Part shown: piece after piece, positions 1 through 64,000 of the stretch
Position numbering within the stretch: position 1 is the stretch's first letter
Layout of the letters: every line of letters starts with the position of its first letter
Origin: Bacilli bacterium
GTDB taxonomy: Bacteria; Bacillota_I; Bacilli_A; RFN20; CAG-826
Reading direction: 5' to 3'
Assembly (NCBI GenBank): GCA_022641095.1
Contig: JALCDB010000007.1
Coordinates: 1 to 64,000, forward strand
DNA: 64,000 nucleotides
Translations under genes and position numbers: made by a program
Notes under the pieces: generated by a model
Told to the model about the DNA's origin: nothing
The model's input: the letters and a program-made list of their open reading frames with translations, nothing else
Database searches by the model: none

Positions 1-15
1 TCTTTAACGAAACGC

Positions 16-795
16 TTACCGCTTTTCCTGGTCATGGTCCAAAACCTCACGGGCAAGGGCGGCGTAAGCCAACGCGCCTTGGGAGGAAGGCCGCCAACTG
101 CCGACGGGCAATCCTTTGGCGCAGCTTTCCGGCAAGGAAATATTGCGCGGAATGGCGATTATGAAAGTGTTTTCCTTGAAGAGGCCCCGAACTTGGGTGG
201 CTATCTCCGTCGCCAACGTAATCCGGGGGTCATACATCGTAAGCAAGAAACCCTCGATGCGAAGCCTTGAGTTGTAGTCGTGCTGAACTTTGGTGATGGT
301 TGAAAGAATCGCGGCAAGAGCCTCCATCGCGAAGTACTCGCACTGAACGGGGATGATGACCCCGTCGGAAGCGGTCAGGGCATTGAGGGAAAGAAGCCCA
401 AGCGAAGGCGGGCAATCGATGATGATGTAATCATATTCCGCCTTCAGATCCTTGATTGCCTTCTCCAAAAGACGAAATGGCTCGGGGTTCGGGGTGGCCT
501 GGAAAAAAGCGTCCAAAGAGGCGAGTTTAAGGTTGCTGGGCAAAAGGAAAAGCCCCTCTTGGGGCGATGGCAAAATGCACTTATTGACGTCAACCCTTCC
601 AATAAGGGCATCGAAAACGGTCCTCTCAAGAAGAGTGATGTCGATCCCGAGCCCCCGCCCCGCGTTCCCTTGCGAGTCGAAATCGATCAAAAGCACTTTT
701 TGGCGTTGCTTGGCTAAGGCGGCCGAAAGATTGATCGCGGTCGTGGTCTTCCCGACCCCGCCTTTTTGATTGGCGATGGAGATAATTTGAGTCAT
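16..795 (-). CDS. parA: ParA/Soj chromosome-partitioning ATPase
   Basis: Full-length 259-residue ParA. The deviant Walker A motif KGGVGKTT is at residues 11-18, the A' motif (LLIDFDSQGN) at 35-44, and the Walker B-like IIIDCPPSLG near 124-133. ParA binds DNA as an ATP dimer and works with ParB bound at parS to segregate the origin region and modulate DnaA. It is the last complete gene of the suf-mnmG-rsmG-parA unit; parB would be expected next on the minus strand but lies outside the window. The ATG at 795 has no convincing Shine-Dalgarno, so translation may depend on coupling or the intergenic structure described separately. The rsmG-parA neighbourhood suggests proximity to oriC, which is inference from conserved gene order. 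Confidence 0.95.
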   Translation of the reverse strand: MTQIISIANQKGGVGKTTTAINLSAALAKQRQKVLLIDFDSQGNAGRGLGIDITLLERTVFDALIGRVDVNKCILPSPQEGLFLLPSNLKLASLDAFFQATPNPEPFRLLEKAIKDLKAEYDYIIIDCPPSLGLLSLNALTASDGVIIPVQCEYFAMEALAAILSTITKVQHDYNSRLRIEGFLLTMYDPRITLATEIATQVRGLFKENTFIIAIPRNISLPESCAKGLPVGSWRPSSQGALAYAALAREVLDHDQEKR

Positions 796-812
796 GGCTT
801 AAGTTTACTCGC

Positions 813-837
813 GTGAAACATTTTTTAAAAGTTTCAC
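813..837. repeat. Inverted repeat with parS half-site sequence between rsmG and parA
   Basis: GTGAAAC (813-819) and GTTTCAC (831-837) form a perfect 7-bp inverted repeat with an 11-nt AT spacer, overlapping the rsmG stop codon. On the minus strand the left part reads TGTTTCACG, identical to the first nine bases of the Bacillus parS consensus TGTTTCACGTGAAACA; the second half is degenerate. It may be a weak ParB-related site, an RNA hairpin, or chance. Confidence 0.4.
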
Positions 838-1532
838 ACCAAAGGTTTTTTGATTATCGTGGCCCAAGGGCGGGGATATTTTTTGGGCGTTGGCTTTTCT
901 TTGAGGAAAATGAAATTTCGGCGAATGCCCATTTCGTTGGGAAGCGCTTCGGATTTTACGGTTTTGAGAACCGCCCCAAGTTTTGATATTTCTTTGCCTG
1001 TTTTATTAAATTCCTCTTGGCCGCCAGACCCTTTCATGGCCAAGAAAACCCCGCCAACCTTGACGAGTGGCAGGGAAATTTCAAGCAGCGGCCCCATCGG
1101 GGCGACCGCCCTCGCGGCCACGACGTCAAAGGCCTCACGCTCCTTCATCTCCTCGCAACGCTTATGGACGATCGTCACGTTCTTAAGCCCGCAGGCCTCG
1201 ACCACGGCTTCAAGGAAGGAGCACTTCTTTCCCGTGGCCTCGATGAGAGTGAAAGAGGCCTCGGGGCTGACGATGGCCCAAACCAAACCGGGAAAACCCG
1301 CCCCTGTGCCCAAGTCGGCGACCTTTTTCCCATTCAAAGACAGGTATTTGCAGGGCAGAAGGCAATCGTAGAAATGCTTTCCCACCACTTCGCTTTCCTT
1401 AGTGATGGCCGTCAAGTTCATCTTTTCGTTCCACTCGTTGAGAAGGGTGGCGAAACGGCGAAGTTTGGAAACCGCTTCCGCGGAAAGGGCGACCGAGGGC
1501 CTTAGGCTGGAAACCAATTCTTCGTAAGTCAT
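834..1532 (-). CDS. rsmG: 16S rRNA (guanine527-N7)-methyltransferase RsmG (GidB)
   Basis: A 232-residue SAM-dependent methyltransferase of usual family length. The N-terminal NLTAI motif is at 39-43 and the SAM-binding glycine loop VADLGTGAGFPG at 71-82. RsmG methylates G527 of 16S rRNA in the 530 loop; its loss is known to give low-level streptomycin resistance. The ATG at 1532 overlaps the mnmG stop in an ATGA arrangement, so translation is coupled. The adjacency mnmG-rsmG-parA is the conserved near-origin arrangement of many Firmicutes. Confidence 0.95.
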   Translation of the reverse strand: MTYEELVSSLRPSVALSAEAVSKLRRFATLLNEWNEKMNLTAITKESEVVGKHFYDCLLPCKYLSLNGKKVADLGTGAGFPGLVWAIVSPEASFTLIEATGKKCSFLEAVVEACGLKNVTIVHKRCEEMKEREAFDVVAARAVAPMGPLLEISLPLVKVGGVFLAMKGSGGQEEFNKTGKEISKLGAVLKTVKSEALPNEMGIRRNFIFLKEKPTPKKYPRPWATIIKKPLV

Positions 1533-3400
1533 AAGAGCCCTTTCTTTTTTAATGAAAGAATCAGAATCGAGATATCGGCGGGGTTGACTCCGCTGATTCG
1601 GCTGGCTTGGCCGATCGTGACAGGCTGAACGGCGTTAAGTTTCTGGCGAGCCTCAAGAGCCAAACCGTCGATCTTCCCGTAATCCACTCCGCCCGGAAGT
1701 TTGATCTTTTCGAGTTTTTGGGAGTTCGCGGCATCTTTAAGTTCCTTGGCGATATAGCCCTCGTACTTGACTTTCGTCTCAAGGGCCAACGCCTCCCCGT
1801 CGTCAAAGGAAAACCCTTTCAGTTCGGGCATCAAACGGGAAATATCGCGGTAAGCCAGCCCTGGGCGACGCAGAAGTTCGAGCCCTTTATGCCCACATGC
1901 CGTGTCGGTAAAGCCATGGTCCAAAAGATACTTGGCGCAGCCCTTTTTATCTTGGACGTTTGTCTTCCCCATTACGCGGATGGCCTCGTCGATCTTCTCG
2001 TATTTGCTTAGAAAGGCCTGATACCGGCCTTCGCCGATGAGACCGATCCGACGCCCGTGCGGCGTAAGGCGAAGATCGGCGTTGTCGTGACGCAAAAGCA
2101 AACGATATTCGGCCCGGCTTGACATAAGACGGTAAGGCTCGTCGGTCCCTTTGGTGACGAGATCATCGATCATGACGCCGATATAGCTCTCGTCGCGCCG
2201 CAAAATGAGCGGCTCTTTGCCTTGGATTTTCAAGGAAGCGTTGATCCCGGCCAATAGGCCAAGGCCAGCGGCCTCTTCGTAGCCAGACGTTCCGCAGATC
2301 TGACCGGCGCCATAAAGACCTTCGTATTTTTTGGTTTCCAAAGTCGGCTTGAACTGCAAGGGGCGAATCGCGTCGTATTCGATTTGATAGGACCACTTGA
2401 GGATCTCGGCGCGCTCAAGGCCCGGCAGCGAATGGACGAGCCTTTCTTGAATCGCGTGCGGGAAGCCCATCGAAAAGCCCTGAAGATAGACGGATTCGCC
2501 GAACTCGGTCTCCGGTTCCAGGAAAAGCTGATGACGGGGCTTGTCCGCGAAACGGACGACTTTGCTCTCGATAGAGGGGCAATAACGGGGCCCCACCCCT
2601 TTGATGAGGCCATTGAACACGGCGGATTTATCCAAATTGTCGCGGATTATCCTTAAGGTTTCGGGCGAAGTGTACAAAAGATAGCAGGGCAATTGCCGCG
2701 AAAGGGGCGTGAATTCCTTCGTCAGGAAAGAGAAAGCCAACTCGCCGTCTTGCCCAAACTGAACCTGCATTTTGGAGAAATCGATCGTGCTTTTCTTAAG
2801 ACGGGGCGGGGTTCCGGTCTTAAGGCGGAAAACGTCAAGCCCCATTTCCTGAAGGCATTTGCTTAGCCCGCGGGACGAAATCTCGCCATCTGGCCCCCCC
2901 GAATGGACGTCCTCGCCGGAAATAATGGTGCTTTCCATATAAGTCCCCGTCGTGATGACGACGGCTTTGGCGGATATTCTTTCGCTATCCCCCGTAACGA
3001 CGCCAAAGACCTTCCTCTCGTCATAGAGCAGCGATTTGACTTCGCATTCCTTGACCGCGAGATTGGGGGTCGCAAGAACCAGCGATTGCATATAGGCCGG
3101 GTAACCGATTTTGTCTTCCTGAGCCCGAAGGCATTGGACGCCAGGCCCTTTGGCCGTGTTCAAAAACTTGATCTGCAAAGGACGATGGTCGGCCGCGATG
3201 CCCATCATTCCGCCCAAAGCGTCGATTTCGCGAACCACGATGCCTTTCGCCGAACCGCCGATATGGGGATTGCAAGGCATGTTGGCCATCATCTTGATGT
3301 TAAGGGTGCACAAAAGCGTCCGCATGCCCATATGGGCTGCGGCGCACGCGGCTTCCACCCCCGCGTGCCCACCACCGACGACAATGACATCGTAATCCAT
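1529..3400 (-). CDS. mnmG: tRNA uridine-5-carboxymethylaminomethyl modification enzyme MnmG (GidA)
   Basis: A 623-residue FAD protein of normal MnmG length. The dinucleotide-binding GGGHAG is at 9-14, the CNPHIGGSAKG signature at 43-53 and a GPGVQCLRAQ segment at 85-94. The family motif around LPCYLLYT and the C-terminal helical tRNA-binding domain are present. With MnmE (not in the window) it installs the cmnm5 group on U34 of several tRNAs using FAD, methylenetetrahydrofolate and glycine. It starts 16 nt after the sufB stop, so it seems to be transcribed from the suf promoter; no independent strong Shine-Dalgarno or promoter is seen in that gap. Confidence 0.96.
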   Translation of the reverse strand: MDYDVIVVGGGHAGVEAACAAAHMGMRTLLCTLNIKMMANMPCNPHIGGSAKGIVVREIDALGGMMGIAADHRPLQIKFLNTAKGPGVQCLRAQEDKIGYPAYMQSLVLATPNLAVKECEVKSLLYDERKVFGVVTGDSERISAKAVVITTGTYMESTIISGEDVHSGGPDGEISSRGLSKCLQEMGLDVFRLKTGTPPRLKKSTIDFSKMQVQFGQDGELAFSFLTKEFTPLSRQLPCYLLYTSPETLRIIRDNLDKSAVFNGLIKGVGPRYCPSIESKVVRFADKPRHQLFLEPETEFGESVYLQGFSMGFPHAIQERLVHSLPGLERAEILKWSYQIEYDAIRPLQFKPTLETKKYEGLYGAGQICGTSGYEEAAGLGLLAGINASLKIQGKEPLILRRDESYIGVMIDDLVTKGTDEPYRLMSSRAEYRLLLRHDNADLRLTPHGRRIGLIGEGRYQAFLSKYEKIDEAIRVMGKTNVQDKKGCAKYLLDHGFTDTACGHKGLELLRRPGLAYRDISRLMPELKGFSFDDGEALALETKVKYEGYIAKELKDAANSQKLEKIKLPGGVDYGKIDGLALEARQKLNAVQPVTIGQASRISGVNPADISILILSLKKKGLL

Positions 3401-3416
3401 GGTTCCGTTAAATTCA

Positions 3417-4814
3417 TCATCCGATCGAATCGCTCATGTCAAGTTTGATCAGCTGGTTCAGTTCGACCGCGTATTCCATCGGAAGTTCGCGTGAGAAAGG
3501 CTCGATGAAACCCATGATTATCATCTGCGTCGCGTCGGCTTCGGAAATGCCGCGGCTCATGAGATAGAAGAGCTCCTCTTCGTTTATTTTGCTGACGGTC
3601 GCCTCATGTTCGATGTAGGAGGTGGGGTTTTTGATCTCGTTCGTCGGAATGGTGTCGCTATAGCTCTTCCCATCGAGGATCAGGGTATCGCACTCAACGT
3701 GGGAATGGCCGTTCTCGGCCGTCGGCTCCATCCTGACGGTACCACGGTAATTCGCGGTCCCGCCGTTCTTGCAAATGGACTTTGAAATGATGGTCGAAGA
3801 AGTGTTCTTCCCGATGTGGATCATTCGGGCGCCGTTGTCTTGGAATTGGTTGTGGCCGCCGACGGCGATCGAAATCGCCGATCCGCGGGCGCCGTCCCCC
3901 TTAAGGATGCAAGCCGGATACTTCATGTTGCGCATGGAGCCGATGTTCCCATCGACCCACTCCATGAGACCGTTTTCTTCCACCAAAGCCCTTTGGGTGA
4001 CCAAATTGACGATGTTGTTGCTCCAGTTTTGAACCGTCGTGTAACGGCAGCGGGCATTCTTGAGAACGATGATCTCAACCACCGCCGCATGAAGCGATTC
4101 CTTGCTGTAAATGGGGGCCGTGCACCCCTCGACGTAATTGATGTCGGCGCCTTCGTCGACGATGATGAGCGTTCGTTCGAATTGCCCGGTTTTTTCGTTG
4201 TTGATGCGGAAATACGACTGCAACGGTTTGTCGAGATGGACCCCTTTGGGAACGTAAATGAAACTGCCGCCGCTCCAAACCGCGCCGTTTAAGGCCGCGA
4301 ATTTGTTGTCGGCGAACGGCACGACGGTGCCAAAATACTTTTTCATGAGGTCCGGACAGGTTTGAAGGGCCATGTCCGTGGAAAGGAAAATGACGCCTTT
4401 CTCCTGAACCTCTTCCAACATGTTGTGATAAACGACTTCGCTTTCGTATTGGGTGGTGACGCCCGAAAGGTATTTCTGTTCCGCCTCGGGGATGCCCAGG
4501 CGATCAAAGGTCTTTTTGACGGCCGAAGGGACTTCGTCCCAATCGGTGCCTTCTTTTTTGGTCACGCCCGTGTAGTAGGTGTAAGACGAAAAATCCAGAA
4601 ATTTGAGATCCGGGCCGAATTTGGGAAGGGGCATAGCTTCAAAGGCCTTGAGAGCCCGCAAGCGGTATTCAAGCATCCATTCCGGCTCGCGCTTATGCTT
4701 GCTGATGGCCCTGACGACGCCCTCATTGAGACCCTTGCCCGTCGTGAAAAGGACCTTGGCGTCGGTCTTGAAGCCATACTTGTAGGAATCGTCGAGAAAT
4801 TTCGTGTCCGCCAT
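3417..4814 (-). CDS. sufB: Fe-S cluster scaffold subunit SufB
   Basis: A 465-residue SufB, the usual length for the family. It begins [15 protein letters not shown], has the parallel beta-helix core of the SufB/SufD family, and ends with the conserved segment [20 protein letters not shown] followed by GFIEPF. Together with SufC and SufD it forms the scaffold on which clusters assemble from persulfide sulfur delivered by SufS/SufU. It is the last suf gene of the operon, its ATG separated from the sufU stop by a single base, and mnmG follows closely. Confidence 0.96.
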
Positions 4815-4815
4815 C

Positions 4816-5259
4816 CTACTTTTCCTCTTTCTCCAACAGTTCTTTCAAAGCGGTCCAACCCATGGTCGCGCAATGGATGCGGGCGGCTTGCTTTCCGGTG
4901 TTGAGGAAAACGATGGCCTCATCAAGCACGGAAGCGTCATATTCTTTTTCCCCGATCATGTTGAGATACTGCTCAATCACGTACTGAGCTTCCTTGAAAG
5001 TCATCCCGATGACGCGATCGCAAAGAATATCGGTCGAAGCGGATGAGATCGTGCATGCGACGCCCTCCCAGCGGGCGTCGGCGATCTTGCCATCCTTAGC
5101 CAAGAGATACACATCGAAATCGTCGATGCAGTTCGTGCTGGAGGCGTGAAGCGAAAGATAACCGCTTTCCGTCGGTTTGCTCTTATGGCGCGGATTCTGG
5201 TAATGGTCCATGATGATTTCCCTCATCATTTGGGGAGTGACTTCAATTGAAGTAGGCAT
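4816..5259 (-). CDS. sufU: SufU-type sulfurtransferase/scaffold protein
   Basis: The chosen start at 5259 gives 147 residues ([10 protein letters not shown]...). It follows a strong AAGGAG with a 7-nt spacer, whereas the longer upstream reading overlaps sufS by 62 nt. Zn/sulfur-ligand positions are recognisable: C-x-D in TNCIDD, Cys in GVACTIS, and Cys in RIHCAT near the C-terminus. In Bacillus, SufU is a zinc protein that accepts sulfur from the SufS cysteine and passes it on. The first motif is CID rather than the common CGD, but the ligating Cys and Asp are kept. It overlaps the sufS end by 17 nt. Confidence 0.93.
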
Positions 5260-6475
5260 CGAGAAACTCCTTTCCGTGCTTGAGGGCGTCAACCAAGGCG
5301 TCAATGTCCTCTTTGGTAGTGTAGAAATAGAAACTGGCGCGGACCGTGGCGACCACTTTTAGGTAGTCGATCAGGATTTTCGCGCAATGCTGGCCGCTTC
5401 GACAGGCGATGCCGCGGCTATTAAGAAACGTGGCGGCGTCTTGAGCGAAGACGTCTTTGATGTTGAAAGTGACGATACCGGCTTCCGATTTGGCGTTGTA
5501 AATGATCGAATTCCCGGTTTTCTCAAGTTCCGAGACCGCATATCGTTTGAGTTCTTCCTCGTATTCGTTGATGTTCTTGAGACCGATTTTCATTATGTAA
5601 TCGACGGCCGCCTTCAAGCCAAGGATGCCTTCGATGTTTTGGGTTCCGGCCTCGAATTTGACCGGCGGCTCCAAATAGGCGACGTCGCCGCACATATCGA
5701 ACTTGGCGTTCATTCCCCCGCCCGTCATGAACGGATCCATTCTCTTGAGCAGATCGAATTTGCCATAGAGAACGCCAATCCCCGTCGGACCGCATAGTTT
5801 GTGGCCGCTGAAAGAAAGGAAATCGCAATCAAGATCCTGAACGTCGGTAGGCAAATGCGGCACGCTTTGGGCGCCATCGAGAACCAATAGGGCTCCATGG
5901 GCATGCGCGACTTTGGCGAGCTCCTTCGCCGGGGCGATGTAGCCTAACACATTCGTCACATGGGCGATGGCGACGATTTTCGTGCGCTCCGTGATAACCT
6001 GCTTCAAATTGTCCACGGTGAGGCGCCCATCTTTGTCGAGCGGAATGAATTTTATGACCGCTCCCGTCATCTCGCTGACCTTGTACCAAGGCAAAACATT
6101 CGATGCGTGCTCCGCTTGCGTCAAGAGAATCTCATCGCCTTTCTTAAGGTACTTAACCCCCCAGCCGAAAGCGACAAGGTTGATCGAGGCGGTCGTCCCG
6201 GAAGTGAAAACCACCTCCTGCGGTTGGCAATTTATCAGTTTGGCCACCGATTGCCGAGAAGCCAAAATCCGCTCATCGATCTGATAGCAAAGATCGTAGT
6301 CGCCCCGATGGCTGTTTGAGGTCTCAGATCGATAGTACGCGCTGACCGCGTCCAAAACGCAGTCGGGTTTGAAAGTCGTGGAGGCGTTATCAAGCCACAC
6401 AAGGGGTTTGCCTTGCATTTTGATGCCGTTCCGGAACATTGGGAAATCTTTGCGAACCTCATACGGATTGATCAT
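5243..6475 (-). CDS. sufS: Cysteine desulfurase SufS (group II)
   Basis: A 410-residue PLP aminotransferase class V protein. The Schiff-base lysine is K226 in SFSGHKLCGP and the catalytic persulfide cysteine is C364 in RSGQHCA, both characteristic of SufS/CsdA. It converts cysteine to alanine and hands sulfur to SufU, encoded immediately downstream. Its ATG overlaps the sufD stop (ATGA) and its 3' end overlaps sufU, so the whole suf cluster is tightly coupled. Confidence 0.96.
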   Translation of the reverse strand: MINPYEVRKDFPMFRNGIKMQGKPLVWLDNASTTFKPDCVLDAVSAYYRSETSNSHRGDYDLCYQIDERILASRQSVAKLINCQPQEVVFTSGTTASINLVAFGWGVKYLKKGDEILLTQAEHASNVLPWYKVSEMTGAVIKFIPLDKDGRLTVDNLKQVITERTKIVAIAHVTNVLGYIAPAKELAKVAHAHGALLVLDGAQSVPHLPTDVQDLDCDFLSFSGHKLCGPTGIGVLYGKFDLLKRMDPFMTGGGMNAKFDMCGDVAYLEPPVKFEAGTQNIEGILGLKAAVDYIMKIGLKNINEYEEELKRYAVSELEKTGNSIIYNAKSEAGIVTFNIKDVFAQDAATFLNSRGIACRSGQHCAKILIDYLKVVATVRASFYFYTTKEDIDALVDALKHGKEFLDAYFN

Positions 6476-7176
6476 TTTTGAATCCCTCCCTCGATAGCGG
6501 ATTCGATCTTCGCCACCAAACTTTCGTCAACGAACGAATCCTCGATAGGCCGCAGATAGCCGAGGGTGATGAGCCGCTTGGCTTCCTCTTCGCTGATGCC
6601 TCGGCTCTCAAGATAGAAGAGGTGAGCGGAATTGAGTCGCCCGACGATCGCGGCGTGGCTCGCCTCGACGTCGTTGTCGCCGATGCGGAGGATTGGGCTA
6701 GCCCTTCCGATGGCGCCTTGATCGAAAACGATGATCTTGGATTCCTGACGCGTCTTCACCTTCACCGAGCCTTTCTTGATTTCGCTTGTACCGGCGAAAA
6801 CAAGCCTGCCAGCGTCGCGGGCGATGCCATAGTTGCTCATGAGGGCCTCGGTGTGAGGCGCCTCGTGATAGACGGACGTCTCGAAGTCCTTTTGGGAGAG
6901 GCCGCCATCGAGACACGCCAAGTGCCAACGGCATTTCGAGCCTTCCCCAAGCAAACGTACATTTAAAACAAATTTGCCGTTTCCTTGCGAAAAATCCGCA
7001 AAAGCCCCTTCGATCGTCCCGTTCTCCTTAACGATGACCTCGATCGTCGAATCGGCGAATCCCTGAAATGAGGCGATATTCAAATGAAGGGTTTGGCACT
7101 TTTCTACCGTTATGGAGAACTTCGGAGGAAGATCGTCAACGAAAACGATTCTTCTTTCCGCTTCATTTCTTGCCAT
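6472..7176 (-). CDS. sufD: SufD, short form
   Basis: A SufB/SufD-family protein of only 234 residues; SufD is commonly about 400 or more. The C-terminal signature HLFYLESRGISEEEAKRLI followed by TLGYLRP is intact, as is a beta-rich core. The N-terminal helical region seems to be missing. It is not a frameshift product: upstream sequence is occupied by sufC, which overlaps the start by 14 nt, so the short form is organised as a proper gene. It should pair with SufB in the SufBC2D complex. Assignment rests on position plus the C-terminal motif. Confidence 0.88.
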   Translation of the reverse strand: MARNEAERRIVFVDDLPPKFSITVEKCQTLHLNIASFQGFADSTIEVIVKENGTIEGAFADFSQGNGKFVLNVRLLGEGSKCRWHLACLDGGLSQKDFETSVYHEAPHTEALMSNYGIARDAGRLVFAGTSEIKKGSVKVKTRQESKIIVFDQGAIGRASPILRIGDNDVEASHAAIVGRLNSAHLFYLESRGISEEEAKRLITLGYLRPIEDSFVDESLVAKIESAIEGGIQK

Positions 7177-7999
7177 CGTCGACCCTGGCCTTCGTGGCGC
7201 AAACCCCGATGGATACGGTGTTCATCGGTTTCCCTTCCTCTTTTTCGATTTCAATCCCCAGTTCCTCTTTGATCCATTCGTAACCTTGGGTGTCGATCTT
7301 GGCGATGATGTCCGGTCCGCCTTCGACGACGACGCGGCCATTGATGAGAACAGCCGCTCTCGTCGGCTTGATGATTCCATATAGACGGGCGTAGTGGCTG
7401 ACGACCAGAAATCCGGCCCCTCTTCGCTGCTCCTTCTCAATGGCTTTCGCGACGATTTGCATGGCGTCGACGTCAAGGCCCGAATCGATTTCGTCGAGCA
7501 TGGCGATCCTTGGGGACAATAGACGCATCTGAAGCATCTCGTTCCGCTTCTTCTCCCCGCCCGAAAAACCCTCATTGAGATTGCGTTTGCTCATCTCGAA
7601 GGGAATCCCCATATCCTTATAGGCGTTTTGAAGCGAATTATAGAACTCGAAAAGCGACATGGGCTTCTCCCGATGGGCGTTCATGGCCGCCTTAAGGAAG
7701 TCGGCGCTATTGAGGCCGGCGATTTCGCTGGGGTACTGCATGGCCAGGAACAAACCGGCCTTGCTGCGAAGGTCGGGCGTCATCTGTAAGATGTCTTTCC
7801 CGTCAAACTTGATGGAACCGCCGGTGACGCTATAGGCCGGGTTGCCCATGATGGCCGCCAACAACGTGCTCTTCCCATGTCCGTTGGGTCCTAACAAAGC
7901 TACCGTTTCGCCCTCGTTGACCGCAAGGTTCACCCCTTTGAGGATGGCTTGGCCTTTGACGGCCACTTCGAGATTTTCTATGACAAGTTGTGACATCAT
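7163..7999 (-). CDS. sufC: Fe-S assembly ATPase SufC
   Basis: A 278-residue ABC ATPase. Walker A is GPNGHGKS at 37-44, the SufC-specific signature is NEGFSGGEKKRNEML, and Walker B is RIAMLDEIDSGLD. The C-terminus is about 20 residues longer than typical SufC. Tandem ATGs at 7999 and 7996 lie just after CAGGAG; the second has the better spacing. It is the first gene of the suf-mnmG-rsmG-parA unit, transcribed from a promoter at 8020-8048. It energises SufB/SufD conformational changes during cluster assembly. Confidence 0.96.
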   Translation of the reverse strand: MMSQLVIENLEVAVKGQAILKGVNLAVNEGETVALLGPNGHGKSTLLAAIMGNPAYSVTGGSIKFDGKDILQMTPDLRSKAGLFLAMQYPSEIAGLNSADFLKAAMNAHREKPMSLFEFYNSLQNAYKDMGIPFEMSKRNLNEGFSGGEKKRNEMLQMRLLSPRIAMLDEIDSGLDVDAMQIVAKAIEKEQRRGAGFLVVSHYARLYGIIKPTRAAVLINGRVVVEGGPDIIAKIDTQGYEWIKEELGIEIEKEEGKPMNTVSIGVCATKARVDDGKK

Positions 8000-8019
8000 T
8001 AACTCCTGAAAGCATGCTT

Positions 8020-8048
8020 ATTTTAGTACCCGTTTGTCATGACCGCAA
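8020..8048 (-). promoter_or_regulatory. Predicted sigma-A promoter of the suf operon
   Basis: On the minus strand TTGCGG (8048-8043) and TAAAAT (8025-8020) are separated by exactly 17 bp, followed by a short leader with CAGGAG before sufC. It is divergent from the lipoprotein promoter about 70 bp away. Confidence 0.65.
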
Positions 8049-8113
8049 ACAATACGATAGACCATCTATAGACTACCTACTTTTAGCGTGTGGGCGCGCG
8101 CCTTAAGAAGTTG

Positions 8114-8142
8114 TTGCACCAATTCTCTTTAGAGAATACACT
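8114..8142 (+). promoter_or_regulatory. Predicted promoter of the lipoprotein pair with palindrome in the spacer
   Basis: TTGCAC (8114-8119), a 17-bp spacer and TACACT (8137-8142). The spacer holds a perfect inverted repeat, ATTCTCT-TT-AGAGAAT (8122-8137), running into the -10. A repressor bound there would block RNA polymerase. The transcript would begin near 8149, before the AAGGAGGA of the lipoprotein gene. Confidence 0.6.
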
Positions 8143-8182
8143 TAACTCGCACCATTTTGAGCAAGGAGGAACGAGTCCACAC

Positions 8183-10273
8183 ATGAAAAAATCAAACTGT
8201 GCGCTCGGATTGATGGCGCTGCTCACTGCAGCGGTAGGCTTATCGGCCTGCAACACGCCTGCGACAGACAACAACGGTAACATCTTCACGTACACGGATG
8301 CCGCCGGAAACGTCGTTGGTTACAACGCCACTGATCTATATGACAGTTACCAAACTACTGGTTCGTCGCTGTCAACAGAGTTCGACAAAGTCTACGAAGT
8401 CCTGATCAGGCACTATTACGATAAAGGCGACGCAACCACGCTTGAGTCCCTTAAGAAAGCCTCTCGCAAGGACGTCGAAACCGACAAAGCGACCGCAACC
8501 GACAACGCCAAGACCAATAACACTTCCTTCCAAGAGGAATTCGAAAAGATCCTATCCAAGCACAACGTCAAGAACGTTGACGAGCTTTTCGAATACTACC
8601 TCTATACCGAAGAGAAGAGCAAATTCGAGTCCAATTTCTACAGCAACTACATCGATGCCATGAAAGATGGCGCGACCGCTGCTAACGGCGGGCTCAGCAC
8701 CGATGACAACGATAAGTTGTTCATGCCGAAAAACGATGATACCTATGGCATCGGAAACGCCGGCTGGGTCAAAGAGCAAATGCCTTACGTAATCCGCCAT
8801 ATTTTGGTGAAAGTCGCCGCCAGCGACAAGGAATACACCCAAGGCACGCTTACCGAGGACAAGACTTCGGGAACCGATACCACCCACCAAGCGACCAAAC
8901 TCGCCACCGTCGTGGCTCGTCTTGCGGGAGCCAGTTTGGCCAGCGACGGAACCTTGACATCCTACAGCGACGACACCCGCCCGAACTTCGGCAATTTGGC
9001 TTATGCCCTCAGCGAAGACGCCAGCAGCGCCGAGGCTTATGGCGAAACCAGCCTGATGACGAAAGTCATGTCGAACAACCTCGTTCCCGAATTCAAATTG
9101 GGCATTTACGCCTATGAGTCCCTTTTCAACAAAAGGGAGCAGACCACCGCTTATGGGGCGAAAAACGTCTACCGCGTGGCCCCGGGTCTTAAAGAATCGG
9201 CCACTTCCCTAGCCGACGTCGATTCGACCCAATCCCTTGAAGACGGGTCGCTTGTCTCAAGCGCGAACGTGTACGGCGAAACCTATGACGATGGTTCCTC
9301 CACCGGCATCGGCCAAATCCCCTTCGGCGCCGCGGTCGCCCTTATGAAAGCCGCCACGATCGAAACCGATAGCGCCAATTTGCCGGTCTACGAAGGCAAC
9401 AGCGCTTTCTACCCGCGCAACATCATCTTCAACAAATATTTCAACAAACGCAACGTCTGCGTCATCACGCCGAACGACATTCCTTATAACCTTACAAATA
9501 ACGACACCTACACTGGAGAAACCTTCGACGGGACCCCTTCAACCGCTTACGAGGCCCTTCCGGGCTTCCAAGTCAACACGACCGACGTCCTTCCGGGCTT
9601 TGCCCATAACGTCCTCACCGACAGCGAGGGACAGATCATTTTGGTCGCCCGCGCCGGAACATCCAGTTACCAAGGCGTCCATTTCATGGTCATCCAACGC
9701 GACGCGCTGAGCCAATACGACACGACGTTCGACAGCGCCGCCAAAAAGGTGAATGAGAACAACAGCGCCGTCGACGGCACCGCGACCCTCAGTCAGTACT
9801 ACACCACGAAAATCCCAGGACTTTCCGGATATCCGACGACTTCTACCGGCGAAGCCCTTACGACCTACGTCAACTACAACCGCAATACCACCACGGACTA
9901 CAACGATCGCTCCGGCGACATCGTTAGCGGGGTCAAATCCTACAATGGCGCGCTTAGCACTTATCTCTTTGAGAAACTCATCGGCGGCCTTGACGGAGTC
10001 GGCAGCCTAACTTTCCAGGATTCCGATTTCAAAGCCACCATCCTGAACTATTGCAAACAAAAGAGGCAAAGCACCAAAGACGACAGTTTCACCACTTGGT
10101 CAAACGATTGGAAATCCTATGCCGAGATGCTTCAGGCCCAAAACGAGGCTCGCGATCTCCGTGACGCCAACGGCAATGGGCGCCTTATCAGCGAAGTTTG
10201 TGCCATCGGTTACCAGAATCATTCTTCGTCCGAGTGGCAAAAGGGAGGAGCTTGCTATTATGTCAAAGGCTAA
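8183..10273 (+). CDS. Large lipoprotein with parvulin-like (PpiC/PrsA) motif
   Basis: 696 residues from the ATG at 8183. Start chosen because a lipoprotein signal peptide begins there (MKKSNCALGL..., lipobox LSAC, Cys23) and AAGGAGGA lies 12 nt upstream; an upstream GTG at 8090 would bury the signal peptide. Around residue 200 the segment PYVIRHILVKV resembles the first strand of parvulin PPIases (xRHILV), and GVHFMVIQRD later resembles the closing strand, with a long Asp/Thr/Ser-rich insertion between. The plan fits a PrsA/SurA-like extracytoplasmic foldase anchored in the membrane, but the catalytic residues are not confirmed. It is coupled to a second lipoprotein. Highly acidic, codon use typical of the window. 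Confidence 0.7.
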   Translation: MKKSNCALGLMALLTAAVGLSACNTPATDNNGNIFTYTDAAGNVVGYNATDLYDSYQTTGSSLSTEFDKVYEVLIRHYYDKGDATTLESLKKASRKDVETDKATATDNAKTNNTSFQEEFEKILSKHNVKNVDELFEYYLYTEEKSKFESNFYSNYIDAMKDGATAANGGLSTDDNDKLFMPKNDDTYGIGNAGWVKEQMPYVIRHILVKVAASDKEYTQGTLTEDKTSGTDTTHQATKLATVVARLAGASLASDGTLTSYSDDTRPNFGNLAYALSEDASSAEAYGETSLMTKVMSNNLVPEFKLGIYAYESLFNKREQTTAYGAKNVYRVAPGLKESATSLADVDSTQSLEDGSLVSSANVYGETYDDGSSTGIGQIPFGAAVALMKAATIETDSANLPVYEGNSAFYPRNIIFNKYFNKRNVCVITPNDIPYNLTNNDTYTGETFDGTPSTAYEALPGFQVNTTDVLPGFAHNVLTDSEGQIILVARAGTSSYQGVHFMVIQRDALSQYDTTFDSAAKKVNENNSAVDGTATLSQYYTTKIPGLSGYPTTSTGEALTTYVNYNRNTTTDYNDRSGDIVSGVKSYNGALSTYLFEKLIGGLDGVGSLTFQDSDFKATILNYCKQKRQSTKDDSFTTWSNDWKSYAEMLQAQNEARDLRDANGNGRLISEVCAIGYQNHSSSEWQKGGACYYVKG

Positions 10274-11990
10274 TTTCAAAAAGAAAACCATTACCAGCGT
10301 CCTGGCGCTTCTTTGCGCCGGAGCGATGTTAGCAGGCTGCGACGACGTCGTCGCCCGCCCAACCTCGGATTTCTATGATGAGCAGATTATTTCCGCGCCT
10401 GATAAGATCACCAACAACACGATGAGCAAAATCTACGATGCCATCGTTAGCGAAGGCGACACCAACAGCGCCAAAGTGCTTAACAACATCCTTCTCATTT
10501 ACAGCCAGTCGATCTATGGCTCGTTCTATGGGGAAGGCAACCTTTACGATGTCGTGAACAAAGGCAGCGCGGCCGATCTTCAGGCCTACGCCGATAAATA
10601 CGCCATCTATGAAGGCAGCGCGAAGAAGGTTATGGCCTTCTACTACGCCGTCGTTGACAAAGTCGAGGCGACTTTCCTCACTTACGTCAAAAACACCTCC
10701 TACCAGATTCGCAGCGTTTTCTTTGAAAAGAAATTCTACGATACCCAAGTCAAGGCTTTCTACAAACTCGGCAGCATCGACGAAGGCGACTTCAAAGTGA
10801 AGCAGGTCGTCGGCGATATCCGCCTCAGCAACCACAAGAATGGATCTATCGATCCTATCGACGGGGTCTACTTCAACGACCTCTTCAAAACCTACGAAAA
10901 CTACATCAAAGATCAGATCCTTCCGGATGTTTACCGGACGGAACTTGTCGCCCAATACCTCTATAGCGAGAACTACCTTGCGATCGGCAACAGTTACGCG
11001 CGCAAGGTCGACTACATCAAACTGACCGAGAACAGCAAACACGCCGACGCGGTCAGCAACCTCATGGAGGCTTACTGCAAAGACGTCATCGCGAGCGGAC
11101 TCGACATGGACGTCTATGGTTTCCCCTTCCTCGGCAACCTGTACAAGGGCACGACTGAGAACTTCACTGTCGAGCAGCAAACGATCGCCGACGCGATTTA
11201 TAGCGACGCCAACTGGACCCCAAGCACCTACACCTATAACGATGGCATTCTTGGATCGCGCACTCGCGTCGTATGCGACGAAACCACCCTCGGCGGTTAT
11301 CTTTCCGATTATATGAAGTTGGTCGACAGCACCAACCGCGAAAGCGAAAAGGAAGTCGAGACCATCCGCAACGACTTCACCAACTCCGGGTCCTATACCG
11401 CTCTAGCCGGCCTCCATATCAAGGAGCAATCCTTGATGGCGACCAACGAGACCACTTCCGACTGGTACACCACCGGATCGCTCGATGGGATTCCAAGCGA
11501 TTATTCGAAGCGCCTTTTCAAAGGTTCGATCGCTTCCAACGGCGTCGATCATGGCGCTTGGAACGAAACCTCAGACAAATACGATGACACTGACCTCGCC
11601 AGTATCTCGGGCACGACTTACGGAGCCTACGTGGGCAACCACTACTACCTTGTGTCCAAGAATCCGCAGACCGGCGACGCCTATCCTTATATCCTTAAGG
11701 ATGGCAGCAACTTCTACTTGGTCATGGTCAATGAGGCCGTGAACTCGTCGAAGATCAGCAAAACCGATGAAGATCATGGATACGATTTCATGAAGTCCCA
11801 TACCGATGACGAGCTCTATGCCGGGATCTACGCCGAATCGATTGCCCGCCAAGTCGCCTACAGCATGTCCACCAGCGAGACCTACAAAGCCAGTTCCAAC
11901 CAGCACTGGGTCGAGCAAATGGCCATCACCTACCACGACACCACGGTTTACGATTATTTCTTAGCCACGTTCCCCGATCTCTTCGATTAA
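10260..11990 (+). CDS. Second lipoprotein of the pair, unknown function
   Basis: 576 residues from the ATG at 10260, which overlaps the preceding gene by 14 nt and is preceded by GGAGGAG at good spacing. The signal peptide is MSKANFKKKT... with lipobox LAGC (Cys27). The mature part is alpha-rich at the start (residues 30-200), reminiscent of the N-terminal chaperone part of SurA/PrsA proteins, and contains no parvulin motif that I can see. Tyr, Asp, Ser and Lys are abundant. The tight coupling suggests that the two lipoproteins act together on the outside of the membrane, probably in folding or surface-protein handling; this is inference. Confidence 0.7.
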   Translation: MSKANFKKKTITSVLALLCAGAMLAGCDDVVARPTSDFYDEQIISAPDKITNNTMSKIYDAIVSEGDTNSAKVLNNILLIYSQSIYGSFYGEGNLYDVVNKGSAADLQAYADKYAIYEGSAKKVMAFYYAVVDKVEATFLTYVKNTSYQIRSVFFEKKFYDTQVKAFYKLGSIDEGDFKVKQVVGDIRLSNHKNGSIDPIDGVYFNDLFKTYENYIKDQILPDVYRTELVAQYLYSENYLAIGNSYARKVDYIKLTENSKHADAVSNLMEAYCKDVIASGLDMDVYGFPFLGNLYKGTTENFTVEQQTIADAIYSDANWTPSTYTYNDGILGSRTRVVCDETTLGGYLSDYMKLVDSTNRESEKEVETIRNDFTNSGSYTALAGLHIKEQSLMATNETTSDWYTTGSLDGIPSDYSKRLFKGSIASNGVDHGAWNETSDKYDDTDLASISGTTYGAYVGNHYYLVSKNPQTGDAYPYILKDGSNFYLVMVNEAVNSSKISKTDEDHGYDFMKSHTDDELYAGIYAESIARQVAYSMSTSETYKASSNQHWVEQMAITYHDTTVYDYFLATFPDLFD

Positions 11991-12015
11991 GGAATTCACG
12001 CTATAATGAAGGGGC

Positions 12016-12040
12016 GGAGCGATCCGCTCCTTTGTTTATT
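12016..12040 (+). terminator. Intrinsic terminator after the lipoprotein pair
   Basis: GGAGCG (12016-12021), loop ATC, CGCTCC (12025-12030), then TTTGTTTATT. A TATAAT at 12002-12007 precedes it, so the hairpin might instead sit at the 5' end of a transcript for the HIT gene; both readings are possible. Confidence 0.6.
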
Positions 12041-12057
12041 AATTTGGAGGATATCGT

Positions 12058-12477
12058 ATGAAAGACGTCTTCTGCCGCATCATCGCCGGGGAAATACCTA
12101 CCATCAAGGTTTACGAGGACGACGATGTTTTGGCTATTCTCGACATTTCCCAAACGACGAAAGGCCACACCCTCGTTATGCCAAAAGTTCATTACGACAA
12201 CTTCTTGGCCTGTCCGCAGGATCTCGTTCACAAAGTATATGACGTCGCCCAGCGCATCGGCCGAGCCGAGGTCGAGATATTGGGCGCCAAAGGCGTCAAC
12301 ATCCTTACGAACGTCGGCGAAATGGCAGGCCAGTCGGTACCCCACTTTCACGTTCACGTGATCCCACGCTACATCGGCGGGGAAGGCGGCTTCCGAATCA
12401 CGATGAAGGGCCAAGACACGAGTTGCATGGATTTGCCCTTATTGGCCCAAACGATTTCCAAAGGCCTCAAGAAGTAG
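12058..12477 (+). CDS. HIT-family nucleotide hydrolase (Hit/HinT-like)
   Basis: A 139-residue histidine-triad protein. The catalytic triad is H96, H98 and H100 in PHFHVHVIPR, and the N-terminus has the family-typical FCRIIAGEIP. HinT-type enzymes hydrolyse nucleoside phosphoramidates such as aminoacyl-adenylates. GGAGG lies shortly before the ATG. It is a single-gene unit, followed by the small-RNA locus. Confidence 0.93.
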   Translation: MKDVFCRIIAGEIPTIKVYEDDDVLAILDISQTTKGHTLVMPKVHYDNFLACPQDLVHKVYDVAQRIGRAEVEILGAKGVNILTNVGEMAGQSVPHFHVHVIPRYIGGEGGFRITMKGQDTSCMDLPLLAQTISKGLKK

Positions 12478-12482
12478 TTTAT

Positions 12483-12512
12483 TTGCCAAACCCGATATGT
12501 CTATGCTAATAT
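12483..12512 (+). promoter_or_regulatory. Predicted extended -10 promoter for a small RNA
   Basis: TTGCCA (12483-12488), 18-bp spacer, and TGC-TAATAT with TAATAT at 12507-12512 (extended -10 TG motif). No ORF with a ribosome-binding site follows; a strong terminator ends the transcript about 130 nt later. Confidence 0.6.
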
Positions 12513-12518
12513 GTGTTT

Positions 12519-12650
12519 GTCGATAGGAAGCGCGCTTCGGGGAGAGAAGGCGGAGAGTCTGCTAAGTTCGGAAGAGCCTACGGATGCGAAACCTCCCCCC
12601 GCGAAGAAAAAACCACCTCAATCCGACGGAGGGAGGTGGTTTTCTTTTTC
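12519..12650 (+). ncRNA. Candidate structured small RNA, family unknown
   Basis: About 130 nt between a good promoter and a strong terminator, with no coding potential. The 5' CUUCG-GGGAG strand can pair with CUCCCC...CGAAG, enclosing an inner hairpin with a GUUC-GGAA-GAGC tetraloop stem and an internal loop. The GGAA tetraloop recalls SRP RNA, but the diagnostic SRP helix-8 sequence is absent, so I do not assign it. It could be a trans-acting regulatory RNA. It is not an obvious riboswitch, because the next gene is on the opposite strand. Confidence 0.5.
12609..12648. terminator. Bidirectional terminator between small RNA and yhaM
   Basis: An 11-bp stem AAAACCACCTC (12609-12619) / GAGGTGGTTTT (12633-12643), with T-rich tails on both strands. 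It serves the small RNA on plus and yhaM on minus. Confidence 0.85.
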
Positions 12651-12651
12651 T

Positions 12652-13596
12652 TCAGTCGTCCTTCGAATAGAGAGGCTTATAGAAATAGTGCCCATCCATC
12701 GTGAAGATTTTCCCCGTCCATTCGCCCGGCTTAACGGGGGCGTAAGCCTTGTCGAGGATGTTCATTTTGGCATCCATGTCATCGATCATCGAGAGGACGA
12801 GGGCCTCCCGGGTCTCGGGGGGAACCGGCGAGCCGAAATCCGGTTGGTTATGGTGCGAAAGGACCATGTGCTCCATGATGAGCGGGATTTCTCCGCTCAT
12901 GCCAAGTTCCTTGGCCGCGATACGGACTTCCGCCTGCATGATGGATATGTGGCCCAATAGTTTCCCTTCAAGCGTGAACTGGGTCGCCACGGGCCCGGAA
13001 AGCTCGATAGTCTTGCCCAAGTCGTGGATAAGCGCGCCCGCCACCAAGACATCGCGGTTGAGCGTGGGATAGAGCTTGCAAACCATCTCCGCATGGTCCG
13101 CCATGCAAAGCGAGTGGTAGAGAAGCCCGCTCGCGAACGCATGATGGTTATGCACCGCGGCGGGATAAGTCACGTAACTGTCGTGGAACTTGTCGATCAA
13201 ATGCTCAGTGAGTCTCTTGACGTCCCCGTTCTTTAAGGAATCGACATACGCGTTCAGTTTCTTCTCAAGCTCTTCCCTAGGAACTGGGGCCGAAGGAACG
13301 AAACGAGTGAAATCGATATTGTCCTGATCCACGTGGGAGCCGGAGAAAATCTTCATCTGCAAGGAACCCCGATAGGCGTTAACCTCGGCCGAGATCATGA
13401 CGATTTGCCCCGGCACGAAGAGGTCGGCGTCGCCCTCTTCGATGTCCCATTTTTTGCCCAGCATCGTTCCCGAAGCGTCTTGCAGGTTGACGTTCAGGTA
13501 GTTTCGCGATTGGGAGGTGACCCCTTTATCCACCGTGACGACGAGATAAGGGGCCGTCACTTTGTCGCCATCTTTGAGTTCCGCGATATTGTTCAT
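12652..13596 (-). CDS. yhaM: 3'-5' exoribonuclease YhaM
   Basis: 314 residues from the ATG at 13596 (preceded by GGAGG, 7-nt spacing), the same length as Bacillus subtilis YhaM. The N-terminal OB-fold spans about 1-90 and the HD phosphohydrolase domain follows, with the motifs HNHHAFASGLLYHS and ALIHDLGKT. YhaM is a 3'-5' exonuclease acting on RNA and single-stranded DNA. The ATG overlaps the recX stop in ATGA, so it is translated in the flippase-GT-recX-yhaM operon. Confidence 0.93.
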   Translation of the reverse strand: MNNIAELKDGDKVTAPYLVVTVDKGVTSQSRNYLNVNLQDASGTMLGKKWDIEEGDADLFVPGQIVMISAEVNAYRGSLQMKIFSGSHVDQDNIDFTRFVPSAPVPREELEKKLNAYVDSLKNGDVKRLTEHLIDKFHDSYVTYPAAVHNHHAFASGLLYHSLCMADHAEMVCKLYPTLNRDVLVAGALIHDLGKTIELSGPVATQFTLEGKLLGHISIMQAEVRIAAKELGMSGEIPLIMEHMVLSHHNQPDFGSPVPPETREALVLSMIDDMDAKMNILDKAYAPVKPGEWTGKIFTMDGHYFYKPLYSKDD

Positions 13597-14381
13597 AGCA
13601 TTTCCTCCAGAATCGCCTCGATCTCGGCGGAAGCGAAGCCTTTCGCGTGGAGATAGGCGAAGCATTTTTGCCTTAAATCATAACCATTATACTTTTTTTC
13701 ATAGCGGCGCGAGGCTTTGGCGGCCTCTTTTTTTAAAGCGTTCGCCACGGCGGCGGAATCTTCTTTCACCGAAGCGAGGGCCATTGCGACCGTCGCCTCG
13801 TCAAAGCCTCGGCGCCTCAGCGTCATCGCCGCCTTCGTTTTTCGGCGGCGAAGGGGAAAAGAAGCCATCTTCCTTTCAAGCGTCCCTAGGAAGGAGCGGG
13901 CGTGCTCGGCTTCCTCAGGAAAAGGCAGTTTGGCGATTATCTCCGGGCTGATTCCCTTCTCAAAACGAAGCGTCTGAACGATCCTTTCTTTGCCATATAG
14001 TTGCGAGGCTTTGCTCGCTGCGTAATCGGCGGCGAAGGCCGCATCGTCGAGAAAGCCCTCTTCGCGGACGTCGAAAAGCACTTCTTTGACGAGGACGGGA
14101 TCGCCGGACTTGGCCAGAAGTTTGCCACGCATCTCCTTGAAGGAAAATTCCCGAGAGGACACGAGACGCAAGGCGTAGTTCAGGAGTTTTTCGCGAGCAA
14201 GGAACGAACGCAACTTCCGCATTTCGAGAGGCGAAACGTTTTTTCCGACGTAAAGGGGCATTTCCGTGAACGCGTTTCCGCTGAGGGAAAGTTTCGTCCC
14301 GTCGGCGAAAACGACACTTCGTTGGCCCCTGCGGTCCGAGGAAATGGAGACGATGGCATTACCAGTTTTTGCGGATGGCAC
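13593..14381 (-). CDS. recX: RecA regulatory protein RecX
   Basis: A 262-residue, Lys/Arg/Ala-rich helical protein. The conserved RecX repeat is visible as ALRLVSSREFSFKEMRGKLL and then EEGFLDDAAFAADY, with a second helical repeat ending in CFAYLHAKGFASAEIEAIL. RecX modulates RecA filament growth. The start overlaps the upstream glycosyltransferase by 23 nt and the end overlaps yhaM. No recA is in the window. Confidence 0.88.
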   Translation of the reverse strand: MPSAKTGNAIVSISSDRRGQRSVVFADGTKLSLSGNAFTEMPLYVGKNVSPLEMRKLRSFLAREKLLNYALRLVSSREFSFKEMRGKLLAKSGDPVLVKEVLFDVREEGFLDDAAFAADYAASKASQLYGKERIVQTLRFEKGISPEIIAKLPFPEEAEHARSFLGTLERKMASFPLRRRKTKAAMTLRRRGFDEATVAMALASVKEDSAAVANALKKEAAKASRRYEKKYNGYDLRQKCFAYLHAKGFASAEIEAILEEML

Positions 14382-15534
14382 GTTTATAAACCTCCAAAAG
14401 GCTCTCGTAGAATCGATTGATCGAATAGGGCTCGTTGCTCTTTCTCTCCTCCGCCCTTATCGTTTCTAATTTAGAGGCGGGGAGCGAAATGATACCGGGC
14501 AGTTTTTCCGCGAAATCGTCCTCATCGGAAAAAAAGTAACCGTTCGTGCCGTCTTTTATCGTCCCCAAAAGAGTGTCGTCATAACGGCATAGCAGCACGA
14601 GCGAAGCCGCCATGGCTTCCATGAACGTAAGGCCCTGCGTTTCGGTGATGGAGGCGCTGACGAAGCAATCCCCAAGCGCATAATAATACGCGACTTCGGA
14701 CGGGGGAACGGGACCCGTCGAAACGAAATGCCCGCTCAAACCAAGGGAACGGGCCAATTTTATCAGCTCAGGCAGAGCCGGCCCTCCGCCGACGAGCAGG
14801 AACATCGTTTTCCTCTCGGGATGGGTCGTCAGGAATTTGGCATATCCGCGAAGGCAGACGTCGATCGACTTCTCTTTGGCCACGCGGCCCAAGGAAAGAA
14901 CGACATAGGTTCCTTTGTCGATTCCGCACTTGCTTTTCAAGGCGGCCAGTTTTTCGGGATCGAGGCTTTTTTTCTCGAACTTCGAGAAATCGATGCCAGT
15001 CGGGATGACGTTGATGCGGTCGTCGACCCCGATGGAACGCATATACTCCTGAATCTTGACGCTGGGGGTCACGAACTCATCGGCCTGCATGATCTCGTAA
15101 CGGACATAGCCGCGAACGACGCCGCGGGCCGCTCGGTCGAAAAAGCCATGGGTGAAGTAATAGGCATAGTCCTCCATCATCGTATGGAAGGTATAGACGG
15201 TGGCGCAATGGAGCTTAAGGGACGAAAGAAACCCGAATTGCCCCACGCCGGCCTCGGTTTGGACGTGGATCACGTCGGGATGGAATTTCTCGAGTTGCTT
15301 CATGGCGGCGCTGTTCCAAAGCCACGCGCCGATGTAGCCATAGAGCTTTTTGATCTCAAGGCCCGGAATCCGCATGATCCCATCCTCGAAAGAGAACTCG
15401 TTGTCGAACGGGTTCGTGGTCACCACGACCGCCTCGTGGCCATGAGACTTCAAGGCCTTGAACAAATTCGACGAACTCGTGGCGACGCCGTTGATCTGCG
15501 GAAGGTAGGTATCCGTGAAAATCGCGACCCTCAT
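14359..15534 (-). CDS. GT4-family glycosyltransferase, probably glycolipid synthesis
   Basis: A 391-residue GT-B glycosyltransferase. It begins MRVAIFTDTYLPQINGVATS, the usual start of diacylglycerol glucosyltransferases of family GT4, and has the E-x7-E nucleotide-sugar motif in ETQGLTFMEAMAASL. By family and by coupling to a flippase-like membrane protein, it likely makes a mono- or diglucosyl-diacylglycerol lipid or lipoteichoic-acid anchor. The substrate is inferred. Its ATG shares one base with the upstream stop (TGATG). Confidence 0.85.
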   Translation of the reverse strand: MRVAIFTDTYLPQINGVATSSSNLFKALKSHGHEAVVVTTNPFDNEFSFEDGIMRIPGLEIKKLYGYIGAWLWNSAAMKQLEKFHPDVIHVQTEAGVGQFGFLSSLKLHCATVYTFHTMMEDYAYYFTHGFFDRAARGVVRGYVRYEIMQADEFVTPSVKIQEYMRSIGVDDRINVIPTGIDFSKFEKKSLDPEKLAALKSKCGIDKGTYVVLSLGRVAKEKSIDVCLRGYAKFLTTHPERKTMFLLVGGGPALPELIKLARSLGLSGHFVSTGPVPPSEVAYYYALGDCFVSASITETQGLTFMEAMAASLVLLCRYDDTLLGTIKDGTNGYFFSDEDDFAEKLPGIISLPASKLETIRAEERKSNEPYSINRFYESLLEVYKRAIRKNW

Positions 15535-16910
15535 CAGTCGCCCACCTCCAAATCGTCGCGCTTTTTCCTAAATCCCCGCTTACCCTTGCGCGGAAGAGGT
15601 TTTTTATCGTCGGCCTCGCCGTTCCGCAATCGCTGAACAATCGACTTCCTGGAGAGTTGCTTCGTCTCATAAAGGGTCTCCACCAAGCGCTTGCGTTCGT
15701 CGAATGTCTCCAGCTGCAAATTGACGAAAGTCTGTCGGTTGGCGTAAACGTAATTCTCTTTCGGGCGGGATTTGTAGAACGCCGTGACGAGACCGCCGGC
15801 GAAAAGGACCAAATAGAAGGTGACGAAGCGCCAAAGGATCTGAACGGCGGCGAGGTTAGCGGCCAAAGATCGGATCTCCACGCCCCCGATTACCGTAGCC
15901 TGATAGTAATCGCTGAACATAACGCTGAAGAAAAGCTCGCTGACGCCAGCCGATCCAGGCAACGGGATGAGCCCCGTCACCATTTGGTGGAAAGCGCTAA
16001 GGAACGAGCCTTCGAAGAAACTAGCGAAGGTGAAGCGGTAGCTCTCCCCATAGGCGTCAAGAGCCAACCCCCCCACATACGGAATCGAATAGCGGGTTAG
16101 AAGCATAAAAAGGAAAAGAAGAACGATGAGGATCGTCACCGGAATGTTGGTCTGAAGGCGCTTCAGCTCAATTTTGAAGTTCTCGACCTGGACGCGAAGG
16201 TTCTCGCGGCTTTTCTCCAGGTTTTTGAGAAGCTTGATTTTATGAAGGAACCCCAACACATTGTTCATGATGAAATTATGGAAATGATGGGAGTAGCTCA
16301 TTAAGAAAAGCAAACCCAAAACGGAAAGGTTGACCACAAAGCCGATGATGATGAGCGGCAACATAGTCACTTCCGGGGCCCATCCGCCGAAGACGTTCAG
16401 CTTGGCCGTGATGTCCATGATGCTGGAGCCTTCGAAAATGAAAGCGATGACGTCGAAGATGATGAGAGAAGTCTGATAAAGGATAAACCACATAACCATG
16501 ATGGAAGCCGCGCTGGAGATATCGATCCCTTGCTTCTTCAAAGTGAAGACCTGCATTACCTCACCGCCGCTCGCGCTTGGAGTGACGTCGCTATAGAAGG
16601 CGCCTATCATGACGTTAGCGATAGCCTGATGAAACTTGTAATGCCGGGTGTACAACCGAGCGAAAATCAAAACGATGAAAGCCAAAATGACACATATCAG
16701 GAAAACCATCCCAATCATGACCCAAAGCCAGAGTTGATTGGCGCTGCCAATCGCGGAGAAGACCTCGTTGACGCCACCACCCAACAAGGAAAAGGTGAGC
16801 GAAAGGCCGGTCATGACGATGACCACCAAAACGCTGATGATGTATTTCAGCTTATTCTTCTTTTTTTCAGACGGGGTCGTTTTGACGCCTATTTTCTCTT
16901 CTTCGTCCAC
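15534..16910 (-). CDS. Flippase-like integral membrane protein (UPF0104 / LPG synthase TM domain)
   Basis: 458 residues with about eight membrane segments and charged ends. The motif SDVTPSASGGEVMQ near 110-123 is typical of the UPF0104/lysylphosphatidylglycerol-synthase membrane domain, as is GLIPLPGSAGVSE later. There is no C-terminal aminoacyl-transfer domain, so it resembles glycolipid-associated flippase-like members rather than full MprF. The start is a GTG at 16910 with no Shine-Dalgarno; a -10-like TATACT lies only 6 nt upstream, suggesting a leaderless message. First gene of the operon with GT4, recX and yhaM. Confidence 0.82.
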   Translation of the reverse strand: MDEEEKIGVKTTPSEKKKNKLKYIISVLVVIVMTGLSLTFSLLGGGVNEVFSAIGSANQLWLWVMIGMVFLICVILAFIVLIFARLYTRHYKFHQAIANVMIGAFYSDVTPSASGGEVMQVFTLKKQGIDISSAASIMVMWFILYQTSLIIFDVIAFIFEGSSIMDITAKLNVFGGWAPEVTMLPLIIIGFVVNLSVLGLLFLMSYSHHFHNFIMNNVLGFLHKIKLLKNLEKSRENLRVQVENFKIELKRLQTNIPVTILIVLLFLFMLLTRYSIPYVGGLALDAYGESYRFTFASFFEGSFLSAFHQMVTGLIPLPGSAGVSELFFSVMFSDYYQATVIGGVEIRSLAANLAAVQILWRFVTFYLVLFAGGLVTAFYKSRPKENYVYANRQTFVNLQLETFDERKRLVETLYETKQLSRKSIVQRLRNGEADDKKPLPRKGKRGFRKKRDDLEVGD

Positions 16911-16945
16911 AAGGGTAGTATACCCTTGGGCTGGAAAAGCCCAAA
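16910..16945 (-). promoter_or_regulatory. Promoter and palindromic operator of the flippase-GT-recX-yhaM operon
   Basis: On the minus strand TTTGGG (16945-16940), 17 bp, TATACT (16922-16917), then 6 nt to the GTG start. A perfect 8-3-8 inverted repeat (CAAGGGTA / TACCCTTG, 16910-16928) covers the -10 and first codon; a second hairpin TTGGGCT / AGCCCAA spans 16926-16944. Confidence 0.55.
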
Positions 16946-17099
16946 CCCCAATTTGAAAAGAGCTGGGAATCGAAGGGCCTTTGGCTCATGGGAGGGTTTC
17001 GTAGGACGAGAAATCGGTCCCGATCCCCTCAATGAGCGAAAGCCAACCGAAAAACGAAGTTGGTTTCGCGAAGATTCCGCGACTTTCGAATTCGACCCC

Positions 17100-17129
17100 T
17101 TGGGGTTAGGCGCCCACGCGCATTATAAT
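17100..17129 (+). promoter_or_regulatory. Predicted recN promoter
   Basis: TTGGGG (17100-17105), 18 bp, TATAAT (17124-17129). The recN ATG begins just 8 nt after the -10, so the transcript should start at or within about two bases of the start codon. Confidence 0.6.
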
Positions 17130-17137
17130 CCAAGTGT

Positions 17138-18808
17138 ATGTTGAAACGGCTCGCCATCGCCAATTTGGCCATCATCGAAAACCTGGATGTCACGTTCAAG
17201 GAAGGTTTCACTGTTTTGACGGGCGAAACCGGAGCCGGCAAAAGCCTGGTGATCGATTCGTTGTCCCTTCTTTTAGGGGCCAGAGCCTCCAGCGAACTCA
17301 TCCGCTCGGGCGAAGAGAGGGCCACCATCGTCGGCGAGTTCGTTCTTCGCAGCCCGCAGTTCGAGGCCATCGTCCGAAACTTAGGAATCCCGTTCGTGGA
17401 TGGGGATATCACCATTGAGCGCACCATCGGACGAAGCAAGAACCTCATCAAAGCCAACGGAGTCGCCATCACTCTCGCGGATCTATCGAAAATCGGCAAG
17501 TATCTGGCTGACATCCATAACCAATTCGATTTCGAGAAAATCCTCAATCCCGAAAACTACATGGGCATCATCGACGGTCTCGCTTACGAGACCACCGCCA
17601 CCTACAAGAAAGACTACGCGGATCTTTTAAGCGAATACAAAACCAGGAAAGCCGATTACGAAGCCATCATCGAAAAGAAGAGGAAACTCGACGCCAACCG
17701 CGATTTCTACCTTTATCAGTACGAGGAACTCAAGGCGGCGGATTTGCGCGATGGCGAGGAAGCGGAAATCGATTCCGAAGTATCCTTCCTCAAGAACTAT
17801 GACGCCATCTTCTCTTTGTCTCAGGAATCCCGCCAAATCATCGACGAGGGCTTCTTGGACCGGCTTTACGACCTCAACAAGCTTCTTGCCAAACTCGCGA
17901 CATATCAAAAGGAGTACCAAAAAATCCACGACGAGCTCGATGAACGCTACTACGAGATCGACGATGCGCTTTCGACGCTTAAAAAAGATTTCGACAACAT
18001 CGATTATGACCCCAGCCGACTCAACGGCCTTGAACAACGCGAAAGCGACCTATCAAGCCTCAAACGGAAATACGGCAAGAGCGTCGCCGAACTTATAGCC
18101 TATCGCGACGAACTCGCTTCCTCCCTTGATGAGAAATCGGATTTCGAAGGGGAAATCGCCACGAAGAAAAAGGTCATGGACGAGGCTTTCAAAGCCGCTT
18201 ATCTCAAAGGGGAGGATCTTTCGAAAGTCCGACGTCGCATCGCCAAATCGATTGAGCGGGAACTAGAACGCAGCATGTCCGACCTGCTTCTTAAAGCCAA
18301 ATTCCAAGTCGCTTTCGCGCCTCTTCCTGAGAAAGCGGATGAGTCGCTTCGCGAAGACGGCATCGATAGGGTCGACTTTTTGATCGAAACCAACATCGGC
18401 GAAGGCCTTAAGAGCCTCTCAAAAGTCATTTCCGGAGGCGAAGCCTCGCGCATCATGTTGGCCTTCAAGGCCCTTTTCATCAAAGCCAACAAAATCTCGA
18501 CCGTCATTTTCGATGAGATCGATACCGGCATCAGCGGGGAGACGGCTCAAGCCGTGGCCCGCAAAATCCGCGAAATCTCCCTTTCGAGCCAAGTCATCGC
18601 CATCACCCATATGCCTCAGGTCGCTTCCCTAAGCGACCACCACATCCTTATCAGCAAAGAGGTGAAAGGCGAGAGAACTTACGCCCACATGAAAGAGTTG
18701 ACTCTCGACGAGAAAATCCATCAGATCGCCTATTTGATTTCCGGCGGGAAAATAACCGAAAAACAACTCGAATACGCTCAAGAGATGGTTTTGGAAAAGA
18801 AAGACTGA
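17138..18808 (+). CDS. recN: DNA repair ATPase RecN
   Basis: A 556-residue SMC-like protein of normal RecN length. Walker A GETGAGKS is at 29-36, two coiled-coil arms follow (about 160-370), and the C-terminal head carries the signature ISGGEASRIMLAFKALF and Walker B VIFDEIDTGISG. RecN is recruited to double-strand breaks and promotes DNA pairing with RecA. There is no Shine-Dalgarno before the ATG; see the leaderless observation. It ends with TGA, evidence for the standard code. Confidence 0.95.
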   Translation: MLKRLAIANLAIIENLDVTFKEGFTVLTGETGAGKSLVIDSLSLLLGARASSELIRSGEERATIVGEFVLRSPQFEAIVRNLGIPFVDGDITIERTIGRSKNLIKANGVAITLADLSKIGKYLADIHNQFDFEKILNPENYMGIIDGLAYETTATYKKDYADLLSEYKTRKADYEAIIEKKRKLDANRDFYLYQYEELKAADLRDGEEAEIDSEVSFLKNYDAIFSLSQESRQIIDEGFLDRLYDLNKLLAKLATYQKEYQKIHDELDERYYEIDDALSTLKKDFDNIDYDPSRLNGLEQRESDLSSLKRKYGKSVAELIAYRDELASSLDEKSDFEGEIATKKKVMDEAFKAAYLKGEDLSKVRRRIAKSIERELERSMSDLLLKAKFQVAFAPLPEKADESLREDGIDRVDFLIETNIGEGLKSLSKVISGGEASRIMLAFKALFIKANKISTVIFDEIDTGISGETAQAVARKIREISLSSQVIAITHMPQVASLSDHHILISKEVKGERTYAHMKELTLDEKIHQIAYLISGGKITEKQLEYAQEMVLEKKD

Positions 18809-18925
18809 CCGCTCACGCAAACGGAAGCGGAAGCAAGTTCGGCCCGTCTCCCGTCGCGCGGAGGCAAAAACGCCCCGTTTCCTCATTGCCTCCAATGGAA
18901 TATAGTTAAAAAAAGGAGACTTCTT

Positions 18926-19318
18926 ATGTCCAGTGACGGCAACCCAATCGAGATCATCATGAACCGATCCGTCAAATATGACCGGATCAAAAACAGCGAA
19001 AAACGCCCCACGAGCGTCGTTTTCGGCGTCAAAAGCGTCATCGCCTCCGTTTTCGTCGTTCTCTTCGCTCTTGGAATCGCGTCTTGCCTCAAGGCCCTAA
19101 GCGATCCAACCGGCACGTGGGGCACCTTACTCGCCAAACCCATCGCCATCGGGGGCCTCGTTTTGCTCGCGATCGCCCTCCTCCTCGTTTTCCTTTGCGA
19201 CATCGTCGACCTCGTTTTTCAGTTGAAACTCAATAGACGCCCCATCGGATGGGTCTCCCTTCTCGTTTTCTTAGGGGCCGCCATCGGAAGCGTCGTCGTC
19301 GTCGTGAGCGCGCTCTGA
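18926..19318 (+). CDS. Small membrane protein, unknown function
   Basis: 130 residues: a charged N-terminal tail of about 35 residues, then three hydrophobic segments (about 36-56, 70-95 and 108-130). AGGAG with 7-nt spacing precedes the ATG. I do not recognise the family. It lies between recN and the minus-strand ABC exporter and may form its own unit; no strong terminator is visible after recN. Confidence 0.65.
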   Translation: MSSDGNPIEIIMNRSVKYDRIKNSEKRPTSVVFGVKSVIASVFVVLFALGIASCLKALSDPTGTWGTLLAKPIAIGGLVLLAIALLLVFLCDIVDLVFQLKLNRRPIGWVSLLVFLGAAIGSVVVVVSAL

Positions 19319-19471
19319 AAAAGCCAATCATCGGACCGGCGTCGCCCACCCCATTGCGGTAATCGCCATATGCCAATTCGCCTGAGGAAGGCAAAACGCT
19401 TGAAAAGGCAAAGGGCGGGAAGAAAACATAGGGAAACAAAGGAAGCCGTCTTCGTCGTTCAATAAGGGTTT

Positions 19472-21274
19472 TTACATGAACGCGAACTGCGAATTGTACA
19501 GAGAAGCGTAAAAGCCGTTTTTGGCCATGAGGGTCTCGTGGTTGCCCTGTTCGACGATGGCCCCTTCGTTCATCACGAGAATAAGATCGGCGTTTTTGAT
19601 CGTCGATAGGCGATGGGCGATGACAAACGAGGTTCGACCCTTGGTGAGCTTATCCATCGCCTGCTGAATCAATTCCTCGGTTCGGGTGTCGACGTTGGAA
19701 GTGGCTTCGTCGAGAATCATGAGAGGACTTCTTCTTAGCATCGCCCGGGCGATCGTGATAAGTTGCTTCTGCCCGCCCGAAATATTGGAACCGGCATCGA
19801 CGTGGCAATCGAGGCCATCGGGCAAAACGTCGATGAAATGGTTGATATTCGCTTCTTGGCATACTTCTTGCACATCAGCCTTCGTCCGGCCTTCGGTATT
19901 GTAGACGATGTTCTCGCGCATTGAGCCCTCGAACATCCACGTGTCCTGAAGGACCATGCCGAAGATGTCATGGATTTCGGCGCGACTCATGTCCTTGATG
20001 GGGACCCCGTCGATTTTGATGGAACCGGAGTTGATCTCGTAGAAACGCATCAGCAAGTTGACCATCGTGGTCTTGCCAGCCCCGGTCGGCCCGACGATCG
20101 CGACTTTGCTGCCAGGTTTGACGTGGCACGAAAAGCCATGGATGATCTCCCGCCCCTCGTCGTAACCGAAATGGACGTTCTCAAAGTCGACCGCCCCTTT
20201 GAGCGATTCGTGGCCGTTCTCGTCGAGGAAAAGACGCTTGGAGGTTTTCTCGGGAGCCAATTCGCCTTCGTTTAAGAACGAGAACACGCGTTTGCTTGCC
20301 GCCGCGGCGGTTTGCAAAGTGTTGAGCCCTTGGGCGATTTGGCTAAGAGGGGACTGAAACAGATTAACGTAAACGAGGAAAGCCGTGATGGTTCCCATCG
20401 TGACCCCAAGCTTCGCATTAAGGAAAAGGCCGCCGGCGATACAGACCGCCGCGTAAACGAAATAGGAGATGAAATTCATGATCGGCATCATGAGGCCGCC
20501 GAAGAACTGGGCCTTGACCATGGTCTCCTGAAGCTGATGGTTATCCTTCTCGAAGGCGGTGTTGACGCGTTCCGCGGCGTCGAAGCACTTGATGACGATT
20601 TGGCCCGAGAAGTTTTCTTCAACGACCCCGTCGACCTTGCCGATGAGCTCTTGGCGTTTAATGAATTGCGGCTGGGCCAACTTGAGGATCATGAGCATGA
20701 AAAGCGCCATAAGGGGCAAGGAAATCATGACCGTAAGGGCCATTCTCCAACTGGTCACGAACATGGCGATAAGAACCGCCGCGAGGGTCAATAACGATTG
20801 GATCAGCATCCCGGCCGCCTGCTGCAAGGAGGTCGCGATTTGATCGACGTCGTTCGTGAGGCGCGAGAGGGTGTCGCCCGTCGCATGGGAGTCGAAATAG
20901 CGAAGCGGTATCCTGTTTATCTTAGCTGCGATGGCTTCGCGGAGGTCACGCGAGTACTTTTGGGTGGCCGCGGTTATGATGAAATTGGCTGCGTATCCGA
21001 AAAGGGCGCTTCCGACATAAAAGGCAGCCAAGAGAGAACCGATTTTCGCAACATAGGGAATATCGATCGTCCTTGACACCGCGTTGTCGGCGATTTCGTC
21101 GGTCATGGCCTTCAGATACGTCGGAGCGATGACAACGAAGACGACGGATCCCAGCAAAAGAATCGTCGAAACGACGAAGGAAGGCCAGTACTTTCTGCTC
21201 GAGGAAACGAGTTTCCGAAGGATTTCCCTCGTATCGCCCTTTCGGTGGGCGGAGACTTTTCTCACCATGCTCAT
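19472..21274 (-). CDS. ABC exporter half-transporter, canonical-site subunit
   Basis: A 600-residue fusion of six-helix exporter domain (about 35-330) and ATPase domain. Walker A is GPTGAGKTT, the signature NISGGQKQ, and Walker B LMILDEATSNVD with the catalytic Glu. The ATG at 21274 overlaps the upstream stop (ATGA); a GGAGG lies about 11 nt upstream. It forms a heterodimer with the adjacent 630-residue partner; such pairs (YheI/YheH, EfrAB type) are commonly multidrug or peptide exporters. The substrate cannot be told from sequence. Confidence 0.9.
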   Translation of the reverse strand: MSMVRKVSAHRKGDTREILRKLVSSSRKYWPSFVVSTILLLGSVVFVVIAPTYLKAMTDEIADNAVSRTIDIPYVAKIGSLLAAFYVGSALFGYAANFIITAATQKYSRDLREAIAAKINRIPLRYFDSHATGDTLSRLTNDVDQIATSLQQAAGMLIQSLLTLAAVLIAMFVTSWRMALTVMISLPLMALFMLMILKLAQPQFIKRQELIGKVDGVVEENFSGQIVIKCFDAAERVNTAFEKDNHQLQETMVKAQFFGGLMMPIMNFISYFVYAAVCIAGGLFLNAKLGVTMGTITAFLVYVNLFQSPLSQIAQGLNTLQTAAAASKRVFSFLNEGELAPEKTSKRLFLDENGHESLKGAVDFENVHFGYDEGREIIHGFSCHVKPGSKVAIVGPTGAGKTTMVNLLMRFYEINSGSIKIDGVPIKDMSRAEIHDIFGMVLQDTWMFEGSMRENIVYNTEGRTKADVQEVCQEANINHFIDVLPDGLDCHVDAGSNISGGQKQLITIARAMLRRSPLMILDEATSNVDTRTEELIQQAMDKLTKGRTSFVIAHRLSTIKNADLILVMNEGAIVEQGNHETLMAKNGFYASLYNSQFAFM

Positions 21275-23163
21275 AAACCGAGTTCCTCCTTCGTGAGTTG
21301 CGAGAGCGCGATCTCACGGTAAATCGGGCACGTTCGCAGCAGTTCCTCATGCTTCCCGCACCCCACCATCTTCCCGCTGTCGAGAACGACGATTCTGTCG
21401 GCGTCCATGATGGTGCCGATTCGCTGAGCGACGATGATCTTCGTCACCGCGGCCTCGCTTTCGGCCAAATTGTCGCGAACCTGACGGTCCGTTTTGTAAT
21501 CAAGGGCGCTGAAGGAATCGTCAAAGACGAGAAACTGAGGCTTGATGGCGACGGCCCTGGCGATGCAGAGGCGTTGCCGCTGCCCGCCCGAGACGTTCGT
21601 GCCGCCTTGAGACACGACGAAGCCGTAACCCCCTTCCATCTCGGAGATAAAACCGTCCGCGCAGGCGATCTGACAGGCTTTCTTCACCTCGTCGTCGCTG
21701 ATGGAAGGAGCCCCAAAACGAACGTTTGAAGCCACGCTGCCAGAGAAGAGCAAGCCTTTCTGAGGGACGAAACCCACGACCGAGCGGAGGTAGCTTTGCC
21801 TAAGGGAGCGGACATCGACCCCGTTGATCGTGACGGCGCCCGAAGTGACGTCATAAAGCCTTGTGATAAGGTTCACGAGCGTTGATTTGCCCGAACCGGT
21901 GGAACCGATAAAAGCGATCGTCTCGCCTTCTTTGGCCTCAAAACTGATGTGCTGAAGAACGTTGTCCGAAGCGTCAGGGTAGCCAAAGTTCACGTCTTTG
22001 AAGGCAATGGATCCTTTCTCAACCGGGACGATGGGCTCCTTTGGATCCGTGATGACGATCTTCGTTTCGAGGACCTCGTTGATGCGTTTGGCCGAAACCG
22101 ATGCTCGCGGCCACATGATGAACATCATAAGGAGCATCACGAACGCCATGATGATTTGAGTGGCGAGCATCATGAAAGCCGTGAGGGTCGCGTAGTCGAG
22201 CTCACCGCCGTTGATGAGCGTGGCGCCGACCCAATAAATAGCCAAGGAAATACCGTTCATCAGGATCATCATGAGAGGGTTCATGAGACTCAGGACGCGA
22301 CCGGTGAAAATTTGGACCTTGGTCTCCTTTTCGTTCACATCCGCGAACTTCTTCTCCTGATAATCCTCGGCGTTAAAAGCCCTCACGACGCGGATACCGT
22401 TGAGATTCTCGCGCGTGATGCCGTTGAGGCGGTCGAGAAGTTTCTGATTGATTTTGAACTTCGGCAACACGAGAGCCATGATGACGGAAAGGCCGATCAC
22501 CAAGGCGGCGATGCCAACGGCCGTCACGACAGTAAGCTGCCATGAGGAGGCTTGGATTTTGCAGATGGCCCAAACCGCCGTGACCGGGGCCGCGAAAACC
22601 ATGCGCATCATGAGAAGCGAGGTCATTTGGACGTTTTCGATGTCGTTCGTGGTCCGCGTGATCAGCGAGGCGGTCGAGAAACGGCTGATTTCGGCCAAGG
22701 AAAAAGACGACACCTTCTCGTTGATCCGACTACGGGTGTAGGTGGCTAAATCGGCGGCCACGAAGGAAGCCAGCCCCGAGATGAGGGCTTGGCAGGCCGC
22801 GACGCCGGCGGCGCAGCCGATCATCAAGCCCCCGTAATACCAAATTTCGCCCGTGGAAGCCACGGCGATCGAATTGATCGCGCTGATGGAGGAGGCGTCA
22901 AGCCCAAGCGAGGAAAGGTCCATCGCGGCGAGAGCGGCCCATCGGGAAGCGTCGTCTTGGCCCAGAAGAACGAAGACGGCGTAAAACTCGTCCCCGATTT
23001 GGGCGGGGTTATTATGGTAGTTCAAGAACTGGATGCTCTTGATGAGGCTCTGCAGGAAATCGATAAGGGTCATCGAGCAATAGACTTGAAGCACCGTGAG
23101 ACCCATGATGAGCGCGACGAAAACCCAATCCTGTTTTTTAAAGTTTCGATACAGTTTGAACAT
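21271..23163 (-). CDS. ABC exporter half-transporter, degenerate-site subunit
   Basis: 630 residues: exporter membrane domain with an extended first extracytoplasmic segment (about 40-120), then ATPase with Walker A GSTGSGKST and signature NVSGGQRQR. Walker B ends FLVFDDSFSALD, with Asp in place of the catalytic Glu. That substitution is typical of the non-canonical half of heterodimeric exporters and fits pairing with the downstream gene. The start overlaps the marR end by 26 nt. Confidence 0.9.
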   Translation of the reverse strand: MFKLYRNFKKQDWVFVALIMGLTVLQVYCSMTLIDFLQSLIKSIQFLNYHNNPAQIGDEFYAVFVLLGQDDASRWAALAAMDLSSLGLDASSISAINSIAVASTGEIWYYGGLMIGCAAGVAACQALISGLASFVAADLATYTRSRINEKVSSFSLAEISRFSTASLITRTTNDIENVQMTSLLMMRMVFAAPVTAVWAICKIQASSWQLTVVTAVGIAALVIGLSVIMALVLPKFKINQKLLDRLNGITRENLNGIRVVRAFNAEDYQEKKFADVNEKETKVQIFTGRVLSLMNPLMMILMNGISLAIYWVGATLINGGELDYATLTAFMMLATQIIMAFVMLLMMFIMWPRASVSAKRINEVLETKIVITDPKEPIVPVEKGSIAFKDVNFGYPDASDNVLQHISFEAKEGETIAFIGSTGSGKSTLVNLITRLYDVTSGAVTINGVDVRSLRQSYLRSVVGFVPQKGLLFSGSVASNVRFGAPSISDDEVKKACQIACADGFISEMEGGYGFVVSQGGTNVSGGQRQRLCIARAVAIKPQFLVFDDSFSALDYKTDRQVRDNLAESEAAVTKIIVAQRIGTIMDADRIVVLDSGKMVGCGKHEELLRTCPIYREIALSQLTKEELGL

Positions 23164-23611
23164 GGCTCTCTTTCTCCTTCTTCGCTTTTGCGATCGCGTC
23201 TAAGAAACCATTGATGTCCTTCATATACTCAGTGAAACGATCCTCACCGACGGAAGCGATGACGAATTCGATGCTTTCGCGAAAACGCGTTTCCTTATCG
23301 CGGGCCATTTTCTTGCCCGAGGCGGTCAACCCGACGATGGTCTTCCTTCTGTCGACGGGGTTGCTCTTCCGATAGATGACGCCCCGCTTTTCCATATCCT
23401 TAAGAACATTGCCAACGCGACCGCTTCCCGAGTGGATGAAATACGATAGATCCTTGGGACTCGCCCTACCGTGTTCCATAAGGTAATAGACGATGCGCAT
23501 CTGCCCCTGCCCGTATCCGATCAAATCCCGTGGGGCAGGCCCTCCGAAACAACGGCCCAAGAGATTCATCGCTTCCTTAATTTGACGTTCGTGTGCGCTT
23601 GTTTTCACCAT
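23138..23611 (-). CDS. MarR-family transcriptional regulator
   Basis: 157 residues from the ATG at 23611, which follows GGGGTGA with about 5-nt spacing; a GTG nine bases upstream is possible but less well placed. The winged-helix core includes SPKDLSYFIHSGSGRVGNVL and the wing RKSNPVDRRKTIVGLTASG. It is the first gene of the marR-ABC-ABC operon, so it most likely represses the exporter and is relieved by an exported compound. A perfect palindrome upstream is its probable operator. Confidence 0.9.
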   Translation of the reverse strand: MVKTSAHERQIKEAMNLLGRCFGGPAPRDLIGYGQGQMRIVYYLMEHGRASPKDLSYFIHSGSGRVGNVLKDMEKRGVIYRKSNPVDRRKTIVGLTASGKKMARDKETRFRESIEFVIASVGEDRFTEYMKDINGFLDAIAKAKKEKESHVQTVSKL

Positions 23612-23655
23612 TTTGCTCACCCCGTGAGTTATACAACGGAATCACTCTACTCGGG

Positions 23656-23673
23656 CTTGCCATGAATGGCAAG
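23656..23673. promoter_or_regulatory. Palindromic operator upstream of marR
   Basis: CTTGCCATGAATGGCAAG is a perfect 8-2-8 inverted repeat. It abuts the expected -35 position for a TATAAC -10 at 23628-23633 (minus strand). Size and symmetry match MarR dimer sites, and TTGCC/GGCAA half-sites are common for this family. Confidence 0.6.
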
Positions 23674-24300
23674 GAAAAACGCCGAGGAAACAGCAATCAG
23701 CGTTTTGAGGGTCAGCGCTTCGTCAAGGAGACGATGCCATCAATCCAAGCTTCAGCGTCCTTTTTCGGAGGTTATTTGGCACGATCCTCCGCCGGAATCG
23801 CATCAAACCCGCATCGGGCAAACGACTTTCGCCCCAAGCGAAAGGCCCCTCATGTCTTTGACGACGTGGCCCGGCCATTCTCCGTTAGTCGTGAACGGAA
23901 TGACCGCTTCCCCCTCGGGGGGATCGATGCCCGATAAGCGATCTCGGCGCCTCCAAAAGGAACTTCGTGGGCCTAATGCCGGATCTTTCCGCCGGTTTTT
24001 CGATCCAATTGCCCCAAGTTTCGCCCGAGGATATCGAGGGCCTTTGCGATTCGTTGCTCGTGCTCACCTATAGCCTTTATCCGATGATTACTCCTAGCAG
24101 CAACCAGCGTAAAGCCATGAAAGAAGTCGACATGAAGACCTGCGACGACGCGCATGCCTATTGCAAAACCATATCGCTTTTCTTTTAAAAGTCGCCCGTC
24201 GTTAAAAACCAATCGGCCTTCCGGTATCGCCTCCTTTTTCCCGAATTGCCGCGGGACATATCTTCCCATAGTGATAGAATAAGGCAAAAGAGGCACATAT
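23674..24300. other. Largely non-coding stretch with one weak ORF
   Basis: About 630 bases between marR and the 264-residue membrane protein. One short plus-strand frame from a GTG at 23967 to 24188 (73 codons) has codon use like its neighbours (GCC, GAT, GTC GAC ATG AAG) and an AAGGA upstream, but matches no family I know. It could be a small gene or the tail of a decayed one. A TAGAAT at about 24275 may be the -10 for the gene at 24301. Confidence 0.35.
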
Positions 24301-25095
24301 ATGGATTGGCTCGCTTTAACGACGACTCCGGGGGAACTTGAGGAGAACCTCCAAACTTTCTCGACTTTGAAGTGGTACATAATACCGCTTCTCCTCATCG
24401 TGATGTTCATTGTCTACTGGCTTCTCCACAAGAAAGAGTACAGCGTCGTCTTCGGGGCGGCGGCTTTTTGGCTTATGGATATCTTCAACGAAACCTGGAA
24501 CTCGATCGTCTACGCGACGACCGGCAGTCCGGTTTGGGGCACCACCGCGGCCGGCGGTTCCTCCCTTCAGATCCTCATAGGCTACAACATCGAAATCTCG
24601 TTCATGTTCATCATCCTCGGGGCGGTCACCTGCCTCATGCTCAAAACCAGTCCGGTTGACCCGATGGCGAGGTTCATGGATGGCAACAAGAACTGGCTTA
24701 GCGACCCCAACAACATGTTCTACAAAGCCAACGTCGGAAGAAGGAATCTTTCTCCCGAGGAGCGGAAAATCAAATTGAAAGCCGTCATGGGTCGCGTCGT
24801 TCCGGCGCTCGTGTGCAGCGTCTTGGCCGTTTGCATCGAATGCCTGCTCAACTACGCCGGTCTCCTCACATGGGACAAATCCTGGTGGCAACGAAACGTG
24901 CCGTATCTTATCTTCCTCATTGGTTACTGCCCGTTCTTCTTCTCCGCGGTGATAGTCCACGATTTGCCCCGGAAATGGCAAATCATATCAGTCGGCGGCT
25001 TCACGGCCTTCCTGTTTGTCCTCATCTTGACGCTTGGATGCATCGGCATGCTCGGGGCCCAGATCCCCTTGAACTGGCCCTTCCTCGTCTCCTGA
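24301..25095 (+). CDS. Polytopic membrane protein, paralogue of the convergent neighbour
   Basis: 264 residues with about seven hydrophobic segments. AAAGAGG precedes the ATG. The region LLHKKEYSVVFGAAAFWLMD, then NETWNSIVYATTGSPVWGTT and IGYNIEISFMFIILG, lines up with LLRKKEYKLAVAGLSLYSVH, NALIAKIWGYPLWACTNDST and IGVSIELSMMFALAG of the gene at 25151-25780. The two are paralogues facing each other. This copy has an extra cytoplasmic loop (about 118-160, charged). Function unknown; conserved Trp, Glu and Asn in the membrane core suggest binding of a small ligand, which is inference. Confidence 0.75.
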   Translation: MDWLALTTTPGELEENLQTFSTLKWYIIPLLLIVMFIVYWLLHKKEYSVVFGAAAFWLMDIFNETWNSIVYATTGSPVWGTTAAGGSSLQILIGYNIEISFMFIILGAVTCLMLKTSPVDPMARFMDGNKNWLSDPNNMFYKANVGRRNLSPEERKIKLKAVMGRVVPALVCSVLAVCIECLLNYAGLLTWDKSWWQRNVPYLIFLIGYCPFFFSAVIVHDLPRKWQIISVGGFTAFLFVLILTLGCIGMLGAQIPLNWPFLVS

Positions 25096-25105
25096 TCAAC
25101 CACGA

Positions 25106-25140
25106 AAAAGCGCCCCGAAGAACCGGGGCGTTTTTCTTTT
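25106..25140. terminator. Bidirectional terminator between convergent paralogues
   Basis: CGCCCCG (25111-25117), 6-nt loop, CGGGGCG (25124-25130), followed by TTTTTCTTTT on plus and CTTTTT on minus. Confidence 0.85.
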
Positions 25141-25150
25141 CGTTGGCTCT

Positions 25151-25780
25151 TTAGATGATGCCAAGCGGCACAAGGACCGCAAGAAGAACGACATTGAGCG
25201 AGACGATGGAAATAAGGAATATTTTCTGGAATTTCGAGTTCGCGTCCGGCACGAAGACCGCGGCGATGAAGAAGGGCACGTAAACCGTGACGCATACCAG
25301 AAGGGCACCCCACCACGGATAGACCCAGAGGAACTTCCCGGTGCTGGCCAGGAAAATCTCGATGCAACTGAAAAGGACGCTCATGCCGATGACGTCCCAC
25401 CACTTGATCGACAAGCCCAGGAATTTCACGTTTTTGTCCTTGGGCAGGATCTGATAAGCGCAGATGCCGGCGAGGGCGAACATCATCGAGAGCTCGATCG
25501 AAACGCCGATGAGAAGAAGATATGAGGTTGAATCGTTCGTGCAGGCCCAAAGGGGATAGCCCCAGATTTTGGCGATGAGGGCATTGCAGATCTCGCATAG
25601 CCAATGAACCGAATAGAGCGAGAGCCCGGCGACGGCGAGCTTGTATTCCTTCTTTCGAAGAAGCGCCCCGTAAATCAAAACGACGACGGCGAGGAAGAAA
25701 ATCGTGGACCAATTGAAGTTGCCCGTGTAACGGACGATGATTTTATCGACTTCGCTCGCGTTGTCCCAGCTGCCAAACAT
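25151..25780 (-). CDS. Polytopic membrane protein, shorter paralogue
   Basis: 209 residues with six to seven hydrophobic segments; the ATG at 25780 follows AAGGAGG. Homologous along most of its length to the 264-residue protein on the opposite strand, but lacks the charged loop of about 40 residues found there. Shared residues include KKEY near the first loop, an Asn-Trp/Tyr-Pro-x-W segment, and IEISF/IELSM in the third helix. The family is not recognised. Confidence 0.75.
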   Translation of the reverse strand: MFGSWDNASEVDKIIVRYTGNFNWSTIFFLAVVVLIYGALLRKKEYKLAVAGLSLYSVHWLCEICNALIAKIWGYPLWACTNDSTSYLLLIGVSIELSMMFALAGICAYQILPKDKNVKFLGLSIKWWDVIGMSVLFSCIEIFLASTGKFLWVYPWWGALLVCVTVYVPFFIAAVFVPDANSKFQKIFLISIVSLNVVLLAVLVPLGII

Positions 25781-25918
25781 AAAAATGCCTCCTTGGCCAT
25801 GCTATGCAGCGATCGTTGGTTCTATTTTAGGGCGACGGAAAGGAAACTCAAACAACAATCAGTAAACAGGGACGAATGAAAGCCGCTTGGTGGCGGCAAG
25901 AGGCGCTTCACGATCGTT

Positions 25919-26602
25919 CTATTCTTCCAAGAACCTGTATCCGACTCCGACTTCCGTTTTGATGTACTGCGGATTGTTGGTGTCGCTTTCGATCTTCCTT
26001 CTTATGGAAGCCATGAAGACCCGGAGCGATTGGTAATCGTCGTCGCTCGGATACCCCCATATCTCATTTTGGATATAGGCATGGGTGAGAACCTTGCCTT
26101 GGTTTTTGACAAGCAAGGTGATTATTTTGTATTCGATGGGGGTAAGGTGTATTTCCGATTCGCCGATGAAAACCTTTCTTTTCACGAAATCGATCGTCAG
26201 GCTTTTGAAGACGAACGAATCGGGGGTCTCGACATAGGAATCGCTCTTCCGGAGGCACACCCTTATTCTCGCCATAAGCTCGCCGACGGTGAACGGCTTG
26301 GTGACGTAATCGTCGGCCCCTTTGTCGAGGGCGTCGACCTTCTCAATCTCCCTATCCCGCGCGGACAAAATGATGATCGGCGTTTTCCCGATTTCCCGGA
26401 TTTGATGCAAAACTTCCATGCCGTCGATATCCGGCAATCCAAGGTCAAGCAGGACGATGTCGGGCTTGTCGCTCAGAAAATGGTTTATCCCCATGATTCC
26501 GGTCGTGGCCGAATCGACGTCGTAATGGCCAGTCTTTAAGGCCAGTTTCAAGAACCTGACGATCGCTGGGTCGTCCTCAACGAGCAAAATTTTTTCGTCC
26601 AT
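25919..26602 (-). CDS. KdpE-like OmpR-family response regulator
   Basis: 227 residues: receiver domain with the acidic pair in LLVEDDPA (residues 6-13), phosphoacceptor D53 in LLDLGLPDIDG and the Lys of DYVTKPF, then an OmpR/PhoB winged helix from about 130. It is coded 15 nt after the kinase gene. By pairing with a KdpD-like kinase and position behind TrkH/RCK genes, it likely controls potassium uptake. No kdpFABC genes are present in the window. Confidence 0.93.
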   Translation of the reverse strand: MDEKILLVEDDPAIVRFLKLALKTGHYDVDSATTGIMGINHFLSDKPDIVLLDLGLPDIDGMEVLHQIREIGKTPIIILSARDREIEKVDALDKGADDYVTKPFTVGELMARIRVCLRKSDSYVETPDSFVFKSLTIDFVKRKVFIGESEIHLTPIEYKIITLLVKNQGKVLTHAYIQNEIWGYPSDDDYQSLRVFMASIRRKIESDTNNPQYIKTEVGVGYRFLEE

Positions 26603-26617
26603 GCCGCCTTTGCCTCC

Positions 26618-28108
26618 TTAATCCGGGATGTTGAAACGGAAGGTCGCCCCGCCGATCTCGTTGTTGAACCCCTCAATTTTGCCCCCATGGGCCTCCACGA
26701 TCGATTTGCAGATGCTGAGCCCCAGCCCGGTGTCGCGGTGGGTTTCGCTTTTTTGCATAAGCGAGAAGAAATCCATGAAGAGTTTGTCGACGATCTTCGG
26801 GTCGATGCCTCCACCATTATCCTCCACCTCGAAAAAAACGCTGCCGTCTTTATGATAATAACGAACGTTGATCTTCGTGTTCGGCTTGGTGTGTTTGATG
26901 GCGTTGTCAATCAGATTATAGAGAACCTGAATCAGCAGTTCTCTTTGGGTGTTGACCATCGTTATCTCGCTTTGCCGTTCGTAGACGATCTGCTTCTTCA
27001 CCTTAACGTTGGCGAATTTTCCGCTCGTCTCCTCGATTATCTCATCGACCACTTCCTTCTTTTTGCGGACGATTGGATTCGAGTTGTCGAATTTCGAGAC
27101 GTTAAGGAGATTCTCGACGAAGGTATAAAGATCGCATGACTGGTTATAAACGTCCGCCATGATTCCCTTGATTTCCTCGTCGGTGCATTTGTCGTAATTC
27201 TCAAGAAGGAAATTGCTGCCCCCCTGAATGCTCGTAAGGGGAGTCTTCAGATCGTGGGACAAGCCCCTAAGGAGCTGGTTTTTGAATCTTTCCCTTTCCA
27301 TCATCACCTTGGTGCTCTCTTTTTGCCGGATGGCCTTGCCTCTTTCGATGATGACCGTCAGATGCATGATGGCGCTTTTGATGAAACTCGCCTCGTCTTC
27401 GGTAAGATTGACGTTGCCATCGATTTCGACCACGAAGGCGCCGCAGGTTTCATCGGAGACCATGACGGGAAAGATCTTGTAGGGCAAAGAGGAATAGAGG
27501 TTCTCTTTATAGCCGACGACAAGCCCATGCGAGAGCGAATAGCTGATCGCTTCCTTGCTTGAGTCGATGTCAAAGGATGAATCGCCAAGCAACTGAAGGC
27601 CCTCGCTCACGTAAGCGGTCTTCCTTCCGAGGGCTTTTTGAATGTTCGAGCATACGATCCTGAACGTTTCGTTTTCATCGCCGCAATTAAGAAGCTCATT
27701 CGTCATGTCGTAGAGCGACTTGATTTTCTTTTCGTTGGCTTTGGATATCTTTGATTCCCTTTGGAGTTTGATGGTGACGGAGCCGGCAATCAGCGAAACG
27801 AAAATGAAAAACACGAATGAGATGTAATAATTCGGATCATCCATCGCGAAAGAATAGCGGGGCTCGGTGAAAAGAAGATTGAAAGAAAGGATAAAAATCA
27901 GATCGGCCACGATCGCAAGGAAAATATTCCCGGTCTTAACCACCAGTATCAGACCGGCGACGACATAGACCATGAAGATGTTCTCGGCTCGGAAATTCAG
28001 TTTGTCGACTCCGATGGACAAAGCTATGGCGAGCGCGCTCACGACGAGGAAAAACAAGAAATCAAGAAGCGTTTTCTTTTTACTGATTTTTTTAAAAAAT
28101 GACTTCAT
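26618..28108 (-). CDS. KdpD-like sensor histidine kinase lacking the KdpD N-domain
   Basis: 496 residues. Four hydrophobic segments (about 16-112) match the DUF4118 membrane domain of KdpD, then a GAF-like region (about 130-255), HisKA with the phospho-acceptor H285 in RGLSHDLKTPLTS, and HATPase motifs NLIDNAIKHTKP, VEDNGGGIDPK and RDTGLGLSICKS. The large N-terminal KdpD/Usp region is absent, as in truncated KdpD of some Firmicutes. Downstream of trkH by 7 nt. Confidence 0.92.
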   Translation of the reverse strand: MKSFFKKISKKKTLLDFLFFLVVSALAIALSIGVDKLNFRAENIFMVYVVAGLILVVKTGNIFLAIVADLIFILSFNLLFTEPRYSFAMDDPNYYISFVFFIFVSLIAGSVTIKLQRESKISKANEKKIKSLYDMTNELLNCGDENETFRIVCSNIQKALGRKTAYVSEGLQLLGDSSFDIDSSKEAISYSLSHGLVVGYKENLYSSLPYKIFPVMVSDETCGAFVVEIDGNVNLTEDEASFIKSAIMHLTVIIERGKAIRQKESTKVMMERERFKNQLLRGLSHDLKTPLTSIQGGSNFLLENYDKCTDEEIKGIMADVYNQSCDLYTFVENLLNVSKFDNSNPIVRKKKEVVDEIIEETSGKFANVKVKKQIVYERQSEITMVNTQRELLIQVLYNLIDNAIKHTKPNTKINVRYYHKDGSVFFEVEDNGGGIDPKIVDKLFMDFFSLMQKSETHRDTGLGLSICKSIVEAHGGKIEGFNNEIGGATFRFNIPD

Positions 28109-28115
28109 TTTGCCT

Positions 28116-29576
28116 TCAGCTCCTTCTAAAGGGCCTTATCGCCTTGCCAAGGGCGTTGAAAACCACGACTATTTCAAGCCTTCCCAATATCATGCCACAA
28201 ATCGAGGTTAGGAGAATGACGGGGTGGGCTGAGAAGCCAGTTATTCCGACCGATAATCCGACCGTGCCGATTGAGGAGGCGAACTCAAACATGCTATCGC
28301 TAAGCGAATAGCCGAATAAGGTGAAAATGAACGATCCCGTCAAAAACAGCAAAAGATAGGCGGCCATGAAAGAGGCGGAGGAAATGAAATCGTCTTTCGT
28401 GAAGATGATCTCCCTTCCATTTTGATAGATGAATTCATGCTTCACGATTTTGTAATTCTGACTTCGGTGGGCGATGCTCGCGAAAGACCCTTTCACCACG
28501 CTCACGACGCGATATTGCTTGATTCCTCCGGCTGTTGAGCCAACCCCGCCACCGATAAGCATTAAGACGATCATGATGGTTTTCATCGATGAGGGCAGAG
28601 CGGCGACGGAAGGGACATTCTGAAAGCCGGTCGTCGTGATCGAGGAAAAAAACTGGAATGCCGATACGCGAAACGAATCGCCTAGCGACATATGGGCGTC
28701 GAAAAAGCAGATGAGCACCATGATCGGAATGACAAACAAAGTCGCGAAAACGAAGAACCGGACCTCCGAATGACGCCATATTTTCCTGAACTGGCCCCTT
28801 ATCAAATAAAGGTGGATGACGAAATTCGTCGAGCCAAGGCACATAAGAACGATGGTGATGATCTCGATAGCCAGCGAATGATAGCCTCCAATGCTATTTG
28901 GGTTGTTGGAGAAACCTCCGGTCGACACCGAGGCAATTGATGTGCAAATTGAATCGAACACACTCATGCCAGAACAGACGTAAGCGATCGTCCCCAGCAA
29001 AATATATATCGAATAAATCGATAGAATCAGTCGCGCGGATTTCACGAGATTGGGCAGCAATTTGTCCTGATGCCCCTCAGCCATATATAGTTTTAGGTTG
29101 TATTTGTCCGAAATGGCGCAGGTGAGGATAAGAACGAGCCCAACGCCTCCGGCAAAAAGCAAAAGGCTCCGAAATAAAAGGAAAATATGGGGACAAGAAG
29201 CGACATCCACCACGCTTAACCCGGTCGTAGTAAGCCCAGAGGTGGCCTCGAAAAGGGATTGCACGAAGTCATACTTCCGCGTGAGGAGGAACGGCAGGGC
29301 GCAAATCAAGATGGCCATGAGCCAAAAGGCGCACACCAAAACGGCGTCTTCGTGGTTCTTAAGCCTATCCTTCTCCATGCCCTTGAAACACATCGCCGTG
29401 ATGTAGCCAAGCGCGATCGAAATAAGTCCCGGGACGACGAAGCACCAGGCATATTGGCTTTCGCTAGGGAAGAAAATAAGCGAGACCAAGGGAACCAAAA
29501 GGAATATGCCGATGATTATGGCGAAAACGCCCAAATAAGAAATAATGAGTCGCCAGCCGGAAATCGTTTTCGCCAT
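28116..29576 (-). CDS. TrkH/KtrB-type potassium channel subunit
   Basis: A 486-residue membrane protein with the four M1-P-M2 repeats of the SKT family. Filter-like segments are visible at SLFEATSGLTTTGLSVVD, SIASVSTGGFSNNPNSIG, FSSITTTGFQNVPS and FEFASSIGTVGLSVG, each with the key Gly. It imports K+ driven by ion gradients and is gated by RCK subunits, encoded directly upstream. The start is 2 nt from the upstream RCK stop. Confidence 0.93.
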   Translation of the reverse strand: MAKTISGWRLIISYLGVFAIIIGIFLLVPLVSLIFFPSESQYAWCFVVPGLISIALGYITAMCFKGMEKDRLKNHEDAVLVCAFWLMAILICALPFLLTRKYDFVQSLFEATSGLTTTGLSVVDVASCPHIFLLFRSLLLFAGGVGLVLILTCAISDKYNLKLYMAEGHQDKLLPNLVKSARLILSIYSIYILLGTIAYVCSGMSVFDSICTSIASVSTGGFSNNPNSIGGYHSLAIEIITIVLMCLGSTNFVIHLYLIRGQFRKIWRHSEVRFFVFATLFVIPIMVLICFFDAHMSLGDSFRVSAFQFFSSITTTGFQNVPSVAALPSSMKTIMIVLMLIGGGVGSTAGGIKQYRVVSVVKGSFASIAHRSQNYKIVKHEFIYQNGREIIFTKDDFISSASFMAAYLLLFLTGSFIFTLFGYSLSDSMFEFASSIGTVGLSVGITGFSAHPVILLTSICGMILGRLEIVVVFNALGKAIRPFRRS

Positions 29577-29577
29577 C

Positions 29578-30240
29578 TTATTTTCCTTTATGGATGAAAC
29601 TCTCGATCGATTGTTGGTTAGCCGGGGTCGTGACGATCAATATCTTATCCTTGGCTCTTATCACCGTTTTGCCATTAGGGATGATGACGTTGGGATTATG
29701 GAAGACGCAGCAGATGTTGGCGGTCAAGGGGAAATGGACGTCGCAAAGCATCTTTCCCGCGATGTAATCCTTTTCCTTGATGGTGATCTCGGTCAGCAGG
29801 ATTTTGTTTTCCTCGAGGGAAAGAACCTTTATCAGTTCTTCGAACGAGGATTCCGATTTGATCGATTCCGCAAGCAGATAAGTGCCGCAAATGGCCGCGT
29901 CGACGCCCAACTCTTTGAATATGCTGACGTTTTTGGGGTTCCTGACGACGGCGATCGTCCGCTTCGCGTTGAAAAGTTTCTTGGCCATCTTGCAAGCGAC
30001 GTAGTTGTCGATGTCGCTGCTGGAGAGGGCGATGAAGATATCCGAATCGTCGATTTTCGCAATCGACAGATCGAATCTTTTCGTCGGGCTCCCATGTATG
30101 ATTTGGATTTTGTTTGAAGCCGAAAGATAGGCGCAAAGACTGGGATCCGAGTTGATGACGATGACTTCGTTTTTTCGGCTCTTGAACATCTTGATGATGT
30201 AGTCGGCTTCGTGGCCGCCGTTAGCGATGGTTATTTTCAT
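29578..30240 (-). CDS. RCK (TrkA/KtrA-like) subunit with degenerate nucleotide loop
   Basis: 220 residues: a Rossmann RCK_N domain (about 1-135) followed by an RCK_C domain (about 140-215). The N-terminus reads MKITIANGGHEADYIIKMF, where the canonical GxGxxG is not kept, suggesting weak or altered nucleotide binding. It overlaps the 137-residue RCK_N gene by 4 nt. The pair may form a split equivalent of a two-RCK TrkA, one part regulatory and one structural. Confidence 0.85.
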   Translation of the reverse strand: MKITIANGGHEADYIIKMFKSRKNEVIVINSDPSLCAYLSASNKIQIIHGSPTKRFDLSIAKIDDSDIFIALSSSDIDNYVACKMAKKLFNAKRTIAVVRNPKNVSIFKELGVDAAICGTYLLAESIKSESSFEELIKVLSLEENKILLTEITIKEKDYIAGKMLCDVHFPLTANICCVFHNPNVIIPNGKTVIRAKDKILIVTTPANQQSIESFIHKGK

Positions 30241-30650
30241 TGTTTTCTCCCCTCTTTCTCCTTGGAGCAGAAGAAATCGACGGAAAGGTTAAATGGATAG
30301 ATCCCGACGATCGGGGTGTTTTCCAAGAGGAGGCCTTTGTCCGTGTCGGATAAACGAACGTATATCTTTTTGATGTCGAATAAGTAAAAGCAGACATCCG
30401 CGAGAAAGAGATTCGTGTTGTCGCTATCCGTCGTGATGATGACCATTTCGGCGCCTTCGATGTCCTGGCTTTTCAGGAAATCGAGGTCGGTGGCGTCCCC
30501 ATTGACCGTGAATCCGCTGAAATCGTCCAATTTGTGAAATGCCGAATCGCTTTTGTCGATGACGACCACGTTGTGCCCCTCATCATAAAGAAGGGAGGCG
30601 ATTTTAGCGCCCAATTTTCCGGCGCCTATAACGAAAATTTCCCCTTTCAT
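30237..30650 (-). CDS. Single-domain RCK_N (TrkA N-terminal) protein
   Basis: 137 residues, RCK_N only. MKGEIFVIGAGKLGAKIASL carries an intact GxGxxG, and VVVIDKSDSAFH has the acidic residue at the end of strand 2, so NAD(H) or ATP binding is likely. There is no RCK_C domain. It precedes and overlaps the RCK gene with a degenerate loop; together they probably gate the TrkH-like channel. Confidence 0.85.
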   Translation of the reverse strand: MKGEIFVIGAGKLGAKIASLLYDEGHNVVVIDKSDSAFHKLDDFSGFTVNGDATDLDFLKSQDIEGAEMVIITTDSDNTNLFLADVCFYLFDIKKIYVRLSDTDKGLLLENTPIVGIYPFNLSVDFFCSKEKEGRKQ

Positions 30651-30653
30651 GGC

Positions 30654-30863
30654 TTATTTCCGCGAAAAATCGTCGGGATCGATGTCTCCCATTATCATTA
30701 TCGTTTTCACGTAATACAGCGAATAATACTCGATCTTTTCGGAAATTGAATTGATCATCACCAAAAAATTGTTTTCGATCTTCACGAACGGCCCAGTCGC
30801 GCAAACGACGCCATAACTGGAATTCAAAGTAACTTTGATGACCTTTCCATCGAAATCTTCCAT
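30654..30863 (-). CDS. Small protein at the head of the potassium operon
   Basis: 69 residues from the ATG at 30863, placed 5 nt after GAGGTGA; an ATG at 30869 and a GTG at 30872 are in frame. The sequence is beta-rich (VIKVTLNSSYGVVCATGPFV) with a hydrophobic middle but no clear membrane span. I do not recognise it. Being 3 nt from the RCK gene, it is likely part of the potassium-uptake operon, possibly a regulator or cofactor-binding subunit. Confidence 0.6.
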   Translation of the reverse strand: MEDFDGKVIKVTLNSSYGVVCATGPFVKIENNFLVMINSISEKIEYYSLYYVKTIMIMGDIDPDDFSRK

Positions 30864-30872
30864 TTCCATCAC

Positions 30873-31120
30873 CTCGCGCCGCTATTCTATTTCCTCGAGG
30901 TGTGAAGAAACCATGCGTGTTTTAGGGGCAGTTGTTAGTTTTTTGTGAAGACGTTTCCAAAACGTAGACGTTGCAAATAATCAAAAAGCAAAGACACGAA
31001 ATCATGACATTTCAGAAACGTAAAGCTTCGTGTCAGCCATGTTTTCCGTTTTTTTTGATTGAGGAGAATGCGCTTTATTGTTTATTTCAAGCCTTCAATC
31101 GTTTTTCTCGATAAAGTCAT
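30873..31120. other. Leader region of the potassium operon and gene-free DNA
   Basis: No gene. A TAGAAT on the minus strand (about 30882-30887) is a plausible -10 but lacks a good -35. GACACGAA (30993-31000) and TTCGTGTC (31027-31034) form an 8-bp inverted repeat around a 26-nt centre. I looked for a c-di-AMP (ydaO-type) riboswitch on the minus strand and saw none of its conserved blocks. Confidence 0.4.
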
Positions 31121-31336
31121 TTATTCCATCAAGGCTTTCGCAATCAACGAGAAAGGCTTTCTCGGCATCCCCTTGATGAGGAGACGATTCTCATGGATGC
31201 CGCCGAACAAAGCGCCGTCTCGATAAAGAAGGCGTTCGTCCATCGTTGAATCGGCACGGAAAATGGGATCTGGTTCGTCAAAACGTTCTTTCGATGAATC
31301 CCAAGTCAATTGACCAATAGGATAATCCGCGGCCAT
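31121..31336 (-). pseudogene. Remnant of a TfoX N-domain protein
   Basis: A 71-codon open frame whose central part, MDERLLYRDGALFGGIHENR followed by LLIK, resembles the segment in TfoX/Sxy N-terminal-domain proteins that reads roughly GEYLLYYRGKLFGGIYDDRL. The N-terminal helix and the rest of the domain are not recognisable in any frame, so it seems truncated at both ends. The similarity is from memory of the family, so confidence is moderate. Confidence 0.4.
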
Positions 31337-31380
31337 GCTTTTGGGAACTCAAAGTTCGCTCACTGAATCCGCCGCTTACT

Positions 31381-32934
31381 TTAAAGTTGGATATTCTCAA
31401 GAGCAAAGCCATGTTTATCCAGCCGATATATGGTTTTAAAAGAGCTCTCAAGGAAAGCCCTCTCGTGAGTGACCGCCACCACCGCGCCCTTGAATGAATT
31501 GATAAGGGAGAAAACCTCGGGGCAGTTAAGGGGGCTGAGGTTTCTCGTCGGTTCGTCAAGAAGCAGGACGTTGGCTTTGTCGATGATCATTTTGAGAATC
31601 AGCAGTTTCGCCTTTTTGCCACCGCTCAAAGAGCCAATCGCCGATAGCATCTCATCGGTCTCGAAACGGAGGGCGCCCATCATCGAACGGACTCGCCCGA
31701 CCTCGTTTTTGTCGAGCGAAGGCACCAAATAATCGATCGCTCTCGCCTGATAGTCCAGTATCTCGGAATAATCCTGTGGCATATAAGCCAATTTGATGTC
31801 TTTCCTCTCCTTATTCTTCGCGTATAACTCGCGCAGAAATGAGCTTTTCCCGATGCCGTTTTTCCCCACGATGGCAATATGGGACGGACCGACTAAACTC
31901 AGCCTCGCCTCCTTGACCAAGACATGCCCACATGAATCGGAAATCGGCACGTCGACAAGAGCAAAAACGACCTTGCTCGCGGGAAGACTGACCTCCTCGG
32001 AAAAGAAAGCGTTCATGGCCTCGTCTTTGTCTGGGACCTCCTCAAACGATTCCTTCTCCTTGCCAAGGCGCCTTTCCTCGGATTTGAGAGCGTGCATCTT
32101 CTTCTTGAGAAGACGACCCGTGATCGGGTCCCTGACGGCCTGGTTTTGGGCGTATTTGACCTTCTCGTAGATTTCTTTGTATCGCCTCATCTTCTTGTCG
32201 AATTGATCCCTTTGTTTCCTGGCAAGACTGCCCTGACGCTCCAAACGAGCTGTTCTCTCGGCTTTATAATCCGAGTAATTCAGATCCATGAAAGTGGTGA
32301 GGTTCTCGGTCCTGCTATGGATCTGCTCCAAGTGAATGACCGTGGTCGAAACCGAGGAAAGCAGCCTTTCGTCATGGGAAACGAAAATGATGGGAAGCCT
32401 TTCTCTTCGAAGAAACTCGGATAGGAAATCCATGGTTCCGAGGTCAAGGTCGTTGCTCGGTTCGTCAAGCATCAGGATCTCCGGATTCCTCAAAAGCAAC
32501 TTGACCAAAGACAGCTTGACCTTCTCGCCGCCGCTATAGGAAGAAAGGGTTTTGCTTTCGTCGAACGAATCCATGTCGAAGCCAACCAGGGAAAGCAAAG
32601 AGGAAAAGCGGGCCGTCAACTCATAGCGTTCCAGAGGTATATCCTTTTCCGCATCGTCCTTAAGCAAGAAGGAGATGGTATCCTGGACCAAAAACGCTTC
32701 AGGCGCTTCCTGCGGAAGGTATCCGACCCTTTGGGGGCGGGTGAAAGACCCTTTGGCCTCGAAAGCGGGGTCCAAGCGGCCGGAAGCCAAATAACGGAGA
32801 AGGACGCTCTTGCCAACGCCTTCTTCCCCGATGAGCGCGACTTTGTCGCCCTCTTTTATCCGTAGCGAAAGGGAATCCACAAGGATCCGTCCGCTGAAAA
32901 GCTGCTTTATCGAAAGATTATTTATCTCAAACAT
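31381..32934 (-). CDS. ABC-F ribosome-protection type ATPase
   Basis: 517 residues with two ABC domains and no membrane segment. Walker A motifs are GEEGVGKS and GKNGIGKS; signatures are SSYSGGEKVK and GSLSGGKKAK; Walker B motifs are ILMLDEPSNDLD and VLLLDEPTRNLS. A charged helical linker (about 215-290, RxLARKQRDQFDKKMRRYK-like) separates them. The DEPTRN second Walker B is typical of antibiotic-resistance ABC-F proteins, which dislodge ribosome-bound drugs; the drug class is not predictable here. Upstream, a minimal uORF and an SD-sequestering hairpin suggest inducible translation. Confidence 0.88.
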   Translation of the reverse strand: MFEINNLSIKQLFSGRILVDSLSLRIKEGDKVALIGEEGVGKSVLLRYLASGRLDPAFEAKGSFTRPQRVGYLPQEAPEAFLVQDTISFLLKDDAEKDIPLERYELTARFSSLLSLVGFDMDSFDESKTLSSYSGGEKVKLSLVKLLLRNPEILMLDEPSNDLDLGTMDFLSEFLRRERLPIIFVSHDERLLSSVSTTVIHLEQIHSRTENLTTFMDLNYSDYKAERTARLERQGSLARKQRDQFDKKMRRYKEIYEKVKYAQNQAVRDPITGRLLKKKMHALKSEERRLGKEKESFEEVPDKDEAMNAFFSEEVSLPASKVVFALVDVPISDSCGHVLVKEARLSLVGPSHIAIVGKNGIGKSSFLRELYAKNKERKDIKLAYMPQDYSEILDYQARAIDYLVPSLDKNEVGRVRSMMGALRFETDEMLSAIGSLSGGKKAKLLILKMIIDKANVLLLDEPTRNLSPLNCPEVFSLINSFKGAVVAVTHERAFLESSFKTIYRLDKHGFALENIQL

Positions 32935-32941
32935 GTCAGAA

Positions 32942-32988
32942 AAGTTCTCCTATTGATCGCCAAACGTCTTGAGAACTTAGATGCGCAT
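32942..32988 (-). promoter_or_regulatory. Putative translational attenuator of the ABC-F gene
   Basis: On the minus strand a four-codon ORF ATG-CGC-ATC-TAA (Met-Arg-Ile-stop, 32988-32977) follows AAGGA. Directly overlapping its stop, AAGTTCTC (32978-32971) can pair with GAGAACTT (32949-32942), which contains most of the ABC-F Shine-Dalgarno AGGAG. A ribosome stalled on the uORF would open the hairpin. A -10 TATAAT lies at 33023-33018 with a weak -35 (TTTCAT) 17 bp upstream. Confidence 0.55.
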
Positions 32989-33073
32989 GTTGGGTTTTTC
33001 CTTCTTTTTCAAGAATGATTATATCCTCCTTGCAACGCATATGAAATGGAACGACCGTCAAAAAAGAGAATTG

Positions 33074-33100
33074 GCCCGCGATGATTATCGGCAAGAAAAA
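33074..33100. repeat. 27-bp direct repeat, left copy
   Basis: The same 27 bases (starting GCCCGCGATGATTATC) occur again at 40946-40972 in the same orientation, and similarity continues a few bases further with one indel. It lies about 100 bases from a tyrosine-recombinase remnant, so it may be an old attachment site or an IS-type end. Confidence 0.6.
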
Positions 33101-33203
33101 AGGCAATCCAATTTGCGTCACTTCTGCTTTTCGCGTACAAAGCCGTTCCGCCGCGGAGGCGCGGAAGGGAACCCCCGAAAAGGCGAATGTAATCCAAAAA
33201 ATG

Positions 33204-33338
33204 AAACCATGCCTTTGTTTCTACGTCATGCCCCCTCGCCCGACAGGCGATCCTTGCCGCGGCCACCTCGGTGTAGATTCCCGTCGTCGAGAGGCTGGCG
33301 TGGCCGAGGAGCTCCTGAACTGAACGGGTCTTTTCAAC
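33204..33338 (-). pseudogene. Remnant of a tyrosine recombinase (Xer-like) C-terminus
   Basis: About 45 codons in one frame include VEKTRSVQELLGHASLST and TGIYTEVAAARI. This is the LLGHxSxxTTxIYT segment that follows the active-site Arg in XerC/XerD-like integrases. The nucleophile region is only partly kept, and the surrounding catalytic domain is absent. It marks a former mobile element. Confidence 0.65.
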
Positions 33339-33392
33339 CGCTCCTTTTAAAAACGCCGAATCGGTATTGAAAAAAGCGAGGTTTATGAACAT

Positions 33393-33884
33393 GCGTGTTC
33401 ACAATTGCCACAATTATTTTTCTCCGACGTTCAACATTATTGTTTACTCATCCAAGCCGACAAAATGAGCTTTTAACTATTTTAAGGATGGAGAGTCGTT
33501 TTACGGAATAATCCGGCTTTCAACAAAAAAACAGACGTTGCAGAAAACGAAAACGCAACATTCTCGAGACTTGCTTAAGCGGTTTTTTCATCGTTTGGAT
33601 CTTCGCCACAAAAGAATTTTGGTTTCTTGGGCGTTCTGAAGGAACGGCATAAATGCCACCAACCATTCAAACGCGAAGTTATTTTAACAACCGCCGCCAA
33701 AACTCTAGCCTTGCCACCCATAAGCCATAGTTTTTTAAACAGCGGAACCCCAAGCGGGATCTAGTTGTGTAAAACTTTCGGAACGACACGTATCTATAAA
33801 GTTTCCCAAGTCATAAAACGAATGGTATCGCTTGCTCCGTTTATTCCTAAAAAACCGCGATAACTTCCATTATCGTTTTTTAAA
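33393..33884. other. Gene-free, AT-richer stretch
   Basis: No supported gene on either strand. A small plus-strand terminator-like hairpin CGATAA (33859-33864) / TTATCG (33871-33876) followed by six T residues ends it, which would make sense only if something is transcribed rightwards here; no promoter or structure was identified with confidence. Several short A/T inverted repeats look like decay. Confidence 0.35.
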
Positions 33885-33888
33885 ACAA

Positions 33889-33919
33889 GAAAAGCGCCCA
33901 ATTAAGGGCGCTTTCTTTT
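33889..33919. terminator. Terminator of the 978-residue lipoprotein gene
   Basis: AAAGCGCCC (33892-33900), loop AATTAA, GGGCGCTTT (33907-33915) with T-rich tails in both directions. Confidence 0.85.
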
Positions 33920-33953
33920 GAGCGTTAAAACGAAAACGCATCATTTTTTCAAA

Positions 33954-36890
33954 TCACGCGTAAGCGACGCTGAAAATCTCGAGCGTTCCACTATAGCCAA
34001 CCGTCTTACAGAAAACGCTGAGCAAATTGATATCCTTGACATGATTGGAGTCAATATCGCTCAAACTCAACTCAAAATCCTGCTTATCGCCTGTGGCAAC
34101 TATCTCCTTTTCCGTGGAACCCCACCCTTCCGCTTTAAAGAGGAAAGTCGTTCCCGCTTCGCCCTTGAAAGTGAAGATGACCTTTGTGCTACTGTTGGTC
34201 AATTTTCCTTCATCAACGGCATATTGGGCACTTTCGTTCCACCAAGAATCCGAAACGTTTTTGAAGGTGATTTTCGAAGATGCCTCCGTTTCGACGACAT
34301 CAACGCCAAAGGGCCTCCACTTGGTATCGTAAGCATCAGCAATGTGCTCAAGGAACGAATAATCGTGAATCGTGACGGTTCCCGAGGCGTTGGCAGTCTC
34401 GACGAACATCAAGATGTTGCAAAGTTGGGCTTTTTGCTGAAGTGTCATATTGGTGAGGCTGATGACGGCTTTTTGTTTCGTCCCAGTCGCGGAAACAGAG
34501 ACGCTAGCGTAAACGGATGGGGTTAAACCTTCTATCTTGAATTGATATGTCTGGTCTTTAACGCCAGTGAAACTAATGACCAAAGCCTCCATTTTCGTTT
34601 TGTCGCTGAAGTCATAGATACGCGCGTTTTTCTCCCAGAAGTTCGCGGTGATATCGTGATAGGCAATGACGTTATCAGTCCCGTCCTGGGTGACGGTCAT
34701 ATCGGCGCCCGTCCAAACAGAGACGTGAGGAAGAGCTTTGATGGAAAGGTCTTTCACTTCGATGTTGCAAGCACCGATGGTTCCCAAATTCTCTTTGCCG
34801 AATTGAATTGAGGCCTGATAAAATCCCTGAGCCTCCACTGGGGTCTGCTTGGTGTATTGATTCTCGCCGACTTTGAGTTCGAAGGCGTTGCCGTCAAGTT
34901 TGATGGTCCCCGCGACATCGGAGATAATCTTATAGGAAACTTCGTATAGGGCAAACTCTTTGACTTTTAAGCTCTTGAAGAAGAGCTGTGTGGCATACCA
35001 ATCAGCCGTTTTGGCTTGATCGGACGTGAATTTGAAATCGGTGTCACTAATGACTTGGCTTGTTGTCGTAACTCCATCCGCGTGCCATAAAAAGGCTTCG
35101 GTCGGATCATTAAGCTGCCACTCCTCGCCATAAATAAGGGTTTGAATGGCGAAGCCGTTGGTTCCCGTCGGAAGGGTCTTAACGAGGTAATAGGCTTTGA
35201 AAAGTTTCACATTGTTCGAAGCGTCAACCCCCTTGAAGGTGATGTAATAATTCCCTCCTTGAGTCAAAAGATTGTCTGCGTCCACCGGAGGAATGTCGGA
35301 CTGATCCGCCACAATTTCCAAAGTGGGGTTTTTATCGCGATTATCGGAGATGCTGACGGTGTCGAGAGGAATAAAAGCATCGCCGACAAAATAGGTCTTC
35401 ACGGATTTGAGTTTAATAATTGGCGCGATTGTGTCACTTTCGCCGCTTAAGACGAAACTGAAATTCGATAACGTCGCAGTGAAAGCACCAATGTTCTGCT
35501 GCGGCTGTTGAATCGAAGCGTGGGTTCCGAACACGATTGTGAGATCGGCATAGTTGTTACTGAACGCGCTCTTTTCAAGAGCGATGTGGTTTAATCCGCT
35601 TTTTATTTCGAATCCGATTGGATCAACCCAGTTAGATGCGACTTGAATAAAACCGGCAACAGACGAATCTATGTCGAAGGAAAGCGTGTAAACACCAGCG
35701 GTGTCAACGCGAACCGAACGAGCGAAGACCTGCGTGGCGGTCCATTCATCGTCAGTCTGGCTCTGAACGGAATTGATGGTCAGTTTGCCTTCCTTAAAAT
35801 CAAAGGTCGTTTCGGGGTCGGCGGAATAAACGACGCCAATGGAAGGGTCCCCTTCAACAAGATCGCCAGCGCTTGATCCTTTTTTGAAAGAGGCCAGGTT
35901 GAAGTTGTTTTTGACGACGTTTTTGGCTTTGACTTCAAAGTTCCAAGCCTCAGTCGCAACATTGCCTGCGGCATCGGTGGCTTTATAAACTACCGTATAT
36001 TGGCCAGGAACGGCCGTAATCTTATTGTCAGCGTCAACCGAAGGAAGCGTCGATGCGGTCTCATCAACGATCAGTTTCGTTTCTTTGCTACTGTTATCGC
36101 GAGCAGAAGCGTATTCCAAAGGTTTGAAAACATCGCCAACATATAAATAATCTTTAGCCTGAACGGTAATAATCGGTGCGATTTTATCAGGAATCAAAGC
36201 GTCAGTTTCCTTCAAAGAAATATTATCTAAATAGACATTGGTGGCGGCGCTCGGCGCTCCATTCGTCATCGTCCCGAATTCGAATAGGAGAGAGAGTTTG
36301 CTGAGATTGGCCTTGGCGATGGAAGAATCAACGACGAAAGACCATTGGAATGTCGTTTTTTCTGTCGGAATATCGAAAAACATCGTATCAGAAGTCACCG
36401 TGTTGAACCATGGATCGGAGGTGAGAATCTCTCCAAACTGAGCATGCATGGTGCGAACCGTATCGGCATAAGCGTCAAAAGTCAGTACATAGATCTTTTT
36501 ATCGCTTAACGCCAATGGAGTGTACTCGATGCGTGGAGAAGCTTGATTCCAGGAAACGGCAGTGATGGACAACTTCATTTCCTTTTGTCCGTTGTTATCG
36601 ACCACGCCAATGGTAGATGCCGCGCCTTCGAAGTCACTTTTGGTAAACGGATCGATAGAACCAGTTTCAAAATCGCCATTAGTGATGAGTTCAGCGGAAA
36701 TCTGGCTTGAACTAGATGAAGACGAAGATGCTGAACTAGCAACGGACGAACTTGAAGATTCGGCTCCACCCGAAGAAGTTGTCGCACCGCTTTGGCTACT
36801 TGCATTTGACGAAGAGGCCGAAGTACTCGTGCATCCAGCGAGCGCAAGTGCGGTTCCTACCAAAACGAATCGAATGAGAAATGGTTTCAT
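33954..36890 (-). CDS. Large surface lipoprotein with carbohydrate-binding-like and Ig-like domains
   Basis: 978 residues from the ATG at 36890 (GGGAG 9 nt upstream; the longer ORF start is upstream of the signal peptide). Lipobox LAGC with Cys20, then a Ser/Ala-rich linker to about 62. A CenC-like carbohydrate-binding module follows (LITNGDFETGSIDPF...). Two Ig-like domains of the DUF5011 type follow, beginning DKIAPIITVQAKDYLYVGD and SDTIAPIIKLKSVKTYFVGD, each followed by a jelly-roll-like module. No glycosidase motif is visible, so it is probably a polysaccharide-binding or adhesin lipoprotein. Base composition is more AT-rich than the core genes. Confidence 0.8.
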   Translation of the reverse strand: MKPFLIRFVLVGTALALAGCTSTSASSSNASSQSGATTSSGGAESSSSSVASSASSSSSSSSQISAELITNGDFETGSIDPFTKSDFEGAASTIGVVDNNGQKEMKLSITAVSWNQASPRIEYTPLALSDKKIYVLTFDAYADTVRTMHAQFGEILTSDPWFNTVTSDTMFFDIPTEKTTFQWSFVVDSSIAKANLSKLSLLFEFGTMTNGAPSAATNVYLDNISLKETDALIPDKIAPIITVQAKDYLYVGDVFKPLEYASARDNSSKETKLIVDETASTLPSVDADNKITAVPGQYTVVYKATDAAGNVATEAWNFEVKAKNVVKNNFNLASFKKGSSAGDLVEGDPSIGVVYSADPETTFDFKEGKLTINSVQSQTDDEWTATQVFARSVRVDTAGVYTLSFDIDSSVAGFIQVASNWVDPIGFEIKSGLNHIALEKSAFSNNYADLTIVFGTHASIQQPQQNIGAFTATLSNFSFVLSGESDTIAPIIKLKSVKTYFVGDAFIPLDTVSISDNRDKNPTLEIVADQSDIPPVDADNLLTQGGNYYITFKGVDASNNVKLFKAYYLVKTLPTGTNGFAIQTLIYGEEWQLNDPTEAFLWHADGVTTTSQVISDTDFKFTSDQAKTADWYATQLFFKSLKVKEFALYEVSYKIISDVAGTIKLDGNAFELKVGENQYTKQTPVEAQGFYQASIQFGKENLGTIGACNIEVKDLSIKALPHVSVWTGADMTVTQDGTDNVIAYHDITANFWEKNARIYDFSDKTKMEALVISFTGVKDQTYQFKIEGLTPSVYASVSVSATGTKQKAVISLTNMTLQQKAQLCNILMFVETANASGTVTIHDYSFLEHIADAYDTKWRPFGVDVVETEASSKITFKNVSDSWWNESAQYAVDEGKLTNSSTKVIFTFKGEAGTTFLFKAEGWGSTEKEIVATGDKQDFELSLSDIDSNHVKDINLLSVFCKTVGYSGTLEIFSVAYA

Positions 36891-36939
36891 TTTTGTTTTC
36901 TCCCATAAAACCTTAAACAAATCAAATGTCTCATCGGCT

Positions 36940-37021
36940 AGGAAATCGGTTTCCTTAAATGTGATTTAATTATAAAAACCAATGTTTTTGTTTGTCAACA
37001 CAATTAAGAAAGCGGTTTCAT
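36940..37021 (-). promoter_or_regulatory. Strong promoter with two LacI/CcpA-type operators
   Basis: On the minus strand TTGACA (36998-36993), 18 bp, TATAAT (36974-36969): near-consensus sigma-A. An operator AGGAAA-CCGA-TTTCCT (36955-36940) lies downstream of the -10 and another, GAAA-CCGC-TTTC (37019-37008), upstream of the -35. Both share GAAACCGNTTTC; the upstream one also fits the cre consensus WTGNAANCGNWNNCW exactly. Their centres are 66 bp apart. Confidence 0.65.
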
Positions 37022-37640
37022 TCAAAAAACTGATTCGTTCAGGCGAATCCGAAGTTTCTTCATATTTTTTTATTTTTCGATATTTACCACTCCACTTATG
37101 ATTAGTTTCTTGCTTTTTGAAAAAAAGGCAACGTCAAACAAAATGAAAAAACGCTATCATGAAACAAGAAACCAAAGAAATCGAACCGAAGATATTACGC
37201 GACCGGCATATGTGGTGTTGTTCACTCGCCTTTGGCGGTTTTGCGCCTAAACCAAACGTCTTGTTTCTTGAAGACTCCTTCCTTTGCCAGCGATTATGGT
37301 TATGACACCCATGATGACATGTTGGCAATCGCCCAAGCGTTTGCCTAACATACTACAAAAATGTGGATTTTCTCATTGCCGATAGCGTTGGTGGCCGCAA
37401 TCCATGAACCTTTTGCCTAAATGATAATCGTTTTTAATCCGTAAGCGCAGCAATTGGCCCCTTCTCAGTTAATAAAGATGGAATCTGAAATGCCTGCCCA
37501 AGTATGGTCTCCATCATTCTTCTTTCATATAATGACACGTTTTTAGCAGCCCATCTTTAATGCTATTCGCGTCTTTTGCGTAGGGGGCCGCCAATATTAT
37601 TATTGAAAACCCAATGTCCATGATATCTTAAGTCTCAAAG
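37022..37640. other. Decayed region without an intact gene
   Basis: No intact gene. A plus-strand frame from the ATG at 37158 runs 48 codons and is followed in another frame by coding-like sequence (ASDYGYDTHDDMLAIAQA). This suggests a broken gene of unknown family. Confidence 0.35.
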
Positions 37641-38450
37641 GAGACGATGCTAGATATTCCACGACGCCGCCAATCTCTATACTGAGGATGGCGCTGTTGC
37701 CCGGTTGTACGGGTCTACAGACGTCGAAATCGTCTGGCAACATCCCGTCTAAACTGGTTTTTGCCTTCTCAGGCTCCGCTTATTACGTCACGGGGTATCA
37801 TGGAATCGGACGCCACCACCACCATCCCGGATGTCTATAACGATGGGGAACACGGGAGCCGGGGCCTTCCCATTATTTCCGTGGCGGATAAGGCTTTTAT
37901 GGACAAAGGATCTACGATGTCCATCTCGCTCCCGGAGACGCTGGAATCCATCGGAGATTACGCTTTTGCCGGCTGCCATTCCCTTTCCTCGATTTCCGTG
38001 GAGGAAGAATAATGATTATTCTTCGACAGACAGAATTCTGTTCGACAAAAATCAGAAGACGCTGATTCGCTTCCCTAAGAAAATGCCGGCGGACTGCAGT
38101 GTCCCGAAAAGCGTGGTCTCCATCGACGGCAACGCATTCAGCGGACGCTCGTCGTTGATGTCCATCTCCCTGCCAAACTCATTAAGCACCATAGGCGATA
38201 GCGCGTTTTTGGTTGTGAGTCCTTGCGATCAATCGTCATTCATTCATGCGTGAGCGTTTTGGAAGGCTTAGCGTTTCCCGGTCGCTCCTCGCTTTCCTTA
38301 TTATTGTGAAGCCGCGAACGAACCATCGGAATAGGTAAAAGGCTGGAATGTATCAGAACGGCCCGTTAACTGGTACAGCGAAACGCAGATGTCCGACGGA
38401 GCGCATCGGCGTTGCGTTTGCGGGAAACCCATTGTCTGGTAGACGCCCTC
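37640..38450 (+). pseudogene. BspA-like leucine-rich-repeat surface protein, frameshifted
   Basis: Three successive plus-strand frames carry pieces of one LRR_5 protein. First is DATTTIPDVYNDGEHG with SISLPETLESIGDYAFAGC (to about 38012). Next come YSSTDRILFDKNQKTLIRFP and PNSLSTIGDSAF (to about 38218). Last is YCEAANEPSE-stop-VKGWNVSERPVNWYSETQ (about 38300-38440), the usual end of such proteins before the C-terminal tail. In-frame stops and shifts show it is dead. BspA-type LRR proteins are surface proteins of gut Firmicutes. Confidence 0.75.
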
Positions 38451-39016
38451 TCGCCTTAACCTTCTTCAACGGCGAAGCTTTCAAAATCAGGAATAAAATA
38501 AGAATGCCTAATATTTGTCGGCTTGCCATTGAACCTTGACAAATCTAATTATTCTTTCGCTTCTGCTCTCACACGTTGCCTTTCGGTGGATATGCATAAC
38601 CTTCGCCAATCATTTTATTTTTAAAAGGAATGAAGACAGAAAAGGAGACAAAGGCGTTTGCACAAATGAAAAAGGCACAGGCAGAGAGCGCTTGATTATT
38701 GCTTGAGGCCGTTACGATACTCGTCCTCGACACCGCCTCAATGCGAGGCTAGCAAATCAGACTTCTACGCCTACCGCGGAGGCAGCCCAGCTATGAGGAG
38801 GGATCCGAACGGAAGGCTTTCTTAGCGGCAAACTTAATGACCAGAGGTGTCGTCTTGACTATTTTGATTGCTGCCATGGTCGCAACAGACGGCACTGATT
38901 TAGCCCTTAAAAATCCAAGTAGCGACATCCTAGATAGAAAAAGACCTCAAAAAAACACAACGGAGAACCATTGTGCTTTTTGGATGGCCCAAGGCCATAA
39001 GTCATTTATCAGGTTT
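38451..39016. other. Gene-free stretch
   Basis: No supported gene. A hydrophobic plus-strand frame from the ATG at 38837 (TRGVVLTILIAAMVATDG) lacks a convincing ribosome-binding site and runs antisense into the next gene, so I regard it as spurious or a relic. Confidence 0.35.
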
Positions 39017-39532
39017 TTACTGATTTTTGCGCAACGATTTCTGCCACTCATCCAAAAGTCTCAACCAAGTGAAACGCTTGTGGAATTCGAACCAAACGAT
39101 TTCGTTGATCAAGGCGAGAGGGAGCCAAACCGCGAAGTACCAAAGCATGTTCACGTTGATCGTCATCTGGTTGCCATCGGCCTCATACCTCGTGTGGAAT
39201 GCCGCGTCGATCATCATCCCAGCGAGGATGAGAAGATAGCAAATCGCCTCGATGAAGACGTAACGGCGCTTCTTAATAAAATGAGCTTTCAGCTGGGCGG
39301 ACAGCCAAAATGCCATGGCTAGGGCGAAGAAGACGCCCGAGACACCATAAAGAAAATAAGGAAACCAATCGAAAATCGGCGTCATCTCATAGCCGAAGAT
39401 ATGAGTCAGGGTTCCAAGGGTAATCGCCGTCACGGGGACGGCAAAATCAAGGATGACCAGATGCTTGGTTTCTCGGTGGGGCATTTTCCCACCGGCATCC
39501 TGATTCACGAGAAGATTGGTGAATTTAGTCAT
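39017..39532 (-). CDS. Four-helix membrane protein, unknown function
   Basis: 171 residues with about four hydrophobic segments (about 26-45, 57-80, 90-110 and 126-150). The start is uncertain: ATG at 39532 has no Shine-Dalgarno, and ATG at 39484 (MPHRETKHLVILDF) has GGTGGG too close. The core (FDWFPYFLYGVSGVFFALAM) looks like a genuine membrane protein. It is isolated between decayed stretches, so it may be under relaxed selection. Confidence 0.55.
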   Translation of the reverse strand: MTKFTNLLVNQDAGGKMPHRETKHLVILDFAVPVTAITLGTLTHIFGYEMTPIFDWFPYFLYGVSGVFFALAMAFWLSAQLKAHFIKKRRYVFIEAICYLLILAGMMIDAAFHTRYEADGNQMTINVNMLWYFAVWLPLALINEIVWFEFHKRFTWLRLLDEWQKSLRKNQ

Positions 39533-40130
39533 GATTCGCGGCGGAGCGTCGCAGGCCCAATTCTGAGAGAAAACATTCGAGGCCTTCCATTGCCAAATTA
39601 TTCAAACTCACTTCTAACATTTATAGGTGTTTCCGTGCAATATTCAATATGATTAACTCAAATAGTGCTCGTGATTGCCAGTTTTTTGCCACCTTCTGTT
39701 TGTTCAAAAACGGGTCAAATATCTTCTTCTCGGCTTCTTTCCTTGTTTTGATCGCATCCTCTTTTTTGAGAATCCAAAAGTAGAAATACCTTTTCTGTCA
39801 AAAAGTGATGTCGGCTCTCCATTTATTCCTTTTTGTATAGCAAACAACACCACTTACTCCGGTCGTCGAATCGCAGCAAACGATCTCTCAGGCTTTATCA
39901 TCCCGATCATGGTATGTTCGCGATATCCCATCGCCCATTCGTTGCTGTGCGCCCCCTTGATGTCCGAATACCTGGCACATCCGCAGAAATAAAGGCGCCT
40001 CGACACCTCGTTCCCGGTCAGAATAAACTCCTTCCCTCAACCGCATCAGCATAGGTAATAGACCGGAGATCGGCCCCGGCCATCCCTTTTTTTGGGTCTC
40101 GTCCGCAGTTTAGGAGATTTATTCGACGAC
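39533..40130. other. Gene-free stretch
   Basis: No supported gene; only short frames without ribosome-binding sites. AT-rich and probably decayed. Confidence 0.35.
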
Positions 40131-40505
40131 TCTCGACTTTTTCGGAGACTCAATTTCCCTAACTGAAGAGTTCCTAAGTCCATCGCGTCTGGCAATTCCG
40201 CCAACCGGATGTTCCATTTTGCCAGAATGACAAGGTATCGATTCCGCTTTGGGAAAACATCGTCGAGATATTATGCTGACGGTAAAAATAATAGGCAAGA
40301 AGAGGCGTAAGGGAAAGAAAAACCGAAGCGCGCAAAAGATCCGGTTTTTTGTAAATATGGTGCAACTTCAACCGTTTTTAAAAGAAAAAAGCCTTTCTTG
40401 GCGGGGCCTTCCAAAAGACGAAACCGAATCAACGAAGACTATTCGGATCAATATTACCCATTTCGCCAATTTTTATGTTATAGCCGCGCATTCCCGAAAC
40501 AAACG
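40131..40505 (-). repeat. Diverged long direct repeat (copy 1) containing a tRNA-Leu 5' half
   Basis: Alignable with 45227-45625 in the same orientation over several hundred bases. Shared blocks include TCCTAAGTCCATCGCGT (40172-40188), AATTCCGCCAACCGGA, AGAATGACAAG, and the TAGGC-AAGAAGAGG-CG-AAGG run. The tRNA-like part is the acceptor/D-arm/anticodon half of tRNA-Leu on the minus strand; the 3' half is missing, so it cannot be a functional tRNA. Confidence 0.6.
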
Positions 40506-41088
40506 TGTGACTTTACGAGAACGCCGAAATGCTTTTCGCCGAAAGCGTCGAGAACAAAGTCCTGTTTATCAACGGCGAGGTCGTCAAAAAAAGGCGACCG
40601 CATCATTTTTTCAAAGAATCGCGAAACGATCAACATCGAAAGCATCTCGACAAAACAAAATGAGCAAATGGCTTGACCGTCCATTGTCTCCGAATGCAAT
40701 TATCTGATCAGAAAACTTTCGCTTCTTATTAGGGATGTTGAAAATTGCAGGATGCAAATGCCACATTCTTTTTTCCCCCCCGCCAACGCAATAGCAATAT
40801 GATGACGCATCGCCACTTCCCTTAACCTAACGACTTGTTCGTTTTTTATATAAGCGAATATGGGCACCGCTAAACAGGGCTGCGATAGCTCTTTGCCAAA
40901 ACACTGATTCGCTATTTTGTTCCTTTCCAATCGACGTCATTATTCGCCCGCGATGATTATCGGCAAGAAAAAGGCGGCCTCTTAACCATTAGGCTTCCGC
41001 CGCAAGGAAGGACCTGACGATTGGCTTATTTTCTTATTAACAACGAAAAAATAACACGAATCCCGCGATAAATTCGAGTTTTATTCTC
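40506..41088. other. Gene-free stretch with the second 27-bp repeat
   Basis: No intact gene. A plus-strand frame around 40520-40670 (AEMLFAESVENKVLFINGEV) looks like a coding relic. A minus-strand hairpin GGCGG / CCGCC with a T tail lies at about 40970-41000, next to the 27-bp repeat. Confidence 0.35.
40946..40972. repeat. 27-bp direct repeat, right copy
   Basis: Identical to 33074-33100. The two copies bracket about 7.9 kb holding the recombinase remnant, large lipoprotein, BspA pseudogene and membrane protein. Confidence 0.6.
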
Positions 41089-42363
41089 TCACTTCTCATC
41101 CATAGCCCAATCAAGAACAAGGTCCGACGTTTTGGCTAAGATCTCATTGGTCAATCTTTCATCGCTGTGCGTCCCAAAAAACGAGGAAGTCATGGTTAAA
41201 TCATCGGAGAAAGTCGAGATGGACAGTTGAAACGACGGCGCTTTCTTGACGGCGGTCGAAATAAAGGCCTTCTCGGGTTTCGCCGATCCGAACGAAATCG
41301 CGTCTTTTTCGATGATTCCAAGATTTGAATAGGAAACGATCGGAGCGGGGGCGATTTTCGATACAAGATTAATAGCAAACGAAGAAGGATGAAGCAAACC
41401 GAAAGCCAACGAAAGCAGAAAAGGGCCCCTATAAGAGTCCAGCGATCCTTTTTGTTTGGCGAAAGACGAATGGACTCTTTGAAGGACCTGAGAAAACGAA
41501 GAACCGGCTTCGATCCTTTCGTCGAAGAAGAAAACGCCGGTGAGGTTCGAAAAGGCTGGCGAAGGCCGTTTGGGGAGTTCTTTCACGAAGCTGACCGGAC
41601 AGGAAAACGAGATGGATTCCCGCTCGCTATAGAAAGACAGGGCAAAGGCGTATGCGGTCATGACGATATCGTTGATCGTCACATCGTCTTCCTTCGCCTT
41701 TGCCTTAACACTGAGAAAACGTCCGGACGAAATGGTTTTGGATGCGATAAACGGCCTTTTGTCCCCCTTTTCCGAAAAGGGCAAAGGAATGTTCTGCTTG
41801 GGTGGCTTCCGCGCCGGAGACAAAAGCGATAACCGTTCCCGAAGACTGAGCGTTTTTAGCACAGGCCGAAACGAACGGTCCAACGAATAATCGCCAAAGG
41901 GCTTCTTTTCATTGCGATGGCGTAAAACAAAATCGTAGGATTCGGCCACGAGATAGACATAACGTTTTAACGCCATCCCGTCGAAGGCAAGATGGCTGAC
42001 GAGAAAGCAAAGAGAGTCCTTTTCGCCTTCTTGGATAAGGAAAACTTTTAGAGGCGACTCGTTTTCGAAGCTGATGTCGGAAAGAATGGTTTCGTCCATC
42101 GCAGCGGATCCACTAACTATTTTGACGATTTCTCTGGAGGAAAAGTTCTTTTGAACCCAACGATTCTTCGTTAGGGAAAAAACGCAGGAGAGCAGCGGCG
42201 CTTCTTCTATTGATAAATCAACGGCCTCCTCCAACGCTTTTGGCTCGATTTTCCCATCGAATGAAACAAAGAATCTAATCAAAGGGCGGTGACTCCGCAT
42301 ATAAACGACTTGAAGTTTTTCGGTCGGCGTGGCCCGATATATTTTTGGTGCCATGGAAACCAT
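41089..42363 (-). CDS. Condensation-domain-like acyltransferase
   Basis: 424 residues in the fold of NRPS condensation domains / PapA / alcohol acetyltransferases. The active-site motif is SHLAFDG at 123-129, keeping the catalytic His (124) and Asp-Gly of HHxxxDG while the first His is Ser. A later SYSNLGIIEKD matches the DFG-like latch region. It is a stand-alone enzyme with no carrier protein or adenylation domain nearby, so it likely acylates a small hydroxyl or amine acceptor from acyl-CoA. The ATG at 42363 has only a weak AAAAGG upstream. Confidence 0.75.
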   Translation of the reverse strand: MVSMAPKIYRATPTEKLQVVYMRSHRPLIRFFVSFDGKIEPKALEEAVDLSIEEAPLLSCVFSLTKNRWVQKNFSSREIVKIVSGSAAMDETILSDISFENESPLKVFLIQEGEKDSLCFLVSHLAFDGMALKRYVYLVAESYDFVLRHRNEKKPFGDYSLDRSFRPVLKTLSLRERLSLLSPARKPPKQNIPLPFSEKGDKRPFIASKTISSGRFLSVKAKAKEDDVTINDIVMTAYAFALSFYSERESISFSCPVSFVKELPKRPSPAFSNLTGVFFFDERIEAGSSFSQVLQRVHSSFAKQKGSLDSYRGPFLLSLAFGLLHPSSFAINLVSKIAPAPIVSYSNLGIIEKDAISFGSAKPEKAFISTAVKKAPSFQLSISTFSDDLTMTSSFFGTHSDERLTNEILAKTSDLVLDWAMDEK

Positions 42364-42586
42364 AATACAGGCCTTTTATGGGTGAAAAACGCAATTCGTG
42401 GTTTACGTTGCCGTTAAATTGGGCGGAACGAATATCGATTATTTGACGACATTGTCTGAGTTAAAGCGATTAGCATCGAAAACCCCACAGTCATGATCGT
42501 TGGAACGCTCCGCTTTTTTCTCAAACCTTTTTGATCACTATCTCCGCCTCCGTATATCGAATGAGGCTATTTGGTGACTCAAGGTT

Positions 42587-43120
42587 CTATCCCCTGAGCA
42601 GAAAAGTGATCGCATCGCACTTCTTTCCGCCGACCGAGAGGAAGCCCCTCTTCCTGACGGACTCCTTGAATCCGAGTTTTTTGATGACCTTAAGCATCGG
42701 AACGTTCTTGGACCATGTTTGGATGAAGAACGACATATGTCCTTTCCCTTTGAGGTATTCGAGGAAAAGCGAGAGGGCCTTCGTCCCGAAGCCCTTGCCG
42801 CGAGCGTCTATGTCAGGTATATCTATCCCCACCGCGATTATATGATCGGGATTATCGGAATAATCGAGATCGTAATAGGAGCTCACCCAGCCAATGTGCC
42901 TTCCGTTGGCCTCGATCTCGAACTTCCATCTCTCCATGTCGTCATTCAGTGATTTGACCGAGGAAAAATATTCCATCCAGGACCTTCTTTCCTTAATGGG
43001 GTCTCCTTCGATTTTCCCCTCCCATGGGGCATCCCACTTTTCGCTCCATTCGGTCTCGGAAGTAAACCATCTGACGTAATCGTCGACGTCGCTTTCCCTC
43101 ATGTCCCTCAAAATAACCAT
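42587..43120 (-). CDS. GNAT-family N-acetyltransferase
   Basis: 177 residues. MVILRDMRESDVDDYVRWF is a typical GNAT start. The acetyl-CoA pyrophosphate loop is ARGKGFGTKALSLFLEYL and the C-terminal NVPMLKVIKKLGFKESVRKR is the standard GNAT end. Acceptor unknown; the RimJ/aminoglycoside-N6' type group is most similar in layout. TATAAT (43132-43127, minus strand) ends 6 nt before the ATG and there is no Shine-Dalgarno, so the message may be leaderless. Confidence 0.88.
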   Translation of the reverse strand: MVILRDMRESDVDDYVRWFTSETEWSEKWDAPWEGKIEGDPIKERRSWMEYFSSVKSLNDDMERWKFEIEANGRHIGWVSSYYDLDYSDNPDHIIAVGIDIPDIDARGKGFGTKALSLFLEYLKGKGHMSFFIQTWSKNVPMLKVIKKLGFKESVRKRGFLSVGGKKCDAITFLLRG

Positions 43121-43451
43121 TTTTTTATTATATATCGTTGTTTTATCGGTAAAATGGAAATCTCATAATGTTTTTACGCCAGTTCATCAGAACGAATCAC
43201 GCTCTTCGCAAAGATAACCAAGCGCCTTTAATTTCAATCAAAGCCATAAAAAGCGACGCGGCAATCGATTTTCTCCTTCGTTTTCGCGACAATGGGGTCT
43301 TAACGTAGATGGAGGAAAAAGACTATGAACGCATCCGAAGGCTTTTGTTTTTTGATGCTTATTCAAGTTGTTGGACATGGTTGGCTCAAATCCGTTCGTA
43401 GACAACGAACAAGAGCGAGACAATTACGAAAATAGCTGGAAAACGGGGTCT
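43121..43451. other. Intergenic stretch with only tiny frames
   Basis: Two overlapping short plus-strand frames, one from an ATG at 43325 (36 codons) placed after GGAGG, run towards the 3' end of the zincin gene. They may be relics. Otherwise nothing is seen. Confidence 0.3.
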
Positions 43452-44492
43452 TCAATTGGTGTAGTAGCCCGTTATTGTCTGATTGCTGCCTTTGCTCAAT
43501 TCCAGGAGCGTTGGCTTCATGAGACTGACTTCTTTCCCGCCTGCCGCCAAAAACACGAAATGCGAGCACAAGACATAATTCTTATATCGGATCATGTTCA
43601 TCGGATCGTAGCCGCAGATGACGCCGTCGGTCTTGACTAGTTCTTTCGCATTGCTGATGAAATTCTCTATCGAGGCTTTCTTTTTGGCTAGATCCTCTGA
43701 CACCAATTCCTTGATCGAATCGTGATCGATGGCAAGACAAGGCAAGGGGGTCGTTTGGCTTTCGGCGATTTCGTAGAACGTTTTCTCGCCAAAATCATGG
43801 AAGTCGATGCCGTTTTTTTCATAAACGACCAAAAGCAACGCGCCGAGGTAATAGGACATTCTTCTGATATCGATTTGCAAGGGAGAGACTTCCTTAATGA
43901 GGGCGCAGTACTTTCGAAGCCTTTGTTCGTATTTGGCCTTTGAGAGTTGTTGTAACGCCATAGTGCCGGCGTATTCGGCCCCGCCCTCAATCGTCTCCAC
44001 ATCGTATTCCTGGTTGATGATGTCGCCTATCGTCTTTTTTCGCTCTTTTCTTAGCGAGATCAATTTCCCAAGATCGGAGTAACTGCCATTTGAGACCATC
44101 TCAGAAACCAAAACGTTCTCATTGTATTTGGCATTGATCCCTTCGTATGTCGTTGGCGAGGCAAGCAAGTCCAAATCCGAAGGAAACCTCTTCTCATTGT
44201 TCTCAAACTGGAAGCAATGGAACGCTTCATGAACGAGGTTGGCGGCGAGAACGTCGAAATCCCCATCGAAGCCTTTCCCCTCGACACTCCAAATGAAAAT
44301 CTTCCTTCCTCCGTATTCGATGAAGGTGTTGGCGAAGAACTCCTTAGGCCTTCTCGTTCTCTCCCCATCGATGATCGCCTCGTTCTCATCGTAGAGCGAA
44401 AAGGGATATAGCTTAAAGCCAGGCCACACTCTTCCGTAGTCTATCTTGGCCAACTTTTTCAAGACACCACTGTACACTTCCGCCAAATCCAT
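43452..44492 (-). CDS. Putative zinc metallopeptidase (HExxH)
   Basis: 346 residues, no signal peptide. LVHEAFHCFQFE contains HEAFH (88-92), the gluzincin-type zinc motif, and ETIEGGAEYAGTMALQ about 75 residues later supplies a Glu-Gly-x-A-E that could be the third ligand, as in gluzincins. AGGAG precedes the ATG at good spacing. No family name is assigned. Cytosolic by sequence; the target could be intracellular. It lies downstream of tRNA-Leu in the segment bracketed by tRNA-like repeats. Confidence 0.65.
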   Translation of the reverse strand: MDLAEVYSGVLKKLAKIDYGRVWPGFKLYPFSLYDENEAIIDGERTRRPKEFFANTFIEYGGRKIFIWSVEGKGFDGDFDVLAANLVHEAFHCFQFENNEKRFPSDLDLLASPTTYEGINAKYNENVLVSEMVSNGSYSDLGKLISLRKERKKTIGDIINQEYDVETIEGGAEYAGTMALQQLSKAKYEQRLRKYCALIKEVSPLQIDIRRMSYYLGALLLVVYEKNGIDFHDFGEKTFYEIAESQTTPLPCLAIDHDSIKELVSEDLAKKKASIENFISNAKELVKTDGVICGYDPMNMIRYKNYVLCSHFVFLAAGGKEVSLMKPTLLELSKGSNQTITGYYTN

Positions 44493-44830
44493 GATTACGA
44501 CTCCTATGAAAACCGATTATTATGCAGATAAACAAATGATGCACCTTTATTTTCGATATTAACTAAAAAGAGTCGCTTTTTCAAAACGTCCCTCAAAAAC
44601 GGGTTTTCCAAGTGATGGATCGTCAAATCGCAAGGGCCGCATTCAAAAAGAAGAGGGCTTCTGCTTTCTTTGGCATTCAATACAAGAACCAAAACGAGAC
44701 ACAATGCCGAACGAACCGCTAGGGTGTATAAAATCCAATTAGGTATTTTTATATACTTTTTACCTAGTAAAGATTTTTGAAATAAGAAAAACTGATTGCC
44801 GTTGCGCCAATGGCGTTTTTCTAGCTTATA
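44493..44830. other. Gene-free stretch upstream of the zincin
   Basis: No supported gene; includes the zincin 5' region. AT-rich near 44740-44790 (possible promoter area, no consensus pair found). Confidence 0.35.
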
Positions 44831-44874
44831 TAAGAAAAGCCCCCGAGCATTCCCCTTTTACGGGACTCGGAGGC
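44831..44874 (-). terminator. Terminator of tRNA-Leu
   Basis: Minus strand GCCTCCGAG / CTCGGGGGC (44874-44866 with 44847-44839), then TTTTCTTATA. Confidence 0.75.
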
Positions 44875-44885
44875 CATAACTCAAA

Positions 44886-44973
44886 TGGTGCACTGAACAG
44901 GAATCGAACCTGCACGGGATCGCTCCCAATGGATCCTAAGTCCATCGCGTATACCTAATTCCGCCATCAGTGC
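44886..44973 (-). tRNA. tRNA-Leu (anticodon UAG)
   Basis: 88 nt including encoded CCA. Acceptor GCACTGA / TCAGTGC, D-arm with GGCGGAATTAGG, anticodon arm ATGGA-CTTAGGA-TCCAT giving UAG, a long variable arm (class II) and GGTTCGATTCC in the T-arm. Complete and foldable, unlike the tRNA-like halves at 40.2 and 45.3 kb. Confidence 0.95.
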
Positions 44974-45226
44974 GAATTTCTTCGATTGGCACTGGTGTTT
45001 TTCCAGTTCCAATTCGGACATTTAGCAAGACCTTCAGCCTTAAGGTTGTCCGCACCTTTTCTCGTCTCTCGGCTCGGTCCGCAGCGAACCAAACGGAACG
45101 CAGCGGAACCACGTACCAGCATAGCGCCTTCCCGCCCGCATCTTTAGGGGATTCGTTGGGTTTCCGAGGCAAATTCTTAGGATTTGGCCTTCGTCCGCAC
45201 CATTCCTCGTCCGCAGTTTCACGGAT

Positions 45227-45625
45227 AGTCCCGACGGCTATCGGTTTTCCCGAAGGCTCAATCCCCCTAATTGAAGAGGTCCTAAGTCCATCGCGTCTGC
45301 CAATTCCGCCAACCGGACATTCCGTTTTCGTTAGAATGACAAGACGTTATTTTCGTTTTTTGGAAAACGTCATAGCGACATCAAACTAGCGGTAGAAATT
45401 ATAGGCTAGAAGAGACGCAAGGAAAAGAAAAAGGCGAACTGAACGAAATCATCAAAACGCTTTGCGACTGTAAAATGTCCCAAGACTCTTTTGAAAAACG
45501 AAAGCACTGCTTTATGAAACATAGAAGACGAAACCCGATTAATGAAGACTAGACGAAACAACGCCGCCTAAACATACAAAAAAACCTGATTATTATCACA
45601 CGCGCCCGAAAACGGAATCCGACGA
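45227..45625 (-). repeat. Diverged long direct repeat (copy 2) with tRNA-Leu-like half
   Basis: Partner of 40131-40505. The tRNA-like segment (about 45326-45270, minus strand) reads TCCGGTTGGCGGAATTGGCA then GACGCGATGGACTTAGGA, matching tRNA-Leu up to the anticodon loop, then diverges. No matching 3' acceptor strand or T-arm is found. Between 44974 and 45226 I see no gene. Confidence 0.6.
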
Positions 45626-45689
45626 AAAATAAGCCTAGCAAACCTAAAATATCTTTAAATAAAAAGACCCTTGTCATAGCATTATTGCG

Positions 45690-47345
45690 ATGAAAAGAAA
45701 TAACTTCCGCCGGAAACTATACGATTTTCTCAACGAGAAGTGGTTCAATCTCATTTTATATTCCGTTCTAGCGGTCGTGGCCGTCATTCTCATTGTTTTC
45801 TTCGGTACCAGTGGCGACGATTTCATAAAAACCTTCATCAAAGACGTTTTCTCGGTTTTCTTCGCCGCTTTGGTGGCAACGATTTTTTTGCTTTTGAAAA
45901 GATGGCTTCAGTCCAGTTTGGAAGATAGCCTGAAAACCACCAACGACCACCACGCGATAATCCGCAAATACCACGGTTATCAAGGAATCGCGGCAGACGA
46001 AACGCCTTTTCGCACCACGAAGTTCGATAAGGAAGGCAAATATCTGCGTATCTTCTGCGTGCCAGCAAAAAGAAGAAAAGCAAAGCCGACAATAAAGGAC
46101 AAATGCTCAAAGGAAGCGGCGAGAGAGAACGCCGCCATCTATTCCTACAAAAATGGAGAGAAGCCGTTCGTGACGCTTCCGTCCGTGGCCGTTTTCATCA
46201 ATTCCGGCTTCGACGCATCCCTTTCGTTTAACGACGATCCGGTTTCTCAGGAAAAGATGGATGATAACATAATAGCAAACGCCCCTTTTCTTATCGGCGC
46301 CCATAATTTCTCGAAAATATCCAATAACAAAACCATCCGTTTAGACGGCGCGGATTACGATGAGAAAAGCAACGTGCTTAATCTTTCCACCTCGCGAACG
46401 AGTTATTATCACATGCTGATTTCCAACCGTTGCATGGACTACGAATTCAATAACGGCATCACCTTGCGCAACATGTTCGAATACGGATCGACCGTGAGCC
46501 CGCTGGAAAAAAGCAAACTTTCAAACCAAATAGGCATCAATGGCCTGATTTTCTCATCGGATGGTTGGGTCCTCATCGAAAAAAGGGGCAGAAACAAATC
46601 GACATGGAAAAACGAATTTGGCCAACCATTATCCTTGTCTATGAAAGAAAGCAAACTGGAAATTAATAAAACTTCATCGAAGATAGAACCCGGGGAAGAA
46701 AGCGCGGAAAACGCGATTCGAAACATCATAAGCGACAGTATTGAACGCGGTTACGGATTGGAGATGGACAAAGATTATTCCTTCGACTTAAAACATAATT
46801 TCCTTGGCGTCGTTCGCGACTTGCTCGAAGGCGGAAAACCCAACCTCTACTTTTCGATAGTGGTTAATCTTGAGGCTAAAAAACTGAGACAACGCCTGAA
46901 TGAATACGGGGGAAGAAACGTCATCGCAAAAGCCAATACCGAATTTTCGTCATTTGAAAAAGAAAAGGGCGAAAAGCCGGACACCAGCATGAGCTATGAA
47001 AAATACTCGTCCTCATTCTTCCTTGCGAAATGGAGCTCACTGTCTATCGATTATTATTATCGAATGGCTTTTTCGCATCTATCGGGAAATGACAAGCCAA
47101 TGAAAATACAGTTCGGCAAGAGAGATAAAGACAAAACGAAAGAAGAGACGAAAAAGAAAGAAAAACCGTCATGCGGGAAAAAACTGAAATTGCTCAAATC
47201 AAGATGCAGGATCCTTCATTTACGCAAACCCCGTGCTTGCGGCGAGGGTCTGCTTACCTGCATCGCCCTTGCGGAGGCGGTCGGTGGAGCCGATAGAATA
47301 AAAGAATTCGAGGGTTTGGGTGAAAAGGAAAACGCAGATGGATAA
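45690..47345 (+). CDS. 2TM membrane protein with degenerate Nudix-like domain
   Basis: 551 residues. Two adjacent membrane segments (about 19-40 and 47-71) anchor a large cytosolic part. Around 281-400 the pattern GINGLIFSSDGWVLIEKRGR ... EFGQPLSLS ... IEPGEESAENAIRNIISDSI ... GVVRDLLEG resembles a Nudix fold, but the REUxEE catalytic core is not kept. So I infer a ligand-binding rather than hydrolysing module. The tail (about 475-551) is Lys/Glu-rich. It overlaps the next gene by 8 nt. Two-TM anchors joined to nucleotide-sensing domains are known in prokaryotic conflict systems (CBASS/SLATT-type effectors); that role here is speculative. No Shine-Dalgarno before the ATG. Confidence 0.6.
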   Translation: MKRNNFRRKLYDFLNEKWFNLILYSVLAVVAVILIVFFGTSGDDFIKTFIKDVFSVFFAALVATIFLLLKRWLQSSLEDSLKTTNDHHAIIRKYHGYQGIAADETPFRTTKFDKEGKYLRIFCVPAKRRKAKPTIKDKCSKEAARENAAIYSYKNGEKPFVTLPSVAVFINSGFDASLSFNDDPVSQEKMDDNIIANAPFLIGAHNFSKISNNKTIRLDGADYDEKSNVLNLSTSRTSYYHMLISNRCMDYEFNNGITLRNMFEYGSTVSPLEKSKLSNQIGINGLIFSSDGWVLIEKRGRNKSTWKNEFGQPLSLSMKESKLEINKTSSKIEPGEESAENAIRNIISDSIERGYGLEMDKDYSFDLKHNFLGVVRDLLEGGKPNLYFSIVVNLEAKKLRQRLNEYGGRNVIAKANTEFSSFEKEKGEKPDTSMSYEKYSSSFFLAKWSSLSIDYYYRMAFSHLSGNDKPMKIQFGKRDKDKTKEETKKKEKPSCGKKLKLLKSRCRILHLRKPRACGEGLLTCIALAEAVGGADRIKEFEGLGEKENADG

Positions 47346-49296
47346 AACGACGGTCGTCGGCGCGTTTGGCGAAATGCTTATTCGGCTTTCGTCTCCTTTG
47401 GGTAGCTCCCTCGACAGCCGCTTCACGCTGACGGCGGATTACGGAGGAACCGAGGGGAACGTTTTGATCGCTTTGTCCTCTCTAGGCGAGACGAGCCGCT
47501 ATCTCACCGTCCTTCCGACGAATTATTTGGGCGATGGCGCCATCGAGCACATGAAGCGCTATGGCGTGGACGTTTCTTGCGTCAAAAGGAAGCCCGGGCG
47601 GTTCGGGGTTTATTATTTCGACGCCAATCAAAAAGACCGCGTCAGCTCCACGATTTATGACCGCGGCGATTCGGCGATAAACCACTTTTCGTTCTCGGCG
47701 AAGGAAACAGAGGCTTTTTTCGCCGGCATGAGTTGGTTTCATTTTTCCGGCATCGATCTGTCGCTGTCCGAGAAGATGGCCAATACGGCGCTCTATTTGG
47801 CCAAAGAGGCGAAAAAGCGCGGCGTTCGCGTAAGCTTCGACTTCAATTACCGAGGAGCCCTTTGCAATGTTGAGAAGGCAAGATCGGTTTATCCGAAAGC
47901 CTTGGCTTTAGCCGACGTCGTCTTCGCCGATGAATGGGATCTGATGAATATCGCTTCCCCGGGCTTGACTGCCGATTCGGCCCGAAAAAAGTTTTTCGGC
48001 CGTTTCCCAGCGACTTATCTTTTCTCGGTCGAAAAACAATATCCGCGTGATGGTTTCGTTGAGATTGAAGCACGTTATTACGAACGGAATGGCATTTTCT
48101 GCGCGTTGCCTCCAATCGTTTTGAGCCGGGTGGGGCGCATCGGTTGCGGCGATGCCTTCGACGGAGGCGTCATAAAGATACTGTCCCACGATTTTTCCAA
48201 TTCAAAACGCGCTTTGGAAGTCGGAAACGCCTGTTATTCCTTAAAATGCGGAAACGATCGCGACGTATTTTCCTTTTCGGCTCACGAAGTCGAGGCGTTC
48301 TTCAAAAAACGGCAAATGGCGGCAAACTCACCCGAAAAACGAACGCGGATAGTCCTGTCCGTTTCCAAACTGGACGCGGCATTCTCAAAGATGGTTGACG
48401 ATCTGTCGCGCGAATCCGACGTCGAAGTCGTTCCTTTGTCCGGTTATTCCTTGAAGGGATGCGACATTTTCATAGGGAAAAAGCTGAGCAGGGAAACCCT
48501 GCGCTCAGCCGATTGCCTGAAAGCCGTCTTCGCCTATAAGACCGGAGTCGATGGGTTCCCCCTCCAAGACATGATGGAAAAAGGGGTCGTTTTGTGCAAT
48601 TCGCACGCGGATTCCGCCATAATCGCCGAATACGCGTTGGCTCTTTCCTCAGCGTTGACCCATCGCGTCGTCGAAGGGGACCGTTGGATGAGGGAAGGAA
48701 AATGGCAGGAAAAATCCAATAGGTACTGGGTAAGCCTAAGGCAACTGAAAATCGGTTTGCTTGGCTATGGGCATATCGGAAAAGCGATACAAACTATGTG
48801 TCAGCGCTTCGGAATCGAGACTTTCACGATCGACCGAGGGCATGATTATTCCGGTGTGACGCCGGTGCCCGATCTTTTCACGCTTGTCGATCGCTCTGAT
48901 CTCGTTATTTCCTCCCTTCCGGCAACGAAAGGCACGAAAGGCATTCTTAACGATGCGGTTTTCAGCCGCATGAAAGGAAAATACCTCGTTGACGTCGGCC
49001 GTTCCGATGATATCGATTTGGCCGATTTGTACTCCGCGCTTAAGCAAAAGACCCTAAAGGGAGCCGCCATCGACGGCTGGAGCCAAAGCCCTTCCAATCG
49101 AGCGAGCGTTCAATATCCTTTCCCCAGCAATGATCTCCCCTTCCAAAAACTCGACAACGTGATTCTTTCCCCCCACGCCGCGACGCAAACCAGCGAAGGG
49201 CACGCCGCATACGTCACCGATATAACGAGTAATGTTCTGTCGTATCTTTGGACCGGAGACTTAAAAAACGTCGTCAATCTGAAAGAAGGATATTGA
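47338..49296 (+). CDS. Fusion of PfkB sugar kinase and D-2-hydroxyacid dehydrogenase
   Basis: 652 residues from the ATG at 47338 (AAGGA 8 nt upstream). Residues 1 to about 325 are a PfkB/ribokinase-type kinase, closest in layout to 2-keto-3-deoxygluconate kinase: GGTEGNV near 36-42 and the catalytic GCGDAFDGG near 270-278. From about 340 a D-isomer-specific 2-hydroxyacid dehydrogenase follows: NAD motif GYGHIG at 476-481, Arg in VDVGRSDD, and the active-site His in SPHAATQT (about 612). The position of the catalytic Glu (DVFxxEP in phosphoglycerate dehydrogenase) reads GWSQSP, so that Glu seems lost. Coupling of a sugar-acid kinase to a hydroxyacid dehydrogenase suggests a pathway fusion, or a dehydrogenase domain turned sensor. 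Confidence 0.8.
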   Translation: MDKTTVVGAFGEMLIRLSSPLGSSLDSRFTLTADYGGTEGNVLIALSSLGETSRYLTVLPTNYLGDGAIEHMKRYGVDVSCVKRKPGRFGVYYFDANQKDRVSSTIYDRGDSAINHFSFSAKETEAFFAGMSWFHFSGIDLSLSEKMANTALYLAKEAKKRGVRVSFDFNYRGALCNVEKARSVYPKALALADVVFADEWDLMNIASPGLTADSARKKFFGRFPATYLFSVEKQYPRDGFVEIEARYYERNGIFCALPPIVLSRVGRIGCGDAFDGGVIKILSHDFSNSKRALEVGNACYSLKCGNDRDVFSFSAHEVEAFFKKRQMAANSPEKRTRIVLSVSKLDAAFSKMVDDLSRESDVEVVPLSGYSLKGCDIFIGKKLSRETLRSADCLKAVFAYKTGVDGFPLQDMMEKGVVLCNSHADSAIIAEYALALSSALTHRVVEGDRWMREGKWQEKSNRYWVSLRQLKIGLLGYGHIGKAIQTMCQRFGIETFTIDRGHDYSGVTPVPDLFTLVDRSDLVISSLPATKGTKGILNDAVFSRMKGKYLVDVGRSDDIDLADLYSALKQKTLKGAAIDGWSQSPSNRASVQYPFPSNDLPFQKLDNVILSPHAATQTSEGHAAYVTDITSNVLSYLWTGDLKNVVNLKEGY

Positions 49297-49436
49297 ACGC
49301 TAACGCCACTGCGGCGTTCTGAAAACCGCTTTTGCTCGATCTTATCGAAGAAACGGAGAACTACGAGGGCGAGACAAACGCTCCACCGCATGGTTCAATA
49401 GATACGGGGCGATCGCCGAAAACGAGGAAACGACAA

Positions 49437-49475
49437 GAGAAAGGAGGAAGCCGAGGCCTCCTCCTTTCTCTTTCA
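49437..49475. terminator. Bidirectional terminator
   Basis: AAAGGAGG (49441-49448) / CCTCCTTT (49461-49468), flanked by GAG...CTC, with T-rich tails. It ends the kinase-dehydrogenase transcript and the small minus-strand ORF. Confidence 0.75.
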
Positions 49476-49485
49476 ATCACATGGC

Positions 49486-49629
49486 TCAGTTTTCCGAATT
49501 CATCGAATTCAGAATCACATCGAGAAACTCTTCGTTGGTCAAGGGATTCTGCTTGTAATCGTATTGCTCGTCATTATGATTGCCGTTCTTGATAGAACCG
49601 TTTTCGTTTTGATTGAACATTTCGTACAT
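49486..49629 (-). CDS. 47-residue small protein with its own cre-controlled promoter
   Basis: Starts MYEMFNQNENGSIKNGNHND and ends EEFLDVILNSMNSEN: a polar Asn-rich N-half and a short amphipathic C-terminal helix. AGGAGG (49644-49639) sits 9 nt before the ATG, a good promoter lies upstream and a terminator follows directly. These make it a credible gene despite its size. I do not recognise it; it could be a regulatory or precursor peptide. A longer in-frame reading to 49719 exists but would start inside the promoter. Confidence 0.55.
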   Translation of the reverse strand: MYEMFNQNENGSIKNGNHNDEQYDYKQNPLTNEEFLDVILNSMNSEN

Positions 49630-49677
49630 AACTCCGTACCTCCTATTCTGCCGCTTGTCCTCTCGAACAAGCATCGT

Positions 49678-49733
49678 ATCATAGTCAATAAAACATAAGG
49701 CTGCAAGGTCTTTGCTCATGAAAACGTTTACAT
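49678..49733 (-). promoter_or_regulatory. Promoter with upstream cre site
   Basis: Minus strand TTGCAG (49706-49701), 17 bp, TATGAT (49683-49678). The sequence ATGTAAACGTTTTCA (49733-49719) matches the CcpA cre consensus WTGNAANCGNWNNCW at all fixed positions and is centred about 55 bp upstream of the expected start, a location used for CcpA activation at genes such as ackA. Confidence 0.65.
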
Positions 49734-49764
49734 TGATTTTCTAAAAAAAGATAAAAGGGGTTTT

Positions 49765-51045
49765 CTACGATGCTTTCTTATGTTTTTTAAGAGAAGGCAA
49801 ATCGTTGCTTCTTCCGTTTCTCAGCATTCTTTCATAGTTTTCATTAAGAACCTGCTCATAGGCGGACTTGCTCATCGCGTTAGGTTCGTAGAATTTCATT
49901 TCTTTTAAAAAGTCTGGCAGATATTGGATCTTCTCCCAAAGGTCAGGGCGGTCGTAAGGGTATTTTTCCTCGTCTTTGACGTTGACGGGGGTGAGTTTCA
50001 GATAGTCCTGAACGAAGAAAGGTTTGCTCTTGGCGAAGGCCATTGTGTCCTCGATGGAAAGGGCGGCCGCTTTGCTCTTGGGCGAAAGAGCGAGTTCGCA
50101 CACGGTGAAACCCAAAGGGATCACGGCTTCGGGGAATCCGACCTGTTCGGCGGCGGCGATGGCCATTTGGCAGCGTTGCACCGCGGCGGGGTTGGCCAGG
50201 CCAATGTCCTCATAGGCCGTCACCAATAAGCGGCGTTTGATCGAGTCAAGGTCCTGAGCGACGCAAAGGCGGGCCAAATAATACAAAGCCGCGTCGACGT
50301 CCGAGCCCCGGACCGACTTCTGAAGGGCGGACACGGAGTCGTAATGCTCCTCCTCGTCCTTGTCCATTGCAAGGTTTGGCACCCGTTCGATGGTCTCCAA
50401 CTCCTTGACGCCGACTTTGGCCCCTTCGGGGAACTGAATGGCGGCCTCCTCGAGCATATTGAGGGCGAAACGAAGATCCCCGCCGCTGAGTTTGGCGATG
50501 AAAGAAAGCCCGTCGACGGATACGTCGATGGTTTTGGCGAGGCCTTTCTCGGATTCGAGGGCCCGTTTGAGACCGATGACGATCTCCTCTTCGCCCAATG
50601 GTTTGACCTCTAAGAGGCGGCAACGACTTCTGATGGCCCGATTCAAAGATATATACGGGTTTGTCGTCGTCGCCCCGATGAGGAAGAAGGTGCCATCCTC
50701 AACATACGGCAAGAGCAAATCCTGCTTGGCTTTGTCAAGTCGGTGGATTTCGTCGACGATAATGATCGCATGCCCAAAGAGTTTCGCGTCCTCGATCGCC
50801 CCTGACATATGGGCTTTGTCCGTCGTGACGGCGTTGATTTTCTCGTAATGGATCCTCATGTCGCGGGCATAGGCTTCCGCAATCGTGGTCTTGCCCGTTC
50901 CGGGCGGACCGAAGAGAATCATGGAAACGGGGGCCTTCTTGGCTACGGAGGAAGTCAAAAACCCTTGCGGCCCCACCAAGGAGACCTGCCCGATCACTTC
51001 GTTTAGCGTCGAAGGGCGCATCCGGAATGCCAACGGTTCTTTCAT
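49765..51045 (-). CDS. rarA: Replication-associated recombination ATPase RarA (MgsA)
   Basis: A 426-residue AAA+ protein. MKEPLAFRMRPSTLNEVIGQ is the typical start, Walker A GPPGTGKTT is at 46-54, Walker B IIIVDEIHRL near 94-103, and the sensor segment GATTTNPYISLNRAIRSR follows. The C-terminal MgsA domain includes EDIGLANPAAVQ. RarA acts at stalled forks with SSB and RecA. TATAAT (51059-51054, minus strand) ends exactly 8 nt before the ATG with no Shine-Dalgarno. Confidence 0.95.
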   Translation of the reverse strand: MKEPLAFRMRPSTLNEVIGQVSLVGPQGFLTSSVAKKAPVSMILFGPPGTGKTTIAEAYARDMRIHYEKINAVTTDKAHMSGAIEDAKLFGHAIIIVDEIHRLDKAKQDLLLPYVEDGTFFLIGATTTNPYISLNRAIRSRCRLLEVKPLGEEEIVIGLKRALESEKGLAKTIDVSVDGLSFIAKLSGGDLRFALNMLEEAAIQFPEGAKVGVKELETIERVPNLAMDKDEEEHYDSVSALQKSVRGSDVDAALYYLARLCVAQDLDSIKRRLLVTAYEDIGLANPAAVQRCQMAIAAAEQVGFPEAVIPLGFTVCELALSPKSKAAALSIEDTMAFAKSKPFFVQDYLKLTPVNVKDEEKYPYDRPDLWEKIQYLPDFLKEMKFYEPNAMSKSAYEQVLNENYERMLRNGRSNDLPSLKKHKKAS

Positions 51046-51053
51046 GTGGTTTC

Positions 51054-51059
51054 ATTATA
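51054..51059 (-). promoter_or_regulatory. -10 element of rarA, close to the start codon
   Basis: TATAAT on the minus strand followed by 8 nt and the ATG. The -35 is weak. The spacing is identical to recN. Confidence 0.5.
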
Positions 51060-51231
51060 AGGTATCCAAAGGAAAACGATGAGATGGTTTGTCGTGGCTT
51101 TCTGAATTCTCTTTGGAGCCATCTGGGATCGGCGGATTGAAGACAGCAGGGGCGGCGGATACGGAATGGCAAATGCATTTTTTAAGGAAAATCAGCGCCG
51201 AAAAACGATTTTTGCTCTACAATAAGCGAAT

Positions 51232-51738
51232 ATGAAAGTAATCAAAAAACAACCAAATTCGCACGATTGCCTGATCTGCGGAATCGACAACCCTTATGGC
51301 CTTCACGCCCCTTTCTACGAGATGGAGGACGGGAGCCTTATTTGCCTTTTCCAATTCGACCCCAACCACCAATCGTATCCGGAAAGGACCCATGGCGGCA
51401 TGATCGCGGCCATGATCGACGAATGCATCGGACGCGTCGTTTGGATCAAAGAGCCGAATCTATGGGCTTGCACGATCAAGCTCGAAATCGAGTACCACCA
51501 GGCCGTCCCCTATGGGGTTCCGCTTAAATGCGTCAGCCGAATCGACAAGGAAAACAAACTCACGTTCCACGGAATCGCCGAAATCAAAACCCGGGACAAC
51601 AAACTTCTGGCCAGAGGATCGGCGCTCTACATGAAGTTGCCTTTATCCACCATCAGCCCCGAAAAAAGCAAAACGGGTCACATCAACCCCGAAGACATCA
51701 ACGTCTATGTTCCCGATGACGTTAGGGAAATTGACTGA
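51232..51738 (+). CDS. PaaI-like hotdog-fold thioesterase
   Basis: 168 residues. HGGMIAAMIDECIGRVVW (54-71) holds the HGG and the Asp of the PaaI/4HBT family; the hotdog strands KLEIEYHQAVPYGVPLKC and LLARGSALYMKLP follow. It likely hydrolyses an acyl-CoA or acyl-ACP; substrate unknown. The N-terminal CLICGIDNPYGLH is a segment common in this subgroup. Divergent from rarA. Confidence 0.85.
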   Translation: MKVIKKQPNSHDCLICGIDNPYGLHAPFYEMEDGSLICLFQFDPNHQSYPERTHGGMIAAMIDECIGRVVWIKEPNLWACTIKLEIEYHQAVPYGVPLKCVSRIDKENKLTFHGIAEIKTRDNKLLARGSALYMKLPLSTISPEKSKTGHINPEDINVYVPDDVREID

Positions 51739-51757
51739 GTGACAAAATGGCATCGTT

Positions 51758-51784
51758 AGGGGCGGAGGAATCCGCCCTTTTCGT
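51758..51784. terminator. Bidirectional terminator
   Basis: GGGCGGA (51760-51766), loop GGAA, TCCGCCC (51771-51777), then TTTTTC. Shared by the thioesterase and the convergent XRE gene. Confidence 0.85.
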
Positions 51785-51789
51785 GAGCC

Positions 51790-53109
51790 CTAAAGCGTGA
51801 CCGCGCTGGAATCCTTGTCGAAGAAACCGAACGAATTCGAGAAATAGAGATTCGATTGGTCGCCTTTCGCTATTTTTTCGCTTGTCGAAACGAGAAACCC
51901 GTCATCGTATTCCTCAACAAGGGAGTACGACCGATCGCTTGGCAAGGAGAGGGATGAAAAATCGGTCGACGGCGTCACCGTTTCCGTTCCCAAAAGGTAG
52001 TTGGACGCATCATAGCACTTTATTTTGTAATACTCGGGGTTTTCTTTTGCGAAGACAGTGACGTCGTAGTAGACGTACTCGTATCCGCAAGGGCTAGCCC
52101 GCACGGGGACGGCGCCGACGTAAAGGCTGCTCATGGAATCGAAAATGTAGGTCGAAGTGCCATAGTCGGTGGACGAAACCCCGGATTTCATGTCAAAGAA
52201 GTAACGCGTCCAAACGTTCGAGTAGTTGTTGAAAAAAGGCCAACAAATCTTGCCACGAACAAGAGCGGGGTCGAAGGCGATGGCTACTTTGATAACCTCA
52301 TGGGGACCTGACGTGAGACCGATTGAGTAGACATTCTTCGCTTTCAAAGAGAAATCCGGCGCATAGGAAGAAATGTCATTCTCGTAAAACCTCACGTAGG
52401 CCACGTCGTCGCCATCGGCGGAAAAAGACGGTTCCATGAAATCCTGAATCAAGAAGGAGCAGCCCATCCCGAACAAGGACTGGGTCGATACGAAATCGTG
52501 GGACTTCAGAACGACCTCGCTTAAACCTGTCGAGCCGATTTTCTTTTTCCCGAACATATTCGAATCGGCCAAATAGGAAATCTCGATCTGATCGCCCTTC
52601 CGAAGATCCATGTCGTCAATGGAGGAAAGGGATGCCCCGAATTCGTCTTTGAAAACGGCGTTCTGCCAACGGGAATAATCGATTTTCCCTTCCTTGTCGA
52701 AATCGATGTTGACGACCCTTCCGTCGTGGGCGGTCACGCCGTTGACGTTCAGGGTCTCAGTATTTTCCTCCCCGGTCGGGCCGTAAACGAAGGCCCCTGT
52801 GATCAAGGTGATGGCCAAAGCCCCAATCGATACCCCCGCCACAATGAAACCGATAATAGACTTCTTTCTGCTCTTATCTAAATTCCTTTCGCTTTGCACC
52901 ACTTCTTCTTTCATATCCTCTTTTGTCAAAAGCAAATCCGAAGCGATCCCAAAAAGGCTGGCAAGCCTATTAAGGCTCTCGTCCTCGGGAATCCCACGAC
53001 CCTGCTCCCATTTCGCGACGGCGGAACGGGAAACGAAAATCTTTTGGGCCAACTCGTCCTGGCTCAGATTCAGTTTGGTTCGGTTTTCCTTCAGTTTGTC
53101 TTTGAACAT
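51790..53109 (-). CDS. Membrane-anchored XRE-type regulator with large extracytoplasmic domain
   Basis: 439 residues from the second of two tandem ATGs (53109), 5 nt after GGGAGG. An HTH_3 domain (about 3-58: LSQDELAQKIFVSRSAVAKW) is followed by a short linker, one membrane segment (about 83-106) and roughly 330 residues outside, rich in Asp, Ser and Tyr. The topology fits a one-component sensor that regulates DNA from the membrane. The external domain is not recognised. One of three HTH-membrane fusions in 4 kb. Confidence 0.8.
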   Translation of the reverse strand: MFKDKLKENRTKLNLSQDELAQKIFVSRSAVAKWEQGRGIPEDESLNRLASLFGIASDLLLTKEDMKEEVVQSERNLDKSRKKSIIGFIVAGVSIGALAITLITGAFVYGPTGEENTETLNVNGVTAHDGRVVNIDFDKEGKIDYSRWQNAVFKDEFGASLSSIDDMDLRKGDQIEISYLADSNMFGKKKIGSTGLSEVVLKSHDFVSTQSLFGMGCSFLIQDFMEPSFSADGDDVAYVRFYENDISSYAPDFSLKAKNVYSIGLTSGPHEVIKVAIAFDPALVRGKICWPFFNNYSNVWTRYFFDMKSGVSSTDYGTSTYIFDSMSSLYVGAVPVRASPCGYEYVYYDVTVFAKENPEYYKIKCYDASNYLLGTETVTPSTDFSSLSLPSDRSYSLVEEYDDGFLVSTSEKIAKGDQSNLYFSNSFGFFDKDSSAVTL

Positions 53110-53139
53110 CATTGCCTCCCGAAACAAATATAAGCGCAA

Positions 53140-53600
53140 AAGCGACCGAAACGGCCGATACTTAATGATACTACTTCCATGGTGTCAGCGGATTCGCTTG
53201 AAATTTGCCTTATATCAAGGGAAACGATGAACGGAAACGGATCTTCGGCTTTGCGTGGCCTCGCTCCATCGAAGTTGGTTAGATCCCTTAAAAGCACGAA
53301 CGTAAAGAGAGCAAACTCGCGACAACACCTGAATCCATTCTGATTTTATCAATTAGGCATGCGCAATCATTGTCGATTACACGATCTACCGTCAAATCGC
53401 GACAAAGCACCCAACGATTACCCATACTTTAAACTTATACGTCATTTCACACAAAAACCCTACCCCGCCAACGCAGAATGGCGTTTCGTGGCGAAAAAAG
53501 GGTTGCCAACCGTCGCATTTAGGCAAATGCAAACCAAATTTGGCGGTTTTTCCAAACGCGGTTGGTAGTCCTGATGGATCATTAAAGATAAGATTTCAGG
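53140..53600. other. Gene-free stretch
   Basis: No supported gene; contains the promoter area of the minus-strand XRE gene (a TATATT -10 near 53130) and otherwise nothing recognisable. Confidence 0.35.
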
Positions 53601-53612
53601 GCAGGAGGAACC

Positions 53613-53729
53613 ATGATGATGATCCGTTTGCTAATTTTGACGTTCACGCCGATTGTTTTCGTGAGTTCGACCGATTTCAACACACGGGGAAAGGAAACAA
53701 TCGGAAGTGATCTTGCCGACTATGCATAA
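53613..53729 (+). CDS. 38-residue hydrophobic small ORF
   Basis: AGGAGG (53603-53608) lies 4 nt before ATG-ATG-ATG; the third Met has ideal spacing. The product is MMMIRLLILTFTPIVFVSST then a polar tail DFNTRGKETIGSDLADYA. A short hydrophobic N-terminus with a charged tail looks like a small secreted or membrane peptide. It is followed by a long perfect hairpin and a second small membrane-protein gene. Too small for confident assignment. Confidence 0.45.
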   Translation: MMMIRLLILTFTPIVFVSSTDFNTRGKETIGSDLADYA

Positions 53730-53731
53730 TT

Positions 53732-53754
53732 ACGAGAGTTCCCGGAACTCTCGT
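53732..53754. repeat. Perfect 11-1-11 palindrome between the two small ORFs
   Basis: ACGAGAGTTCC (53732-53742), one base, GGAACTCTCGT (53744-53754). It lies 3 nt after the 38-residue ORF and 30 nt before the next ATG. There is no T run, so operator or RNA-stability element is more likely than a terminator. Confidence 0.6.
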
Positions 53755-53784
53755 CTCATTTCTAGTAAAAAAGGAGTCTTGTTC

Positions 53785-54000
53785 ATGAAAAAGAAAATCA
53801 TCTCTTACGTCGGCATTGGATTGCTCTCGGCCTTGGACATCTACCTGATGACGATAAGCGCCGCCTCGCTTGCAAACAAAGACTATCTTTACGGAGGGTC
53901 CCTCTCGCTTGAATGGCTGATCGCCCTTCTTGTTTTCGAAGGCCTGGCGATAGTTATCCTGACCGCATGGCTTGTTTTCACCATCAAGAAGAAACGATAA
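53785..54000 (+). CDS. Small two-helix membrane protein
   Basis: 71 residues from the ATG at 53785 (AGGAG with 8-nt spacing; the longer open frame upstream includes the palindrome). Lys-rich N-terminus, hydrophobic segments at about 5-28 and 43-66, Lys/Arg-rich C-terminus, so both ends are probably cytosolic. Family unknown. The position among three HTH-membrane regulators suggests it may be their target or partner. Confidence 0.6.
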   Translation: MKKKIISYVGIGLLSALDIYLMTISAASLANKDYLYGGSLSLEWLIALLVFEGLAIVILTAWLVFTIKKKR

Positions 54001-54013
54001 GAGGAATTCCCCT

Positions 54014-54046
54014 AATAAAACGGCCTCTACTGGCCGGTTTTATTTT
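54014..54046. terminator. Bidirectional terminator
   Basis: AAAACGGCC (54017-54025) with GGCCGGTTTT (54032-54041), one bulged G, then TATTTTCT. It lies between the convergent small membrane protein and the XRE gene. Confidence 0.65.
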
Positions 54047-54519
54047 CTCTTAGGCTTTGGAGGCTCGTTCGTATGCCTTTTTAAGAGGGAATAAACAAGC
54101 AAAACAACCCCTACGAGAACAAAAGTCGCGGCAAGGGCGAATGAAAAACCTAAGGGGGTAAAAGTTATCGTCGACGATGGCTCATTCGGTTTACCGTCAA
54201 AATAGAAAACAGCGAATGAGGCAATCAGTCCCGCGACGCCAAGACAGAAAACGATTGCGGACACCCAAAAAAATATTTTCGCGTTCTTCTTCGCCTTTGC
54301 GCTATCAAAAGGTATGCCTTCCCCTTCGATCAAGGTTTCTATGCTAACTCCGAAATATTTGGCAAGCGCCGAAAGATTCTCCCCGGAAGGCACGCTCAAT
54401 CCGGTTTCCCATCTTGAGACAATCTGCCGGGAAACCCGCAGGGCGAAAGCAAGTTCCTCCTGAGTTGTTCCTCTCGCTTTTCTCAATTCTTTTATTTTTT
54501 GGCCAACGTTTCTTGTCAC
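54040..54519 (-). CDS. XRE-type regulator with two membrane helices
   Basis: About 159 residues if started at the GTG at 54519 (GTGAGG upstream); an ATG at 54576 would add 19 residues with no homology to the HTH start. HTH_3 at the N-terminus (TQEELAFALRVSRQIVSRWE), then two hydrophobic segments (about 83-105 and 122-145) and a short basic tail. It belongs to the class of membrane-tethered XRE proteins often linked to small exporters or stress sensing. Confidence 0.75.
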   Translation of the reverse strand: MTRNVGQKIKELRKARGTTQEELAFALRVSRQIVSRWETGLSVPSGENLSALAKYFGVSIETLIEGEGIPFDSAKAKKNAKIFFWVSAIVFCLGVAGLIASFAVFYFDGKPNEPSSTITFTPLGFSFALAATFVLVGVVLLVYSLLKRHTNEPPKPKRK

Positions 54520-54773
54520 GGCCCATAACCTCACTAATAAATAATACCGCTTCCCCACCATATAAGTGATTAACAACGGCCCTTCCTCGAAGCGGCCTTC
54601 CTTTTGGTGTTGTTCCGATTAGCGAAACCAAAGAAGTTTGCCTTAGCGAGAAGCTCCTTGCTATTGAACGAACGCCTGGAAATAGATTATCCTAAAAATG
54701 TTTATCAAAAAAGTTCGTTCCCAGTTCGCTTGCTTTTTGGCGCGCAAGGAAAGGGCCAAAATGACAACGTAGA

Positions 54774-55613
54774 CTAATTCTTTCTTGGTTTCAGCCGAAG
54801 CAAAGCGATGATCCCTAGCGCGAGGCCGACCGCCTCGAAAACCCCATAGGCAACAAACCATACGAGGGTCATCCCCATCGCCAGGAACGCCTCGCCGGCC
54901 AAACAAAAGGCCAACCCGAGGCAAAGCGGGACAACGCTCTTCCAATTGCGAGGCAACTGCATGTCATCCTTCTTGCCGAAGGGAATCAAAACAAGGAAGA
55001 TCGCGACCTCCGCCACAACGGGCAGATAGACGATCCACGAGCGGCTCTCGGGAGCCACCGCATATCTTGAAAACGGCATTACGTAGCAAAAAAGCACCGT
55101 CAAAACGCTTATGGCCAACGCCCCGTGGCTCCCGATGGCCTTATAACGGTCGTTGTAGAATTTGCCCCGGTAAAAGTCCTGGAAGGAAATATAACCCCCG
55201 CCAAAAGTCAGAAGCCCCGCCAAAACCAAAACGATGGCGAGAATGAAAAAGGCCCAGTAGGCCCCGCTCAAAAACGGGACCTTGGTTATAAGATAGGCGA
55301 AAATGCAGGCGAAGAGAATGAGAGCGCCGCCGACGAAGGACTCGACTCGAAAGCGGCTGATTCTGGCGCCGTCCGTTTTGTCGCCTTCCGCGAGGGTCTC
55401 CGCCTTCGGAGTTTTGGAGAAAAGGGTCGCGATGTCAATCTGCAGCGCTTCCGCGAGGGCGGGAATAATCGAGGCATCGGGATAACCGGCGCCCGTCTCC
55501 CAACGGCTTACGGTCTGATCGGAGACATTCAGTTTCTCCGCAAGTTCGGTCTGCGTCATCCGCAGGGCCTTTCTTCTTTCGGCTATGACAAGCGACATAT
55601 CCTGATTTGCCAT
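54774..55613 (-). CDS. XRE-type regulator with polytopic membrane domain
   Basis: 279 residues from the ATG at 55613 (GGAGG with 8-nt spacing). HTH_3 (TQTELAEKLNVSDQTVSRWE) spans about 10-65, followed by a charged linker and six to seven membrane segments from about 95 to 272. The plan is common in Firmicutes (HTH plus DUF-like membrane domain). The ligand or signal is unknown. Third member of the local HTH-membrane cluster. Confidence 0.8.
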   Translation of the reverse strand: MANQDMSLVIAERRKALRMTQTELAEKLNVSDQTVSRWETGAGYPDASIIPALAEALQIDIATLFSKTPKAETLAEGDKTDGARISRFRVESFVGGALILFACIFAYLITKVPFLSGAYWAFFILAIVLVLAGLLTFGGGYISFQDFYRGKFYNDRYKAIGSHGALAISVLTVLFCYVMPFSRYAVAPESRSWIVYLPVVAEVAIFLVLIPFGKKDDMQLPRNWKSVVPLCLGLAFCLAGEAFLAMGMTLVWFVAYGVFEAVGLALGIIALLRLKPRKN

Positions 55614-55748
55614 ATTGTGGCCTCCTATGAGCAACGATATTCTTAGCTTCGGCCTCATTAAAAAGAATACCATTTATTAGGTTTTCGCCCACAAAAAACG
55701 AGAATTTGAGGACGACTCGCTCGAAACGCCGCGAGAATCTCGCGATGT

Positions 55749-56306
55749 TCAGCGAGGGCCTATAAAAAGCGAGGGACGAAAGCGACGAAGGGCGAAAACC
55801 AGTGGTTTGGCCAACAATCCGACCAAAACGGCGCTTCCTATGCCAACGCAGAAACGAATAAGGGTTTCAAGCCACACAATGGTTATTGGATAGCCAATTA
55901 TCAGTGCGTCGAGATATAAAGCCAAAGTATTGGCTGCGGTCGTGACTACGGCGGCAAGGACAATCACGGAATAAAAAATAAGCGAATGGCGTTCCAGCGC
56001 CTTTCCTTTTCGGCGGAACGAAAGCGAAGCGAAAGAAATGATCAATCCGCGGAGAAGGGGGCCAATGAGCCAAAGAGGGAGGGTGATGGCGAATCCATAG
56101 GAGAAAATCTGTACCATGAATTCGCCAAGCAAAGCGACCATGAGCGTGTCTCCGACCCCAAAGGTCAAGGACGCGACGACGACCGGCAGAGAGGCAAGCG
56201 TCAAATGGATGTTCCCAATCGGAAAGGTCGCTTTCGACAAGGCGAAATACAAGGCGATGAACATCGCGTCAATCGATATTCGATAAACGATATTATCTTT
56301 GGGCAA
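55749..56306 (-). CDS. ECF transporter S component (substrate-binding membrane subunit)
   Basis: About 185 residues of six-helix S-component sequence (SIDAMFIALYFALSKATFPI ... LPVVVASLTFGVGDTLMVAL ... LPLWLIGPLLRGLIISFASL), like folate/vitamin-family members. The open frame continues to an ATG at 56462, but those first ~50 residues belong to a Fic-protein remnant. The best internal candidate is a TTG at 56306 with AAGGAG only 2 nt away, so the true start is uncertain. The shared EcfA/EcfT module is encoded at 63.0-64 kb. Substrate not determined. Confidence 0.65.
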   Translation of the reverse strand: MPKDNIVYRISIDAMFIALYFALSKATFPIGNIHLTLASLPVVVASLTFGVGDTLMVALLGEFMVQIFSYGFAITLPLWLIGPLLRGLIISFASLSFRRKGKALERHSLIFYSVIVLAAVVTTAANTLALYLDALIIGYPITIVWLETLIRFCVGIGSAVLVGLLAKPLVFALRRFRPSLFIGPR

Positions 56307-56369
56307 TACTCCTTTTCCCGACGTCCGAATACTCAGACTGCGGAATTTTAACACGATGCGAAAACAAAT

Positions 56370-56997
56370 GGCTAAAAACTTTTGAAAGAACCGGTTGCTG
56401 GTCCTCCATTCTTTGAGAAGACTGGCTAAGGCGGGCTCTATCGTGTTCAGCGATAGATCCAAAGCATTCTCGACAATTCCTTTTTGGAAAGCGAAAGCAT
56501 GGCATTCCCGAGGGCATAAGCTACCCGTCCCCGCCCTTTGAAACTCTTGCCATCGAAAACCAAGAAAGTGCCGTTGATTCTTTTATAGCACTGATAGGCC
56601 ATGAAAATGAAGTTCTGAATAAACGGATCGTAATCGTTTTTGCTTTCCATCCACCCATAGCTTGAGCGTTGAAGAGAGTCTTAGTACATATCTTTGTATT
56701 CGAATATCACCGATTCCAAAGAGACGTATTTGCAAATATCGAAACCCGCTTGATAAATAAAAAAACCAGCAAAAGAAGTTCTTCTTCTTTGCCAAAATCC
56801 AGCGGCGAATAGGGTATGCGAATCAGATTAAGCGCCTTGCCATAGCCCAGAATTTCTATTTTGTCATGGGTTTCGGCAGAATGAGGATTTTTGAGAATCT
56901 CGGCCACCCTCGCTTCCGTTGAAACGATTCCCTCCATGACGTTGGAAGAGTAGGCAGAAGCCACTTCCGCGACTTTCGCCGATTTGTCTAGACTCAA
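56370..56997 (-). pseudogene. Fic-family protein, deleted and frameshifted
   Basis: Three minus-strand frames carry a Fic protein in order. The N-terminal segment is SSNVMEGIVSTEARVAEIL with THDKIEILGYGKALNLI (56997 to about 56800). The C-terminal part is SYGWMESKNDYDPFIQNFIF (about 56660-56600), and a winged-helix end is LSKKELSRML ... SLNTIEPALASLLKEW (about 56490-56400). The catalytic HPFxxGNGR block is missing, so it is dead. Its tail runs in frame into the ECF S component. Confidence 0.7.
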
Positions 56998-57000
56998 TTA

Positions 57001-57577
57001 GAAAATCCTCTTTTTACTGTCGGCCTCCCCACGGAGATTGCCGATAAAGCCATTCAATGAGGCGATTTTGGAGTCAATTGATCCGTTTTTTAAAAACAAG
57101 TGATCAAATATATGAATTTTAATAACTGAATAATGATAAAAAGTGGTTAGTAAATCAATGCAATGTGCTGCTTATCTAATCAAAAAATGATTTATTAGGT
57201 AGTAAATTGTTGCTCATTCGAGTAAACCACCATAGAAAAAATTGATGCTTATTCTCAAGACTCACGCTTCACTTCCATCTTCCCATCGCCTGATGATACT
57301 TTTTCGGAAGAGAAAATAGGAGGCGGACAGAACGCAGCATTTGAATTTGGCCATTCCGTTGGGTGTTTGGGAAAAAATGTCATGCCATTAGCAAAACTTA
57401 TCATAGGAAAAGCCATCGGACATTGGTGGTTTTATATGTCGATTATGAAAAGCGATCTGATTGGCGCGAAAGATTAAAAGAAAAGACGAATTTGTGTAAG
57501 CGGTAGTTTTGCGAAAGGCATCCAAAAAGATCCTCTTTCATATGTTTATCTGCTTTAAGCGGCAAAACAATTGATGA
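57001..57577. other. Gene-free AT-rich stretch
   Basis: No supported gene or RNA. Long A/T runs around 57080-57240. Downstream flank of the tRNA cluster. Confidence 0.4.
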
Positions 57578-57653
57578 TGGTGCCGCCTTCCGGATTCGGA
57601 CCGAAGACCTACTGATTACAAATCAGTTGCTCTGCCAGCTGAGCTAAGGCGGC
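57578..57653 (-). tRNA. tRNA-Thr (anticodon UGU)
   Basis: 76 nt with encoded CCA. Acceptor GCCGCCT / AGGCGGC, D-arm TAGCTCAGCTGGCAGAGCA, anticodon arm CTGAT-TTGTAAT-CAG (UGU), T-arm GGTCCGAATCC. Confidence 0.95.
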
Positions 57654-57711
57654 GTTTGGCGTGAAGCCGACTAAAATCATACCATCGCCGCCCTTTTTAG
57701 GGAACAAAGAT

Positions 57712-57739
57712 AAAAGAAAGCCCCGCGTGAACGCGAGGC
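57712..57739 (-). terminator. Terminator after tRNA-Val
   Basis: Minus strand GCCTCGCG-TTCA-CGCGGGGC (57739-57720), then TTTCTTTT. Confidence 0.75.
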
Positions 57740-57750
57740 GTCTAACCATA

Positions 57751-57826
57751 TGGTGGGTGCTAGGGGGGTCGGACCCTTGACCTCTTCCGTGTGAAGGAAG
57801 CGCTCTCCCGCTGAGCTAAGCACCCA
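57751..57826 (-). tRNA. tRNA-Val (anticodon CAC)
   Basis: 76 nt with CCA. Acceptor GGGTGCT / AGCACCC, D-arm TAGCTCAGCGGGAGAGC, anticodon loop TTCACAC (CAC) on stem CTTCC/GGAAG, T-arm GGGTCCGACCC. Confidence 0.93.
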
Positions 57827-57859
57827 ATCGTCGAAGATATGCGACGTCTTAGAAGAAAC

Positions 57860-57890
57860 AAGCCCCGATTTTCGCATCGGGGCTTCTTTT
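57860..57890. terminator. Hairpin terminator between tRNA-Ile and tRNA-Val
   Basis: AAGCCCCGAT (57860-57869) / ATCGGGGCTT (57876-57885), loop of 6, T-rich on both sides. Confidence 0.7.
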
Positions 57891-57895
57891 CGTTT

Positions 57896-57972
57896 TGGTG
57901 GGCCTTAATGGGTTTGGACCATCGACCTTGCGCTTATCAAGCGCACGCTCTAACCAGCTGAGCTAAAGGCCC
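57896..57972 (-). tRNA. tRNA-Ile (anticodon GAU)
   Basis: 77 nt with CCA. Acceptor GGGCCTT / AAGGCCC, D-arm TAGCTCAGCTGGTTAGAGC, anticodon arm TGCGC-TTGATAA-GCGCA (GAU), T-arm GGTCCAAACCC. Confidence 0.95.
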
Positions 57973-58075
57973 ACTTGCGCCCGAAAGCGCCTTAATAATA
58001 TACAACGCTCGCAAGGTGGTAGCAAGCGGCTAGTTGCTTTTGCCGCCGCCCGCAAAAGGGAAAAACAGACTCGCT

Positions 58076-59314
58076 CTAAAAAGACAACTCCGCCACGTCC
58101 TTCCAAGTGGAGGCTATCGCCTTCACGCGAAGCGAATAATAGGCGACGTCCAAAGGCTCGTCTTTCAAAACCCCATCGATCAAGTCGGCGATCTCAACGG
58201 CCTGCTCTTTGGTGCATCCTCGGGTCGTGACGGCGGCGAATCCGATCCGGACTCCCGAAGCCTCGGCCGGTTTGAGGGTATCGCCATGGATCATGTTTTT
58301 GTTGGTCGTGACGCCAACGCTCTCGAGTTTCAGTTGCGCCTCTTTGCCCGTGATGCCATAGGTCTTAAGGACATTGAGAAGGAAAAGGTGGTTGTCAGTG
58401 CCGGAAACCGTCGCGCCCAAATGCGCCAGTTCGTCGTTGCAGGCCTTGGTGTTGTCCAAGACCTTTTTAATGTACGTTTTGAAGGAAGGCTCGGCGTCTT
58501 CGCGGAAGGCCACCGCCTTCGCGGCGATTATGTTCTCGAGCGGGCCGCCTTGCGAATATGGGAACACGGCTTTGTCGACCCTCTTGGCGATATCAGGGTC
58601 GTTGGTGAGGATAACGCCTCCACGGGGCCCCCTAAGGGTCTTATGGGTCGTCGAGGTTACCAGATCGGCGTAGTCGCAGGGGTTCTGGCAATAGCCGGCG
58701 GCAATGATGCCGGCGATATGGGCCATGTCGACCATGAAGAGGCAATGGGTTGATGAATGGGCGTTATGCTCATCGATCAATTCGCGCATCCTCTTGAAGT
58801 CGATTGCGTATGGATAGGCCGAATAACCGGCCAAGAAAAGGTTCGGGTCGTATTCGTCAAGGCACTTTTCGACGATTCCATAATCAAGATGGGCGTCCTC
58901 GCCGAGGGGGTAATGGACGAAATGGTACATTTGGCTGGAGAAGGAGACGGGAGACCCATGCGTCAGGTGACCCCCGTCATTGAGTTCGAGGGAAAGGACG
59001 GTTTCGCCCGGATTGATGAGGGCGTGATAAGCCGCGAAATTGGCTTGAGACCCACTATGGGGTTGAACGTTCGCGAATTTGGCGCCAAAAAGGGCCTTAA
59101 GACGCTCGATGCAAAGGTTCTCGCATCGGTCGATGAACTCGCAACCCCCATAGTAACGATGGCCGGGGAAACCTTCCGCGTATTTGGCGACCATGATGCT
59201 GGACATCGCCAACCTCGTTTCCTTAGAAGGGTAATTCTCGCTGCAAATCAGCTCGATCCCCTCGTTTTGCCGTTTCGTCTCCAAAGCGAAGATGTCTTCG
59301 ATTTCCCGATCCAT
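58076..59314 (-). CDS. glyA: Serine hydroxymethyltransferase
   Basis: A 412-residue PLP enzyme of standard length. NEGIELICSENYPS and VQPHSGSQAN are substrate-site segments, and TSTTHKTLRGPRGG holds the PLP lysine. It converts serine and tetrahydrofolate to glycine and methylene-tetrahydrofolate, the latter also used by MnmG/MnmE. AAGGAAG precedes the ATG. Its leader contains GAAAAG-6-CTTTTC symmetry, possibly regulatory. It is downstream of the rpsI terminator. Confidence 0.96.
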   Translation of the reverse strand: MDREIEDIFALETKRQNEGIELICSENYPSKETRLAMSSIMVAKYAEGFPGHRYYGGCEFIDRCENLCIERLKALFGAKFANVQPHSGSQANFAAYHALINPGETVLSLELNDGGHLTHGSPVSFSSQMYHFVHYPLGEDAHLDYGIVEKCLDEYDPNLFLAGYSAYPYAIDFKRMRELIDEHNAHSSTHCLFMVDMAHIAGIIAAGYCQNPCDYADLVTSTTHKTLRGPRGGVILTNDPDIAKRVDKAVFPYSQGGPLENIIAAKAVAFREDAEPSFKTYIKKVLDNTKACNDELAHLGATVSGTDNHLFLLNVLKTYGITGKEAQLKLESVGVTTNKNMIHGDTLKPAEASGVRIGFAAVTTRGCTKEQAVEIADLIDGVLKDEPLDVAYYSLRVKAIASTWKDVAELSF

Positions 59315-59383
59315 AGGCGTCCTTCTTCCTTATATATGGAAAAGTGTCTCCTTTTCGTTCGTCCTATTCAAGAAATAAACGAA

Positions 59384-59413
59384 AGAAAAAAGCCTAGCGG
59401 CGAGGCTAGGCTT
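59384..59413 (-). terminator. Terminator of rplM-rpsI
   Basis: AAGCCTAGC (59413-59405 minus) / GCTAGGCTT (59398-59390), 6-nt loop, then TTTTTT. Confidence 0.9.
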
Positions 59414-59427
59414 ACGAAGGCGAGCGA

Positions 59428-59820
59428 TTAACGTTTGCTGAATTGTGGAGCGCGGCGAGCGGCTTTCAAGCCGTACTTCTTGCGTTCTTTGACGCGTGGG
59501 TTGCGGGTCAGCATCCCGGCGACCTTGAGGGCCTTGCGGTCTTCGCCGGCCTCGAGGAGGGCGCGAGCGATGCCAAGGCGAATGGCCTCGGCTTGTCCGG
59601 TGAATCCGCCGCCTTTGACATCGGCCTCGACGTCATAACGGGCGTCGCCGCCAATGAGGATGAGCGGTTGTTTCAGGTTTTGCACGAGAGTGGCGTAAGG
59701 CATGTATTTCTCAACGGCTTTGCCATTGACGACGATCTTGCCTTTTCCGCTATTGATGTAGACGCGGGCAATGGAGGCCTTGCGGCGGCCAGTGCCATAG
59801 TATTTCTTTTCGTTAGCCAT
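59428..59820 (-). CDS. rpsI: 30S ribosomal protein S9
   Basis: 130 residues, the normal length. [16 protein letters not shown] and the C-terminal [17 protein letters not shown] are diagnostic; the basic tail reaches the P-site tRNA. Follows rplM by 11 nt in the universal rplM-rpsI pair. Confidence 0.98.
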
Positions 59821-59831
59821 GGTGTTTCTCC

Positions 59832-60278
59832 TTACTTCTTAAGCTCGAGCTTAACGGGTTTCTGGGCCTCTTGCTCGTGCTTCTCGTCTTTGTAGACGAA
59901 GAGTTTCTTCAACATTTTGCGGCCAAGGGGTCCTTTTGGGAGCATGCCCCAGACGCAACGTTTGATAAGCTCTTCCGGGAACTCGCGGAGCATGACGCCC
60001 GCCGTACGGGTGCGAAGACCTCCGGCGTACTCAGAGACATTATAATAGTTCTTCTTGTGTTCGCCGCCGTTTTTGCCAGTCATTTTAACTTTAGAGGCAT
60101 TGATGACGATAACGAAATCGCCAGTATCCTGATTCGGCGTGTAGATGGCTTTGTTCTTCCCCATCAAGATTTGCGCAACTTGGCTCGCGAGACGGCCGAG
60201 CGGAATATCCGTGGCGTCAACAAGATACCATGCGCGCTTCACTTCGGCGGGTTTCGCCATTGTGGTTTGACGCTGCAT
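59832..60278 (-). CDS. rplM: 50S ribosomal protein L13
   Basis: 148 residues. The start [20 protein letters not shown], then [15 protein letters not shown], the core [18 protein letters not shown] and the C-terminal [15 protein letters not shown] are all L13-specific. Preceded by GAAGAAGGAAA as ribosome-binding site. The leader of about 88 nt has a small AGTC/GACT hairpin and could hold an L13-type autoregulatory structure, which I cannot confirm. Confidence 0.98.
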
Positions 60279-60372
60279 AATCTTTTTCCTTCTTCCTAGT
60301 CAACTATGTGACTCTCTTTTGAACGACTCGAACTTTACCGGGGTCCGCTCTTTCAAAGTAGTGCCGTGGATT

Positions 60373-60401
60373 ATTATCCATACCTTAAGGTATGTTGTCA
60401 A
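60373..60401 (-). promoter_or_regulatory. rplM-rpsI promoter with a palindrome filling the spacer
   Basis: Minus strand TTGACA (60401-60396), 17 bp, GATAAT (60378-60373). Sixteen of the 17 spacer bases are the perfect palindrome CATACCTTAAGGTATG (60394-60379). Confidence 0.7.
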
Positions 60402-60659
60402 AGGAAAACGCGTCGGCGCCCGCGCCGAAAAACCGGCCGGCGTTCTTAGCCTCGTTAGCCCAAAATCCAAAAACGGAGCCTTGGCGAAATTGCCTACCGG
60501 GACGAAAGAAAGGAAATGGGCCCTAGCGGGCTTCGAGAAAACGAAAGAAAAATCATTATCGAAAATCGGCATCGTCATTCGTTCAAAGCAGTCAAAATAA
60601 GCGAGTTTTGCCGAGATAATGACGCAAAACCCACTTGCTTTATCAAGGATTTGGCAACG

Positions 60660-60684
60660 AAAAAGGGATGGGCGAAGCCATCCC
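60660..60684 (-). terminator. Terminator of the YebC-type gene
   Basis: Minus strand GGGATGG (60684-60678) / CCATCCC (60671-60665) with loop CTTCGC, then TTTTTCG. Confidence 0.88.
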
Positions 60685-60700
60685 TACGCTGCCGCTACAA

Positions 60701-61405
60701 TCAAGCGTTCTCGACGTTATGATAGACGTTTTGGACGTCTTCGCATTCGTTGAGTTCGGAAAGCATCGTCTTGAATTTTTCGAGGTCATCGCCTTCGAGG
60801 GTGATGTAATCGTTCGGGATCAGCGTGACTTCGGCGGTGTCGAATTCGGTGACGCCCATGCCCCCGAGAACGCCTTTGGCTTTTTCCAGGTCGCTCGGAT
60901 TCACGAGGACTTCGATTTCGCCGCCGTCGTCGGTTACGGAGGTGACGTCAACGTCGCCAAGGACCAGATTGTCCTCGACGCCCTGACGGTCGGTTCCTTT
61001 AAAATCGATGACGCCGGAGGTATTGAAGTTATAAGCGACTGAACCCATCTTGGCTCCTTTGCGGGTGCAGATGGTGCGAACGCTGACGAGAGCGCGGTTG
61101 ACGTTGTCGGTCATGGTGTCAACGATAAGATAGGCCCCGCCGGAAGTCAGGAATTCGTAACGGCCCTCGATGTAGGCGACGTTATCCCCGCCTTTGGCTT
61201 TTTCGATGGCGCGCTCGATGACGTCGCGCGGGGTGGACTTATGGTATTTTTCGATGGCGCTTCTAAGGGCGAGATTGGAATTGGGATCCGGGATGCCGCT
61301 TTTCGCGGCGGCGTAAATCTCCTTGGAAGCGCGCATGTAAATGGCGCTCTTGGCTTTGGCGCTGGCCGCCATGGCGGCTGCGCGGACTTCAAAATGTCTT
61401 CCCAT
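60701..61405 (-). CDS. YebC/TACO1-family protein (YeeN-like subgroup)
   Basis: 234 residues from the ATG at 61405 (AAGGAG with 8-nt spacing; a TTG two codons upstream is less likely). MGRHFEVRAAAMAASAKAKS resembles the YeeN-type start (MGRKW...), followed by DPNSNLALRSAIEKYH, RDVIERAIEKAKGGDN and GRYEFLTSGGAYLIVDTMT. YebC proteins were first called transcription regulators; some members are now known to relieve ribosome stalling at proline stretches. Which role applies here is unclear. Confidence 0.93.
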   Translation of the reverse strand: MGRHFEVRAAAMAASAKAKSAIYMRASKEIYAAAKSGIPDPNSNLALRSAIEKYHKSTPRDVIERAIEKAKGGDNVAYIEGRYEFLTSGGAYLIVDTMTDNVNRALVSVRTICTRKGAKMGSVAYNFNTSGVIDFKGTDRQGVEDNLVLGDVDVTSVTDDGGEIEVLVNPSDLEKAKGVLGGMGVTEFDTAEVTLIPNDYITLEGDDLEKFKTMLSELNECEDVQNVYHNVENA

Positions 61406-61478
61406 ATCCAATTCTCCTTTTTAGGCTGAATTATTCTAACACTCGGCTTTTGCCATAAATAGCAATTTCAAAAGCGGT

Positions 61479-62294
61479 TTATCGCCCTTTCGGGACGGAA
61501 AGGCGATTGACATAGTTGAGCCGGCGGCTCTTCACGAAAGACTCGACCCAATCCCATGGCGAATCGACGAGATGGGAAGGGGCGTGCGCATCGACGCCGA
61601 CGATGACGCGGACGCCGCTATCGGCCACCAGATCCCAAAAGGGGCCATACGGATAAAACGGATGCTCCTCAAGGCGTCCCTTGGAGGCGCTCTCCCACCG
61701 CACCGGCCCAAGGTTCACCTCCAGTGGTGTGTCGGTCTCTTTGGCGGCTCGGATGATCCGTCTGGAACAGGAAATCGCGAAATCGTCCCACGCGGGATAC
61801 CACTCCCGAAAAAGATCGGGATGGCAAACGTAAAGGAAAAGGCCGCTATGGATGCCGGCCACGATATCGTTGACGTACATGTTGAGGGCAAGGCGTTCGT
61901 CCGCCAAGCGTCCATAGAAAATCGGCTGATCTTTCTCAGCGAGGAAACAATGCTGACCCAAAATCAGGTAATCGAAGCCACGTTTTGAAAGCAGGCTTTC
62001 GTAGTATTGCGAAAAACGATCGTAATACCACTCGCATTCGAAGGCGAGGAGGATCTGCATTTTCCCTGCGTATTCCTTTTGCAGACCCTTTACGGATTCG
62101 ACATATCCCTCAAGCAACGAGAAATCGCCCCGCATGCCAACTTGCCTCACTCCCGGGAGCATCGCGTGATCGCTGTAGCCAAGGATTTTGTAACCATTGG
62201 CATAAGCCGTTTCGGCGTACTCCTCGTCCGTCCCTTTGGCATGCCCGCACCTGAAGGTATGGCTATGGTAAGTGTAATCAATGAATCGGCTCAT
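61479..62294 (-). CDS. PHP-domain phosphoesterase (histidinol-phosphatase-like)
   Basis: 271 residues from the ATG at 62294 (GAGGAGGTG with 5-nt spacing; the longer frame overlaps truA). PHP motifs: H10-x-H12 in YHSHTFRCGH, SDHAML, CHPDLF and the terminal DAHAPSHL. The fold hydrolyses phosphate monoesters with a trinuclear metal site. Histidinol phosphate is only one possible substrate; no his operon is nearby. Start overlaps the truA end by 17 nt. Confidence 0.88.
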   Translation of the reverse strand: MSRFIDYTYHSHTFRCGHAKGTDEEYAETAYANGYKILGYSDHAMLPGVRQVGMRGDFSLLEGYVESVKGLQKEYAGKMQILLAFECEWYYDRFSQYYESLLSKRGFDYLILGQHCFLAEKDQPIFYGRLADERLALNMYVNDIVAGIHSGLFLYVCHPDLFREWYPAWDDFAISCSRRIIRAAKETDTPLEVNLGPVRWESASKGRLEEHPFYPYGPFWDLVADSGVRVIVGVDAHAPSHLVDSPWDWVESFVKSRRLNYVNRLSVPKGR

Positions 62295-63021
62295 AATACA
62301 CCTCCTCGAGAGTGAGCCCCTCAGCCGGGGCTTTATAGGAAAAGATTTTGCGCGCCGACGGGCGCAAAGCGGCTTCGACTTCATCGGCGCCCATTTTTCC
62401 AAAACCGACTTTGAGGGCGACCCCAACCATGATGCGAACTTGATAGGTCATAAAGCCATTCCCCACGAAATCAACCCGGCACAAACCATCGTGAACGGAA
62501 CATTCGGCTTTGCTGATCTCGCGTTTGAAGCCGCCGATATCAGCGCCTTTGCTCGTGAAGTCGCGGAAATCATGCGTTCCTTTATAAAGGGCGATAGCTT
62601 CGGCGAACGCGCCATAATCGAAAAGGCGACTCCCGAATTGGCTCACAGTCAAAGACTCAAGAGGCCGTTTGGACCCGATGCGGAACGAGTACGAATACCG
62701 CTTGCCGGTCGAGCTGTGCCGAGCGTCGAAACCATCGCCTTTCTTTTCCAACGACAAAACGGCGATATCGCTAGGGAGCAAGCGGTTGAACGCGTAAAGG
62801 AATCGCTTTTCGTCTTTGATCGCCTCATGGGAGAAAGAGAAAGTCTGCCCCTTCGCGGAGACGCCGGCATCGGTCCGCCCAGCCCCATGGATCAAAGTTT
62901 TCCTTTGGCAGAGCTCTTTTAGGGCATCCTCGAGTTTGCCTTGGATGGTCGCTAGGCGCGGTTGCCGCTCAAAGCCTTTGTAGGCGGCCCCTAGATACGA
63001 TACTTTGCAAAAGTAGATCAT
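62278..63021 (-). CDS. truA: tRNA pseudouridine(38-40) synthase TruA
   Basis: 248 residues from the ATG at 63021, overlapping the ecfT stop (ATGA); the longer frame lies inside ecfT. MIYFCKVSYLGAAYKGFERQ is the standard TruA start, the catalytic Asp is in GAGRTDAGVSA, and FDARHSSTGKRYSY follows. It modifies U38-U40 of many tRNAs. The order ecfA-ecfT-truA is conserved in Firmicutes. Confidence 0.95.
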   Translation of the reverse strand: MIYFCKVSYLGAAYKGFERQPRLATIQGKLEDALKELCQRKTLIHGAGRTDAGVSAKGQTFSFSHEAIKDEKRFLYAFNRLLPSDIAVLSLEKKGDGFDARHSSTGKRYSYSFRIGSKRPLESLTVSQFGSRLFDYGAFAEAIALYKGTHDFRDFTSKGADIGGFKREISKAECSVHDGLCRVDFVGNGFMTYQVRIMVGVALKVGFGKMGADEVEAALRPSARKIFSYKAPAEGLTLEEVYYEPIH

Positions 63022-63881
63022 TTGAGCGTTAATCCTAACCAAGCGCCATAAGCGTCGAATTTCGTGACCGACACATAGATGAAAAGGGCCAAGAAAGACG
63101 CGACGAAGACGGTCTCGAAGAGATCCCACCACGAGAAAGCGAGCCTTCGGTAACGGCTTCGTTTGGCCTTAGGGTCGTAGCCGCGGCATTCCATGGCGTT
63201 GGCGAGTTCCTCGCTTCGGACGAACGAGGAGACGAAAAGCGGGACGATGAGAGAGACGATGGCCCGGAACTTGGCCGCGATTTTGCCATGGGAAAAATCG
63301 ACGCCGCGGGAACTTTGGGCTTTCATGATTCTCCCGACATCCTCAAGGATGGTCGGGATGAAACGAAGGGCGATCGACAAAGTCATCGCGACTTCGTTGG
63401 CTGGAAAGCCGATGTACTTGAACGGATGGAGATACCACTCGAAAGCATACGTCAGATCTAGCGGCTTGGTTGAAGCCGTAAGCACCATCGTAAGCTCGAT
63501 CATGAGGATGAGGCGAAGCAGAATCTTCGCGGCGTTGAGGATCGAATCCCAATAAATCGGGTATCCGCCGATACGGAAGGCGATCCAGTCGCTGCTGGAG
63601 GTCGGCATGAAAATGTAGATGAGAAGCAGAAAAATCGCCATGAACCACAAAGACTTCAAGGATTTTAGAACCTGCGTGAGCCCGGTATGGGTGCTCCAAA
63701 GGAGCGTCAAGACCAAAATCGCGGCGATCCCGTCCATCGTGAACGTCATCGTCCAACTATAGCCAAAGTCCAAAAAGACGGCGACCATGAGGGCAATGAG
63801 GCAGAAAATCTTGGCCCGCGGGTCCATCCGATGCAAAAAGGAGTTGTACGGAACGAAGCGCCCCATCGTGAAGCTGTTCAC
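63018..63881 (-). CDS. ecfT: ECF transporter transmembrane subunit EcfT
   Basis: 287 residues, start GTG at 63881 overlapping the ecfA stop (GTGA), or ATG at 63866. About six membrane helices; the coupling-helix motifs are MKAQSSRGVDF (AxxxRG type) and ANAMECRGYDP (AxxxRG). It links EcfA ATPases to S components such as the one at 55.7-56.3 kb. Confidence 0.95.
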   Translation of the reverse strand: MNSFTMGRFVPYNSFLHRMDPRAKIFCLIALMVAVFLDFGYSWTMTFTMDGIAAILVLTLLWSTHTGLTQVLKSLKSLWFMAIFLLLIYIFMPTSSSDWIAFRIGGYPIYWDSILNAAKILLRLILMIELTMVLTASTKPLDLTYAFEWYLHPFKYIGFPANEVAMTLSIALRFIPTILEDVGRIMKAQSSRGVDFSHGKIAAKFRAIVSLIVPLFVSSFVRSEELANAMECRGYDPKAKRSRYRRLAFSWWDLFETVFVASFLALFIYVSVTKFDAYGAWLGLTLK

Positions 63882-64000
63882 TTCTTGAGCCTCTCTTTCG
63901 CGATGGCTTCCGCTAACGTCGTCGTGTCGTTGACGCTGGATTCGTCGATATGATAGCCATGGGCATTAAGGTAGCGAGCCGTTTCATAAAGAGCGGGCAC
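63878..64000 (-). CDS. EcfA ATPase, C-terminal fragment (cut by window edge)
   Basis: The last 40 codons of an ABC ATPase run to the window end: VPALYETARYLNAHGYHIDE, then TTTLAEAIAKERLKK-stop. Position immediately before ecfT and the typical P-x-xx-LA-L-x-x-x-G tail identify it as the second EcfA subunit. Partial at the 5' end. Confidence 0.85.
   Translation of the reverse strand: MPALYETARYLNAHGYHIDESSVNDTTTLAEAIAKERLKK

Follow-up and report, generated by a model that had tools for sequence, protein, structure and literature searches.

In the window (the whole 64-kb stretch of DNA that was analysed), positions 12483 to 12650 hold an element that is, on balance, best read as a candidate gene for a lineage-specific small noncoding RNA. 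The element comprises a promoter-like site, a stretch without coding potential and a terminator, and it is conserved in a sister species. RNA polymerase would start near 12518 at the extended −10 promoter and run to the end of the terminator near 12650. The resulting RNA of ~130 nt would most likely act in trans, either pairing with mRNAs or binding a protein. We infer the transcription, the length and any function of this RNA from the DNA sequence. Because no Rfam family matched it and it was found in only two sister species, the element is most probably a regulatory RNA of an ordinary kind and of recent origin. A preliminary description had proposed a stand-alone, structured small RNA of no known family. 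The noncoding character, the conservation in a second species and the lack of an Rfam match all favour the first and last parts of that proposal, but the label "structured", the tetraloop and the argument drawn from the terminator were not borne out.

The hit-yhaM locus, promoter-like site and terminator

12058–12477, plus strand: HIT-domain gene (PF01230), upstream neighbour of the element
12483–12512, plus strand: promoter-like site, TTGCCA, an 18-nt spacer and a TG-extended −10 box TAATAT, found by sequence scan and kept in the sister species
12486–12520, no strand assigned: inverted repeat CCAAACCC...GTGTTTGT around the −10 box, with two mismatches in the window
12607–12650, no strand assigned: bidirectional intrinsic terminator, stem 12613–12619/12633–12639, A-tract before and U-tract after, from sequence and fold
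12652–13593, minus strand: YhaM-like gene with OB-fold and HD domains, convergent and downstream, whose open frame reaches 13665

The flanking protein genes converge, which confirmed the described location between two genes, and the element fills the 174-nt gap between them. The downstream gene was named from its domains and from gene order, and is presumed to be yhaM-like since YhaM-type 3'-5' exoribonucleases combine an OB-fold with an HD domain. The hit-yhaM pair is kept in most of the genus (37 genomes), where the gap is usually 14–138 nt long and, for the most part, either empty or occupied by a terminator; two genomes have a gap of ~900 nt that holds another gene. Most relatives lack the additional 110 nt that separate the terminator from the stop codon of the HIT gene, and promoter and body thus come as one unit, which may have been gained in one small lineage or lost elsewhere. 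On the other side of hit, two large ORFs lie next to each other at 8090–11990 of the window. Both have N-terminal signals that resemble those of lipoproteins; the second ORF is the neighbour of hit across most of the genus, and no Pfam family matches it.

The extended −10 motif noted earlier is indeed present, and it is retained in the sister species (Bacilli bacterium UW_MP_BACIL6_1, a MAG referred to here as G024) with a single change, C to A just before the −10 box. The promoter of its own that a stand-alone small RNA needs would thus be this candidate site, conserved in two species, and transcription is expected to start near 12518–12520. In this region, 2 such promoter-like sites were found in 1.6 kb versus 1.4 expected by chance, so their presence is not unusual. 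The inverted repeat around the −10 box is perfect in G024 (CCAAACCC/GGGTTTGG), and comparable repeats, with arms of 8 bp and gaps of 10–24 nt, occur 30 times in the 64-kb window; the repeat around the −10 box may be an operator or may have arisen by chance, and neither assignment is secure.

The terminator consists of an A-tract, a GC-rich hairpin and a U-tract, and on paper works in both directions. Both flanking genes, HIT and YhaM-like, probably make use of it too, and a terminator lies at the same place between hit and yhaM in most relatives. An intrinsic terminator, expected of a stand-alone small RNA, is therefore present but common to the flanking genes, and since it is bidirectional and most relatives have one there, it is not by itself evidence for an RNA gene. 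The strong terminator of the preliminary description thus exists, hairpin and U-tract included, but it is explained by the flanking genes and fails as an argument for a separate RNA.

These observations bear on an alternative that we consider rather unlikely, in which the element would be the 3' UTR of the HIT mRNA followed by the bidirectional hit/yhaM terminator, the promoter-like site would be fortuitous or weak, and no separate RNA would matter. The body follows the HIT stop codon immediately and runs into a terminator as in most relatives, the frequency of promoter-like sites fits chance, and so does the folding of the body. However, the sister species preserves the −35-like and extended −10 elements amid changes at nearby bases, and in most relatives the terminator alone suffices.

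Coding potential, fold and conservation of the body

12521–12606, plus strand: candidate RNA body, with predicted outer pairing 12531–12534/12600–12603 and 12539–12544/12593–12598
12564–12579, plus strand: variable patch including the GGAA "tetraloop", with differences between the two species at 5 of 16 positions

No ORF with both start and stop was found inside 12517–12650, and the described ~130 nt without coding potential were confirmed. The changes between the two species in the open frame fall 3/3/3 on the codon positions, versus 26 third-position changes and 6 others in the neighbouring HIT gene, which indicates that it is not a protein that is being constrained. A coding ORF was rejected on this codon-position pattern and the missing stop. 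A small protein read from the ATG at 12511, whose frame both species keep open and free of indels, is accordingly very improbable: the ATG overlaps the −10 box and lies upstream of the expected transcription start, the frame has no stop before the terminator, and 5 of the 6 altered codons are nonsynonymous.

The "structured" label was not supported by predicted energy or by covariation. The whole RNA folds with z = −1.39, 25 of 200 shuffles being at least as stable, and the body without the terminator gives z = +0.5 (−0.1 in the sister species), no better than shuffled sequences. Two quite different foldings lie within 0.3 kcal/mol of each other. The covariance check across relatives, run on two sequences, gave nothing in favour of structure, since their consensus contains no compensatory pair and no pair changed on both sides. 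The foldable body proposed earlier is thus not upheld, and the GGAA tetraloop fails as a feature as well: in G024 the loop is AUGAA and its closing pair is broken.

At the sequence level, the RNA with its terminator shows 7 differences in 130 nt between the window and G024. Five of the seven lie within the 16 nt of the variable patch, which was set apart after the data had been seen, leaving 2 in the other 114 nt. For comparison, 49 of the 326 fourfold sites in three neighbouring genes have changed (15%; 0.25, 0.14 and 0.12 per gene). The comparison of 2/114 outside the patch with 49/326 gives P = 3e-5 (Fisher); for the undivided 7/130, P is 0.0005 at the fourfold rate and 0.009 at the lowest plausible rate of 0.12. 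Ranked by divergence among 114 intergenic blocks, whose median is 7.6%, the whole gap with its 5.7% comes at the 38th percentile; many of these blocks must themselves contain promoters and missed genes. The constraint on the element thus matches that of an average gene and is not exceptional. Elsewhere in the window, the 196 nt between called ORFs at 5047–5242 show just 7 differences from the sister species.

It is improbable that the element is instead a cis-acting regulator, in which read-through of the terminator would produce an antisense RNA to yhaM, or transcription would collide with that of yhaM. The arrangement would allow it, as 1–2 nt separate the end of the terminator from the stop codon of yhaM, the gene towards which the candidate RNA runs. 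However, the terminator is strong, and such an effect needs nothing in the body, yet the body is conserved.

Known families, distribution and possible targets

A search of Rfam 15 (4227 models) assigned the element to no family at the gathering threshold. Among sub-threshold matches (E up to 10), the best E was above 2, and nearly all fell on the terminator hairpin. The Rfam search proposed in the preliminary description therefore bears out its statement that no known family fits. The 6S RNA model (RF00013) did not match the element, and 6S identity was rejected, although this model is uninformative here: no genus genome reaches its cut-off.

SRP RNA required closer attention, as RF00169 was found in 33 of the 37 genus genomes and both carriers of the element are among the four without it. 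The element resembles a small SRP RNA in length and, in one of the two species, in having a GGAA loop. In contrast to SRP RNA, it has no covariance match, no AGCAG-type Ffh-binding motif by the tetraloop and no conserved tetraloop, and its genomic place differs from that of the SRP gene in relatives. RF00169 found no match in the window's genome even at E 10. Two relatives were inspected, and each has its SRP RNA gene between serS and tadA; serS and the SRP-adjacent tadA are missing from both assemblies that carry the element; the SRP locus was thus most likely just left unassembled in the two genomes. A diverged housekeeping RNA, notably the SRP RNA otherwise not found in the genome, is on these grounds an extremely improbable identity, and we rejected it. 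That both assemblies lack the same serS-SRP-tadA block is odd; serS is also missing from the assembly of another genome, G027.

A DNA search of the 37 genus genomes detected the element in just two of them, the window's genome and G024 (93%), both draft assemblies. A covariance model of the two copies (R1) gave only chance-level hits in 279 genomes of the order (best E 0.0065 per genome), with alignments that look unrelated, and with filters off it had no match between hit and yhaM in other genus members. Beyond the sister MAG, a pattern scan of contigs from the genomes of ~85,000 species yielded just two matches, both in unrelated bacteria and attributed to chance. In phages there was one chance match, and in plasmids and viral contigs none; the sensitivity of these contig, phage, plasmid and viral searches is that of exact patterns and blastn.

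With its promoter-like site, ~130 nt of noncoding sequence, intrinsic terminator and narrow distribution, the candidate resembles lineage-specific intergenic small RNAs of Bacillota, which act in trans and carry an intrinsic terminator. It differs from them in that no conserved exposed pairing motif was found. In a target scan of 448 conserved start regions (~1.17 Mb of genome), pairing was weaker than with 24 shuffled controls; the scan was crude, with rough gene calls and an energy without an accessibility term. A CsrA sponge, considered because several GGA motifs were seen by eye, was dropped as the loop GGA is lost in G024. If transcribed, the element would add one more small RNA to those that no Rfam family covers, from a lineage represented here only by draft assemblies.

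Other RNA candidates between hit and yhaM

Two further genus members, G007 and G029, carry a different RNA candidate in the hit-yhaM gap, on the same strand as the element, and another, G004, may carry a third.

G007, C1:197742-197829: candidate L090, promoter, body and terminator
G029, C3:64084-64179: candidate L091, promoter, body and terminator
G004, 153-nt gap between the HIT and YhaM-like genes: candidate L060, TTGACA immediately at the stop codon of the HIT gene, and terminator

Differing candidates at one syntenic site would offer a small test case for the origin and divergence of small RNA genes between fixed neighbours; beyond this and the possible transcription of the element, there is little general consequence.

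The promoter-like site of the RNA in G007 and G029 reads TTGACA-17-TAAATT/TATATT. The two bodies fold alike when each is folded on its own (z = −3.4 in G029 and −1.3 in G007), with a compensatory two-pair replacement in the closing stem (GG/CC versus AU/AU, with a shifted bulge), an identical hairpin CGCGACGAGUCAUUGCG with a GAGUC loop, a variable third hairpin and then the terminator. No Rfam match was found for this RNA, which occurs in only those two genomes of the order. As a structured RNA candidate it is better supported than the element itself. The candidate in G004 is weak; it has a stem GGCGGAUC/GAUCCGC and z = −1.8.

The RNA of G007 and G029 resembles the element in place, strand and the order promoter-body-terminator and, by eye, in a UAGGAA leader and a GAGUC hairpin. 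Local alignments of the element with the two copies were not significant (P 0.44 and 0.51), and the model of their RNA did not find the element with filters off; homology between them was thus rejected on both counts. Likewise, no sequence homology was found that joins the element to the G004 candidate. We give a small chance to a single fast-evolving RNA gene at hit-yhaM, with the element, the G007/G029 RNA and perhaps the G004 candidate as orthologues that have lost their sequence similarity and kept a common plan. The plan seen in G007 and G029 is that of a closing stem, a hairpin with the GAGUC loop and a third hairpin that varies.
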